Of a DNA stretch of 42,582 bases, positions 1-42,582 are shown one piece after another. Made by a program: the position numbers and the translations under genes. Source of the DNA: a virus; the IMG/VR virus record IMGVR_UViG_3300044642_000699, positions 1 to 42,582 of that record; one strand, given 5' to 3'. How positions within the stretch are numbered: the stretch's first letter is position 1; the number at the start of each line of letters is the position of its first letter. The notes under the pieces were generated by a model. The model was given only the letters and a program-made list of their open reading frames with translations. It was not told the DNA's origin and did no database searches.

Positions 1-1167
1 TAGAGGCGCTGCGTGTCCACCAGAAGCAACAAGTGCCTGGCTTGAAACAGCGTTGATCTTGATCGAGTTAGACTCTGCATCGGTTGAGAGGGTGCGATCC
101 TCTGGGAACGAGGTGGTTACAGATGCAACAATGTGCTGCTCTCCGTCTCCTCCGTTAACACGACGAAGCGAGTGGATTCGCTTTTCCATAGCCTGAGCTA
201 CTTCGTACATGTCGTTGATTGTGCTACCAGCTGTGTAACCAGGAATGTCAGCACCAGCAGTAATTGCTACTGGAACTTCGGTAACCTGAACAACAGGCTG
301 GCGGTCAGCTGGGGCCTCGAAAGGCTGTTCGGCTGAAGCGGTCACTGGGGCCTGCTCTTCCTGCTCTTCTACAAGAGCGATTGATGATTCAATGTTTTCG
401 TTGGTTGTTTCTTCGGTTGATAGTTCAGAACCGTCTTCCTGATTTGTTGATGCTTGTGATGCCTCTGCTTCAACTTCTGAGTCAGCTGAGAATTCAGCTT
501 CCTCGGAAACTTCTGCACTTGCTTCGGTTGCCTCTGCGGTGTCAACAGTAGTCTCTTCGACCACTGCCTCTACCTCGACTGGAGCCTCGGCTACAGTCTC
601 TTCTGCAGAAAGCTCTGCTTCCGGAGCAGCGACCTCTTCGATAGCTGTCTCAGGTGCAACAGCCTCGGTAGTCGACTCTTCGGATGCGGATGCTGCGATA
701 GTTTCATCTACAGACATTTCTTTCTCCTTCTTCTTGTCTTCTTCCTCGACCATTTCCTCTTCGACTTCCTCGGTTTCCTCTACTTCTTCAGAAACTTCTT
801 CTACAGGTGCATCCTCAGATACATCTTCTGTAGCAGGCATTTCTTCAGCAATAGGCTCTTCCATGGACTCATCTTCGGTCATAGCCATATCTTCTTCTTG
901 CATGTCTTTAGCTTCACCCTTAACACGAGCGGTAGCTTCCGCTGCCTTAGCAGCAAGTTCTGCTGCTAACTCTTCACGACGAGAAAGCTCGCCGCGAACC
1001 ATGTCAATAGAGTCTGCTAGAGACTGCATAGCATCAACTGTTTCAGTAGTCGGGTCTTCGCCCTCAACCATTTCGAACTGGCTGACGATATCTGCCTGTA
1101 GTTCAGCGAGCTGTTCGTCGCTTAACTCAGACATTGCGTCTAGCTGAGTTTTAATTTGGTCGTACAC
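1..1167 (-). CDS. major capsid protein with acidic scaffold-like N-terminus (partial)
   Basis: The frame starts at GTG 1167, five bases behind a perfect AGGAGGT ribosome binding site (1171-1177), and runs off the left edge after 389 codons. Residues 1-80 look helical. A long low-complexity stretch follows, dominated by Glu, Ala, Val, Thr and Ser, as in scaffold or delta domains fused to HK97-fold capsid proteins. The last visible residues, ALVASGGHAAPL, resemble the ASGG.CAP segment near the N-terminal arm of actinophage major capsid proteins. It lies directly downstream of the capsid protease, the usual place for scaffold and capsid genes. The capsid assignment is inferred from context and this short motif, because the fold itself lies outside the window. 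Confidence 0.7.
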   Translation of the reverse strand, partial: MYDQIKTQLDAMSELSDEQLAELQADIVSQFEMVEGEDPTTETVDAMQSLADSIDMVRGELSRREELAAELAAKAAEATARVKGEAKDMQEEDMAMTEDESMEEPIAEEMPATEDVSEDAPVEEVSEEVEETEEVEEEMVEEEDKKKEKEMSVDETIAASASEESTTEAVAPETAIEEVAAPEAELSAEETVAEAPVEVEAVVEETTVDTAEATEASAEVSEEAEFSADSEVEAEASQASTNQEDGSELSTEETTNENIESSIALVEEQEEQAPVTASAEQPFEAPADRQPVVQVTEVPVAITAGADIPGYTAGSTINDMYEVAQAMEKRIHSLRRVNGGDGEQHIVASVTTSFPEDRTLSTDAESNSIKINAVSSQALVASGGHAAPL

Positions 1168-1288
1168 TGTACCTCCTAGGCCAGTTGTTGTCGGACGCAT
1201 TTTACGTCCTGTTTAATCAGTCAAGGTGGAGGGACCCAACACACGTCGGCGTGAGGCGCTCTACCTAGGTATAATTTTACCTTACTTT
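1168..1288 (-). promoter_or_regulatory. hairpin-rich leader ahead of the capsid gene
   Basis: This 121-base gap is the only sizeable one inside the left structural block. On the minus strand it starts with a 6-bp hairpin across the protease stop codon (1280-1298) and ends with a GGACG/CGTCC hairpin (1193-1209) just ahead of the capsid ribosome binding site. TTGACT followed by TAAAAT is present but only 14 bases apart, so a promoter is uncertain. A processed or boosted capsid mRNA would fit, but that is inference. Confidence 0.35.
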
Positions 1289-4200
1289 TTAGGTAAGGAG
1301 TCGGAGTAGCTTGCTCATCTCAGACTGAACTTCACCCTGAGAGTAGACGTCCGCTCCGGACATATAGGACCTCAGGCTTTGCGTGGCAATGTCCGCGTCC
1401 TCTTTACCAATCTTGGCTTCGACCCTCGTAATCATTTGTTCGATTAGGTCTTTAAGCCCAGTGGGCAAATCACTAAATTTTAGCTTGCTTGCCTCTTTAC
1501 CAAAGGGTAGTGGCAGGTTTGCAATTGTCTTACCAAGCTCTGCAGCTGTCAATCTGACGTTTTCTAGGGCTCTAGCGTTTAGGGCACCTGAATCTAGTCG
1601 GTCTATCATTCCCAATAGTTCGGTGCTAGCTCCAACTGAATTTGCGTAATCTCCGGCAAAGTCTAGGTTTTCGGCTTGCTCTGCTTTTTTGAGGGCTCTA
1701 GATAGTCCAGCAACACCTAAGTCCTGCTTTAAGCGGGCCAACACTGTGCGGTACTTACCCTTAGCATCTCTAGGCTGATTTACCCCTGACACATACTTAG
1801 GACGACCATCTTCGTCCCTATCTACGGTAGGGGCTTCACCTTTTTTTACTTCTTCAGCTGCCTTAATCTCTTCTTCAGTCTGCTTGTCAGCTTCTGCCTT
1901 AACGTCTATCAGTTCTTCAAGATCTTCGTCAGTAATCTCTTCTTCTGGCAGGGCAAACTCTGAGATCTTCGATCTCATTGAAGCAACGATAGACATGGCT
2001 TCCGCTGATCCAGCGTTAGCCCAGTTGTCTGGGATCAATGATTGCTTTTTTAGAGCACGAGCACGCTTTACGATGTGCTTACGAACAGATGCTCTTTTTG
2101 ACTTCTCTGCTCTACCATAAGCCCGTATTGCGTTCTTTAGATCTTCTTCGTTTCGAATAGGGTAAGAACCGTCAGGTAGAGCAAAACCTTTTTCAGACAG
2201 CTCTGCTCTTTCTTCTTCAGTAAATTTAGCAAGCTCAGTAATTGCAGAAGCAACTAGAGCTCTTTCTCGTAGCTCATCTGCTTTTCGTGTGGCCGAGTCA
2301 AGTGCAAATGCTCTAGCAGCTTTTTTAGCAGTACGAACTCTGCCTTTAAGGTCTGGAGAGGTTGATGCAAGCTGCGAAAGTAGAAGCGCCCTAGTCGCAA
2401 AGTGCTCTACGTGCTCACTCTTAAGAATTGCCATGTAGTTAGCACCAGCAGCAACCAAAGCCATAATCTTTCCAGAGGCAACTAGCGCACGAGCGATAGG
2501 GAATCCTGGAACGTTAACCTGACAAACTGCAACAAGCTCTAGAGCGCCGTTGATTGGTCTCCAGTCACCCGAAGGGGCAGAAGCACGTAGTGCACGGATC
2601 TGCATCTCGCTTGCATCTGGACGCAGTGAGCCGCATACGTAGATACCAAACTCATCTTCTCCGGCATGTACGTCTGCGATTGCAGAAGCTGTGTCGTCGT
2701 AGTGCTTAGCAGCCTGAGATGCGCTAGCGTGTAGGTCTGCGTGACCGCCAGCAAGAGTTAGCTGTCCAACTGGAACATCCTTGCCTGCATCAGTCTTAAC
2801 TACTCCAGTGTGGAAGTATGCGTACTTGCTACGAGAGCGCGGTGGACGAGTTGAGCGAGGCATACCAATGTGGTTTACGTGCCATGCTGCAATGTGTCCG
2901 TAGATGCGACCGCTTGGGTCTACAGTTAGAGGGGTTGGCTTAGTTAGCTTAGGGTCTTCAAACCACTCTTGTGGTGGTAGTACAGGTATCTCTGAGTCTA
3001 GAAATCCTGAAGCTAGTAGCGGCTCAACGTCAGTAAAGTCTGTGACAGACTCTTCATATACGCCATCTTGTGGGGTCATGTTTTCCTCCTGATCCCCCTC
3101 GGCATTAAGTAAAATAGAGCATTCTTGGAATGCCGGCTTAGCTACAATTGTAGCAGCCATTACGCGTGCCTTATTTATAGTGAGTTTGTCTTTACCGATT
3201 TCTTGCTCGTCATCGCCATCTGCAAGTTCAGATTTAGGCTTTTTATCTTCTTTTGCCTCAAACTGATCTAGGTCAACGGATACACCGCGAAGGAACCCGT
3301 TTCTAACAAGACGCTCTGCTTCTTTTCCATACGGGCCGTCGTCAAATACTCCTGACGCATTTCCTAGCCCGCCTTCAATTCTTTCTATGGTGTTAATTCT
3401 TCCAACTACTACAGAGCCATCGTGCCCTGATCCAGTTTTTATCTGCCAAAGTAGAGGGACTGGCAGGTCTCGCAGCGAGATAGAGCCCTTACGGAACTTC
3501 CTACCGTCTCCAGACTCTACTTCTTCTGGAACTAGCATTGGAATTGTGAAGCTTGAGCCTTTACCAGTTTTAATGGATGCAACTAGTCCAATTTTCTCTC
3601 GAGCATCTTTAGCTGCTGCTGATTGACTAGATCTTTGAATCATAGTCTCATCAAACGCTTCTTCTGAAACGTACAAGTTAGTCAAAGTACTAAAAGACTT
3701 ATCTTTCTTACCAGGGTTTAATTTGCTCCCGGTGTATACACCAGTTGCATCCTTGTGGCGAAGCTGGCAGTAGCCCTTCGCACGAGGGCCCATGTACTTA
3801 GAGAGGTTGCGGACGCAGCGGGTCCAGTCTCCGGGAGTACCCCAGCGGATCTTGGCAGCACCCTTACCGGATGTCCAGTAGCGTCGAAGTTCTTCGGCAT
3901 TGCCTCGGTTACGGTCTAGTCCACCAGCAGCCAGAATTGGCTCTACAACTTTTTCCCAGAACAAGAAGAATGGCAACCCAGTTGCAACAACTGGAGCTTT
4001 GCCATCAACCTGCAAGAGAACATCGTTCAAGATATCTTTGTCAGTTAGAGCTGCAACCGGTGGTGGCGAAGCTGACTTTAGATCGCGCAGAATTTGAGGA
4101 TTTGGTACCCACTTCTCGTCTTCTCTGACATAAGTAGTAGGCTCGGTAGATGATTTAGACGCAGGTACTATTGCTACTAAGTCCATAACCGCTTCAAGGT

Positions 4201-5590
4201 CGTCTGGAGATACTATGGCTAAGTATTTAGCAGGAACATCTGTAGTCTCTGGGGTTAGAGCTTCCTCTTTCTCAGCCGAAGCTAATATAGACGCCTCTTG
4301 AGCTACGTCTGAGCCCCATCTCTTTTGCACCCTATCTTTGTCCGCCTTATCGTAAGGTTTGTAGGACTGACGCATGCGTCTGACATAACTAGGAAAGTCG
4401 TCAAGCATAAGTTGAAGCTCGTCTGAAGTCATAGGGGGCAGCGAGCCCGGAAGGTGTGCCTTTGGCATATTAATTGGTGTTCTAGGTTCCCCAATTATGC
4501 CGGACAAATCTAAAGGTACATCTTGAAGTTTAGGTGTTGCTATAGGGCCAGGGATATTTTTTAGTGGCTGGCTGAATTTGCTATCAATAGTTACAGTTTT
4601 TCCACTGTCTAGTTTAACGTCGACTAACCCATTTTTTGCGTCTAGTTTGGTTATAGTTCCAGAGCCTCTTTGTATGTCTCCGCCCACGGCCACTCTCTGA
4701 CCTACAGTAGCAAATCTTCCAGTAGCGTCTCTTACCTGCTTTGATGCATTCTCTGAACGCTCGTCTTCGGTGTAGACACCGTCGCCTTCCCCTGAAAGAG
4801 GGACACCGGCAGAAGTTATAACTCTGTCTATGAAGTCAAAATCTTCTTCAGCTAGAGCGTCGTACATCATCTGAGTTTCCTCAGGGTCAATCTCCTCTAG
4901 AAGTACTGGAGTGAAAGGGCGCTCTTGTAGGAATGCAGAGATAACTACAGCAGAAGAAGGGTCCACCAAAACATGGGTCTTCTTTACTAAATCGTCTGGA
5001 TTATCTAGCTCTGAGTCATAGAGATAGACATCTCCATCGACGTCTCCCATGTTGTCCCAAACGGAACCATCCCAGACATAAATCTGACCATCAATGTCTA
5101 TTTTGTATAGTCTGTCGATTCCAGAGTTGTCTAGACGAACTCGGCACATAAACTCTGGACCAACGTTCGGGTCTAATTCATGCGCCATTTTGAAAGCGTT
5201 TAATTCGCTCTCTGGCTGTAAATCTTCTACACCGTATATGCCAGCAGAAGCAGTGGTAGATTCTTTTTTATTTACACGTTCTACAATTGCAGATGCCCAA
5301 CGCTGTCCAGCGTCTCCGCCCCAGAGTGCCCATGCAATACGACCGTTAGAAGGAAACTTGTCTTCGCCTGGTGCCCAGCCCTTACCCTTTTTATCAACTT
5401 CGTGACGAGGGAAGTATTTAGCAATGTGACGAATTTTCTCAATGCCAATCTGTCCGCCCTTAGCAAGAGTGCGTGCAGTATTCAATCCAACAGGTGTACC
5501 ACCGCGCTTGTACTCTTTACGCCATGCAAGAGCTTTTTTTGCTTCGGCCTGAACTCCACCTGGGATTGTATACATACGAGCATCGGACAT
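1289..5590 (-). CDS. mosaic capsid maturation protease / prohead protein
   Basis: This 1433-residue protein starts at ATG 5590 behind AGGAG. Residues 1-100 form the phage domain that runs from WRKEY to PRHEVDKKGKGW and IAWALWGGD. Residues 286-345 (RDATGRFATVGQRVAVGGD) look like a small beta-barrel. Residues 560-617 carry the YWTSGKGAAKIRWGTPGDW domain known from phage head proteins. Residues 680-830 resemble HK97-type (S78/U35) prohead proteases, with likely catalytic His723 in SGHDG and Ser771 in GVSVD. Residues 885-1045 (GRIYGHIAAWH, HYDD, SGDWRPINGALELV) are the actinophage capsid-protease/scaffold domain. The C-terminus is helical and charged. Ordinary prohead proteases have about 200-300 residues, so this is an unusually large fusion. 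It sits just upstream of the capsid gene. Confidence 0.82.
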   Translation of the reverse strand: MSDARMYTIPGGVQAEAKKALAWRKEYKRGGTPVGLNTARTLAKGGQIGIEKIRHIAKYFPRHEVDKKGKGWAPGEDKFPSNGRIAWALWGGDAGQRWASAIVERVNKKESTTASAGIYGVEDLQPESELNAFKMAHELDPNVGPEFMCRVRLDNSGIDRLYKIDIDGQIYVWDGSVWDNMGDVDGDVYLYDSELDNPDDLVKKTHVLVDPSSAVVISAFLQERPFTPVLLEEIDPEETQMMYDALAEEDFDFIDRVITSAGVPLSGEGDGVYTEDERSENASKQVRDATGRFATVGQRVAVGGDIQRGSGTITKLDAKNGLVDVKLDSGKTVTIDSKFSQPLKNIPGPIATPKLQDVPLDLSGIIGEPRTPINMPKAHLPGSLPPMTSDELQLMLDDFPSYVRRMRQSYKPYDKADKDRVQKRWGSDVAQEASILASAEKEEALTPETTDVPAKYLAIVSPDDLEAVMDLVAIVPASKSSTEPTTYVREDEKWVPNPQILRDLKSASPPPVAALTDKDILNDVLLQVDGKAPVVATGLPFFLFWEKVVEPILAAGGLDRNRGNAEELRRYWTSGKGAAKIRWGTPGDWTRCVRNLSKYMGPRAKGYCQLRHKDATGVYTGSKLNPGKKDKSFSTLTNLYVSEEAFDETMIQRSSQSAAAKDAREKIGLVASIKTGKGSSFTIPMLVPEEVESGDGRKFRKGSISLRDLPVPLLWQIKTGSGHDGSVVVGRINTIERIEGGLGNASGVFDDGPYGKEAERLVRNGFLRGVSVDLDQFEAKEDKKPKSELADGDDEQEIGKDKLTINKARVMAATIVAKPAFQECSILLNAEGDQEENMTPQDGVYEESVTDFTDVEPLLASGFLDSEIPVLPPQEWFEDPKLTKPTPLTVDPSGRIYGHIAAWHVNHIGMPRSTRPPRSRSKYAYFHTGVVKTDAGKDVPVGQLTLAGGHADLHASASQAAKHYDDTASAIADVHAGEDEFGIYVCGSLRPDASEMQIRALRASAPSGDWRPINGALELVAVCQVNVPGFPIARALVASGKIMALVAAGANYMAILKSEHVEHFATRALLLSQLASTSPDLKGRVRTAKKAARAFALDSATRKADELRERALVASAITELAKFTEEERAELSEKGFALPDGSYPIRNEEDLKNAIRAYGRAEKSKRASVRKHIVKRARALKKQSLIPDNWANAGSAEAMSIVASMRSKISEFALPEEEITDEDLEELIDVKAEADKQTEEEIKAAEEVKKGEAPTVDRDEDGRPKYVSGVNQPRDAKGKYRTVLARLKQDLGVAGLSRALKKAEQAENLDFAGDYANSVGASTELLGMIDRLDSGALNARALENVRLTAAELGKTIANLPLPFGKEASKLKFSDLPTGLKDLIEQMITRVEAKIGKEDADIATQSLRSYMSGADVYSQGEVQSEMSKLLRLLT

Positions 5591-5592
5591 AT

Positions 5593-5991
5593 TTATTCTC
5601 CTGGAATGCTTTCGGCTTCTTCGGCGCTCATGTACTCTCCAGAGTTGACCAGCTTGCAGGTTTCCTCTAGGTCAGCTCTGGTCAAGTCTTCGCCTCTAGC
5701 CCAGTCTTGGACTAAGTCTATTTCCCAGCTGTCTTCGTCGTCTGGGTCTGCAGATCCGCTGCCAGGAGTGTCGTCTTCGTTAGACCAGTCGTAAGACCAG
5801 ATTTCGTAGTCAGGGGAGTAGTATTTTGCTAGCATGTCTCTGGTACCCATGGTCCATTTTTCGCCTTTAGCGCGGACAGTGTTACCAAAGATGGTATACA
5901 TAGATACGTACTCGACCTCCCCGCTGTCTTTATTTACATAGAAGTAAATAGTGGGTTCGAGAGAGACGTTGAAAGTTTGCTCTTCAGCCAT
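5593..5991 (-). CDS. hypothetical acidic protein, structural operon
   Basis: This 132-residue protein starts at ATG 5991. I recognise no family. It begins with a beta-rich segment (FNVSLEPTIYFYVNKDSGEVEYVSMYTIFG) and ends very acidic, with many Asp, Glu and Trp residues. It stops two bases before the capsid protease start, so it is probably translated as part of the same head-gene transcript. Confidence 0.7.
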   Translation of the reverse strand: MAEEQTFNVSLEPTIYFYVNKDSGEVEYVSMYTIFGNTVRAKGEKWTMGTRDMLAKYYSPDYEIWSYDWSNEDDTPGSGSADPDDEDSWEIDLVQDWARGEDLTRADLEETCKLVNSGEYMSAEEAESIPGE

Positions 5992-6055
5992 AATGTCCTG
6001 ATCCTATTTCTCTACTAGCTAGTTGGATCTAGCTATAAGTTTATCATACTATTAA

Positions 6056-6406
6056 TTATTGTATGTTTAGTGCTTTTTTAAAGTAGTAGTCGTTGTACTG
6101 GGGGAAAGTAGCGCACAGCGACGAGAGCTTTTCTAGCGGTAAGGTCCTGATGTCCAGCTTCTGATATATAGGACCGTCATCAGTCTCTAGGGTGATGTTT
6201 ATCATGTAGAAGCCTTCAGGCTCTTGCTTATCTAGAGGACGTGCTAGACGCTCCTCTTCTGCCTTACGGTACTTAGCAGAGAGCTCATCTGACAGGGCAT
6301 AAAACTCTTCTTGATCTGCCTCGGGCCACTCTTCAATATCGTCTGGTAGCTGCCTAGTCGATATAAAATTAAAGTATAAGTCTCTATATTCGCTTAATTC
6401 GTTCAA
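6056..6406 (-). CDS. hypothetical protein, structural operon
   Basis: This 116-residue protein starts at TTG 6406, whose bases overlap the TGA stop of the upstream metallopeptidase gene. GGAG lies eight bases before it. The overlap indicates translational coupling. The sequence is acidic and mixed helix/strand, with no recognised domain. Its place between two head-associated genes suggests a virion or assembly role, which is only contextual. Confidence 0.7.
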   Translation of the reverse strand: MNELSEYRDLYFNFISTRQLPDDIEEWPEADQEEFYALSDELSAKYRKAEEERLARPLDKQEPEGFYMINITLETDDGPIYQKLDIRTLPLEKLSSLCATFPQYNDYYFKKALNIQ

Positions 6407-8556
6407 TTCTTCAGCTCCATAACTGCACTCCAGCCTCTCGCAGTAGCCACCATAATGTGCCTACCAAGGGTAGAAAACTTCTTTCCCTTGTCTTTTTTAT
6501 TGCCTCTGCCTATTTCTGCAATAAGTTTAGCTGTAACTTCTACTCCGTTTTTGTCCGCTATTGACTTTAGTTGGTTGAGAAGATCATTACTGATTACCCA
6601 ACCGTTTCTTCTTAGTTCAGCGATTAGCTGTAGCAGCGAGGTTTGGTCAGAGTTTGTTTTTCGTGCAATTTCTCTGCTGACTTCCATAAAGTCCATAGAA
6701 TTGTATCTTTCGCTATCTGCAGCATATTCGCTTAAAGCAGCATAAGCAAGCTTAACCCTCTTGTGATACATATCTCTTTCTGCTGAATCTGCAAAATCAA
6801 ACCCTTGAAGAGCCCACATGTAAGCGCCGTTTGGGTAGCTATCGGTGGCAGCTGCAGATGTTTTTATTCTGTCTGCTCCTATAGATTTATAGTATTCTAC
6901 CGCTGCTTTTGTGATCTTTTCCCCCAGGCCGAGACCTTGAACGCTGTCACCAAGCTTAAAAGATAGATGGCTGACTGTAATTTCGCCAGTATTTGGATCT
7001 ACTTTTAGAGCTCTAGACATTCCAGATCCTCCAGTATCCCGACCCTGGGAATCTAGTACGCTTGCCTCCCACGATAGAGTTACGCCAAGATGCCTACTAC
7101 TTCCTTTTCTATTTAATAGGGTCCTTAGATCTGCATTTTTTGTGTTATTACCCTTTGAAGTCATCTTTACGGTGTACCCGCCCAAATCCGCGTTTTCGTT
7201 TAAGTATTTTTCTAGTCCGTCTACAAAATTATCATTTTGGAAAATTTTTGGCAAAAGGGTCTCTAAGCTTAGTTCTTTTATTCCAACTTGGTTTTCTAAG
7301 AAATCTCTAAATTCTTTAGAAGCCTGCCCTGAGCCCAGGTACTTAGCAAAACTTTCGGCAAAGTGCTCACGAATGTTGTTTTCACCGTACTCTGAAACTT
7401 TTCTAGCCTTGACTTCAGCATAGGCTTCAGTGCTTGAGTTGTTGCTCCACCCCCAGGTGACGCCCAAAACATTGCTTTCAACTGTGTGGCCGTACTCATG
7501 TAGAACTGTCTCAACTATAGGATCTATCCTGAAAGCAGACGGTGTTTTAGAAGCGCTTTCGTGGTTGATAATAATCGTATTATTTGTGACTGTAGACGCT
7601 ATAAGGTCTAGAGATTCATTTTCATTAGTCATAGGCACAACGTTGCCGTACGTGTTTGTAGCTATGTTGACTCCCTGAACCCCCGAGAAGCCGTCTTTTT
7701 TAACCAAAGTAGTTACTCTTGTGTACTCAGCTGAGGCCAATTCGTTAGTTGCGCTAATGACTAACGAAGTCTTTTCAGGCCTGAGGCCGGTTGGAGTTAA
7801 ATTATTTGAATAAAAATTATTTAAAACTCCTACAGAAGCCCTATAAGGAGACATATCTACCGAAGGAGTTATGAACCCGTTTTTAGTTTGTTCAGTTCTT
7901 GTAACCTTGAAAGGCACTCGAATGGATCCAAAAGGCGAAACACTCTCCGAGCCCGAACTAGGTGTAAATTTTACCCCTCGCTCAAGGATACCGTCTACAG
8001 TTTCGTCAATCGTGAGATTCGGGTCGTCTGACCTAAGGAACTGGACAAAAAACGCTAAACTTTTTTCAAATTGCTCATTGTAAAAATTTGAACTGGGATT
8101 TTTTGCTCCAGCAATTTTTACCACAGCGCGAGCAAAACTTAAGTCTTGCGAGTCAAACGCCGCATTTCTTAGGATTGAAATGCTAGAGGCTGGAACTTCT
8201 TCGCCTAGGGAAATAGAGTTTTTATCTAGCTGATAACCGGTGCCAAGAAGGTCTCTAGCCGGGAAACTCGAGATTTGCATCGCTCTTCGGTGCATCTCAT
8301 CGCGCAGTAGGTATGCTCTTTTTGCAGCTGCTTCTAGGTTAGCTTCATAAGTAGCTCCACCATATCTACTTAAGTTTGCAAACTCTGGTAGGGCCCTTAC
8401 AGCTTTAGAATCTATAAACTCAGGGATGACTGCATTTGGTAGGGCTCTAACTTCAGAAGGGACGTCTTCCCAATCAGGTAAATCAAACTCGACGTCCGAG
8501 TCAGGATTTACTTGTACTTCTCTGAATGAGATGAGCCCCTGAGAGGGGCCTAAACT
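6403..8556 (-). CDS. HEYGH metallopeptidase + GNAT-like protein, expressed by -1 frameshift
   Basis: The first ATG in this frame is at 8295 (630 residues). The frame is open upstream to 8556 with no ATG, GTG or TTG codon and meets the A7 slippery site of the preceding gene. I therefore annotate it as the -1 extension, adding 87 residues before the 8295 Met. Numbered from that Met, HEYGH at 266-270 with Glu314 in EHFAESFAKYL gives a complete gluzincin-type zinc site, as in lethal-factor-like peptidases found in phage head toxins. Residues 425-505 look GNAT-like: QGLGLGEK at 453-460 fits the acetyl-CoA loop, and GAYMWALQGFDF resembles the GGY.WA..GF motif of head-delivered effector domains. No signal peptide is seen. 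Translation from an internal start at 8295 or 8280 is the alternative. Confidence 0.75.
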   Translation of the reverse strand, partial: SLGPSQGLISFREVQVNPDSDVEFDLPDWEDVPSEVRALPNAVIPEFIDSKAVRALPEFANLSRYGGATYEANLEAAAKRAYLLRDEMHRRAMQISSFPARDLLGTGYQLDKNSISLGEEVPASSISILRNAAFDSQDLSFARAVVKIAGAKNPSSNFYNEQFEKSLAFFVQFLRSDDPNLTIDETVDGILERGVKFTPSSGSESVSPFGSIRVPFKVTRTEQTKNGFITPSVDMSPYRASVGVLNNFYSNNLTPTGLRPEKTSLVISATNELASAEYTRVTTLVKKDGFSGVQGVNIATNTYGNVVPMTNENESLDLIASTVTNNTIIINHESASKTPSAFRIDPIVETVLHEYGHTVESNVLGVTWGWSNNSSTEAYAEVKARKVSEYGENNIREHFAESFAKYLGSGQASKEFRDFLENQVGIKELSLETLLPKIFQNDNFVDGLEKYLNENADLGGYTVKMTSKGNNTKNADLRTLLNRKGSSRHLGVTLSWEASVLDSQGRDTGGSGMSRALKVDPNTGEITVSHLSFKLGDSVQGLGLGEKITKAAVEYYKSIGADRIKTSAAATDSYPNGAYMWALQGFDFADSAERDMYHKRVKLAYAALSEYAADSERYNSMDFMEVSREIARKTNSDQTSLLQLIAELRRNGWVISNDLLNQLKSIADKNGVEVTAKLIAEIGRGNKKDKGKKFSTLGRHIMVATARGWSAVMELKN

Positions 8557-8562
8557 TTTTTT
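8535..8562 (-). promoter_or_regulatory. programmed -1 ribosomal frameshift signal
   Basis: In the frame of the 1036-residue gene the codons read CCA AAA AAA GTT TAG, giving the slippery heptamer A_AAA_AAA at 8562-8556. Five bases later comes a stem of one G-U and five Watson-Crick pairs (GGCCCC with GGGGCT, loop TCTCA, 8550-8534). Slippage by -1 enters the open frame of the metallopeptidase. All three classical parts (heptamer, short spacer, hairpin) are present. A homopolymer sequencing error in the A7 run is the competing explanation. Confidence 0.75.
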
Positions 8563-11500
8563 GGTGTTACTTCCGTACCTAAAGCGTAAGCAACCTGGTT
8601 TTCGGTACCGTCAGGCGATGTGTATAGGAACGCTAGCCCCTGAGTGCCATTACGAGAAGTAGTCGGTCTGATTGCTTTAATTATTCCAAGAGGAGCGCCA
8701 TTTGACTTACTGTAGAGCATCTCACCTACAACAAAGTCATCGACAAGCATTGGAGGCGGTGCCGGATCTGATATTACAGTGCCAGCACCTGGAATTCTTC
8801 TAGGTCGAGAAGTGCTAGGTGCCTCTGCAAGTCCACTGTCAATTCTAGCCTGGCGCAGCTCTTCACCTAGAAGATTAGGTCTGTATGCGGTAAGAGGGGT
8901 GCCCTGAGACAGCATGATTTTTAGCTTGATAGCATTTATTCTTATCTTCCGGCCGTTAGCATCTGTAACAATAACATTGTCGCCGTAGTCGTACGAGTCC
9001 CTATCGTTGGGGTTAGAAGTAGTGTTCTCGACTAAATCAGTGACCTTGACTATAGAAGTTTGCCCAACGTTGTTGGTGTACTCTACAGTCATGCCTCGTT
9101 CAATAGTTCTTGTTCTATCTTTAGATGCATATCTAATAGATCTAACCTGAGGATCAGTTCCTCTGTAGATTCCGCGCATACGCTCAGACGCAGAAGTTAC
9201 GTAGCCGTTAAAAGCGCGCTCCATTTTTTTGCTGGCAGTAGGAAACTTTCGTCTAAATTCTGAACGAATAGCTTTTCTAGCGTTTGCATGAGACTTTTCG
9301 CCAAGTGGAATTCTTCCAAAGACACCGTATAGGGTTTGGTAGAACATGTCTTTAAGCTCTACATCTCGCTCTTCGCTTGTTGGGCCCGACTTAAATAGTT
9401 CATCAAATGCCTCCCATAGCGACGGGATAGCGCTGTTTTTAATTCTCTTGGTTTCTTTTTCTAGAACTGCGGCTCTACCTTGAGCAAGACGAACGGCGTT
9501 GTCACCAATTTCTTCCATTTTTTTGCGGTCACCAGTACCAGACCTAAACCATCTGGATCTTTTAAATAAGCTGTCAGATTTTTGATACCTAGTGTTACCG
9601 AATTTAAAGTTTTCCGGTAGGCCCCAATTTTTTCCTTTTCGATCTACCCTACCGAGCAGTCTGTCCAATAGCCCTTCGGGACCGTTTGCCTCGCTAAATA
9701 GTGCAGTTACCGAGTGCCTATCGTCTTTGTGCTGATACTCTACATAGTCTTCAGGGTTTGCAGGATTGTAGAACCTGAAGGAGTATACGATAGCCCTCTT
9801 ACCGGAGTTGCTGGCTCGGAGCTCAAAAATCTTTCCGCTCTTTGTATCTACTTGGCGGTGCAAAATTAGTGAGCCGTCAGGAGCAAATTTAGCGTTAGGG
9901 AACGCCTTAGCAAGAGCAGCTAACATCGCAAAAGGATCTTCTGCGTCTACAAGATTGCCATTTTCGTCAACGTATTTTGCAGGAGTGCCATCAGGATCTA
10001 GAAGAGGTGACAAGCTCATTCCTCGAGCTGCAGCCAACTCTTCGTCTGTTAGCGTAGGGAGATCAAAGTTAGAGCCGTCATCTAGTCGATCTTCAGGCGG
10101 GAAGTTGGCCGGGGCTAGACCATCTGGGGTCATGACAACAGTTAAACCGTCTTCAGGGGCCATCTCTCCAGGCTCTACAGTTTCAGGATCTACTCTCGGG
10201 GCCTCCGGGGCAGTTACTTCCGGAGTAGGTGCTTCGGGTCTAGAGGCCGGGGCTTGCGGACGCTTTATCTGTCCACGCCGTCCAGTTGCAATATTTAATT
10301 TGTCCCTCATGCTTACGGAAAGCTCTTCGATGCTTCCGTCAGAGTTCTGTACTCTAACCTTAGCTGGAACTCCGGTGGCAGCGTTTCCTAATTCAACATC
10401 TAGAATTGTTTTTTCTGATCCGTCTTCACCTAAAACAATATCTCCACGGTCAAGATCAAAAGGGACTTTTTGAGTCTTAGCGGTTTCTCTAAAAGATATT
10501 AAAGCTTCCTGCTTTTTAAGAACTGAATCTAGATCTGGAGTAGTGTCGCCGTCAAAAGCCACATCTGCCATTAAGTCTTTAACTACATCATCGGCCGGGT
10601 CGGAGTTAGCTATCTCTGAAGGAGTTAGCTGACCGACTTCGTCTGCCCAAGCGGCGACTTGATTTCCATTTTCATCGATCTTAGAGCCAGCACCGGTGTC
10701 AGCTAAAGTTCCGCTATTGAGTCTGGCAATTAAGTCTGCTCTTTTTAGTGCAGCACCTTTTGGTTTCCCATCTTTACCGCGTAAAAACCATTTACCATCT
10801 TTTTTAATTATTTGACGCCACACTGGGCCAAACGGTCCGGTGTAGCTGTCGAGGGATGGGTAGAACTGAGCTCTCTGATATTCATCTAAAACGGTGCCGT
10901 CTGGTAGCTCAGAGAAGTCTTTAGTGTTGCCGCGACCATAAGCTGTAGGCTTTTCTTTTCTTAGTAGTTGGCCTTTAGTAGCTTCCTGAGCCTTCTTTGC
11001 TAGCTCTGGATCTTGTTCAAAACTAGGGCTAGTATTTTTGTCAAACTCGTCTGGATCAACACCTGACTCACGGAGAAGTTTCTTTACTTCCTCTGGGTTT
11101 TCAGATTCGAAACCAGCTGGCAAATCTGCAACTGGAGACTTCTGTCTTCCATCCTGCTCGGCTTCGCGCTCTTCTGGAGTTAGATCACCCTGAGCTAGAC
11201 GACGATCTTCTTCTGTAATTTCTTGAGAACCAGAAAGCAAATCTTGTAGCGCTGGTAGTTTGGAATCTTCTAGAGTTCTTACTGGCTTACCGAACTTGTC
11301 TTTTCTAGCCGCTGGCGCACCCGCTTTAGATTTAGCGTTTGGAATAATTGCCTTGAACTGCTGCAAGTTTCTTGACTCTACTTGATAGACGCCAGCCTTT
11401 AGTCCAGACTCGGTGTCTTTTGAAATTAAGACTCGGGCCATTCCAGGACGACCGCCAGGTCCTACATAAACTCCACGCTCAGTAGCAACAACTAAGTTAC

Positions 11501-11660
11501 CGCTTCCGGTACGAAAGCGGAACAATACGTCCGCGCCCATCTCGATCCACTGACCTTCGTCGTCACGTGGCTGGATTCTCCAGAAGCCTTTGTTAGCTCC
11601 ATCGTTAAATCCGATACTAGAAATAATCGGTTCGAATTCAGGGTTTTTGCCGTCGAGCAT
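8550..11660 (-). CDS. large head-associated structural protein (zero-frame product)
   Basis: This 1036-residue protein starts at ATG 11660 and ends at the TAG just past the slippery A7 run. The N-terminal 110 residues (FWRIQPRDDEGQWIEMGADV, then GVYQVESRNL) form a domain I associate with actinophage head proteins. Several small barrel-like segments follow, including FDLDRGDIVLGEDG, IERGMTVEYTNNVGQ and the C-terminal VVGEMLYSKSNG. Between them lie Pro/Glu-rich linkers and a basic helical section with RSRWFRSGTGDRKKMEEIG. I cannot name a family. Length, position after the portal, and fusion to an effector-like tail suggest a minor head or MuF-like role. Confidence 0.75.
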   Translation of the reverse strand: MLDGKNPEFEPIISSIGFNDGANKGFWRIQPRDDEGQWIEMGADVLFRFRTGSGNLVVATERGVYVGPGGRPGMARVLISKDTESGLKAGVYQVESRNLQQFKAIIPNAKSKAGAPAARKDKFGKPVRTLEDSKLPALQDLLSGSQEITEEDRRLAQGDLTPEEREAEQDGRQKSPVADLPAGFESENPEEVKKLLRESGVDPDEFDKNTSPSFEQDPELAKKAQEATKGQLLRKEKPTAYGRGNTKDFSELPDGTVLDEYQRAQFYPSLDSYTGPFGPVWRQIIKKDGKWFLRGKDGKPKGAALKRADLIARLNSGTLADTGAGSKIDENGNQVAAWADEVGQLTPSEIANSDPADDVVKDLMADVAFDGDTTPDLDSVLKKQEALISFRETAKTQKVPFDLDRGDIVLGEDGSEKTILDVELGNAATGVPAKVRVQNSDGSIEELSVSMRDKLNIATGRRGQIKRPQAPASRPEAPTPEVTAPEAPRVDPETVEPGEMAPEDGLTVVMTPDGLAPANFPPEDRLDDGSNFDLPTLTDEELAAARGMSLSPLLDPDGTPAKYVDENGNLVDAEDPFAMLAALAKAFPNAKFAPDGSLILHRQVDTKSGKIFELRASNSGKRAIVYSFRFYNPANPEDYVEYQHKDDRHSVTALFSEANGPEGLLDRLLGRVDRKGKNWGLPENFKFGNTRYQKSDSLFKRSRWFRSGTGDRKKMEEIGDNAVRLAQGRAAVLEKETKRIKNSAIPSLWEAFDELFKSGPTSEERDVELKDMFYQTLYGVFGRIPLGEKSHANARKAIRSEFRRKFPTASKKMERAFNGYVTSASERMRGIYRGTDPQVRSIRYASKDRTRTIERGMTVEYTNNVGQTSIVKVTDLVENTTSNPNDRDSYDYGDNVIVTDANGRKIRINAIKLKIMLSQGTPLTAYRPNLLGEELRQARIDSGLAEAPSTSRPRRIPGAGTVISDPAPPPMLVDDFVVGEMLYSKSNGAPLGIIKAIRPTTSRNGTQGLAFLYTSPDGTENQVAYALGTEVTPKKV

Positions 11661-11717
11661 TAAGGGTCCTCTGCGAATAAAATTATAGAGCTAACTAAAA
11701 TTTTACCCTAATAATAT

Positions 11718-13022
11718 TTAGCTGACTTTAGGGTATTTTTCTGGTAAGGCTTTTATTTGAGCTAGAGTGCTATCAGATAGCGCTCCACTAGAAATAAGAG
11801 CACGGACTCTAGTTGCTGCATGCAAAGAATCTACTTGGTCTAGCTCGTCATTAAAGGCATTTGCTATTGCATCTCTAGAAGATTCGGACAGCTCGGAAGC
11901 ACCGGCAATCCATGTTGCAGCTGCCACTATGGAAGACTGCCTGCCTGGGTGGCCTTCAGCTGTCAACCCTGCGTACTCGGAGAAGTCATCTGAGACGTCT
12001 TCCACAGAGCCTGAAGTAGCGTACTCAGCGAAAGCGTGTAGCTCCCACAGGATGGCAGAGTATATTTCCTCGTCAGACAAGTCGCTGTACCTTTCAAGGG
12101 CACTTCGGGCTACTGAATAGGCAGCTTCTTTAGTAATATGACGAGCGGACCCAAACTGAGAGTTAAAGTCATCTACAAGCATGTTAATTGTGGCAGCTGA
12201 CGGTACGCAGTTAGGTACGCGCTTACCGTTCTTCTTTTTCATTCCAACCTGGACGTATCCGGACCAGCAAGGGTCATCTGCATCTTTTTTAAGGTTAGCT
12301 TCAGACTCGGCTGCCGCTATTAGCGATAGCTGTTTATATACTTTTGCCTTAATCCCACTGCCACCGTTTTTTACTTTAGTAGCGCACCTGTGGTGTCCAT
12401 CAACAAGATACATTCCAGAGTCATCTCTGTAAACTACTACTGGCTTTTCATAGTCAGCAGCTTCTTTGAAGTTTGAAGAATCGACGGTCTCTTGTGTTGG
12501 AGTTAGGTCATAGATATCTAGATACTCGTCTGAGTACTCGTCCTCTGTTTCGCTAATTGCAGACTTTAGTAGGTCTTGAATTAGCTTTGGCTCCTTAGAG
12601 AAATATTTTTCTACAGGCTCTTTGGATTCATCTTCCTCGCTAGGAGTAGAGGAACCAGGAGTTACAGATCCGTCTGGGAGCACAGCAAAACGACATAGGC
12701 CGCCTTCCTCTACCTCAGCAACAATAATCTGACATCCGTTAGGTGCTTGCCAGAAAACACAGTTGCCGCACTTAACGCCAATCTCTGCGTTTTCTGCATT
12801 CTCTTTAGCAGAAGTATAGCCAGCCCAAACGCCAGTGTTGTCGTCGTTAAATTTTCCATGCTTCTCTACAATCTCTAGTAGCGCATCGGCAAGGTCTTGC
12901 TCTTCTGGTACAAGCATTCCGGCTGCCTCTAGGGAAGCACGAATGTCTTTTTCTTTTAGGTTTTCTACAGGAGCGGCATGGCCACCTGCAGCTTTAAGAA
13001 CGCTTTGTAGATACTCAGACAT
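11718..13022 (-). CDS. ParB-like domain and Cys-cluster structural protein
   Basis: This 434-residue protein starts at ATG 13022, overlapping the stop of the Dps-like gene as TAATG. Near residue 85 it has a four-cysteine cluster (CGNCVFW, then GCQ and GLCRF), probably binding metal. A ParB/sulfiredoxin-like segment follows around residues 185-230, with the signature VDGHHRCA. Next is the phage motif DDPCWSGYVQVGMKKKNGKR ending in VPNCVP. The C-terminal third is acidic and helical. ParB-like folds can be nucleases or CTP-binding switches; here the domain sits in a head protein and its activity is unknown. Confidence 0.72.
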   Translation of the reverse strand: MSEYLQSVLKAAGGHAAPVENLKEKDIRASLEAAGMLVPEEQDLADALLEIVEKHGKFNDDNTGVWAGYTSAKENAENAEIGVKCGNCVFWQAPNGCQIIVAEVEEGGLCRFAVLPDGSVTPGSSTPSEEDESKEPVEKYFSKEPKLIQDLLKSAISETEDEYSDEYLDIYDLTPTQETVDSSNFKEAADYEKPVVVYRDDSGMYLVDGHHRCATKVKNGGSGIKAKVYKQLSLIAAAESEANLKKDADDPCWSGYVQVGMKKKNGKRVPNCVPSAATINMLVDDFNSQFGSARHITKEAAYSVARSALERYSDLSDEEIYSAILWELHAFAEYATSGSVEDVSDDFSEYAGLTAEGHPGRQSSIVAAATWIAGASELSESSRDAIANAFNDELDQVDSLHAATRVRALISSGALSDSTLAQIKALPEKYPKVS

Positions 13023-13477
13023 TAGCGAACTCCTAGGAAGGCCTTAATTTGCCAGTTCCACTTTTTGTGGGTGTCAATACGTCCCGCTAAAAAGTCCATA
13101 AGACCTTGCTCGCTGCAGGACTCTGCACAAACAAAAGCCTCCATCAAAGAATCAAGTACGCACTGGTTTACTCTTAGAGCGGACTCTAGTAGGAATCTAG
13201 AAGATGAACCATCTTGTCTAGCTTCTTGAATCTTTGACAGTTCGCAAAAGTCGGACAGTAAGTACGGAGCTGGGTAACCAATCTTAAGAATATTCTCTGC
13301 GATTGGGTCAACAGATGACTCTAGGTCCTCGTAAAGTTCGCCAAAGAACTCGTGGTACTCACCGAAGTCTGGGCCAAGTACGTTCCAGTGGTAGCCCTGC
13401 ATTATGAACTTTGCAGTAACTACTTCAGACAGTAGCTCTGCCAGTTTTTTAGCCATCTCTGTTTTGTCGTAATGCAT
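13022..13477 (-). CDS. Dps/ferritin-like protein in the head operon
   Basis: This 151-residue protein starts at ATG 13477, just behind the portal gene. It matches the Dps family through YHWNVLGPDFGEYHEFF and SSVDPIAENILKIG. Aligned by eye to E. coli Dps, ferroxidase ligands His51, His63, Asp78 and Glu82 are kept as His30, His42, Asp57 and Glu61, with the same spacing. The Asp67 equivalent is Gly46. Dps proteins form 12-subunit shells that oxidise iron and can coat DNA. The length is slightly short of typical Dps. Its place between portal and head genes is odd and suggests it is made late or even packaged. Confidence 0.8.
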   Translation of the reverse strand: MHYDKTEMAKKLAELLSEVVTAKFIMQGYHWNVLGPDFGEYHEFFGELYEDLESSVDPIAENILKIGYPAPYLLSDFCELSKIQEARQDGSSSRFLLESALRVNQCVLDSLMEAFVCAESCSEQGLMDFLAGRIDTHKKWNWQIKAFLGVR

Positions 13478-13480
13478 TTT

Positions 13481-15229
13481 CTATACCTCTGGTTCTGCTA
13501 GTGGTGCCGCGGGCTCGGCTGGTGGAGCTTCGGCAGCATCTGCTTCCGGCGTTGGAGAGACTGTATCTCCGCTAAGAATTTGGTCAATTTCGGGCGGAAT
13601 AGCTGCTCCGCTATTTTGCATAGCCTGATCTCTAATCTTTCCCATTATTTCTGGAGAAATACTAGCGAGCATAGACTCTGTAAGCTCAGGTGTGATCATT
13701 CCCTTTTGTAGTACAAGTCTTAGTGCAAACTCGGTTGGGTCTGGGGCATCGGACTCGGAGAATCCATGAGCTCTGCGCCATGTGTCATAGCTAACTGCCA
13801 TCTTTTCAAAACCAGAGTCAGCATCAGCTGCGCGGTCATTGCGGGTAGCAACTAGAGACGGGTCATACCAAACGCAAATGTTTTTTACTTGTTCTTCTGG
13901 GTAGCCGTTAGCAATTAGATATGGGCGCAAGTACATAACAGTAAGAGCGTCAACAATCAAAAGCATTAGAGGCTCGATGTGTGCCTTGTAGAGTGCTTCG
14001 TCAATCTGTAGAGCGTTAGAGTACTTAACGTTTGCTAGGCCAGTTACAACGTCCTTAGGAACGTCTAGACCCTGCATGATTCGCTCTAGTACGCGGTCGC
14101 TTCTTTCAGAAAGCGCTGGATCGAATGAACGCTCGAACTTGAACTGCTTAATCTTGTCACCAAGTTCTGCAGGACCACGAATAATCAGTGGAACAACAGC
14201 AGACGCTGAGTCCTCATCCTTAATCGGAGTAGTCATCGCGTCGATTAGCTGATCTTCGAAGTCGTCAGCGGACTCTTCCGGGTTGTACTGCTCGTTGTAG
14301 TTACCGTCTTCGTCGTATGGGTAGTCTGGGTCTGGAGACGCAGCTACTGAAAGACCGTCTGGCAAGTAAAGAGCACCAGCGTTCAAGCGTGAACGTGCAG
14401 TTGCACGGAAGGTGCGGTTTAGAAGTAGTAGCTCAGCGCAAAGATCTAGTAGACCGCGTAGTGAAGAGTCCGACTCTTGCGTGTAGCGAGGGTGTGCTCG
14501 CCAAATTCTTCCGACAAACGCAGAATTTGGAAGTTTAATTATGTCTTTATTATTGCGAGAAGACATCATGCTATTTCCATTACCGACGTCTCTACTCTGA
14601 TTAATTACGTAGTTGCCTTTAGAGTCAACCTGAAGCTCATCAACTGAACGAATGTCCCAGCTTTCTGGAAGACCCGATCCAAGTCTCTCTGGCATCTGAA
14701 CTAAGTAGCACTCACCAGTCACTTGAAGATTTAGTGCAGCGTCTTTCAAAAGACCTGCCTGACCACCGAATGCGGAATCTAGTCTTTCTAGTGCGCGTTG
14801 TGCAGCGGCAGCTAGTCTCTCATCCACTTTGTCTACAGAAAGAATTGGAGCTGGGGCTTCAGCTGGATTTTGGACTGCAGCTGCGTACAGACGAATACGA
14901 GAAACAACAGACGCAACTAGGTTGAAAGCATATTTAACTTCTCCGATAGCATCGTAGTATTCCCAGGCCTCTGTCTGCCAAGATGAAGATGCTGATTGTC
15001 TACGAGATTTAAACTGCTCTGCTTCACCTTTGTCATTTAGATTTACCTGAGCCGCGGCAGCAGTAAGAGGTCTAGGTGTGTTGAAGTTTTGTGCTTCGGC
15101 GTAGACGACTCCAAAAGAGTCTATAGAAACTCCAGGGGCAACTCTGGTTGCATTCTTTGGAGCAGTCGCGCGAGGAGCACCACTAGATGTTCTAGTTTGC
15201 TTCTGAGGCTCTTTCTTAAAAATACCCAA
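13481..15229 (-). CDS. portal protein
   Basis: This 582-residue protein begins MGIFKKEP and resembles actinophage portals. A wing/clip-like core (WQTEAWEYYDAIGEVKYAFN, LQVTGECYLV, IWRAHPRYTQESDSSLRG) is followed by the stem region (RVLERIMQGLDVPKDVV and YSNALQIDEALYKAHIEPL). The N-terminus is disordered and the C-terminus is rich in Pro, Ala and Glu. It would form the dodecameric ring at the DNA-packaging vertex, docking TerL. It lies three genes after TerL in the same direction, the usual order. Confidence 0.9.
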   Translation of the reverse strand: MGIFKKEPQKQTRTSSGAPRATAPKNATRVAPGVSIDSFGVVYAEAQNFNTPRPLTAAAAQVNLNDKGEAEQFKSRRQSASSSWQTEAWEYYDAIGEVKYAFNLVASVVSRIRLYAAAVQNPAEAPAPILSVDKVDERLAAAAQRALERLDSAFGGQAGLLKDAALNLQVTGECYLVQMPERLGSGLPESWDIRSVDELQVDSKGNYVINQSRDVGNGNSMMSSRNNKDIIKLPNSAFVGRIWRAHPRYTQESDSSLRGLLDLCAELLLLNRTFRATARSRLNAGALYLPDGLSVAASPDPDYPYDEDGNYNEQYNPEESADDFEDQLIDAMTTPIKDEDSASAVVPLIIRGPAELGDKIKQFKFERSFDPALSERSDRVLERIMQGLDVPKDVVTGLANVKYSNALQIDEALYKAHIEPLMLLIVDALTVMYLRPYLIANGYPEEQVKNICVWYDPSLVATRNDRAADADSGFEKMAVSYDTWRRAHGFSESDAPDPTEFALRLVLQKGMITPELTESMLASISPEIMGKIRDQAMQNSGAAIPPEIDQILSGDTVSPTPEADAAEAPPAEPAAPLAEPEV

Positions 15230-15243
15230 AGGGGCTCCCTGCC

Positions 15244-15546
15244 TTAACGCTCAGTCCAAGCGGATATAAGTCCAATTATTGTAGATATAGACAAGACTAA
15301 TGATACCACAATCGCGGCTTCAGGAGCGACTACCCAAAAAATAAAAACTAAAAGCGCTACCCAAAAACCTGTGCACCAGTTACATGTAAAAAGATATCCA
15401 ATTTGAGTACTAGGTGGAAATTTTTTCCAGATTGCATTTCTAAATGGTTCGGTAATTGTGTCCTGAGTCACGAGTCGAGTAATTCTAAATCCCGCGAGAG
15501 ACAAAATTACTAGTAAAAAGGGCTGATTTATTAAAATATCAATCAT
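15244..15546 (-). CDS. DUF1360-like small membrane protein
   Basis: This 100-residue protein starts at ATG 15546 immediately after the preceding stop. It has membrane-spanning segments at about residues 7-22, 50-71 and 73-95. LAGFRITRLVTQDTITEPFR and CNWCTGFWVALL match the pattern of the DUF1360 family, which is common in phage late operons. The function is unknown. The paired cysteines in the CNWCTG motif are conserved in that family as I remember it. Confidence 0.78.
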   Translation of the reverse strand: MIDILINQPFLLVILSLAGFRITRLVTQDTITEPFRNAIWKKFPPSTQIGYLFTCNWCTGFWVALLVFIFWVVAPEAAIVVSLVLSISTIIGLISAWTER

Positions 15547-15915
15547 TTAGAACCGATCTTTGCTTGAATTTAGAGTTTTATAGGGGTTCCAGCCTCTAAG
15601 TCTAGATCCGCACCCGCAAGCCGTATCTTTCTTAAAAACCAGCATTTTTCCGCTTTCCGTGGTAATTCTAGTGTCTTTTGAGGGATCTTTTGACACATCT
15701 GCCTCTGAATAGCGCTCTTGGAAGACAATTTGCGGGCCTTCCTGGCTATCTTTCGCAACCATTATTGCTTTTTCGGTCAGAATAACTCTAGTTATTTCTA
15801 AATATGCGGCCCCTGGAGTCGGATCGTACGAATTTAAAGTAGAAATATCTTCTGTAAAGCCAGCGGGAACAGCTATTAAGTGGCAAGGAAACCTATCTAG
15901 GACTATTTTATCCAT
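15547..15915 (-). CDS. hypothetical actinophage protein, CGCGSRLRGWNPY type
   Basis: This 122-residue protein starts at ATG 15915, two bases after the TerL stop. A beta-rich N-terminal half is followed by a cysteine-containing C-terminal motif, CGCGSRLRGWNPY. I recall this motif in small proteins between terminase and portal in other actinophages. It may bind metal. No function is known to me. Confidence 0.72.
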   Translation of the reverse strand: MDKIVLDRFPCHLIAVPAGFTEDISTLNSYDPTPGAAYLEITRVILTEKAIMVAKDSQEGPQIVFQERYSEADVSKDPSKDTRITTESGKMLVFKKDTACGCGSRLRGWNPYKTLNSSKDRF

Positions 15916-15918
15916 ATT

Positions 15919-17328
15919 CTATCTGACCCTAAATATTTTTGAGCTTCTAGAGGGCGATACTCCCGGTATTTTACGGTCGCTGAGGGATTTTGCTCTAATT
16001 TTTCCTCCACTAAATCCTGGTGGTGGTTTAATTAGCAAAGCAGTAAGTGCGTGAACTAGTGCATCGATACGGTCAGGAGATTTTCCTTCTCCAGGAATCC
16101 AAGAATACATTTGAGACTCTAAATCTTGGAGATATCCAACGTGATGAACGCGCTTTTGCTCGTAAGCAAGGACGATTGGCTCAGCGCGGAGCTGCTTACC
16201 GTGCTTTGAGTGGACTTCTAGAACTTTAATAGTCGGGTCGATTGAAAGAATTGCGTTTCTAACTAGGGCTCCACCTTGGTTTACTTCGGCTACAACTGGG
16301 CAGCCCCACTTGCGTGCCATCTCAACGACTTTACGTGCCCAAGTATCTGGGGATCCAAGGACAGACGCGTCTTCTAGCACCCAAGCTTCGCGCTTATATA
16401 GATCGTAATCTGCAGTAGATGCAACAACTACAATTCCACACTCATCGCGAGGGTTTTCAGCAACAGAAGGGTCCACTCCAATCACTCTTAGAGGAGTGGA
16501 GAATGGGTACATAGCATGTCTAGCTTCTTCAACCATCTCTTCGTTCCACATAGATCCTTCGAGGTCCTCTAGCATCTCTCCATAAAGCTCCTGGCGTGCA
16601 AGAGTTGTACCTTCGTAAACGCCGGTAATAGTGTCAAGATATGAGGCCGAAAGGTTTCCAGCGTTGTCCATGGTAGAACCCTTGGTAATAATTACGTTAC
16701 CTTTGTCAGTTCTGGACTCTTCAATAAGTTTGTATAGAAGCGGAACACGCTTGGGGGTGGTAGTCACGACCATCTGCGGGTTTGCACCAAGACGAGTACC
16801 AACTCGGAGGTTATCAAAGGCGGTCATACCTGCAGCGTCAGGGGTCTGCCTCCAAGCAGCAATCTCATCACCCCATGCGTGAGTGAACTGAGGACCACGC
16901 AAACCGTCAGGCTCATCCGCGGTAAATAGCGTGGCAGTGTTTCCGTTAGGCCAAGTTAGGCGACGCTTTGAAGGTTCGTAGAGAGGTCTCTCGGAGGGAG
17001 CGGATACGTTAATAATTCCCGACTCACCTTCAACAATAACGTCGCGTACGTCGGCTGCGGTACGGGCAACAAGTGCAAAACGTCGCTGTCCGGTGTTTGT
17101 GTACTTTGCCTGTTCGCGAACCCATTCTGCCGCTAGTCGGGTCTTACCAAAACCACGACCTGCCATAACAAGCCAGATGTTCCAATCAACTCCCGGCGGG
17201 GCTACCTGCTCCGGGCGAGCCCAGACAGTCCAATCCCATATAAGAGAATCTGGATCAATATCTGAGAGCGCCTCTAAACGCTCTTCTTCAGAAAGAAGAG
17301 CTAGCTGCTCCATAAGACTTTTACCCAT
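15919..17328 (-). CDS. terL: terminase large subunit
   Basis: This 469-residue protein starts at ATG 17328. The ATPase domain shows the Walker A loop GRGFGKT (57-63) and a Walker B-type HAWGDEIAAW with acidic residues 154-155. A linker with VVTTTPKR acts as motif III. The RNase H-like nuclease domain has the first Asp at 286 in GVDPSV, a candidate Glu348, and Asp419/Asp422 in SPDRIDALVHAL. It packages DNA through the portal and cuts concatemers. The length is normal for the family. Confidence 0.95.
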   Translation of the reverse strand: MGKSLMEQLALLSEEERLEALSDIDPDSLIWDWTVWARPEQVAPPGVDWNIWLVMAGRGFGKTRLAAEWVREQAKYTNTGQRRFALVARTAADVRDVIVEGESGIINVSAPSERPLYEPSKRRLTWPNGNTATLFTADEPDGLRGPQFTHAWGDEIAAWRQTPDAAGMTAFDNLRVGTRLGANPQMVVTTTPKRVPLLYKLIEESRTDKGNVIITKGSTMDNAGNLSASYLDTITGVYEGTTLARQELYGEMLEDLEGSMWNEEMVEEARHAMYPFSTPLRVIGVDPSVAENPRDECGIVVVASTADYDLYKREAWVLEDASVLGSPDTWARKVVEMARKWGCPVVAEVNQGGALVRNAILSIDPTIKVLEVHSKHGKQLRAEPIVLAYEQKRVHHVGYLQDLESQMYSWIPGEGKSPDRIDALVHALTALLIKPPPGFSGGKIRAKSLSDRKIPGVSPSRSSKIFRVR

Positions 17329-17347
17329 GTAGGTAGTTTACCCTACT

Positions 17348-17716
17348 TTAGTTGTTAACCTTTAGCTTTGTAAGCTCACGTCTTCTATCTTCAACCCATG
17401 ACCTAGACATAGAAGTCTTTTTAAAGTAAGTGTTGATCCACGAATGAATAGTATCCCTGTGACCTAGAGGGGTTGCATGTTTCCCGTAAACTAAAACTTC
17501 TTTTGTCTCGGGGTCTAGCAATAGCTCTCTAAAATAGAAAACTCGTGTCTGACCCTTAAGTACGTAAACCTCAACGTTAATGTCGGGAGCAACATCAAAA
17601 ACTGAAAGATACGCTGGCAACTCTTGCCCTGGGTAGTCATGAAAGCCAGTGTGGAAAGGAAGATCGACTTCTTCCGTTCTAATTAGCGGCGCTTTTTTGT
17701 GTGTGTAGTATCCCAT
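17348..17716 (-). CDS. hypothetical protein upstream of TerL
   Basis: This 122-residue protein starts at ATG 17716 behind AAGGAG. It begins MGYYTHKKAPLIRTEE, is rich in aromatic residues and strands, and ends in a basic helix (SWVEDRRRELTKLK). No family is recognised. It lies between an HTH protein and TerL in the late operon, so a packaging accessory role is possible but unproven. Confidence 0.7.
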   Translation of the reverse strand: MGYYTHKKAPLIRTEEVDLPFHTGFHDYPGQELPAYLSVFDVAPDINVEVYVLKGQTRVFYFRELLLDPETKEVLVYGKHATPLGHRDTIHSWINTYFKKTSMSRSWVEDRRRELTKLKVNN

Positions 17717-17726
17717 TTGTTGCTCC

Positions 17727-18281
17727 TTAAATTCTATTTTCTTTAAGAATCGGGTTGTAGACCTTTGATGTTGCTGTTACTGGCTTTTTGTAGCCGTAGC
17801 GTACAAGGCGGAAACGCAATGCACCATGAGTTACGCCAAGACGTTTTGCTAGACGATATAGGGTCACGCCTTCTACAGTGTGGGCATAGTTGAGCAGCTT
17901 GGTATACTCCTCGGCTTCCTCTCGGTAAGCTTTTCCATTTGATCGCACCAGCTGGGCATAGGGCTGAAGCTCTAGTAGACGCTTTAGCGTAGCTGGGGTT
18001 GGCTCGATGTATACCGGCTTAGAACGCTCCGGTCTTAGAGGTGGCTCTGGAATTTCGAATGGGATCGGCATATAGCCAGTCACTGGTTCAGAAGTATATA
18101 TCTGGCGAACTCGCTCGCGGGTAATCCCGCAGGCAGTAGCTACTGCTTCATAGGTCCAATGCTTGTAACACAACTCTCGGATTAAGTAGTCTCGAGTAGG
18201 GGCGTCTGTCGTAGCCTTAAAAAAGTCAGCTATGTGCTTCGGGACTTGCTGGTTTTTCTTTACGTATTTTGTATTCGTCAT
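17727..18281 (-). CDS. two-domain helix-turn-helix protein, possible small terminase subunit
   Basis: I take ATG 18281 (184 residues), with AAGGATAAGG upstream. A TTG at 18320 would add 13 residues but has a poor ribosome binding site and overlaps the previous gene. The first HTH, about residues 40-70, looks like sigma region 4 (ATACGITRERVRQIY). A second HTH is at the C-terminus (LYRLAKRLGVTHGALRFRL). The same layout occurs in the protein at 20485-21003. Two DNA-binding domains just upstream of TerL fit a small terminase subunit; a late regulator is the alternative. Confidence 0.72.
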   Translation of the reverse strand: MTNTKYVKKNQQVPKHIADFFKATTDAPTRDYLIRELCYKHWTYEAVATACGITRERVRQIYTSEPVTGYMPIPFEIPEPPLRPERSKPVYIEPTPATLKRLLELQPYAQLVRSNGKAYREEAEEYTKLLNYAHTVEGVTLYRLAKRLGVTHGALRFRLVRYGYKKPVTATSKVYNPILKENRI

Positions 18282-18294
18282 TGTGGTCAATACC

Positions 18295-18582
18295 TTATCC
18301 TTTTTTTCTTCCTCTTGCAACCTCTAGGGGTACATTTTGGATTGTTATTTTGTAAGTCTGCTCATCCTCAAAGCGAGGGACTCCGGTAACCCTAACGTCT
18401 GTTACATTGATCATCGATTCTATAATATTTACCATTTTTTCGATTTCTGATGTTGGCGCTGTGGGCGGGCACAATAGCTCTACTTCGCAGTCGAGCATAT
18501 CAAAAACGCCGCTCTGCGGTAAAGCGTCTCTCAAATCATCTGACCCGAACACAGTCAGAGTTTTAGTGTGGTTGGGGCTCAC
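18295..18582 (-). CDS. hypothetical protein
   Basis: This 95-residue protein starts at GTG 18582, which overlaps the upstream TGA as GTGA, with GAGGAC before it. A central helix (SEIEKMVNIIESMINV) lies between beta segments, and the C-terminus is basic (VARGRKKG). No family is recognised. Confidence 0.65.
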   Translation of the reverse strand: MSPNHTKTLTVFGSDDLRDALPQSGVFDMLDCEVELLCPPTAPTSEIEKMVNIIESMINVTDVRVTGVPRFEDEQTYKITIQNVPLEVARGRKKG

Positions 18583-18749
18583 TTAGTCCTCGTATCTCTA
18601 AAGTTTTCTTCTCTTGGCGGATAGTCGTCGTGTAGATCTTTAATCGAAGCCGCACCCATAAATATTAGAAATCCTAGAAAAAACCAAAGGAATACCCCTA
18701 AGACCATAAGTCCTAAGACGATAAGTATGATTACAGTAAGGGCGTCCAT
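18579..18749 (-). CDS. small single-span membrane protein
   Basis: This 56-residue frame starts at ATG 18749. A long hydrophobic segment covers residues 5-33, followed by a charged tail ending ENFRDTRTK. Its stop overlaps the GTG of the next gene, arguing for a real coupled gene. It belongs to a run of four small membrane proteins at the head of the late operon. A holin-like or inner-membrane role is possible. Confidence 0.62.
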   Translation of the reverse strand: MDALTVIILIVLGLMVLGVFLWFFLGFLIFMGAASIKDLHDDYPPREENFRDTRTK

Positions 18750-18753
18750 TATT

Positions 18754-18918
18754 TTAATCTTTCTCGGACAGCTTAGCTAGGGCGATTGCAGCTAGTGCAA
18801 GCGTTGGACCTGTAAGCGGTGGGTTAGTTGTGTAGGTAATGATAACCGCAGCTATTGCTGCAAGCAGGGCAATTACCGCGAGCCAGTTGATTTCTCGTAG
18901 CGCTAGTAATAGACGCAT
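18754..18918 (-). CDS. small membrane protein
   Basis: This 54-residue frame starts at ATG 18918 directly after the previous stop (TAAATG). It has two short hydrophobic stretches, residues 12-29 and 35-49, split by TTNPPLTGP. The hairpin topology would suit a small holin or membrane accessory protein, but no family was recognised. Confidence 0.62.
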   Translation of the reverse strand: MRLLLALREINWLAVIALLAAIAAVIITYTTNPPLTGPTLALAAIALAKLSEKD

Positions 18919-19095
18919 TTAGTATTCATCTTTCTTATCTGATGGTGGAAATACAACACCTAAGAGTGGAGCCGGGTCTTGTTTTAGAAAACGCGCCCGT
19001 CTCCATCTTCTGTAGATTCTTTTAGCTACCGGGTAGTAGAGAATAGCAATTACTGCTAGAAGTACTACCCAAGCGAGAGTGTTGTCTAAGTTCAT
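18919..19095 (-). CDS. small membrane-anchored basic protein
   Basis: This 58-residue frame starts at ATG 19095. A single membrane segment (residues 7-22) is followed by a strongly basic stretch (KRIYRRWRRARF), which by the positive-inside rule would lie in the cytoplasm. It ends immediately before the next ATG. The function is unknown. Confidence 0.62.
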   Translation of the reverse strand: MNLDNTLAWVVLLAVIAILYYPVAKRIYRRWRRARFLKQDPAPLLGVVFPPSDKKDEY

Positions 19096-19137
19096 GGCTT
19101 TATACTATCACAATCTAGTCGTATGCGCAAGGCAGGA

Positions 19138-19395
19138 CTATTTTGTAGTTTTCTGCTTAGGCGTACGAGGCTTTAACTTAAGTTTAAGAAAGTTTGGCTT
19201 CTCGCCGTACTTAACCCATTCGTAGACAAAAATACATGCCGCAATCAAAAAACCTAGCGACTCTGACTGAATAATGTAGTAGGGGGTTGGATCAATCAGG
19301 TATGTGTCCCACGGGAATGTGTAGGCAACTACCGGGAACGCAATAATGTTTCCAAAAACAACTGCGATAACAATGCTTTTGTATATGTTCTTCAT
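19138..19395 (-). CDS. two-span membrane protein, first gene of the late operon
   Basis: This 85-residue protein starts at ATG 19395. Hydrophobic segments lie at about residues 5-25 and 47-62, with a Lys-rich tail (LKLKPRTPKQKTTK). It is the first gene behind the promoter at 19433-19461. The topology would suit a holin, but the clearer holin candidate lies next to the lysin at 38.7 kb. Confidence 0.65.
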   Translation of the reverse strand: MKNIYKSIVIAVVFGNIIAFPVVAYTFPWDTYLIDPTPYYIIQSESLGFLIAACIFVYEWVKYGEKPNFLKLKLKPRTPKQKTTK

Positions 19396-19432
19396 TTTGT
19401 CTCTTTTCTCTATTTGGGTGATGCTTGACTAA

Positions 19433-19461
19433 ACACTAATGTATATGATTTTGTTTGTCAA
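19433..19461 (-). promoter_or_regulatory. probable late-operon promoter
   Basis: On the minus strand TTGACA (19461-19456) and TAGTGT (19438-19433) are 17 bases apart. It lies between the hairpin after the NlpC/P60 gene and the first small membrane-protein gene, so it could drive the whole head-gene block. Confidence 0.6.
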
Positions 19462-19481
19462 GTCAAATTTAAAGAGAAAAA

Positions 19482-19499
19482 CCCCTCCCGAAGGAGGGG
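19482..19499 (-). terminator. intrinsic terminator after the NlpC/P60 gene
   Basis: A perfect 7-bp GC stem (CCCCTCC with GGAGGGG) closes a CGAA/TTCG tetraloop and is followed on the minus strand by GTTTTTC. It separates the hydrolase gene from the late operon. Confidence 0.85.
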
Positions 19500-19512
19500 C
19501 CTCTCGTCCTAA

Positions 19513-20265
19513 CTAGTTGTTAGTTTCAATTAGTCGGGTGTAGATGACTTCACTATTCGAATTGTCTTTTGCCCATTCGCTGATAGAGATTATTTCGGCC
19601 CTATCTCCTGGCTTACCGCCAGCGTGGATCATCTCATCAGGACCAACGTAGATCCCAATATGGTAGGCGCTTGAGTAGTTTTTGTAATTGAAAGACACTA
19701 GGTCTCCAATTTTAGGTTCGGCTACAATCTCGCCCCAGTATCTTTGCCATGTGGCACTGTGATACAGGTCTATCCCAAGCTGGGCGTAGGTCCATTTTAC
19801 AAGACCCGAGCAGTCCCAGGCGCGGGGGCTTGACCCCTGAAAAACCCAAGGGGTGATGCCAATTTGTTTTTTAACCAAGACAAGAGCCTCGTTTAGGGCT
19901 TTGGTGTCAGAGGCGATTTTTTCTAGCCGAGCAATTTCTGCCTCTAGTTCTGCTTGCACTTTTTCAGCATCAGACATGAGAGCTTCTTTTGCAGCTTTTT
20001 CCTGGGCCATCCAGTCGTACGACCCAATGATCGGTGCGCTTGACTTTAGGACAGGGCCCGCAGCAATCTCGGGTGATACAGCAGGGCCGGAAACAATTTC
20101 TACCTTTTGTACAGGAGAATCAATTATTTCAGCCGGTTTTGTTACTTGTGTTACTAATGTTTGTTCTGACGCAGCGGTGGTGGACTCTAACATCTGTCCG
20201 AACGCTGCGGTGGAGCCAGTCATTACTAGTGCTATCGCACTTATTGAAATGAACCTCTTATGCAT
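19513..20265 (-). CDS. secreted NlpC/P60 peptidoglycan hydrolase
   Basis: This 250-residue protein starts at ATG 20265. It has a signal peptide (basic MHKR, hydrophobic ISISAIALVMTGSTAAFG, likely cleaved near residue 23) and a Val/Pro-rich spacer. A helical coiled-coil-like segment (85-130) precedes the C-terminal NlpC/P60 domain. Cys152 in WDCSGLVKWTY, His202 in AYHIGIYVG and His214 in MIHAG form the expected triad. This resembles actinobacterial RipA-type enzymes that cut peptidoglycan stem peptides. It has its own promoter and terminator, so expression outside the late operon is likely. It could help lysis, release or exclusion of competitors. Confidence 0.88.
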   Translation of the reverse strand: MHKRFISISAIALVMTGSTAAFGQMLESTTAASEQTLVTQVTKPAEIIDSPVQKVEIVSGPAVSPEIAAGPVLKSSAPIIGSYDWMAQEKAAKEALMSDAEKVQAELEAEIARLEKIASDTKALNEALVLVKKQIGITPWVFQGSSPRAWDCSGLVKWTYAQLGIDLYHSATWQRYWGEIVAEPKIGDLVSFNYKNYSSAYHIGIYVGPDEMIHAGGKPGDRAEIISISEWAKDNSNSEVIYTRLIETNN

Positions 20266-20448
20266 TTAGCGACCTACCTTTCAGAAGTGAATACTTTAGT
20301 ACTCGGTCGTTTAGTGTTCTATTTGGTTTTCTTTCCATATTCAGTTGTGGGTTGCACTCTAACACAAAATGTCCAGAGATGCCAAAAAGCACATCCTTCC
20401 TTTTATTGAAAGAACGTGCTCTCCGGTTAATATTTTACCACGTCAAAA

Positions 20449-20477
20449 ACCCTATTGTGTCGGATTTAGGATGTCAA
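20449..20477 (-). promoter_or_regulatory. promoter of the NlpC/P60 gene
   Basis: TTGACA (20477-20472) and TAGGGT (20454-20449) are 17 bases apart on the minus strand. The mRNA leader would be about 175 bases long. I looked for known riboswitch elements in it and found none. Confidence 0.5.
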
Positions 20478-20484
20478 ATCGAGA

Positions 20485-21003
20485 TTAAAGCTTAATTCTC
20501 TTGTACATAGCGCGGTATGTTACTCCTGCTGCCTCGGCTAATTCCCTTATTCCTACGCCATTTTCGTGCAATTTGGCGCAAATATCAGTCAATCTGCGGT
20601 TTGCTACGGCCGCAGAGCTAGTTTGGGCCATTTTGGCCCTGTAGGAGCGTGCTAGGGGCGCTAAGGACCTAATCTCGTCAAAAGTGTCCTCAGGGATACC
20701 TGGAGATGTAGGGCGGCGTTTCTGATACCCATCGGCTGCTGTTTTATGTACAGGAGATGGGAGGGTAGGGGCGTCTACTGCTTCTTGGGCCCCAAGCTCA
20801 GCAGACTTAACTACCCAGCTGCGAACCGTGGATCTAGGGCGTCTAGGGGATAGGCATTCCCCGATGGCTTGAAGCGCCCACCCTGCGTTATACAGTGCGT
20901 TGACTCTCGGGATAAGGGCGTTTATTGTAAGCGAGTTTAGGTACTCAACTTCGGCTGGGGGTAGCGGCTGACTTCGCGCTGTTCTACGGGGCATAAGGTA
21001 CAT
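20485..21003 (-). CDS. two-domain helix-turn-helix protein
   Basis: This 172-residue protein can start at ATG 21003 or 20994; neither has a good ribosome binding site. TACATA ends ten bases before the first ATG, so a leaderless transcript is possible. The N-terminal HTH is around residues 35-65 (WALQAIGECLSPRRPRSTVRSW) and a C-terminal HTH covers the last 25 residues (IRELAEAAGVTYRAMYKRI). A helical linker with LAPLARSYRAKMA corresponds to LQPYAQLVRSNGKAY in the protein at 17727-18281. It faces the gene-free segment at 21.0-21.7 kb, so it may bind there. Confidence 0.72.
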   Translation of the reverse strand: MYLMPRRTARSQPLPPAEVEYLNSLTINALIPRVNALYNAGWALQAIGECLSPRRPRSTVRSWVVKSAELGAQEAVDAPTLPSPVHKTAADGYQKRRPTSPGIPEDTFDEIRSLAPLARSYRAKMAQTSSAAVANRRLTDICAKLHENGVGIRELAEAAGVTYRAMYKRIKL

Positions 21004-21745
21004 TTTAGCACTATGTAGATATCGGGCTATTGGACGAATTTTTTTGAAAAATTTTTTCCGGATTTTTTGTCGTTTTGGGGCAGGGGGTAATTGCGTTTTT
21101 TAAAAAGAGGGGGGTGTCCGTAACGGAAGAATTAGTACCTTAGCGTCTACTGCTTTTGACGGGTGAGAGGGTAGCCGTATGAAATTGAAGGACTTCAAAA
21201 TTGTTTCCTAAAAGTGAAGGGGTCTTCCAAAAACAATTCTTGTTGAATACGCCATACAAAATTGTTCTTTATAAAAATTAGTCCTTGCTTCAAGCTAGAA
21301 AAATAAAAATTACTATCTATTGTCAAGGATACTAGATTACTAAGAACTTTACAAGACAAGGTTGTCTTTCTTAGGGGGTCATGACTTTAGAATCTATGAC
21401 TACTACTCTGAGGGGGCGTCTAGCATTAGCTGTCCAAGTTGGGTGTCTTTCTAGTGAGGCTTACAGGGGGGCGTCTATGAGGGCTAGCTGAAAGAACTAG
21501 AAAAGACCTAAGTAAGTTTATTACTAACTATAAGTTTCTGAGGGGGGTATGCCCGCCCGCCCGCTAATTATTTTTGGCTTATTTCATGGGGGGGTCAACC
21601 TGATCTATCAAAAAACTAATTCAATAATTGTTTTTGCTATCCGCATGATCAAGCATTCATGAATCCAAACTATTCAACCGCATACCGCATAGCAAAGACC
21701 CCCCAACCGTATAGCTAGGGGGTCATTACTTACTGAGGTATCTAG
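21004..21745. other. 742-bp gene-free segment with repeated G-tracts; candidate origin or control region
   Basis: No frame of convincing length is present. The plus strand carries eight G-tracts of four to seven G (21109, 21219, 21374, 21412, 21466, 21542, 21588, 21718), several inside a GGGGGNGTC context. GGGGGCGTCTA occurs twice (21412-21422, 21467-21477). A bulged inverted repeat spans 21340-21374 (CTAAGA..AAGACAA, TTGTCTT TCTTAG). The sequence between is AT-rich, with AAAATTGTT repeated. Iterated motifs in AT-rich DNA suggest a replication origin or operator cluster, or a structured RNA; none is proven. Confidence 0.45.
21697..21724 (-). terminator. hairpin after the 79-residue gene
   Basis: GACCCCC and GGGGGTC form a 7-bp stem with a 14-base loop just after the stop of the gene at 21746, followed on the minus strand by TTTGCT. 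It is a plausible but weak intrinsic terminator. Confidence 0.55.
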
Positions 21746-21985
21746 TTAGTAAGTTGAATACGGCTTTCTAGGGAAGATTCGATTCGGTGTTTTGCCAGTC
21801 CTATTCTCATCTTTCCATTCCGTGTATAGCTCTGCCCAAGACTCTAATCCGCTTCTATTAGCTAGGTCTTGAATCTTGTTCAATAGGGCTTTCCTGCCCA
21901 TAGGGTGATAATAGGCGTGTTCTACAAATTGCTGATTACCGTTGTCATTACCAACTCTGCCATTAGTGATTACAAACTTAGCCAC
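21746..21985 (-). CDS. hypothetical small protein
   Basis: This 79-residue protein starts at GTG 21985, overlapping the previous stop, with GGGGGAG upstream. It is basic and aromatic (AYYHPMGRKALLNKIQDLANRSG, WKDENRTGKTPNRIFPRKP). No family is recognised. It is the last gene of the leftmost repeat-headed unit. Confidence 0.62.
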   Translation of the reverse strand: MAKFVITNGRVGNDNGNQQFVEHAYYHPMGRKALLNKIQDLANRSGLESWAELYTEWKDENRTGKTPNRIFPRKPYSTY

Positions 21986-22181
21986 GGTGAACTCCCCCTA
22001 GTAGCTTCTCAATTTCCTTAGCAACATTAGCCATCTGTTCTGAGCGTTGCTTCAAGAACTCAATAGCTGTTGCACAGTCCTGAGATACCCCGTATCCAGT
22101 TGGAATAAGGGTTGTAGTGTTTAGTGCCATAAGCGCAACAGTCAACTCTTGCGTTGACCTTGTATCTGAACTAATGTTCAT
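21978..22181 (-). CDS. hypothetical small protein
   Basis: This 67-residue protein starts at ATG 22181 behind GGAGAATC. The C-terminal half is a likely amphipathic helix (CATAIEFLKQRSEQMANVAKEIEKLL). It is the first gene behind the repeat copy at 22297. The function is unknown. Confidence 0.62.
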   Translation of the reverse strand: MNISSDTRSTQELTVALMALNTTTLIPTGYGVSQDCATAIEFLKQRSEQMANVAKEIEKLLGGVHRG

Positions 22182-22296
22182 GATTCTCCAAACTAATAAT
22201 TGTTGCCCAACTACTAACCAATTGGCTAGTAATCATTAGCATACTATTTGCCACAGACAAAAAGCCTAAGCCCGTGATACACCTGGAAGACTAATC

Positions 22297-22309
22297 AAAA
22301 AGTGGATAC
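22297..22309 (-). repeat. 13-bp promoter-associated repeat, copy 1
   Basis: This is an exact GTATCCACTTTTT on the minus strand, followed by GA. It heads the unit 22181-21746. Downstream lies a possible -35 TTGTCT and a TATGCTAATGAT -10 region. Confidence 0.85.
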
Positions 22310-22347
22310 AGCCCGCGAGTCGCCGTAAAACTTTTTGGCAAAAGAAA

Positions 22348-22372
22348 AGCCCCCAACCTTTCGGCGGGGGCT
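22348..22372 (-). terminator. intrinsic terminator
   Basis: A 7-bp stem (AGCCCCC with GGGGGCT) is followed on the minus strand by TTTCTTTT, just after the stop of the gene at 22385. Confidence 0.85.
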
Positions 22373-22384
22373 TCTCTCTCCCTT

Positions 22385-22726
22385 TTACTTGAACAAGGAA
22401 ACTATTACTGAGTAAACAGTTGGCTTCTGGCAAGCCTCAAACGCTTCAGGAAACTCTAGGGCTAACTTCTCTGAGTCAATACCCTTACGGCTTCTCCAGT
22501 CAATTCTTGCGAACTCTATGGCATTGTGAGTAAGGGTTGAAAAGCGTGAGGTCTTTGCTTCTTTGTCAACCTCAAAAGCCTTTTCAATTTCAGCGGTGAG
22601 AGCCAACTTTAGTTTTTCCAGTCTGGCAATTTCTGCCCTAACCTCAGTCAATTCCCGAACTTGTCCTAGAACAACTTTTGTTGCCTTGGTTGCGGTTGTT
22701 GTTGCGGTTGTTGTTGATGTTGTCAA
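22385..22726 (-). CDS. hypothetical protein, paralogue of the protein at 30121
   Basis: This 113-residue protein starts at TTG 22726 behind AAAGGGGAA. A Thr-rich start is followed by a coiled-coil segment (LTEVRAEIARLEKLKLALTAEIEKAF) and a small domain with LTHNAIEFARI and LEFPEAFEACQK. The protein at 30121-30471 has the same order (coiled coil, LVHNSIEVARI, ENYPEAYQASLR), so they are paralogues. I have seen similar segments next to phage recombination nucleases, but no function can be assigned. Confidence 0.72.
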   Translation of the reverse strand: MTTSTTTATTTATKATKVVLGQVRELTEVRAEIARLEKLKLALTAEIEKAFEVDKEAKTSRFSTLTHNAIEFARIDWRSRKGIDSEKLALEFPEAFEACQKPTVYSVIVSLFK

Positions 22727-22847
22727 CTTATTCCCCTTTGTTAGGTGTTGCTTTTGTTGCTTGGATTATCATCTTTTGATGATGTAATCATCATAGCATA
22801 CTAATCCGATAAAACAAGCAATTCCGCAAAAGTTTTTTCAACAGGTC

Positions 22848-22860
22848 AAAAAGTGGATAC
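22848..22860 (-). repeat. 13-bp promoter-associated repeat, copy 2
   Basis: This is an exact GTATCCACTTTTT followed by GA. It heads the gene 22726-22385; TTGTTT and TATGAT are 16 bases apart downstream. Confidence 0.88.
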
Positions 22861-22880
22861 ACGCCTTCAGCTAGCAAAAA

Positions 22881-22906
22881 ACCCCCCGCCAATTACGGCA
22901 GGGGGT
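22881..22906 (-). terminator. intrinsic terminator after the subtilisin-like gene
   Basis: ACCCCC..GCC pairs with GGC..GGGGGT around one mismatch, and the minus strand continues into TTTTTTGC. Confidence 0.8.
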
Positions 22907-22919
22907 CTTTGCTTATTGC

Positions 22920-23858
22920 TTACTTGTTTAGAAAGGCGGTGTTGAGTAGAACATTGCCTCTAACGCTCTTAGCGTCAGCAACAGCTCCACTCAAACCATT
23001 TCTTGTAATCTCCCAAACAGTCGCGGGGGCGTCTGCCTTAGGGTTGCTTGAAAGATACAAGGCTATTGCTCCAGCAACATGAGGCGCGGAAAAAGATGTT
23101 CCGCTTCTTGTTGAGGGCAAACCATTTGTTCCCTCGGTAGTAATCAAACCACCAGGGGCGTACATAGAAACACACTCGCCAAAGTTAGAAGTATTTGTTC
23201 TTTGGTCGTTCATGTTTATAGACCCAACGGTAAGGGCGTATGTTGCTCCCGCGGGGCTTAGACGACAAGCGTCTATGTTTTGATTACCAGCGGAAACTAC
23301 TGAAACTATACCAATCCCGTAGAGTTTTGTAATCGCGTCATCAACCAACTTAGTCTTACCAACCGCGATACTTAGATTCACAACGGCAGGGGTACCGCGC
23401 GGGTGATTCTTGATTATCCAGTCAATTCCCTTGACAATGTTGGCAGGAACTATTCCACCTTTACAGTCCGCAACGCGAACTGGCACAATGGTTGCGCTCT
23501 TAGCTACTCCATAAGTCGCGCTAGCAATGATTCCAGCTACGGCTGTTCCATGACCATTACAGTCAAGATTAGCCTGATGTGGCGTTCTAAGTCCCGCGAG
23601 AGTGTCAAACCCTGTAAGAACTCTCCCGCCGAAACCAGGTAGCGTTCCAAGAACTCCCGTGTCTAAAACATACACGCGAACTCCAGCGCCAGCGCTGTCG
23701 GGGTATTTGTAGCTTCTATCTAGTGTTGCTGTTCCCGCTGTTTGGTCTACTCTATCTAGACCCCAAGAACTAACTTCACCTTGAACTCCAGCGCTAGCGG
23801 GGGTAGTCCCAACGGCAAGCAATGCCACCGCGAGCGCGATACTAATTTGTCTTTTCAT
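22920..23858 (-). CDS. secreted subtilisin-like serine protease (S8, proteinase K-like)
   Basis: I take ATG 23858 (312 residues, behind GAAAGAGAAAA), because the longer frame to 23930 would translate the promoter. A signal peptide is clear (MKRQ, hydrophobic core, PASAG near residue 24). The catalytic triad is Asp66 (VYVLDTGV), His103 (DCNGHGTAVAG) and Ser255 (RSGTSFSAPHVAGA), with oxyanion Asn192 (SAGNQN). WGLDRVDQ at 32 is the start of the mature domain in proteinase K relatives. There is no room for the usual I9 propeptide, which normally assists folding. It forms a one-gene unit with its own promoter and terminator. It probably acts outside the cytoplasm. Confidence 0.93.
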   Translation of the reverse strand: MKRQISIALAVALLAVGTTPASAGVQGEVSSWGLDRVDQTAGTATLDRSYKYPDSAGAGVRVYVLDTGVLGTLPGFGGRVLTGFDTLAGLRTPHQANLDCNGHGTAVAGIIASATYGVAKSATIVPVRVADCKGGIVPANIVKGIDWIIKNHPRGTPAVVNLSIAVGKTKLVDDAITKLYGIGIVSVVSAGNQNIDACRLSPAGATYALTVGSINMNDQRTNTSNFGECVSMYAPGGLITTEGTNGLPSTRSGTSFSAPHVAGAIALYLSSNPKADAPATVWEITRNGLSGAVADAKSVRGNVLLNTAFLNK

Positions 23859-23944
23859 TTTTCTCTTTCTACTAAGTGTTGCTATAAGCCAAATCAAGAT
23901 AACACAAACGCAAGAAAAAAGCAACCGCAACTAAGAGAGGCATC

Positions 23945-23957
23945 AAAAAGTGGATAC
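23945..23957 (-). repeat. 13-bp promoter-associated repeat, copy 3
   Basis: This is an exact GTATCCACTTTTT followed by GA. It heads the protease gene; TTGCTT and TATCTT with 17-base spacing begin 20 bases further on. Confidence 0.9.
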
Positions 23958-23993
23958 CAGTTGACGGCAGACTTTTTACGGAAGATAAAAAGA

Positions 23994-24015
23994 AACCCCG
24001 CGCAAAGGCGGGGTT
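23994..24015 (-). terminator. intrinsic terminator
   Basis: A perfect 8-bp stem (AACCCCGC with GCGGGGTT) and a TTCTTTTT tail on the minus strand follow the stop of the gene at 24031. Confidence 0.9.
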
Positions 24016-24030
24016 GCTTTAGTTTTTTAT

Positions 24031-24381
24031 TTAGACTTGTTCAACAGAACTTAGGAACTTTTCACAAATCCTTTTTAGAACATCTAACTCTGTCGCGCTG
24101 TCTAGGCTTGTTGTTTCGCCATCTTCATCTGGCGCGCCAGTTATGATAATGTTTCCCATTATCGGTGAAGAGTAAAACAGAAAGGCGACAGGATTCATTT
24201 CCAAATCGTTTCTAAGTAGTCCTTCTTCATTCACCCACATTGTCAAATACCTAGAGCCGAACTCAAAATCAACGGGTTGAATTAGACCATCAACCGCGTC
24301 TTGTAGTTTCTTCAATTCGTCCGTGGCTATGTCAATTTCAGTTGCTACGCCATCTGGCGTTATCTTTAGAGCTAATTTCAT
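24031..24381 (-). CDS. hypothetical protein
   Basis: This 116-residue protein starts at ATG 24381 behind AGGAAGG. An N-terminal beta-helix segment (MKLALKITPDGVATEIDIATDELKKLQDAVDGLI) is followed by FGSRYLTMWVNEEGLLRNDLEMNPVAFLF. This has the look of a small phage DUF with a conserved WVNEEG core (a DUF3846-like resemblance, tentative). It is the second gene of its unit. Confidence 0.68.
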   Translation of the reverse strand: MKLALKITPDGVATEIDIATDELKKLQDAVDGLIQPVDFEFGSRYLTMWVNEEGLLRNDLEMNPVAFLFYSSPIMGNIIITGAPDEDGETTSLDSATELDVLKRICEKFLSSVEQV

Positions 24382-24392
24382 TTTCTACCTTC

Positions 24393-24560
24393 CTAGTAGT
24401 TTTCTTCTACCCAATCTAGAACCTGCTCTAGACTGTCGGCACTCTTTAGGACAGCAAGAAACTCTTCACTCTCCGTGAGTAAGTAAGCCGAAACTGTTGT
24501 TTCGCCTTCAACTAGAGATAAGACTTTTTTTGTTCCTAGCTCTGCAACTAACTTTCCCAT
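24393..24560 (-). CDS. hypothetical small protein
   Basis: This 55-residue frame starts at ATG 24560 and ends 11 bases before the next gene. It is acidic (SEEFLAVLKSADSLEQVLDWVEENY). I accept it because it fills the gap between repeat copy 4 and the gene at 24381 and its composition looks coding. Confidence 0.6.
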   Translation of the reverse strand: MGKLVAELGTKKVLSLVEGETTVSAYLLTESEEFLAVLKSADSLEQVLDWVEENY

Positions 24561-24636
24561 TTGATAACCTTTCTAATTGGTAGCTCTAACACTAGCATAA
24601 ATGCCCGACAAAACGGAAGCCGAAAAAACTTCCATC

Positions 24637-24649
24637 AAAAAGTGGATAC
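24637..24649 (-). repeat. 13-bp promoter-associated repeat, copy 4
   Basis: This is an exact GTATCCACTTTTT followed by GA. It heads the unit 24560-24031; TTCCGT and TAGTGT are 18 bases apart, with TTTTGTCGG between them. Confidence 0.88.
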
Positions 24650-24685
24650 CAGCTCTCGTCAGAAAAAAAAACAGAAAAAAGAAAA

Positions 24686-24730
24686 CCCCCGCACAAAGGC
24701 GAGGGCTTTCCGATAGTTGGGGGAACTATC
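24686..24730 (-). terminator. tandem hairpins ending the unit
   Basis: A perfect GATAGTT/AACTATC hairpin (24712-24730) covers the stop of the 48-residue gene. A second stem (CCC.CGC with GCG.GGG, 24686-24705) follows, with TTTTCTTTTTT on the minus strand. Confidence 0.7.
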
Positions 24731-24872
24731 TTTTCCTGTTGGGCAGGTATGTTGAGCGTGTATGCTTCGGTCGGTAGTTATCTCTTTTTACAGTTAGTAA
24801 ACTGTAAAACATAAGAGTAAAGCCACCAAAGATAAGTCCGATAGCAAACGCTAATAGAATAAAATCTCCCAT
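24726..24872 (-). CDS. small membrane protein
   Basis: This 48-residue frame starts at ATG 24872, overlapping the previous stop as TAATG. Residues 3-26 form a hydrophobic span (FILLAFAIGLIFGGFTLMFYSLL), followed by a basic tail. Coupled start and clean topology support it; the function is unknown. Confidence 0.6.
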   Translation of the reverse strand: MGDFILLAFAIGLIFGGFTLMFYSLLTVKRDNYRPKHTRSTYLPNRKR

Positions 24873-25006
24873 TAGGAAATCACCTCATAGGCGGTGATTC
24901 TATTTTCCGCAACTAGGCGGTCATAGTAATCGGTGATGTCTGATGAGTGAGCCGAATAGCCGTAAGGCGTTCTTGAGCCGTCTAGGTTGATTACAATGAT
25001 AGTCAT
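24872..25006 (-). CDS. hypothetical small protein
   Basis: This 44-residue frame starts at ATG 25006, again overlapping the previous stop as TAATG. The sequence has a strand (MTIIVINLDG) and a helix (ITDYYDRLVAENRI). No family is recognised. Confidence 0.55.
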   Translation of the reverse strand: MTIIVINLDGSRTPYGYSAHSSDITDYYDRLVAENRITAYEVIS

Positions 25007-25233
25007 TATTCACCAACCAATCTAGCAATTAGCTTGTCAATCTGAGTTGCGAAAGCGAAAGCAACCGCACTAACCGAACCAATCAAAAGTCCGTTATTCC
25101 AAACTTCATCTAGGGTTAGTCCCCATAAAGTATTGTTTAGCGAACCTAGCAATACAAACATAAAAACATAAGTCCCAGCGATTACTGGCAAAGCCACCAA
25201 CCCTAAGACTGCTCTCCTAATTACAAACTTCAC
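25006..25233 (-). CDS. two-span membrane protein
   Basis: I take GTG 25233 (75 residues, KFVIRRAV...); TTG codons at 25245 and 25275 are alternatives, the last lying almost on the promoter. Hydrophobic spans are at about residues 8-31 and 48-62. It is the first gene of a three-gene overlapping unit. The function is unknown. Confidence 0.62.
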   Translation of the reverse strand: MKFVIRRAVLGLVALPVIAGTYVFMFVLLGSLNNTLWGLTLDEVWNNGLLIGSVSAVAFAFATQIDKLIARLVGE

Positions 25234-25340
25234 TTCTCTGCCCAACTTTCTTGTTTCTTGTCGGGAACTTCCCAACAGATAAACAATAACACACTAACAA
25301 AGAAAAACAAGTATTTCATAAAAAGAAAATCAAGCCCAGT

Positions 25341-25353
25341 AAAAAGTGGATAC
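25341..25353 (-). repeat. 13-bp promoter-associated repeat, copy 5
   Basis: This is an exact GTATCCACTTTTT followed by AC rather than GA. It heads the unit of membrane-protein genes; TTGTTT and TATTGT are 16 bases apart downstream. Confidence 0.88.
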
Positions 25354-25374
25354 CTTACCGGCACGCAAAGAAAA

Positions 25375-25409
25375 CGGGCAATAGAAAGGGGGAATCTCTC
25401 TATTGCCCG
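25375..25409 (-). terminator. intrinsic terminator
   Basis: A perfect 11-bp stem (CGGGCAATAGA with TCTATTGCCCG) is followed on the minus strand by TTTTCTTTG, after the stop at 25437. Confidence 0.88.
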
Positions 25410-25436
25410 CATTTGGGGGGTTAGTTGGGGCTAATC

Positions 25437-25718
25437 CTAAAACTCATCTTCGTCATCTTGACACCAAGCGTCTAAGTGATGATTGATGATTATTTCTCTA
25501 GCGGGGGCTGTTTCCTTCCCCCGATACAAAACACCTTCGGGCAACTGAATCTCCGTGTCTAGCTCATCTTCCCAATAAGCCTGAATTGCTTCAACACAAG
25601 GCTGAACCATACTAACTGGAATCGGTGGATAGTGATTACCTTGTAAGTGCCAAGTTAGTTGCTGTTCAAGTGTAATTTCGGTGTTGCTCGCAATTTCTTG
25701 AGCTTGTAAGTTTCCCAT
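25437..25718 (-). CDS. hypothetical protein
   Basis: This 93-residue protein starts at ATG 25718 immediately after the preceding stop. It is acidic, with WHLQGNHYPPIPVSMVQPCVEAI in the middle. No family is recognised. It is cotranscribed with the 130-residue gene. Confidence 0.68.
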   Translation of the reverse strand: MGNLQAQEIASNTEITLEQQLTWHLQGNHYPPIPVSMVQPCVEAIQAYWEDELDTEIQLPEGVLYRGKETAPAREIIINHHLDAWCQDDEDEF

Positions 25719-26111
25719 TTACCTTGTCCCTTGAAGTAGCAAGTCGGCTTCGCTGTTTAGTCTAGTGAACTCGTCAAAGCCTAACTCCCAGTCCTCTCCG
25801 AGAACACCTTCAAGAATCACTACTTTCCGCACAAAGTCAATTGTGTAAGGCGTGTAGCTTTCCTCAAACGGGTTGGAATCTGTGTCAAGGGTTGAAGTAA
25901 TTCCAAACCCTGTCTGTGAACTCCAAGAATTACCAATTACGCTACTGATAAAAATCCTAGCTCCATAAGTCCTATCCTCCCAGCGAGGCATAGCCAAGTC
26001 CAACGCCTCTTTAGTGGTGTCAAACTTACTGTCGCCTCCCCAATGACTGTAAAGCCAAGTAATAGCTCCCGAATCATTAGTCTTTATTTTCCAAGTTGTT
26101 CTTGCTCCCAT
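25719..26111 (-). CDS. hypothetical protein
   Basis: This 130-residue protein starts at ATG 26111 behind AAAGGGAGG. It begins MGARTTWKIKTNDSGAITWLYSHWGG and shows aromatic beta-rich sequence throughout, a type of small protein I have seen in phage early regions. No function can be named. Confidence 0.7.
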   Translation of the reverse strand: MGARTTWKIKTNDSGAITWLYSHWGGDSKFDTTKEALDLAMPRWEDRTYGARIFISSVIGNSWSSQTGFGITSTLDTDSNPFEESYTPYTIDFVRKVVILEGVLGEDWELGFDEFTRLNSEADLLLQGTR

Positions 26112-26200
26112 TTAGGAACCTCCCTTTCGTTAGAGTTTCATCTTACTACACAAAAAGAAAAAAGCAAATACTTTTACAAAACCCTTTCGGCAGCCGAATC

Positions 26201-26213
26201 AAAAAGTGGATAC
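26201..26213 (-). repeat. 13-bp promoter-associated repeat, copy 6
   Basis: This is an exact GTATCCACTTTTT followed by GA. It heads the unit 26111-25437; TTGCTT and TAAGAT are 16 bases apart, starting 33 bases further on. Confidence 0.9.
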
Positions 26214-26242
26214 ACCTGGCTACCTTCCGGCAAAAAAGAAAA

Positions 26243-26263
26243 CCCCCGCGGGGGTCGCGGGGG
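26243..26263 (-). terminator. intrinsic terminator
   Basis: CCCCCGC pairs with GCGGGGG over 7 bp, with TTTTCTTTTTT following on the minus strand. Confidence 0.85.
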
Positions 26264-26282
26264 AATCTTTGGTGTCGCGTGG

Positions 26283-26483
26283 CTACTCCATTTCGGCGAG
26301 CCACTCGTTCATCGTGATAGACATTTCATCAGCGAAGTTGGTGTAGTCAAGTGCCTCGGCTTTTGACTCAAAATCGTCAATTGAAAAGTCGGTGTGTTCG
26401 TGTGTCAAATACTGAAACACAACTGTTGTGTCGGGGTCCAGCGTCTTTAGCTGTTCAATCAGCTCTCCAACTGTTGTCGCCAT
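26283..26483 (-). CDS. hypothetical small acidic protein
   Basis: This 66-residue protein starts at ATG 26483 behind GGAAGG. It begins MATTVGELIEQLKTLDPDTTVVFQYLTHEHTD, a pattern common in small phage proteins of the 'ELI..L..LDPD..V' type, whose function is unknown. Confidence 0.72.
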   Translation of the reverse strand: MATTVGELIEQLKTLDPDTTVVFQYLTHEHTDFSIDDFESKAEALDYTNFADEMSITMNEWLAEME

Positions 26484-26675
26484 TTACTTAGTTCCTTCCT
26501 TCATTAGAACTTGACCTTTGCCAAGCCCAAGCCCTACTCCGTGAGATACCCAGTCCTTCTGGCACATAAAAGCCCAAGGTCCAAGTTTGGTTGCTCCGTC
26601 ATAGCGAGCGTGTTCACCGCAGAAGTCGCAGTTTGGTAGCTCTGAAACTATTGCTATTCTTGAATCTGTCTTCAA
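26484..26675 (-). CDS. small zinc-ribbon-like protein
   Basis: I take TTG 26675 (63 residues), behind AAAGGGGAAG, rather than the longer frame that would read through the promoter. CDFCGEHARYDGATKLGPW and FMCQKDW suggest a small metal-binding fold. It is coupled to the next gene, whose ATG follows the stop directly. Confidence 0.7.
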   Translation of the reverse strand: MKTDSRIAIVSELPNCDFCGEHARYDGATKLGPWAFMCQKDWVSHGVGLGLGKGQVLMKEGTK

Positions 26676-26750
26676 TTTACTTCCCCTTTGTTTGGATACT
26701 TCAACCATAGCATAGTCCACCGACAAAACGCACACAAAAAAATCTCTATC

Positions 26751-26763
26751 AAAAAGTGGATAC
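26751..26763 (-). repeat. 13-bp promoter-associated repeat, copy 7
   Basis: This is an exact GTATCCACTTTTT followed by GA. It heads the unit 26675-26283; TGCGTT, TTTTGTCGG and TATGGT follow with a 17-base spacer. Confidence 0.88.
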
Positions 26764-26782
26764 GCAGCTGGAAAGAGAAAAT

Positions 26783-26808
26783 CCCGCTAGGGGGGAAGTC
26801 CTAGCGGG
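26783..26808 (-). terminator. intrinsic terminator
   Basis: A perfect 9-bp stem (CCCGCTAGG with CCTAGCGGG) and ATTTTCTCTTTC on the minus strand follow the gene at 26814. Confidence 0.88.
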
Positions 26809-26813
26809 AAGTT

Positions 26814-27125
26814 TTATTTGGAAAGTTCGGTGTTGAACAAATCCCAAAAACTTTGTCGGCGACTTTTTGAGTAGCGACTTTGGTAAGCCCTAAACAAAAA
26901 GTATTCGGCAAGCGAAGCACTAACCCCGCCCACAAACACAACCGCATAAAGGATTAGGTATTCTGAAACTGAATCAACGCCAGCGACTATCCTCATTACA
27001 AAAATAAAAGCGCAAAATAAAGTTATGCCCCTTAGCATTACCGCAACTCTATCGGCGTTATCTACTCGGCGAAGATACTCGGCGTGCCTAGACTTGCCTT
27101 GAACTTTACTCTTTTTGTGTTTCAT
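26814..27125 (-). CDS. two-span membrane protein
   Basis: This 103-residue protein starts at ATG 27125. A basic N-terminus (MKHKKSKVQGKSRHAEYLRR) precedes hydrophobic spans at about residues 31-49 and 54-75, and the C-terminus is again basic. It is the last of four overlapping genes. The function is unknown. Confidence 0.65.
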   Translation of the reverse strand: MKHKKSKVQGKSRHAEYLRRVDNADRVAVMLRGITLFCAFIFVMRIVAGVDSVSEYLILYAVVFVGGVSASLAEYFLFRAYQSRYSKSRRQSFWDLFNTELSK

Positions 27126-27128
27126 TGA

Positions 27129-27332
27129 CTAGTCTTTCGCTAAAGGTATGGTGTTCAAAATCTTCAACGCTTTATCGTAAAACTCTTGGTCAGGGTCTTC
27201 TTGCCACTCTTGTAGTTCGGTGTCCCAAACTTGCTCTGCCGAACTGAACCTTGCTGTAAAGGTGTCATCATCTATAAACGGCACGCACTCATCTAAGTCC
27301 ACCGCAACAACAAAATAAACTTGCTTAGCCAT
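27129..27332 (-). CDS. hypothetical small acidic protein
   Basis: This 67-residue protein starts at ATG 27332, overlapping the preceding gene by eight bases. It begins MAKQVYFVVAVDLDECVPFIDDDTFTARF and ends with a helix. It is acidic and has no recognised family. Confidence 0.66.
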   Translation of the reverse strand: MAKQVYFVVAVDLDECVPFIDDDTFTARFSSAEQVWDTELQEWQEDPDQEFYDKALKILNTIPLAKD

Positions 27333-27474
27333 TGAAAACTCCTAGCTCGTGTTCAAACCAATCGTCAAAACTTTCTTGACACTCAACGCATAGCGGGTGA
27401 ACCGCACCAACCATTGCCATAATCTTCTTAGGGCATTGATAGCAAACTGTATTCTCCAGCGGGCGAACAACCAT
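27325..27474 (-). CDS. zinc-ribbon miniprotein
   Basis: This 49-residue frame starts at ATG 27474, overlapping the previous stop as TAATG. Two CxxC pairs (CYQCPKK and CVECQE) about 20 residues apart predict a zinc ribbon. It lies in a tightly overlapped four-gene unit, supporting reality. Confidence 0.65.
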   Translation of the reverse strand: MVVRPLENTVCYQCPKKIMAMVGAVHPLCVECQESFDDWFEHELGVFNG

Positions 27475-27689
27475 TAGGACACCAACTCGGCGAGTTTTTG
27501 GTGAAGGTTGTATAGAGCCTTTGGTGTGTAGCTTGGCTCGCTGTAAAGGTAAAGCCTTACCGACCTTTGGATTACTTCGTCAGCGTGGCACTTGTCCCAG
27601 ACTTGCTGTTGAACTTCCTCACTTGGGTTGTTCAGCAACTTCATTGCCATATCAAAAGCTGTTTCCGCATCTTTGTTTCTACCAATCAT
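27474..27689 (-). CDS. hypothetical small helical protein
   Basis: This 71-residue protein starts at ATG 27689 behind AGGGAAGG. It appears all-helical (DAETAFDMAMKLLNN, EEVQQQVWDKCHADE, ALYNLHQKLAELV). It is the first gene behind repeat copy 8. No family is recognised. Confidence 0.66.
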   Translation of the reverse strand: MIGRNKDAETAFDMAMKLLNNPSEEVQQQVWDKCHADEVIQRSVRLYLYSEPSYTPKALYNLHQKLAELVS

Positions 27690-27779
27690 TTTGTTTCCTT
27701 CCCTCTTGCTTGGTTAGTTTGACTTTACCCCAACCCACCGACAAAAGCAAGAACCCGCAAGCAAGCGTGTCGCCTCGTC

Positions 27780-27792
27780 AAAAAGTGGATAC
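27780..27792 (-). repeat. 13-bp promoter-associated repeat, copy 8
   Basis: This is an exact GTATCCACTTTTT followed by GA. It heads the four-gene unit 27689-26814; TTGCTT, TTGTCGG and TAAAGT follow with a 17-base spacer, 29 bases further on. No clear hairpin separates it from the GNAT gene upstream. Confidence 0.9.
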
Positions 27793-27808
27793 ACCTGGCT
27801 ACAAAAAA

Positions 27809-28123
27809 CTAAGCGCGGATTCTTGGTGGAAGTTTTTCGCCTAGGGACTTAGCCCAAGAATCGCCCGCGTCAGTTCTGTATTCGCTATGGGTTAGCGCGG
27901 GCAAGTTCAAGCTTCTCGCGTGTTCCTGAGCGTCCTGCCATAGCTTTGTAGCGATTCCTTGACGGCGATACTCGACGGGGACTTTGATAAAGTAAAGCTC
28001 CCCGCTTGGCTCCCAATCAATGTATGCCAAGTCGTCGCCAAGACTTACCGCAAGACGCAGGACGCGCACTTCACGGCGTCCATCTTCGGTATTGGCAATG
28101 ATTCGCTCTGAGAAATTATTCAA
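27809..28123 (-). CDS. GNAT-family N-acetyltransferase
   Basis: I take TTG 28123 (104 residues), behind GAAGGGGGAA; an ATG at 28183 would lie in the repeat itself. The acetyl-CoA loop EYRRQGIATKLW is at residues 51-62, after strand LYFIKVPV, with a following helix (QDAQEHARSLNL). The protein is short for GNAT, whose members usually have 140-180 residues, so it may have a trimmed fold. The substrate is unknown; phage GNATs can modify host or viral proteins. Confidence 0.82.
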   Translation of the reverse strand: MNNFSERIIANTEDGRREVRVLRLAVSLGDDLAYIDWEPSGELYFIKVPVEYRRQGIATKLWQDAQEHARSLNLPALTHSEYRTDAGDSWAKSLGEKLPPRIRA

Positions 28124-28181
28124 TGGTGTTCCCCCTTCATCAACAATTATACAGATCAAGGATCCGCAAAAAGCTTTCATC

Positions 28182-28194
28182 AAAAAGTGGATAC
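28182..28194 (-). repeat. 13-bp promoter-associated repeat, copy 9
   Basis: This is an exact GTATCCACTTTTT followed by GA. It heads the GNAT gene; a perfect TATAAT lies downstream, with GCTTTT 18 bases before it. Confidence 0.9.
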
Positions 28195-28232
28195 ACGCCG
28201 CGACCGGCGCAACTTTTCACGGAAAAAGAAAA

Positions 28233-28248
28233 CCCCGCCGAAGCGGGG
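28233..28248 (-). terminator. intrinsic terminator
   Basis: CCCCGC and GCGGGG form a 6-bp stem with a CGAA/TTCG loop, then TTTTCTTTTTC on the minus strand, after the gene at 28265. Confidence 0.85.
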
Positions 28249-28264
28249 CTAACTTTTTGGCTTT

Positions 28265-28576
28265 TTATCGAAGCATACCGACCAAACGGCGCTTATCTTT
28301 TGACGGCGTCATGTAGCCCAAGTATCTTTCAACCGAAGCGTATGGCAACGCCCTCAAGATTCGCCCAACTAGCGCGCTGGTTGTCTGGCTAATGTAGCTA
28401 TCTTGTAGCGAAATAATCTCGTTGGTGTCAGTGTTGTAATCAAGAATTACAGTGTTCCAGTGTGTAATCCTGTAATTATTCTCGTCCCGAACGGCGCTAA
28501 TTGTGCCATTGTAGTTCGTGAAAGTGTTTAGCGCACTAATCTCCGCGCCAATCTTGTAGTTAGGCAATCTTTTCAA
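28265..28576 (-). CDS. hypothetical protein
   Basis: This 103-residue protein starts at TTG 28576 behind AAAGGGGAA. The N-terminal half looks like beta strands around NTFTNYNGTISAVRDENNYRITHWNTVILDYN, followed by a basic helical tail. It forms its own unit under repeat copy 10. No family is recognised. Confidence 0.68.
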   Translation of the reverse strand: MKRLPNYKIGAEISALNTFTNYNGTISAVRDENNYRITHWNTVILDYNTDTNEIISLQDSYISQTTSALVGRILRALPYASVERYLGYMTPSKDKRRLVGMLR

Positions 28577-28676
28577 CTTGTTCCCCTTTGTTCGTGGTTA
28601 GTGTTGCTTGATACTTGAATACTATCACCTACCTACGACTTTTCACCGCACATAAAAAGTTTTACCCTGCCGCAGC

Positions 28677-28688
28677 AAAAGTGGATAC
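28677..28688 (-). repeat. 13-bp promoter-associated repeat, copy 10 (one T shorter)
   Basis: GTATCCACTTTT has four instead of five T and is followed by GC. It heads the gene 28576-28265; only a weak promoter (TAGTAT) is visible. Confidence 0.8.
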
Positions 28689-28708
28689 ACATTGACGGCA
28701 TAAAAAAA

Positions 28709-28748
28709 TCCCCCGAATCGGAATCGCTGTTCCTGATTATTCGGGGGA
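28709..28748 (-). terminator. intrinsic terminator
   Basis: A perfect 10-bp stem (TCCCCCGAAT with ATTCGGGGGA) with a 20-base loop is followed by TTTTTTTA on the minus strand. Confidence 0.88.
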
Positions 28749-28759
28749 AACTTTTTAGG

Positions 28760-28927
28760 CTACAAGTAGCAAGGCGAACACTTAGGCAGTCTGTCTAAGG
28801 TCTGAATCCAAGCGTGTGTCTTTTCGTCCACCCTGTATTCGTCAAAACACTTCGGGCAAGTGTATTCGTATCGTAATTCGCCCTTGCTGTTTTTTATTGG
28901 TGTCCCCTGTTTTGGATTAGTAATCAT
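28760..28927 (-). CDS. zinc-ribbon miniprotein
   Basis: This 55-residue protein is taken from ATG 28927, which overlaps the end of the upstream gene by eleven bases. Longer starts would lie deep inside that gene. CPKCFDEYRV and KCSPCYL form a CxxC..CxxC zinc ribbon. The function is unknown. Confidence 0.68.
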   Translation of the reverse strand: MITNPKQGTPIKNSKGELRYEYTCPKCFDEYRVDEKTHAWIQTLDRLPKCSPCYL

Positions 28928-29153
28928 AATTATTCGCTGCCCAATCTGCCTTGTCCTCGGCAATAGAACTTCTAAAGTAAAAGCTACCGCAGAACTGGCA
29001 CTCAACTTCGTAATTGCCATAGTCGTCTGTCATAGCTTCACTAGCTTCGTTCACCTTGCCACAATCGTCAGCTTCGCAGACAAACTCGTCATACGGAACT
29101 TCTACGGAATCTATGCCAGAACCAGCCATAGAACCCTCTGGATAATAACTCAA
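28917..29153 (-). CDS. acidic zinc-ribbon protein
   Basis: This 78-residue protein starts at TTG 29153 behind TAGGGGAAA. Two cysteine pairs (CEADDCGK and CQFCGSFYF) with an acidic linker predict a zinc-binding fold. It is the first gene under repeat copy 11 and is followed by a second zinc-ribbon gene. Confidence 0.7.
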   Translation of the reverse strand: MSYYPEGSMAGSGIDSVEVPYDEFVCEADDCGKVNEASEAMTDDYGNYEVECQFCGSFYFRSSIAEDKADWAANNYDY

Positions 29154-29238
29154 TTTCCCCTACTTTCCTGTTGGAGTTTTTATAACAATCAAATCCTATA
29201 CCCTACCCCCGACAAAAACCAAACAAAAAATGTTCAGC

Positions 29239-29251
29239 AAAAAGTGGATAC
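29239..29251 (-). repeat. 13-bp promoter-associated repeat, copy 11
   Basis: This is an exact GTATCCACTTTTT followed by GC. It heads the unit 29153-28760; TTGGTT, TTTGTCGG and TATAGG follow with a 16-base spacer. Confidence 0.88.
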
Positions 29252-29271
29252 ACTACCAGCCAAGAAAAAAT

Positions 29272-29293
29272 CCCCCTAACTTTTGTCAGGGGG
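29272..29293 (-). terminator. intrinsic terminator
   Basis: CCCCCT pairs with AGGGGG and the minus strand continues ATTTTTTCTTG, after the ClgR-like gene. Confidence 0.82.
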
Positions 29294-29300
29294 GCTTTCT

Positions 29301-29600
29301 CTATCTCAAATCTGAATACTGATTAGCCCAATCTCTGTCCCTTAGCTTGAACAGGCTTTCAGGGCTTTCAGGAACATTGGACATACGCATACCCGTCTGA
29401 ATAATCAGCTCGCTTGCGTCTATACCCAGTCCGTCTGCTATGGACGCAATTATTAGGCTAGAGGGCATTTTGTGTCCCCGTTCCACTTCGGACAGGTATC
29501 CCAACGCTAGGTGTCCCCTATCCGTCACGCTTCGCATTGTAATCTCATTAGCACGCCGTTGCTCACGCACAACCTCGCCGAACGCAGTCTGAAAGTCCAT
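29301..29600 (-). CDS. ClgR-like XRE-family transcription regulator
   Basis: I take ATG 29600 (99 residues), with AAGGAG formed by the last codons of the upstream gene. The HTH spans residues 5-62. FGEVVREQRRANEITMRSV and LALGYLSEVERGHKMPSSLI match the actinobacterial ClgR/XRE pattern, with recognition helix LGYLSEVE. Host ClgR activates clp protease and stress genes. A phage copy could rewire these or regulate the repeat-headed units. No dimerisation or peptidase domain is present, unlike cI or LexA-type repressors. Confidence 0.82.
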   Translation of the reverse strand: MDFQTAFGEVVREQRRANEITMRSVTDRGHLALGYLSEVERGHKMPSSLIIASIADGLGIDASELIIQTGMRMSNVPESPESLFKLRDRDWANQYSDLR

Positions 29601-29607
29601 GCCGTCC

Positions 29608-29958
29608 CTACTCCTTGCCGTCATGTTCGCAGTCGTTATCACAAGTCATACTAGCAGGGCTACTCCACTCGCCAGCCGTTTCTTGCCAGCCGTTCTGCTC
29701 TATGATTCGGTTTACTACCTCGCCAGATTCCATAGCCGTTAGCTCTAGGTTAGTAATCAAGTCGTCCACGCCGTCCGTGTCCCGTCCGTCTAGTTCTAGC
29801 CGTGCCTTGAAGTTTTTAGCCAGTTCGGTTGAAGCCCGTATTGCTCTATACATTGTCGGGTCGCTGTATCCCTCTTTGATGTATGCCTCAACAAGCACGC
29901 CCAATACTGTTAGAGATAATCCAGCAACTTCGTCAAGCTCTAATGGCTCGCCTCTCAT
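29608..29958 (-). CDS. hypothetical helical protein upstream of the regulator
   Basis: This 116-residue protein starts at ATG 29958 behind AAAGGGGAACACC. It is mostly helical (LSLTVLGVLVEAYIKEG, YRAIRASTELAKNFKARLEL) with an acidic Cys-containing end (MTCDNDCEHD). Its last codons supply the ribosome binding site of the ClgR-like gene, so the two are coupled. A partner or anti-regulator role is speculative. Confidence 0.7.
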   Translation of the reverse strand: MRGEPLELDEVAGLSLTVLGVLVEAYIKEGYSDPTMYRAIRASTELAKNFKARLELDGRDTDGVDDLITNLELTAMESGEVVNRIIEQNGWQETAGEWSSPASMTCDNDCEHDGKE

Positions 29959-30045
29959 GGTGTTCCCCTTTCTTTGTGGTAGTTCCAATCTTAGCATAGT
30001 CCCTGACATTTTCGGTATCTTTTTTCCGTGTCCATTTCCTTTGGT

Positions 30046-30058
30046 AAAAAGTGGATAC
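30046..30058 (-). repeat. 13-bp promoter-associated repeat, copy 12
   Basis: This is an exact GTATCCACTTTTT followed by AC. It heads the regulator unit; TATGCTAAGAT follows with a poor -35. Confidence 0.86.
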
Positions 30059-30087
30059 ATTGTCAGGTCAAATAAAAAATGAAATGG

Positions 30088-30110
30088 GGGACAGGGCTTT
30101 CGCCCTGCCC
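30088..30110 (-). terminator. intrinsic terminator
   Basis: GGGCAGGGC and GCCCTGTCCC pair around a GAAA loop and one bulge; CATTTCATTTTTTATTT follows on the minus strand. Confidence 0.85.
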
Positions 30111-30120
30111 GCCCAGTTCT

Positions 30121-30471
30121 TTAGTTCGCTTTGCGTGTGACAGAGCGAATCGTGTGTTGGGGCTTTGCCCTTAGAGAAGCTTGGTAAGCCTCTGGATAGT
30201 TCTCTTTCAAGAACTCCTCATCTACACGCACAGGAGAACTCTCAACGATACGAGCGACCTCAATGCTGTTGTGGACAAGGGTCAAATTGGAACGCCCAAC
30301 TTGGGAAAGAACTTCGTCACGAAGTTCCTCAACTCTGGCTTTCGCCGAGTTGTATGTAGCACGAACTTCGGAAAGTTCGCTGATTAGTTCCACGACTTTT
30401 CGTGAAACTTTGACAACCTTTGGAGTTGCTTTCGCAACCTCTGGGGCTGTTCGGGAAATGACCTTAGCCAT
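30121..30471 (-). CDS. hypothetical protein, paralogue of the protein at 22385
   Basis: This 116-residue protein is taken from ATG 30471 behind AGAGGGGGG. A basic N-terminus leads to a coiled coil (LISELSEVRATYNSAKARVEELRDEVL), then LVHNSIEVARI and EEFLKENYPEAYQASLR, as in the protein at 22385-22726. The C-terminus is more basic (TIRSVTRKAN). Two copies in separate units suggest duplication. The function is unknown. Confidence 0.72.
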   Translation of the reverse strand: MAKVISRTAPEVAKATPKVVKVSRKVVELISELSEVRATYNSAKARVEELRDEVLSQVGRSNLTLVHNSIEVARIVESSPVRVDEEFLKENYPEAYQASLRAKPQHTIRSVTRKAN

Positions 30472-30579
30472 AAATCCCCCCTCTGGAACTACTTCTGTTT
30501 CGTTCCGATTGGATAGTTCCAATCCTAACAGGGTTTACAGAAAAAGCAAGTGTTTTGTCAAAAAAGTTTTTAGCCAGAT

Positions 30580-30592
30580 AAAAAGTGGATAC
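30580..30592 (-). repeat. 13-bp promoter-associated repeat, copy 13
   Basis: This is an exact GTATCCACTTTTT followed by AT. It heads the gene 30471-30121; TTGCTT and TAGGAT are 16 bases apart, 30 bases further on. Confidence 0.88.
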
Positions 30593-30827
30593 GCCTTCGT
30601 CAGCTTTTTCTGCTGGTGACTTTTCATCTTTCGTAAAAAGTCTGTGCCAGGGATTCAGATTCCACCCAATCTCGTCCGTCAAACCGAGAAAGGCGAAACC
30701 CCTACCAAGACTTGGGGGAAGCACTTGATAGGGGTTTCTAGTGTCTTGTCCGTTGGGAACTATTATCAGGTCAAAGGGGGGAAGTCCTGACTTTCGCTCA
30801 ACCGCTGGGCAAGCACTCCGTTTAGGT
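30593..30827 (-). other. non-coding segment after the VWA gene with a large inverted repeat
   Basis: A perfect 10-bp pair of arms (GAAACCCCTA at 30695-30704, TAGGGGTTTC at 30729-30738) encloses a 24-base loop that can itself fold (CCAAG/CTTGG). A second weak stem (TCAGG..CCTGA) lies upstream on the transcript. There is no U-run, so it is either an atypical terminator or a structured RNA. A frame spans the segment, but it has no plausible start and would translate the repeat and promoter. Confidence 0.5.
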
Positions 30828-32681
30828 CTAGGTGAGTGAACCCACCCGACCCAATGCTTCGCTTGCCGACTTGCCGACTTGCCTCGCAATCTCCGTTGTG
30901 TCTAGGTCGTCCAAGTGAACTCCCCACGCCGAACCAGAAATTATTGACCTCGCCCCCATGCCATTACAACCTCTCGGTGTAATCCAAAGAACCGCCACGC
31001 CGTTTTGTTTACACTCTCTTAGTAGTTCGGTTGCTCTCTGTAGTTCTGTGCCTGTGTAGTTTCCGTCCGACACAACAACTAACATACGCACGCCGTCCCC
31101 AAAAGTTAGTCCAAGCTCGCCGTCAATCGCTTCAAACGCTTCGGTAAACTTTTCAGTTCCGTCTGGTGCTGTGTAAATCGTCACCTCGCTCAAACGCTGT
31201 CCACGCTTTAGAGTTGGGAACACGCCAGAGCCGTAATACACCATAGCCGTTTCAGCTTGAATCCTGCGACCTGCCTCGGACATAATCCACGCTGTCTGTC
31301 CCATAGCTTCCATAGCAGAACCCATAGAACCTGAAATGTCCACCATGATTCCAAGCCTTAGCGTTGGGTCGTCTGTGTGCTTGCGTGTCTTTGACTTCCA
31401 CGCTGGCAACTCTCCACGCTTGCCAATAGATTCAACTGCCCTATTCTGGACGGCGTTTCTCATAATCAGCTTGCCCTGTGGTGTCTGACTTTTGCGAACA
31501 TGAACCGAACGCTCACGATACTTTGCCTTGTCTAATGACTTAGCAATCTCTACCGCACTTGCTCGCTCTGTCCCTGTCGGCTGTCTGCGAGAGGATACAG
31601 ACGAGTTAGAACCCGAACCCTCTTGGGAGTGTGGCTTGTGAAAGATTTGCTTGGCTATGTTTTTGCGTTGGTTGTTATTCTTTGCTTGCTCTTGCCTTGC
31701 TTTTGATTCCTCGCCCCACTTGTCTTGTTGCTCTTGTTGGGCAAGTGCCTCTCTCGCTTCTATCTCCGAGTGACTAGCAGATTCGGAAAGTTTTTCAATC
31801 ATGTCTTTCATGGTGTCAGACAGTTCACTTCCGCTTCCACCCTCGCTGTCGCCCTCTGATTCATCTGGCTCGCCGAAAATGTCACCTGCCGAACCTGAAT
31901 CTGGCTCGCCCTCTGGGTCTGATTCACGCAATAGTTCAACCCACTTCTTAGCAAGTTCAATAGCTCGCTCAATCTGTGGAACGCCTAGTGCCTGAAACTC
32001 AATCCAAACTTTTCTTAGTTCGTCAAACAAGTCCTGACCAAGAACTGAAACTACTTCTCTGTAAATGTCAGTAATGTCAGAAACTTCAAGAACTCCTGAA
32101 TCCACTCTTGAAACTGAAAGTCCTGCTAGGCGTGCTGTATTCCAAACATCACTAGCCAAACCTGCGAGTGTGTCTGTAGTCACTTCGTCTAGTGCCATGT
32201 CTAAAGCAGAAGCACGCAAGAAGTTTCTAAGCTCTGGTCGCTCTTTGATTCCCTTTGCTTCAATTCGTGATTCCTCTAGCAACATAAAAGCTCTTTGCTC
32301 ATTAGGGTCTAGTGCCTCTGACAAAATTGAAGTGTCCCAATTCGTGTGGCGTGCGTGTAGTGCTTCGTGATACAGAACGCCTGTCACCATTGGATACTCA
32401 TACTGCGTTTCTTTTTTAGTCAAGTCGCCGACAAAATCTGCTGGCGTAAGTTCTCCAAACGCTTTCGGCAAGTTCACTTCAATCTCTGCTATGTCTGAAT
32501 AAAAAGCAGCGATAGCTTTGCCCTCGGCAGAATCCTCTCCACCATAGACAACTAAATCTGAACGCCATGACCAATCATTGACCAAGCGACCAATCTGTGA
32601 ACAAACTCTTAGCCACTCTGGGTTGGTTGTAGTTGTTCGTGTTGTAAGTCTTGACTTACCTTTTACTTTGTAGTGTGCCAT
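30828..32681 (-). CDS. von Willebrand A domain protein, CobT/MoxR-partner type
   Basis: This 617-residue protein is taken from ATG 32681 behind GAAAGGGAA. An N-terminal region contains HEALHARH (His105, Glu106, His109), a metallopeptidase-like motif common in this family. The middle is Ser/Glu/Gln-rich and disordered (about 265-390). A C-terminal VWA domain has MIDAS DISGSMGS (Asp448, Ser450, Ser452) and a later VVVSDGNYTG. Such proteins work with MoxR/CobS-type AAA+ ATPases, and that ATPase is encoded just upstream. The pair probably remodels a protein or inserts a metal, but its target in phages is unknown. Confidence 0.88.
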   Translation of the reverse strand: MAHYKVKGKSRLTTRTTTTNPEWLRVCSQIGRLVNDWSWRSDLVVYGGEDSAEGKAIAAFYSDIAEIEVNLPKAFGELTPADFVGDLTKKETQYEYPMVTGVLYHEALHARHTNWDTSILSEALDPNEQRAFMLLEESRIEAKGIKERPELRNFLRASALDMALDEVTTDTLAGLASDVWNTARLAGLSVSRVDSGVLEVSDITDIYREVVSVLGQDLFDELRKVWIEFQALGVPQIERAIELAKKWVELLRESDPEGEPDSGSAGDIFGEPDESEGDSEGGSGSELSDTMKDMIEKLSESASHSEIEAREALAQQEQQDKWGEESKARQEQAKNNNQRKNIAKQIFHKPHSQEGSGSNSSVSSRRQPTGTERASAVEIAKSLDKAKYRERSVHVRKSQTPQGKLIMRNAVQNRAVESIGKRGELPAWKSKTRKHTDDPTLRLGIMVDISGSMGSAMEAMGQTAWIMSEAGRRIQAETAMVYYGSGVFPTLKRGQRLSEVTIYTAPDGTEKFTEAFEAIDGELGLTFGDGVRMLVVVSDGNYTGTELQRATELLRECKQNGVAVLWITPRGCNGMGARSIISGSAWGVHLDDLDTTEIARQVGKSASEALGRVGSLT

Positions 32682-32720
32682 TTGCTTCCCTTTCATTTGG
32701 CGTTTTTTTGTTATGTCTAA

Positions 32721-32749
32721 ATTGTATAGTAGTTGGGGGAGAAACGCAA
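32721..32749 (-). promoter_or_regulatory. promoter ahead of the VWA gene, without the repeat
   Basis: TTGCGT (32749-32744) and TACAAT (32726-32721) are 17 bases apart on the minus strand. This gives the VWA gene its own start although it follows the ATPase gene. Confidence 0.5.
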
Positions 32750-32788
32750 GTCAAATCAAACAAGAAAAAACCTTGCGTTTCCCCACCC

Positions 32789-32817
32789 TTTAGTGAGGAC
32801 ACAACCCACTCACTAAA
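32789..32817 (-). terminator. hairpin at the end of the AAA+ gene
   Basis: TTTAGTGAG and CTCACTAAA form a 9-bp stem containing the stop codon of the ATPase gene. No direct U-run follows, so it may only attenuate read-through to the VWA gene or protect mRNA. Confidence 0.5.
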
Positions 32818-33874
32818 TCTTTGCTGGCAGGATTGCCTCTCCGAATACTCTGGTGAATACATCACTAGCGATTGGTCTGTCAATCTCTGGTGCGGAAGCA
32901 AGCAAGTTTTGGACTGCCCACTTTGTTCCAAACATTTTGGACAAGTCACGGAACGCAAGCAACTCTCGCATTTGTGGCGACCAAGAAGTTTCACCATTTT
33001 CTAGTTTCTTTGCTAGATTCTGTGAAGCAACAACCGCACTCTGCGGAACTCCAAGTTTCCTAGCCAAGTTCCAATCAGTAGTCATTTCAACCTGAATAGC
33101 GAAACGAGATAGAAGTGCCTCTGACAAACGAACTCCTGCGACATTAGGGTTAGTTGCCGAAACTACAAAAAATCCTTCCTTAGCTTTTACTGTGCCTCGC
33201 TCTGGATTCTGTGTGATTGTAATTTCTTTTCTGCCGTCCATTAGTCCATAGACAACCGAAAGAACTTTCGGGTCAATCAAACCAATTTCGTCAATCAGTA
33301 GAACTTTACCCTCGGAAGCTGCTTTTACTAAACTTCCGTCCACCCACTCAAAACCGCCACTTGGAGTTTGGACATAGCCACCTACCAAGTCAGAAACTTC
33401 GGTGTCGCCAGAACCAAGAACTGTGTAAAGTTCATCTGGAAAAGCAGCTTCAACGCACGCTGTCTTTCCAGTTCCAGGAACTCCATAGAGCATTACATAC
33501 TGTCCTGCTTCTCTGGCTTTGCGTAGAACTTCAACATCTACATTGTCGCCCCACTTGCGACCATAGTAAAGGTCGCCATTAGGTCGTGAGTAAGATTCCT
33601 CTCCCTCTAAGTTCGCAACTGATTCCATAACTTCCTCTAGCTTCGCTGGCTCTGCTTCATCTAGTTTAGCTGGAGTTGAAAGTGTTGAACCTGCTTTACC
33701 TTTAGTGCGTAGTGTTGCTCTACCTGCTGGTGTTAGGTGTTCGTCAAGAATTGAAGTTGTCACTCCGAAACTTGAACCCCTTACTGCCCCGACAAGTTGT
33801 TCTAACAGTTGGTCATAGTTGATTCCTGCTAGGTCTGGTGCTGTGTGTTCTGCTATTACTTTTTGTTGATACAT
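32813..33874 (-). CDS. AAA+ ATPase, MoxR/CobS-like
   Basis: This 353-residue protein starts at ATG 33874 behind AAAGGGCGGAAG. Walker A is GVPGTGKT (131-138) and Walker B LLIDEIG (192-198, Asp195/Glu196). Sensor 1 is around Asn242 (VVSATNPN), and Arg257 in LLSRF is a possible arginine finger. SDLVGGYVQTPSGGFEWVDGSLVKAASEGKV is typical of the MoxR/CobS/NorQ group, split here by VQTPSG. It is upstream of the VWA partner, and the two probably form a hexamer-adaptor chaperone. The N-terminal 110 residues are specific to this phage. Confidence 0.92.
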   Translation of the reverse strand: MYQQKVIAEHTAPDLAGINYDQLLEQLVGAVRGSSFGVTTSILDEHLTPAGRATLRTKGKAGSTLSTPAKLDEAEPAKLEEVMESVANLEGEESYSRPNGDLYYGRKWGDNVDVEVLRKAREAGQYVMLYGVPGTGKTACVEAAFPDELYTVLGSGDTEVSDLVGGYVQTPSGGFEWVDGSLVKAASEGKVLLIDEIGLIDPKVLSVVYGLMDGRKEITITQNPERGTVKAKEGFFVVSATNPNVAGVRLSEALLSRFAIQVEMTTDWNLARKLGVPQSAVVASQNLAKKLENGETSWSPQMRELLAFRDLSKMFGTKWAVQNLLASAPEIDRPIASDVFTRVFGEAILPAKI

Positions 33875-33916
33875 GGCTTCCGCCCTTTCTTTGTTGTGTC
33901 TGTATCTATTTTTAGG

Positions 33917-34522
33917 TTATGCGAGTTTCGCTGGGAAACTAGAAATGGATTCACGAACCTTGTTGATTCTGCGAATTACTGCCTGTGGAGTTTTTGACTT
34001 CATGTGAAGTTCAACCATGTCCTCGTCAGTAATCTCTACTGCGATTGGCTTGTTATCTCTAACCCTCAAGGCTTGTAGGGCTGTCAATTTTCTATTGCCA
34101 GTTGAATCTATTTCGGAATCACTTGACAAAATAATTTTTCTCAAGGTTGAATCCAACGCCAACTTGTGAGAATCAAACTTCTCTTTATTTGTTAGTGTGT
34201 CCCAAACTGGACGCTCGTATTCTGGGTAGTTGTGATAACTGTCGTCCACCCTCAACGCACCTATGTTTGGTCTATACCTGTCAATAAAAGTAATGTCCCA
34301 TTGGCTTCTAGGTGAGTGACTAGAGATAATGCGATTCATAACTACTGAACCCCAAACTTTCCCTGTATCGTCTTGATACTCTGGGAAAATAATTATCTGT
34401 CTTGTGCCTGCGTGTTGCCAACCCAAGACTTTTCTTAGCTTGTCTGCGTCTATGGTGTTGTCGGCAATTAGCTCTAGGTAGAGTGCCTTGCCTACAATCT
34501 TTGGTGTAGCTGTGGAAGTCAT
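33917..34522 (-). CDS. hypothetical protein in the AAA+/VWA operon
   Basis: This 201-residue protein is taken from ATG 34522 behind GGAAAGGGGGAAG. It begins MTSTATPKIVGKALYLELIADN and contains RKVLGWQHAGTRQIIIFPEY, WDITFIDRYRPNIGALRVDD and a basic C-terminus. No family is recognised. It ends 42 bases before the ATPase start, so it may be a substrate or third partner of the AAA+/VWA pair. Confidence 0.72.
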   Translation of the reverse strand: MTSTATPKIVGKALYLELIADNTIDADKLRKVLGWQHAGTRQIIIFPEYQDDTGKVWGSVVMNRIISSHSPRSQWDITFIDRYRPNIGALRVDDSYHNYPEYERPVWDTLTNKEKFDSHKLALDSTLRKIILSSDSEIDSTGNRKLTALQALRVRDNKPIAVEITDEDMVELHMKSKTPQAVIRRINKVRESISSFPAKLA

Positions 34523-34637
34523 TGACTTCCCCCTTTCCTTGTTGTGTCTATGGCTTTTTGCCATGTAAGAAGTAAACCATACTTTTCATCTTTTGTCAAA
34601 CTTATTTCGTAAAAAGTTTTTTCGGGGGGTCCCAGGT

Positions 34638-34650
34638 AAAAAGTGGATAC
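34638..34650 (-). repeat. 13-bp promoter-associated repeat, copy 14
   Basis: This is an exact GTATCCACTTTTT followed by AC. It heads the operon of the 201-residue, AAA+ and VWA genes; TTGACA and TTTACT are 17 bases apart, 38 bases further on. Confidence 0.9.
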
Positions 34651-34670
34651 ACGCCCCTGAAAGATTTAGT

Positions 34671-34726
34671 GAGCCAGTTTTACAACTTGGCTCAGGTTGC
34701 TTCGGGCGTTGAACCTGCTAGGCAGG
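34671..34726 (-). terminator. overlapping hairpins after the zinc-finger gene
   Basis: Three stems are possible: GAGCCA/TGGCTC (34671-34693), CAGGTT/AACCTG (34693-34717) and CCTG/CAGG (34714-34726). The last two share bases and cannot form together. This resembles an attenuator or a complex terminator between two repeat-headed units. Confidence 0.45.
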
Positions 34727-34742
34727 GGTCTTTCCCTAGGTC

Positions 34743-34934
34743 TTAGCTTTGGAGATTGTCTAGGTAATTGTCAATGTCCGCATCAAAGCATGGGTCACAC
34801 TTGATAAACATGTCCTTACCAATTTTCGCAATCCTGTTAGCTACTAGATAGCCCGAACTGTCAAACCCCTCGTAAGACGAAGTGTTTTTCGCAGTAAGTT
34901 CGTCCTCGCAACTAAAGCAAAAAAGTTTTTCCAT
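34743..34934 (-). CDS. zinc-ribbon miniprotein
   Basis: This 63-residue protein starts at ATG 34934 behind GGGGG. CFSCEDEL near the N-terminus and CDPCFDADIDNYL near the C-terminus give two CxxC pairs about 35 residues apart. It follows the 172-residue gene in the same unit. The function is unknown. Confidence 0.7.
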   Translation of the reverse strand: MEKLFCFSCEDELTAKNTSSYEGFDSSGYLVANRIAKIGKDMFIKCDPCFDADIDNYLDNLQS

Positions 34935-34947
34935 TTTCTAAACCCCC

Positions 34948-35466
34948 TTAGCAAATCTCAAAGCCACCGCAGTTCTCAAGGAACTCGGCAAACTCTTTTA
35001 TGTCGTCAGGCTCTAGGAAATAGTTGGTAGCCCAGTTCTCTCGCTTGCCTACTCCTTGGCAAGCATTACAAGAACCATGAGTGCGACCAACAATGATTGC
35101 TATGTCTGGTGCTAGTTCTCTAGTTGTCCAGCCACTTTCAACGCCGAGTTCATCACTTCTAATTCCTGTTCCCTTACAGATTTGACAATCCTCAAAAGGA
35201 AGCTCTGAAAGCTGACGATTACGCTCATCAACATAGTCAATAACTTTAGATGAGTTGTAGTCGTTCATCAAAAGTTGTGCCAACTTTTTTGAGTTCTCCT
35301 CATCCAAGCCATCTCCAGAATTACTGTGAGCGTGTTCAACTAACTCCGCAATCTCTGGGTGATTGTTCTCTACATAATCCCATAGAGGATGCCAACCCCA
35401 AACATTTCTGCGAAAATACTCGCCAACCTCGTTGGTTGGTTTCTTGCCATAAACATCCATACCCAT
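34948..35466 (-). CDS. MGMDVYG-type phage protein with CxxCxGxG motifs
   Basis: This 172-residue protein starts at ATG 35466 behind GAAAGGGGAAA. It begins MGMDVYGKKPTNEVGEYFRR with WGWHPLWDY, a signature seen in many phage accessory proteins. The C-terminal half has two DnaJ-like zinc motifs, CQICKGTG and CNACQGVG. The two could bind one zinc ion. The biochemical role is not known to me. Confidence 0.82.
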   Translation of the reverse strand: MGMDVYGKKPTNEVGEYFRRNVWGWHPLWDYVENNHPEIAELVEHAHSNSGDGLDEENSKKLAQLLMNDYNSSKVIDYVDERNRQLSELPFEDCQICKGTGIRSDELGVESGWTTRELAPDIAIIVGRTHGSCNACQGVGKRENWATNYFLEPDDIKEFAEFLENCGGFEIC

Positions 35467-35568
35467 TTGGTATTTCCCCTTTCATTGGTAAGTCCAACTA
35501 TACAGGGGTCTACTGACATTTCGCAAGTTCTTTTGACGAGTATTTTTAGGGCGTGTCTACCTTGTCGT

Positions 35569-35581
35569 AAAAAGTGGATAC
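35569..35581 (-). repeat. 13-bp promoter-associated repeat, copy 15 (rightmost)
   Basis: This is an exact GTATCCACTTTTT followed by AC, starting two bases after the stop of the gene at 35583. It heads the unit 35466-34743; TTGCGA and TATAGT are 18 bases apart, 42 bases further on. Confidence 0.9.
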
Positions 35582-35582
35582 A

Positions 35583-35882
35583 TCAAAAAGGCTCAAAATC
35601 CTCGTAATCAGAAAAGTGGCTACCCACTGCTGGGGGGAAAAAGGTGTCTGTCAGCGTAAGTATTGGGCTTGCGCAATCTTCGCATAGAACCCAATCTTGG
35701 TCGCTTTCATCAATCACTAGTACAAATGGTACAAAGTTCGAGTCTGAGACTGAGTAACACAGTCTTGCGTCGCACTCAGTGCAGTCCGTCATGGCTAGCT
35801 GTTCTGGCAGTGCTAGTCCAGAGGTTAGAGCAAGCTCTACGTCCCTATCGGTCTGAAAGTGGTGCAGTTCTATTGAGCGCAT
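35583..35882 (-). CDS. zinc-binding-like hypothetical protein
   Basis: This 99-residue protein is taken from ATG 35882. TATGCT ends seven bases upstream, so transcription may begin at the ATG itself (leaderless). CTECDARLCY and CEDCASP give two CxxC pairs; the rest is acidic. A start at 35906 would overlap the -10 element. Confidence 0.68.
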   Translation of the reverse strand: MRSIELHHFQTDRDVELALTSGLALPEQLAMTDCTECDARLCYSVSDSNFVPFVLVIDESDQDWVLCEDCASPILTLTDTFFPPAVGSHFSDYEDFEPF

Positions 35883-35946
35883 GAGTATAGCATACAGCGA
35901 GCGCACGCCGTTGATTTGGGATGCGCTCGCCGTTAGCTACGCAGGC

Positions 35947-36420
35947 CTACCAGCTTGACTGGTAGTAGAAGTCCAGCATGCCGTCATCTGGGATAGCTAT
36001 CATTAGCTCGGCAATCCGTTTGGCTGTCCAGTCGGTCTGCTCGAAATAGTATTCGTCATACTGGTCTGACCCAAAGAAGAACCCCGTTGCAAGAGGCAAC
36101 TTCGCGCTCGCCACATCAGCCGTGCCGGCCTGACAAACGTCTCTACAAAGTTGCTCAAGCTCTAACAACTTTTCACGAGTGACGTGGTATTGCTTACAGT
36201 CATCCTCGCCGTCTTGCACGTTCTGCACGAACCAGTTGTGGATGTGGTTAGCCTTACGCCAATAAGCGACGTTCACGTTTACCGTGGCAAATCTCTCATC
36301 ATGCAGGCCGTCCATGTTGATTGCCTTCACTAGAGAATCAAAGATTGCTTTCTCTTCTTCCTTGGTGTGACTCCATCCGCTGACAAAACGTCTAGCTTCT
36401 AGATACATGTCTAGTCCCAT
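35947..36420 (-). CDS. MGLDMYL-type phage accessory protein
   Basis: This 157-residue protein is taken from ATG 36420, overlapping the previous stop as TAATG. MGLDMYLEARRFV, NVNVAYWRKANHIHNWFV and LPLATGFFFGSDQYDEYYF match a common family of phage and prophage proteins of unknown function. It is the last gene of a coupled cluster running down from 36903. Confidence 0.84.
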   Translation of the reverse strand: MGLDMYLEARRFVSGWSHTKEEEKAIFDSLVKAINMDGLHDERFATVNVNVAYWRKANHIHNWFVQNVQDGEDDCKQYHVTREKLLELEQLCRDVCQAGTADVASAKLPLATGFFFGSDQYDEYYFEQTDWTAKRIAELMIAIPDDGMLDFYYQSSW

Positions 36421-36596
36421 TAGTGCATGTCCTCGTCTGTTTTTGAGCAAGCCATGTCATAGCAGTCTCTGCAATAAAGTCTGCTGTAAAGCTCGACCTC
36501 GGCGCAGTTACGGCACGCGCACTCTGTGGCTGGCTCGTTTTCAATTCGTTCTAGTTCTTCCATTATCTGGGTGAACTCTTTGTGACTAAGCGCCAT
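36420..36596 (-). CDS. small cysteine-rich protein
   Basis: This 58-residue frame starts at ATG 36596. A helix (MALSHKEFTQIMEELERIEN) is followed by CACRNC and CRDC motifs, likely a zinc knuckle. Its stop overlaps the next ATG. The function is unknown. Confidence 0.65.
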   Translation of the reverse strand: MALSHKEFTQIMEELERIENEPATECACRNCAEVELYSRLYCRDCYDMACSKTDEDMH

Positions 36597-36598
36597 GA

Positions 36599-36745
36599 CT
36601 AGTCCTCAATTCTTTCTAGTGGCTCGCCATCAGATTTTTCTATGAGACCTGTCGCGATAACAATCTCGCCTGATGCATTGTCCTCACCAAAAACGGCGTC
36701 AGGTAGTTCCCTCAAAACGTATTCCATCAGTTCGTCCATTGTCAT
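36599..36745 (-). CDS. hypothetical small acidic protein
   Basis: This 48-residue frame starts at ATG 36745 (or 36739) and stops two bases before the next ATG. It begins MTMDELMEYVLRELPDAVFGEDNASGEIVIATGL, a helix-strand pattern seen in small phage proteins. Position inside a coupled cluster supports it. Confidence 0.62.
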   Translation of the reverse strand: MTMDELMEYVLRELPDAVFGEDNASGEIVIATGLIEKSDGEPLERIED

Positions 36746-36747
36746 AA

Positions 36748-36903
36748 TTAGTTTTCCTCTTTCACTAGTTCAGTCAGCAAATCTTCTGCCTGCTCTTCAG
36801 TAATGTATTCGAACTCTCGTGCATTATCTACTCCGCATTGGAGTCCATCATTGAAGCCGGCCTGATAGGCCTTTTTGATTTCTGGGTTTCCATAGAAGTC
36901 CAT
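36748..36903 (-). CDS. hypothetical small protein
   Basis: This 51-residue protein is taken from ATG 36903 behind GAAAGGGGAAG. It has IKKAYQAGFNDGLQCGV, a pattern of short helices frequent in phage miniproteins, and an acidic C-terminal helix. It is first in the cluster that ends at 35947. Confidence 0.68.
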   Translation of the reverse strand: MDFYGNPEIKKAYQAGFNDGLQCGVDNAREFEYITEEQAEDLLTELVKEEN

Positions 36904-36937
36904 GTGGCTTCCCCTTTCTGTTTGATAGGACAAACGT

Positions 36938-36965
36938 AGCATAATTCTAAAAATTTGTCAAGCAA
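36938..36965 (-). promoter_or_regulatory. promoter of the 36903-35947 cluster
   Basis: TTGCTT (36965-36960) and TATGCT (36943-36938) are 16 bases apart; TTGACA with TACGTT at 17 bases overlaps it. No 13-bp repeat is present. Confidence 0.6.
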
Positions 36966-36978
36966 TCTATGGGCGTGT

Positions 36979-37308
36979 TTACTGTTCCTTTGGAAATCTT
37001 TTTAGTGCCTCTTCTGCTTCTTCCTTGGTCAGTCCTTCTACCTCAAGGATTCCTAGGGACACAGCTGTGAACATCTCTTTGACTTTGTCCATTGGAATTA
37101 GTAAGTCGCTATCTTGGGTAGCGTCCATGTCCTCTTCACTGACTTCTATCTGCTCAACATCTCCATACTCTAATTTATCCAAAAAGGAATCAATACCCTC
37201 TTCTTCTATGAGGTATCTTATGACTTCGCGGGTTTCTTTTTCTAATCCCAGCTCGGGTCTAATGTTGGTTGAAAAACTAAAACTAGCTGTTGTTTGGTAT
37301 CTAATCAT
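36979..37308 (-). CDS. hypothetical acidic protein
   Basis: This 109-residue protein starts at ATG 37308, two bases after the previous stop. An N-terminal strand (RYQTTASFSFSTNIR) is followed by acidic helices and a C-terminal helix (LTKEEAEEALKRF). No family is recognised. Confidence 0.68.
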   Translation of the reverse strand: MIRYQTTASFSFSTNIRPELGLEKETREVIRYLIEEEGIDSFLDKLEYGDVEQIEVSEEDMDATQDSDLLIPMDKVKEMFTAVSLGILEVEGLTKEEAEEALKRFPKEQ

Positions 37309-37310
37309 TG

Positions 37311-37484
37311 TTAGACCTTCTCTACTTCTATCTGATAACGAACAGGGACTAGGTCTAGCCCTAAGTAATACCTAACTTCCTCTAGGGCTTTGTTATGGGC
37401 GTCTGTATCGTTATCAGCTTCGACTGTTGTGCTAACTATTACTCTGTCTGTTATAAAACTGACATTGAAAGATTTCTCTGTCAT
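37311..37484 (-). CDS. hypothetical small protein
   Basis: This 57-residue frame starts at ATG 37484 behind GGAAAGG. It alternates strand, helix and strand (KSFNVSFITDRVIVSTTVEAD, AHNKALEEVRYYLGL, VPVRYQIEVEKV), a ferredoxin-like mini-fold seen in phage proteins. It is coupled to the next gene. Confidence 0.68.
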   Translation of the reverse strand: MTEKSFNVSFITDRVIVSTTVEADNDTDAHNKALEEVRYYLGLDLVPVRYQIEVEKV

Positions 37485-37510
37485 TGTGTCCTTTCCTATT
37501 TAGTACTTGG

Positions 37511-37539
37511 ACTATAGCACATGTAACTGACAAACGCAA
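37511..37539 (-). promoter_or_regulatory. promoter of the 37484-36979 pair
   Basis: TTGCGT (37539-37534) and TATAGT (37516-37511) are 17 bases apart on the minus strand, followed by a good ribosome binding site. TTTGTCAG lies in the spacer as in several repeat-linked promoters. Confidence 0.68.
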
Positions 37540-37902
37540 CTATTGATTTAGGCGCGCCGACAATCTTTCGGACCTTGGCCAGAATGGCATGGAATTCAGT
37601 GGCGCGTCTGAGAAATCATCTTTCGTCAAAAGTCTGCCCAGGCGCGACTCCAGGCAACCAATGCAAAGTATTGCTGGTTTGCTTCTAGCGGTTATCGCTG
37701 AGTACCAGACCTCGTCTTCAACCATGTAGTACTCATCCGTGCACTGGGTGCAGTCTCCACAGTCGGAGCACTTGAACATGTAGTACGCATCGCAGACGCA
37801 ACTAGCGTGCGACAAACGGCGCACGCCGTCATCCGAACCGTTAGCGCGTGAACACAGCCACGCCTTAGGCGCGCCGTTAGTCTTTTGTAAGCTCAAGCTC
37901 AT
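37540..37902 (-). CDS. cysteine-rich phage protein, CIGCLE type
   Basis: This 120-residue protein starts at ATG 37902, inside the end of the upstream gene. It has CVCDAYYMFKCSDCGDCTQC, followed by VEDEVWYSA and LCIGCLESRLGRLLTKDDF. The last motif is common in actinophage proteins annotated as hypothetical. Several cysteines probably bind zinc. It is one of a run of small metal-binding proteins. Confidence 0.78.
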   Translation of the reverse strand: MSLSLQKTNGAPKAWLCSRANGSDDGVRRLSHASCVCDAYYMFKCSDCGDCTQCTDEYYMVEDEVWYSAITARSKPAILCIGCLESRLGRLLTKDDFSDAPLNSMPFWPRSERLSARLNQ

Positions 37903-38047
37903 TGACCAGTCTTCCGTAAATAGAGTTTAGGTCTGCGCGAGCCGCTTCGGTTAGCTCGGTTTTCTTGTCAAAAAGAATCCTCATGAGAGTAAACATCAAG
38001 CTCTCCGTTTGGCTTCTGGTGAGCTCTAGCTCCATGTTGTTGTTCAT
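37877..38047 (-). CDS. hypothetical small helical protein
   Basis: This 56-residue frame starts at ATG 38047, overlapping the previous stop as TAATG. It looks wholly helical (LTRSQTESLMFTLMRILFDKKTELTEAARADLNSI is in the middle). It overlaps the next gene by 26 bases. No family is recognised. Confidence 0.62.
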   Translation of the reverse strand: MNNNMELELTRSQTESLMFTLMRILFDKKTELTEAARADLNSIYGRLVNELELTKD

Positions 38048-38151
38048 TAGTTACCTGCTTCCGACATTTGATTATCGCAGTCGTGGCACCAGCCACCCCA
38101 CGCCGTTGTTCCCTTACCCGTTGCTCCGCAGAGCTCGCATGTTTCATTCAT
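38047..38151 (-). CDS. zinc-ribbon miniprotein, 34 residues
   Basis: This very short frame starts at ATG 38151 directly behind a consensus promoter. CELCGATGKG and WCHDCDNQ form a compact CxxC..CxxC ribbon, and the stop overlaps the next ATG. Conserved cysteine spacing and coupling make it a likely real gene despite its size. Confidence 0.62.
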   Translation of the reverse strand: MNETCELCGATGKGTTAWGGWCHDCDNQMSEAGN

Positions 38152-38158
38152 AAGAGTT

Positions 38159-38187
38159 ACTATAGCGCGCACGCCGGCATTTGTCAA
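38159..38187 (-). promoter_or_regulatory. consensus-like promoter
   Basis: TTGACA (38187-38182), a 17-base spacer and TATAGT (38164-38159) form the best promoter in the window. It drives 38151-37540. The leader is only a few bases long. Confidence 0.75.
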
Positions 38188-38188
38188 G

Positions 38189-38593
38189 TTACTTATCTCT
38201 TAGGGAATTCTTTCCTTTTTCCGTGAGGCGATACCTTCCGTTTTCTTCCATAAGCTCGCCGTCGGCTATAAGTCTTTCAATTGCCGTTCTAATGTCTGGA
38301 TTAATTTCTTGCAAATCTTCTTTAGCGGTTTCGCTCAAAATACTAGACGCAATTAATTTGTCAGCAAACTCTTCCTCCGTTAGAGACTCGAGTTCATCTT
38401 CTTCATCTTCTACTTTTTCCCACATCCTTATGTCCGTGAATGTGCTACGTATGCGGTCCGAGGTTTCCTCGTCCGGCGCTTGTACTACAAGCACGCCGTT
38501 GAACAGCTCTGGGTCAAAGTGGACTTCCATGCCGTTCTCTCTATAGAAATCTAAAGCGACTTCCCGTATAACTCTGTATGTATAAAGATTCAT
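38189..38593 (-). CDS. acidic protein with winged-helix-like C-terminus
   Basis: This 134-residue protein starts at ATG 38593. A small N-terminal strand-helix domain is followed by a very acidic linker (EKVEDEEDELESLTEEEF). The C-terminal segment (PDIRTAIERLIADGELMEENGRYRLTEKG) resembles a winged-helix with its wing. It could be a small regulator. No clear DNA-binding signature exists otherwise. Confidence 0.7.
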   Translation of the reverse strand: MNLYTYRVIREVALDFYRENGMEVHFDPELFNGVLVVQAPDEETSDRIRSTFTDIRMWEKVEDEEDELESLTEEEFADKLIASSILSETAKEDLQEINPDIRTAIERLIADGELMEENGRYRLTEKGKNSLRDK

Positions 38594-38599
38594 TCTTGC

Positions 38600-38628
38600 A
38601 CGGTAGCATGCCGGTTTTGATTTGTCAA
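38600..38628 (-). promoter_or_regulatory. promoter of the 134-residue gene
   Basis: TTGACA (38628-38623) and TACCGT (38605-38600) are 17 bases apart on the minus strand, six bases before the ATG, so a very short leader or leaderless start is expected. Confidence 0.6.
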
Positions 38629-38648
38629 GTTCATTCTAGAAAAAAGAA

Positions 38649-38682
38649 AACCGACCGCGGTTACATTGAACCGGGCCGGCTT
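38649..38682 (-). terminator. strong intrinsic terminator after the holin-like gene
   Basis: A long GC-rich imperfect stem (GCCGGCCCGGTT with AACCGCGGTCGG) is followed on the minus strand by TTTTCTTTTTT. It ends the lysis transcript. Confidence 0.82.
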
Positions 38683-38700
38683 CTTATGATTCGTTAAAAG

Positions 38701-39030
38701 TTACTTCTTCCGGGCCGCCGGCTTCTTCTTAGCAACAGCCTTCTTTGCAGCTGGCTTTTTCTTAGCGCTCGCCGCTGCAGTGGAAAGCTTCTTTGAAACT
38801 TCCTTGGCCGCAGCTTCTGCAACCACACCGAATGCTGGGTCCTTCTTGTTGACCCAACGAAGAATCACTGGGATAAGGGACGCCCACAAGGCGTTGGCCA
38901 CGAGGAGCCACTCACTGGTGCCGAAGTCAATTGGTGATGCAATACCTGAGGTTTGCATAACAATCATGATTGCTCCAACAACCTGGCCGAAGAGGTTCCT
39001 TACGTAGGAATCAATTGCTGCTTTGTTCAT
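38701..39030 (-). CDS. holin-like membrane protein
   Basis: This 109-residue protein starts at ATG 39030. Hydrophobic spans lie at about residues 13-31 and 41-59 (FGQVVGAIMIVMQTSGIA and WLLVANALWASLIPVILRWV). A strongly basic Lys/Ala tail (85-109) follows, typical of many actinophage holins. It follows the lysin gene by 47 bases, the usual pairing. It would form membrane lesions that release the lysin. Confidence 0.75.
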   Translation of the reverse strand: MNKAAIDSYVRNLFGQVVGAIMIVMQTSGIASPIDFGTSEWLLVANALWASLIPVILRWVNKKDPAFGVVAEAAAKEVSKKLSTAAASAKKKPAAKKAVAKKKPAARKK

Positions 39031-39077
39031 GTTTAGCTGTCCTTTCTATAGACGATGGAAGTCTAGCACTAAGGAGC

Positions 39078-39947
39078 TCAGCTGTCAAATTTGAAGACGC
39101 CGCTAACTTTTGACAAACGATTCAAAGTACCTGGATCCGGGAGACCCGTTACGTCAGATCCGGTTCTTCCAATGTTCCGTTGAAACCTGCTGCACGCAGC
39201 GGCGGTTGCTGCATCCCATCTACCTGGCTCACATCCCCTGAGGTCCGTCACCGTCGCGAGCGCTAGCTGGATTAGCTCGATCCTTTTGTTCTTATCCCCA
39301 TAGCGGATGTCTCCGTTCAGGCGGAGAATACTAGGCGCGCTCGCCGCTCCTTTGAGCTCTTCCATTTCAGCGACCGTCATACGTGTGCGGGCCGCGTCGA
39401 ACAGAACCATTAACCGTTCGTAAAAAGTCTTCCTGGATCCGACCTTCCCGTTACTGAACGCGGGCCGGCAAAAGATTAAAACTTCCGTTACATGTCGGAT
39501 CTTCTGATGCACGCCGTCTTTCTTTGTGAACGTAGACGCGCCTTCAGTGTTTCCCTCAACCGTGATGAACCGGCCGGTCTTCGTGAATTCTTGGACGTCC
39601 GTTACGATCCCACAGTGTGGCATGCCGAATGCTGCAGCAGCCGGTCCAACGTTTGATGAAAAGTTGAAGAGTACAACGTCGCCTGGTTTAGGCGCTCGCG
39701 AGATGGAACCCGTGCGAATGCATTCAGCCAGGCCGGCCGCAGAATAAACGAATGATGGAAAGTTTAGATCCGACTCCCGGGCCACCACATCAATGAACGC
39801 GCCGCTCCATGGGCCGGCGTCGTAACCAACCTTTTGACCAAAGATGTTACGGCCGCCAAGATCTGAAGTATACCCCAAATATTTCTGAGCGTTAGTTATG
39901 AACAGCTCTACATGCGGACCGGGTCCTGGCGTCTTTTTAAACCTCAT
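39078..39947 (-). CDS. lysin: CHAP-like domain plus peptidoglycan-binding domain
   Basis: This 289-residue protein starts at ATG 39947. The N-terminal CHAP-like domain (about 10-160) has GPWSGAFIDVVARE where active CHAP/NlpC enzymes have a Cys; the position is Ser48. The likely catalytic His111 is in GMPHCGIVTDV, with Glu131/Asn133 following. The C-terminal 75 residues (YGDKNKRIELIQLALATV, WDAATAAACSRFQRNIG) form a PG_binding_1 repeat. It is next to the holin-like gene. The Cys-to-Ser change means catalysis, or a wall-binding role, needs testing. There is no signal peptide, consistent with holin-dependent release. Confidence 0.8.
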   Translation of the reverse strand: MRFKKTPGPGPHVELFITNAQKYLGYTSDLGGRNIFGQKVGYDAGPWSGAFIDVVARESDLNFPSFVYSAAGLAECIRTGSISRAPKPGDVVLFNFSSNVGPAAAAFGMPHCGIVTDVQEFTKTGRFITVEGNTEGASTFTKKDGVHQKIRHVTEVLIFCRPAFSNGKVGSRKTFYERLMVLFDAARTRMTVAEMEELKGAASAPSILRLNGDIRYGDKNKRIELIQLALATVTDLRGCEPGRWDAATAAACSRFQRNIGRTGSDVTGLPDPGTLNRLSKVSGVFKFDS

Positions 39948-39956
39948 GAGAGAAGT

Positions 39957-40304
39957 CTACTGCATTGCTGGCGGCGGAGTAAACGGAGACTTAAATTCTG
40001 GTAAGTCCAGTGGGATGTCAGTGTCTGATCCGTTGTTTTTACGAGACGCGATTATTTGCATGTAACGCTCCATAGACGCAGCGTCTAGATTTGATACCCG
40101 TGCATAGACGAGACCTAGTTCGAACAACTCAAGATCCGTTAAAAGACTATATGCTTCCTGAGCTAGCGTCGTCAACCTGATGTGCTCGATACGGTTAGAG
40201 GCGTTTGGGATGTCCGCTTTTAGGTTCTCATAGTGAGCGCGGGCCGTTTCGATAATCTGTGAAAAGGTCAGATCCTCGTTACCCGTTGAGTAGTTGTTCT
40301 CCAT
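39957..40304 (-). CDS. hypothetical helical protein
   Basis: This 115-residue protein starts at ATG 40304, sharing bases with the previous stop. It is largely helical (TFSQIIETARAHYENLKAD, LTTLAQEAYSLLTDLELFELGLVYARVSNLD) with a Pro-rich end. No family is recognised. It sits between a terminase-like gene and the lysin. Confidence 0.68.
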   Translation of the reverse strand: MENNYSTGNEDLTFSQIIETARAHYENLKADIPNASNRIEHIRLTTLAQEAYSLLTDLELFELGLVYARVSNLDAASMERYMQIIASRKNNGSDTDIPLDLPEFKSPFTPPPAMQ

Positions 40305-41374
40305 TATTTCTCTTCCTTAGGTAGCGCGGGCCGGTCTTGGCCATCCTGGCCGTTTTGGCCATTTTTCTGGCCATGGCCAACTTTTAATGAACCGTCAGAA
40401 GTTCCGGATCCGGCGGCTGCATCTTCAGCTTGATCTTTAATGTTCCCCGTCAGATCGACCGGTCCGTCTTTTAATTCTTCGTTAAAAGTTTCAGATCCAG
40501 ATCCGGTGGCGCTCGCGGTCTCTTCAACAATCTCGGCGTCTACAACATCCGCGCCCTCTTGAGATAGGCGGGCCGCAGTATGAATGGCTCCTGCAGCAAG
40601 CCGGTTTAATCTTTCGTTAATAACTTCTGCTGCGGGGCGGACGTCAATATTGACATTCGTATCGATCTCCACGCCGCCTCGAACTCCAGCTCGGTCGAGG
40701 ATTTCGGTGGCAGCCTTAAGCATAACCGGTTCGCTCTCGGCGTACTCCATCAGCTCTTCAAGTTTGTCAACGGCATATGGGGCGGCTTGCATCAACTTAG
40801 TGCGCGCCCGTTCAATATCATCTGAGGTTAGCTTTTTAATACTCCTCAAATGTATCCGGCACAACCCGTCATCCTTTGGACGTCCACTGGACCATAGCAT
40901 ACAGCGGATACCGTCATCCTTGATCTGGCGGCAGCGGTGGGGTTGGCAGAGCGGCTGGCGTTTAGCGGATTTTGGTCCACCGTCCTCTTGCTCTTTTAAG
41001 TATAACCTGGTAGAATGAACAACCCAAGGCGGTACTAAGTAATCGCTCGCCGACTCCGCTAAGAGATCCAGGCCGGTTAGGAAGTCTGAGTTGTTATCCG
41101 TTGGGACAACAAGTAATGGACGTTTCTCCGCTAATGATAAGAGGCGACGTTCCTTGGTGGTTTCTTTTGATCGGGCCCTTATTAATCCAGTAGGAACTCC
41201 GTTGGTTGAAAAGACTGGATCCCAGTTGAGTTTAGCGCGCCGTAATATACCACGGTTCTCGTAGTTATCTTCGCAGATGCCCTTATCGACTTCTTCGATG
41301 CCGAGGGTGGAGAGGTCAGCCCTAAGGTCGATGGGGTCATCGATCTGATATTCAGGGACTAAGTCCTTGCTCAT
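40304..41374 (-). CDS. zinc-motif protein, possible small terminase-like protein
   Basis: This 356-residue protein starts at ATG 41374. Residues 140-178 carry CQPHRCRQIKDDGIRC and GLCRIHL, like the Cys/His motif of phage proteins often annotated near terminases. Next is a helical segment (RARTKLMQAAPYAVDKLEEL, LKAATEILDRAGVRGGVEID) that resembles small-terminase or helix-rich packaging proteins of actinophages. The C-terminal 90 residues are low-complexity. Another HTH protein just upstream of TerL competes for the small-terminase role, so the name is tentative. Confidence 0.62.
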   Translation of the reverse strand: MSKDLVPEYQIDDPIDLRADLSTLGIEEVDKGICEDNYENRGILRRAKLNWDPVFSTNGVPTGLIRARSKETTKERRLLSLAEKRPLLVVPTDNNSDFLTGLDLLAESASDYLVPPWVVHSTRLYLKEQEDGGPKSAKRQPLCQPHRCRQIKDDGIRCMLWSSGRPKDDGLCRIHLRSIKKLTSDDIERARTKLMQAAPYAVDKLEELMEYAESEPVMLKAATEILDRAGVRGGVEIDTNVNIDVRPAAEVINERLNRLAAGAIHTAARLSQEGADVVDAEIVEETASATGSGSETFNEELKDGPVDLTGNIKDQAEDAAAGSGTSDGSLKVGHGQKNGQNGQDGQDRPALPKEEK

Positions 41375-41554
41375 GTTAAACGTTCCAATCGTTAGAAGAC
41401 GGACGACCAGGATCTACTGGGGAGAGGACGGAAATCCTGGCCGCCCTAACTAACAATTGTACATTCGTTAAAAGTTGGTGATTAGTTTGAAAGAATATTT
41501 TGAGTGCGGAGAGGGAGAGCGCTACCTTTTTGCCCCTCATAAACAACATTTGGA
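41375..41554 (-). promoter_or_regulatory. 180-bp intergenic segment with a possible promoter
   Basis: On the minus strand TACAAT lies near 41460 without a good -35. The rest is AT-rich on the right and GC-rich on the left, and I see no coding frame or strong hairpin. Confidence 0.35.
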
Positions 41555-41809
41555 TTAAGCCGACTTCTCTGACTCTGAAATGAATCGACCATAAGCATCA
41601 CGGTTGATACCATAAGCAGACATGAAGTAAGAAATCTCAACGCGCTTCTCTTGCATGAAGTTGAATACTTCCCAAGCTTCGGACTTGCTAACGAACCCTG
41701 GCTTCTTTATCTCAAGGCGGCCGTCGCTAATCCAGTTGTAGATAGTTTTTGGAGTGATGCCCAACTCGTCGGCGAGTGGCCCAATCTTTGATAAGTCTTT
41801 AGAGTCCAT
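41555..41809 (-). CDS. excisionase/MerR-like helix-turn-helix protein
   Basis: This 84-residue protein starts at ATG 41809. The N-terminal half is an HTH_17-type domain: IGPLADELGITPKTIYNWI followed by a wing (GRLEIKKPGFVSKSEAWEVF). Such domains occur in excisionases and small regulators. No integrase gene is in the window, so a regulatory role is at least as likely. It is preceded by a hairpin terminator. Confidence 0.8.
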   Translation of the reverse strand: MDSKDLSKIGPLADELGITPKTIYNWISDGRLEIKKPGFVSKSEAWEVFNFMQEKRVEISYFMSAYGINRDAYGRFISESEKSA

Positions 41810-41827
41810 AAGTCTTTCCAGATAAAA

Positions 41828-41865
41828 GTAAACCGCCCTATCACTCTAACAGACAGGACGGTTAC
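41828..41865 (-). terminator. hairpin terminator
   Basis: GTAACCGTCCT and AGGGCGGTTTAC pair with one bulge and one G-U on the minus strand, followed by TTTTATC. It follows the gene at 41966 by about 100 bases. Confidence 0.65.
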
Positions 41866-41965
41866 TTTTTGCCAAAACTCTAGCTCCTTAAAATCCCGCT
41901 AGGGTTTAAGCGATATTCAGTTGTGGGCACAGTCAACCACATCTCCCCTCTCCCAAGGAAAGTGG

Positions 41966-42235
41966 TTAACCCTTTGAAGGCTTCTTCTTTGTAGAGTCTG
42001 CCTTCTTTTTTGATGGGGCCAAGTCTGACTTGTCCTTCACCAAATCTAATGTACTACCTTTTGGCTTAGGTGATTTTTTCTTTTCCTCTGCCGCGAGTCT
42101 GGCTCTGTGGTCTGCCTCGGTCGCTCTAGCTATAAACTCCTTAAGCCGAACAAGTTCATCGACTTCTTCCTGAGTCTTCTTTGGGAGTCTGCCGGTCAGG
42201 TTTAGGACCAGCTGATCCCACCATGTAAACTTCAT
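41966..42235 (-). CDS. hypothetical basic protein
   Basis: This 89-residue protein starts at ATG 42235 behind AGGAGAT. It begins MKFTWWDQLVLNLTGRLPKKTQEE and has a charged helix, then a Lys/Ser/Pro-rich tail (about 45-89). The WWDQLVL..TGRLP start is one I have seen in other phage proteins of unknown role. Confidence 0.7.
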   Translation of the reverse strand: MKFTWWDQLVLNLTGRLPKKTQEEVDELVRLKEFIARATEADHRARLAAEEKKKSPKPKGSTLDLVKDKSDLAPSKKKADSTKKKPSKG

Positions 42236-42281
42236 CTTTATCTCCTGAAATGTTCGTTAGTCCTCATAGTATCATTTTTTT

Positions 42282-42582
42282 CTATTGGTTGAGCTCTGGC
42301 CTATTTGCTGGAAACTCCCTCAAGACAGTGGCCTGTCCGTAAGCACAGCCATCACAAAGGAGCTTGGTCTTGTAGGCAGACTCCTCTTTGATTACTCCTT
42401 GATCTGTCATGTTCATAGGGTAAAGCTTCACATTCTCAGTACCGCAGGCTTGGCAGGTTGTTGGGATTAGCCATTGGAGAAGGTCATTCTTAGTTGGGTC
42501 AGCATCCATGGAAGCTCTAATTCCTAGAGCTAGGGCGTGTCGCCCACCATTGCCAACGCTCTTTCTCATGAAGTATCTGGTA
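42282..42582 (-). CDS. zinc-ribbon protein, probably truncated by the window edge
   Basis: An ATG lies at 42569 (95 residues), but the frame stays open to the edge and no ribosome binding site is visible before that ATG, so the true start may lie outside. TCQACGTENVKLYPM and LLCDGCAYG give two CxxC pairs in a zinc-ribbon arrangement. No family is recognised. Confidence 0.66.
   Translation of the reverse strand, partial: TRYFMRKSVGNGGRHALALGIRASMDADPTKNDLLQWLIPTTCQACGTENVKLYPMNMTDQGVIKEESAYKTKLLCDGCAYGQATVLREFPANRPELNQ

Follow-up and report, generated by a model that had tools for sequence, protein, structure and literature searches.

The window, the whole 42,582-nucleotide stretch of viral DNA analyzed here, encodes a peptidase of the S8 family in which a predicted signal peptide runs almost directly into a proteinase K-like mature domain, with no I9 propeptide between the two. 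Judged from the sequences, this is a real, conserved, and unusual architecture inside a well-known enzyme family, and the protein looks like a natural subtilisin that would mature by signal-peptide removal alone. Among proteins that need a propeptide to fold and whose folding is under kinetic control, extracellular subtilisins are the textbook example. We consider it rather probable that this exported, I9-less proteinase K-type enzyme is matured by signal peptidase, folds without a chaperone, and cuts surface proteins. Conserved exported subtilases devoid of a propeptide, together with their I9-bearing relatives, would make the residues that allow unaided folding directly testable, and such enzymes would supply ready-made single-domain secreted proteases. 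The phage enzyme may also alter the cell surface of freshwater actinobacteria during infection.

S8 domain and N-terminus of the window protein

The open reading frame described in an earlier, sequence-only reading of the window is present and is encoded on the minus strand. Its features are as follows:

22920..23858, minus strand: coding sequence of the putatively secreted, propeptide-less S8 peptidase, 312 aa
23863..23870, minus strand: Shine-Dalgarno-like sequence AGAAAGAG, just 5' of the ATG
23790..23858, minus strand: predicted signal peptide, residues 1–23, MKRQISIALAVALLAVGTTPASA, with predicted cleavage after ASA
23661..23663, minus strand: catalytic Asp66, invariant in the viral alignments A2 and A3
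23550..23552, minus strand: catalytic His103, invariant in A2 and A3
23283..23285, minus strand: oxyanion-hole Asn192, invariant in A2 and A3
23094..23096, minus strand: catalytic Ser255 in SGTSFSAP, invariant in A2 and A3

The protein is a peptidase of family S8. Peptidase_S8 is its sole Pfam domain (E=2.6e-33, 116 bits against a gathering cut-off of 21.8), and the D-H-S triad and the oxyanion Asn are in place. The triad had been recognized as complete in the sequence-only reading; D66, H103, and S255, as well as N192 and Cys 100, 132, 198, and 229, are unchanged across 14 aligned viral sequences. A phmmer search of the PDB identified the proteinase K/aqualysin group as the best relatives (2b6n, E=4e-60; proteinase K, E=2e-36; aqualysin also matched). 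The AlphaFold2 model has a mean pLDDT of 90.4 and a pTM of 0.89, and low confidence is essentially confined to the signal peptide (residues 1–4 and 9–21). Its top Foldseek matches are 8c4z, 8c4x, 2b6n, 5wsl, and aqualysin I, and it superimposes on solved family members with TMt values of 0.93–0.96 and an rmsd of 1.2–1.7 Å. By mature-domain sequence and modeled fold, the predicted enzyme is therefore proteinase K-like.

The N-terminus, which starts MKRQISIALAVALLAVGTTPASA-GVQGEVSSWGLDRVDQ..., has the features of a signal peptide, as expected for a proteinase K-like extracellular subtilase: a positive n-region, a hydrophobic core of 3.15 (KD), and agreement with the A-x-A rule. Only 31 residues, MKRQISIALAVALLAVGTTPASA followed by GVQGEVSSWGLDR, lie ahead of the first mature-domain Trp, and eight separate the predicted cleavage site from this W32. 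Residue 31 aligns by phmmer with residue 7 of both mature 2b6n and mature proteinase K, so that cleavage after A23 would generate an N-terminus about one residue from that of mature proteinase K. The I9 propeptide characteristic of proteinase K-like extracellular subtilases is absent. An alternative upstream start was considered and discarded, as only 24 further open codons are available, too few for an I9 domain, and they encode none. The S8 and PDB matches, the signal-peptide features, and the absence of I9 support the earlier description of a phage-encoded, secreted, proteinase K-like enzyme without propeptide.

Phage kinship, viral relatives, and cellular homologs

The window is a fragment of a larger genome: 11.9 kb of it recur without change at the end of a 128-kb contig, and 20.9 kb recur almost unchanged in a 66-kb contig. 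The matching DNA in these two contigs and an 84% identical S8 relative in another rule out a single-sample assembly artefact. According to the terminase, 73% identical, the nearest named phage is DSL-LC01, a 129-kb Actinomycetia phage from Dishui Lake (PMC10611076), which has several further genes in common with the window and no match to the S8 protein. A MoxR/CobS-like AAA ATPase gene beside one for a large VWA-like (CobT-like) protein (30828–33874, minus strand) is conserved in DSL-LC01 (71% and 41%). At 13022–13477 (minus strand), a ferritin/Dps-like protein gene directly adjoins the portal protein gene. WhiB genes are present in 19 of the 25 viral records encoding short-type S8 proteins, and together with the terminase kinship with actinophages this indicates that the hosts are probably actinobacteria.

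Relatives of the window protein on viral contigs, at 84%, 48–52%, and about 40% identity, share its architecture and keep the triad. In group A, 31 residues precede the mature Trp in L014 (the 84% identical relative), 27 in L015–L017, and 26 in L018 and L019. In group B (L033–L037, L040, L041, and L043), there are 28–31. Members of group C (L020–L025, L027, L044, L045, L049, and L052) have 44–49 such residues, and L029 has 68. Group C shows a conserved (E)xIFxTMxxQSGPTWGLDR segment; in L020–L029, L049, and L052, its (E)xIFxTMxxQ part lies between the signal peptide and the mature domain. This segment could be a mini-propeptide, its position recalling the inhibitory extension of intracellular subtilisins (ISPs), and the statement that there is no pro-region at all is therefore strictly true for groups A and B only. 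In several A and C relatives (L015–L029), −10-like TANNNT hexamers are located 5–10 nt 5' of the S8 ATG, which argues against a missed upstream start. Their position suggests transcription beginning at the S8 ATG and hints at leaderless mRNAs in these actinophages.

Pfam analysis of nine short-type viral proteins detected S8 in all and I9 in none; I9 was detected in the N-terminal 115 residues of the cellular homolog L138. We also considered whether folding is assisted in trans, by an I9-type or other chaperone derived from a host subtilase propeptide or an unrecognised phage protein. It counts in favor of this idea that the propeptide of an extracellular subtilisin can work when supplied in trans, and that 31 of 296 genomes of the likely host order encode I9-type homologs. 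However, about 90% of the genomes of this order, which are mostly 0.8–2.2 Mb in size and probably represent the Nanopelagicales, have no strong S8 homolog. Moreover, PF05922 was found in none of the 25 whole short-type viral records, contigs of 124–154 kb among them, and in all five I9-type viral records used as positive controls in the same run. No phage I9 chaperone is thus encoded in trans as far as these contigs, most of them incomplete, extend. A sub-threshold match in G001 (E 0.013) contains internal stops and disappeared in a stricter run. Help in trans therefore appears unlikely, and we favor folding without such a chaperone.

The short form was found on viral contigs only, within a similarity-ranked sample. 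All of the approximately 134 cellular homologs examined have at least 91 residues upstream, and none is devoid of a pro-region, a contrast based on length for most cellular sequences and on an I9 match for the representatives tested. The genomes of about 85,000 species were scanned; among the best 80 cellular homologs, the 78 not cut at a contig edge have at least 107 residues before the Trp. An upstream stretch of pro-region size was likewise present in the best 30 of 395 Actinomycetes genomes, and at 28 further loci of the likely host order, 27 have at least 94 residues upstream and one is truncated.

In phylogenies based on the mature domains, with the pro-region excluded, the window protein groups with L014 and then with L015–L019 (clade A, 100/99). 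Clades A and C form a branch of the window gene and 14 viral sequences, apart from every cellular sequence (99/95 and 99/91 in two trees). Viral sequences that bear I9 share a branch with group B (100/100), supported at 98/89 in one tree and 85/66 in another, and the short-type L042 lies outside the three groups. Both the tree and the junction sequences suggest several independent losses of the propeptide; as a single clade uniting A, B, and C is not rejected (AU p=0.42), we do not assert them.

These relatives evolve under purifying selection, with a dN/dS of 0.22 for the window/L014 pair and of 0.04–0.10 for five other pairs, rough values since dS exceeds 1 for some of the latter. Together with the conserved triad, this range rules out a decayed gene. 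The sequence-only reading had raised two objections against itself, a propeptide in the relatives and their decay; the viral relatives are likewise without propeptide and are intact. Its idea of a recent capture from a host is not supported, the nearest cellular homologs being only about 40–52% identical and all endowed with a pro-region, and the viral sequences forming their own clade. An old loss of the propeptide, kept in a conserved viral clade, is the explanation that best fits the sequences, rather than a broken host gene.

Transcription unit and putative role

The S8 gene constitutes its own transcription unit, flanked by two terminator-like hairpins. Its elements succeed each other in the order preceding terminator, repeat copy, weak promoter-like site, coding sequence, and strong terminator:

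23994..24015, minus strand: terminator-like hairpin of the preceding gene, which sets the S8 unit apart
23944..23957, minus strand: one of the window's 15 copies of a directional repeat, here GTATCCACTTTTTG, with GTATCCACTTTT at 23946–23957
23896..23924, minus strand: promoter-like TTGCTT-17-TATCTT, matching the consensus weakly and left uncalled by the promoter scan
22876..22910, minus strand: terminator hairpin and T-run just past the S8 stop codon, −25.7 kcal/mol, z −5.39

The sequence-only reading had placed the gene alone between a repeat/promoter and a terminator. The separate unit, the repeat, and the terminator are borne out, the promoter less so. GTATCCACTTTT occurs in 15 exact copies between 22298 and 35581 of the window, on the minus strand only, where none is expected by chance. 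There is one copy per small transcription unit, just past the terminator of the preceding unit and about 30–80 nt upstream of promoter-like sequences. It was not found in L003 or in the DSL-LC01 stretch, which bears its own 12-mer repeats in 15–16 copies. The GTATCCACTTTT copies are possibly lineage-specific regulator sites.

Going by names assigned by eye from N-termini, the S8 gene neighbors in groups A and C include nucleotide-metabolism, glycosyl/methyltransferase-like (surface-modification-like), and oxygenase-like genes, and the neighbor in group B is ribonucleotide-reductase-like. In the window, a second exported-type protein is encoded at 19513–20265 (minus strand), with a signal peptide, a coiled-coil-like stretch, and an NlpC/P60 domain; it is 94% identical in L003, where many of the genes around it differ. 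The S8 peptidase might assist lysis and exit by cutting wall or envelope proteins alongside this secreted hydrolase, whose conserved gene is only about 2.7 kb away. This seems improbable: the two genes are separate units, the A and C relatives adjoin nucleotide-metabolism and surface-modification-like genes, and the S8 gene lies outside the predicted holin/endolysin-like cluster (38701–39947), as the sequence-only reading had pointed out.

We propose that the S8 protein is made during infection, with its gene transcribed as a separate unit. The chain would cross the membrane unfolded and, for this reason, would be inactive inside the cell. Signal peptidase, instead of the autocatalytic removal of a pro-domain, would generate the near-native N-terminus. 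Once at the external face of the membrane, the protein would fold with no intramolecular chaperone covalently attached, possibly helped by two conserved disulfides and Ca2+ binding. The mature enzyme would then cleave proteins at the surface of the infected actinobacterium or close to it. The most plausible purpose, and the weakest step of this scheme, may be the stripping of receptors or other surface proteins, blocking re-adsorption and leading to superinfection exclusion.

A general exoprotease feeding the infected cell with peptides by increasing extracellular proteolysis would fit the stand-alone gene and the secreted, broad-specificity family to which proteinase K belongs. However, a soluble enzyme released into dilute water yields little private benefit to the cell producing it, and the fn3 domains found at the C-terminus of two viral relatives fit an extracellular or surface site and suggest retention there. 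We regard this nutrient role as unlikely. These arguments and the position of the S8 gene outside the lysis cluster lead us to prefer surface stripping, if weakly, over feeding or lysis. Against a surface role, the window protein has no C-terminal anchoring domain and might diffuse away. More broadly, it is conceivable, and we suggest it tentatively, that actinophages evolved, possibly more than once, a chaperone-independent extracellular subtilisin that signal peptidase alone converts into a non-zymogen protease.

Comparison with known S8 peptidases

The window protein resembles proteinase K, aqualysin I, and VPR (2b6n, 4dzt, 1sh7, and 8c4z) in its mature domain (38–42% over the structure), triad, fold (TMt 0.94–0.96), and signal peptide, and its four Cys positions correspond to Cys 69, 101, 165, and 196 of 2b6n. 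It differs from this group in being phage encoded and in having no I9 between the signal peptide and the mature domain. T7SS mycosins are secreted actinobacterial S8 peptidases whose N-terminal extension is not a classical propeptide. Membership of this family was rejected, as the NCBIfam model TIGR03921 (T7SS_mycosin) scores 106 bits against a cut-off of 278.75. The PADLOC "subtilase" model matches the protein as a generic S8 only, and a defense gene was not retained.

ISPs (PMC6220982) are made without a signal peptide, and their short pro-peptide, which is inhibitory, contains a LIPY/F motif. Like the window protein, they combine an S8 domain with the absence of a classical chaperone pro-domain, and phage-encoded ISP-like examples exist (Bacillus phages Goe3 and SP-15). 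Unlike them, the window protein bears a signal peptide and lacks the LIPY/F motif; no [LVI][IFLV]P[YFH] is present near its N-terminus, and we rejected it as an ISP. The unusual folding route implied by the sequence-only reading is a fair inference, tempered by the fact that ISPs already show the classical pro-domain to be replaceable.

S8 proteins of named phages are all less than 42% identical to the window protein, and among those examined none clearly combines a signal peptide with the lack of a propeptide. Those of Goe3, BcoS-136, and SP-15 are ISP-like without signal peptide. Those of Mallos, Golestan101-M, vir520, Atu_ph07, and Phosso have an N-terminal pro-like region and no signal peptide. 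The protein of the Acinetobacter contig MD-2021a has both a signal peptide and a propeptide, and its flanking genes look bacterial; the start of the Moorella phage protein is uncertain. In Xanthomonas phage Mallos and Staphylococcus phage Golestan101-M, the S8 genes adjoin tail genes, as might be expected of a virion-associated protease acting at entry. Such a function is very improbable for the window protein, which possesses the classical signal peptide missing from these two proteins and whose gene is not among the structural genes. We found no description of an exported propeptide-less phage subtilase in the literature searched.

A further close parallel is provided by S8 proteins on actinophage-like contigs (L030, L032, L039, and L046–L048), which are viral and proteinase K-like and retain I9. 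Two tandem I9-bearing subtilases are also encoded at 8195–10821 of L007, a bacterial-looking contig classified as viral. The start is similar in the two types of viral protein, with LQNNNGWRPQWGLDRIDQ in the I9-bearing L046 and LQNDNGWRPTWGLDRVDQ in the propeptide-less L035. The I9-bearing viral proteins plausibly depict the state that preceded propeptide loss in group B.
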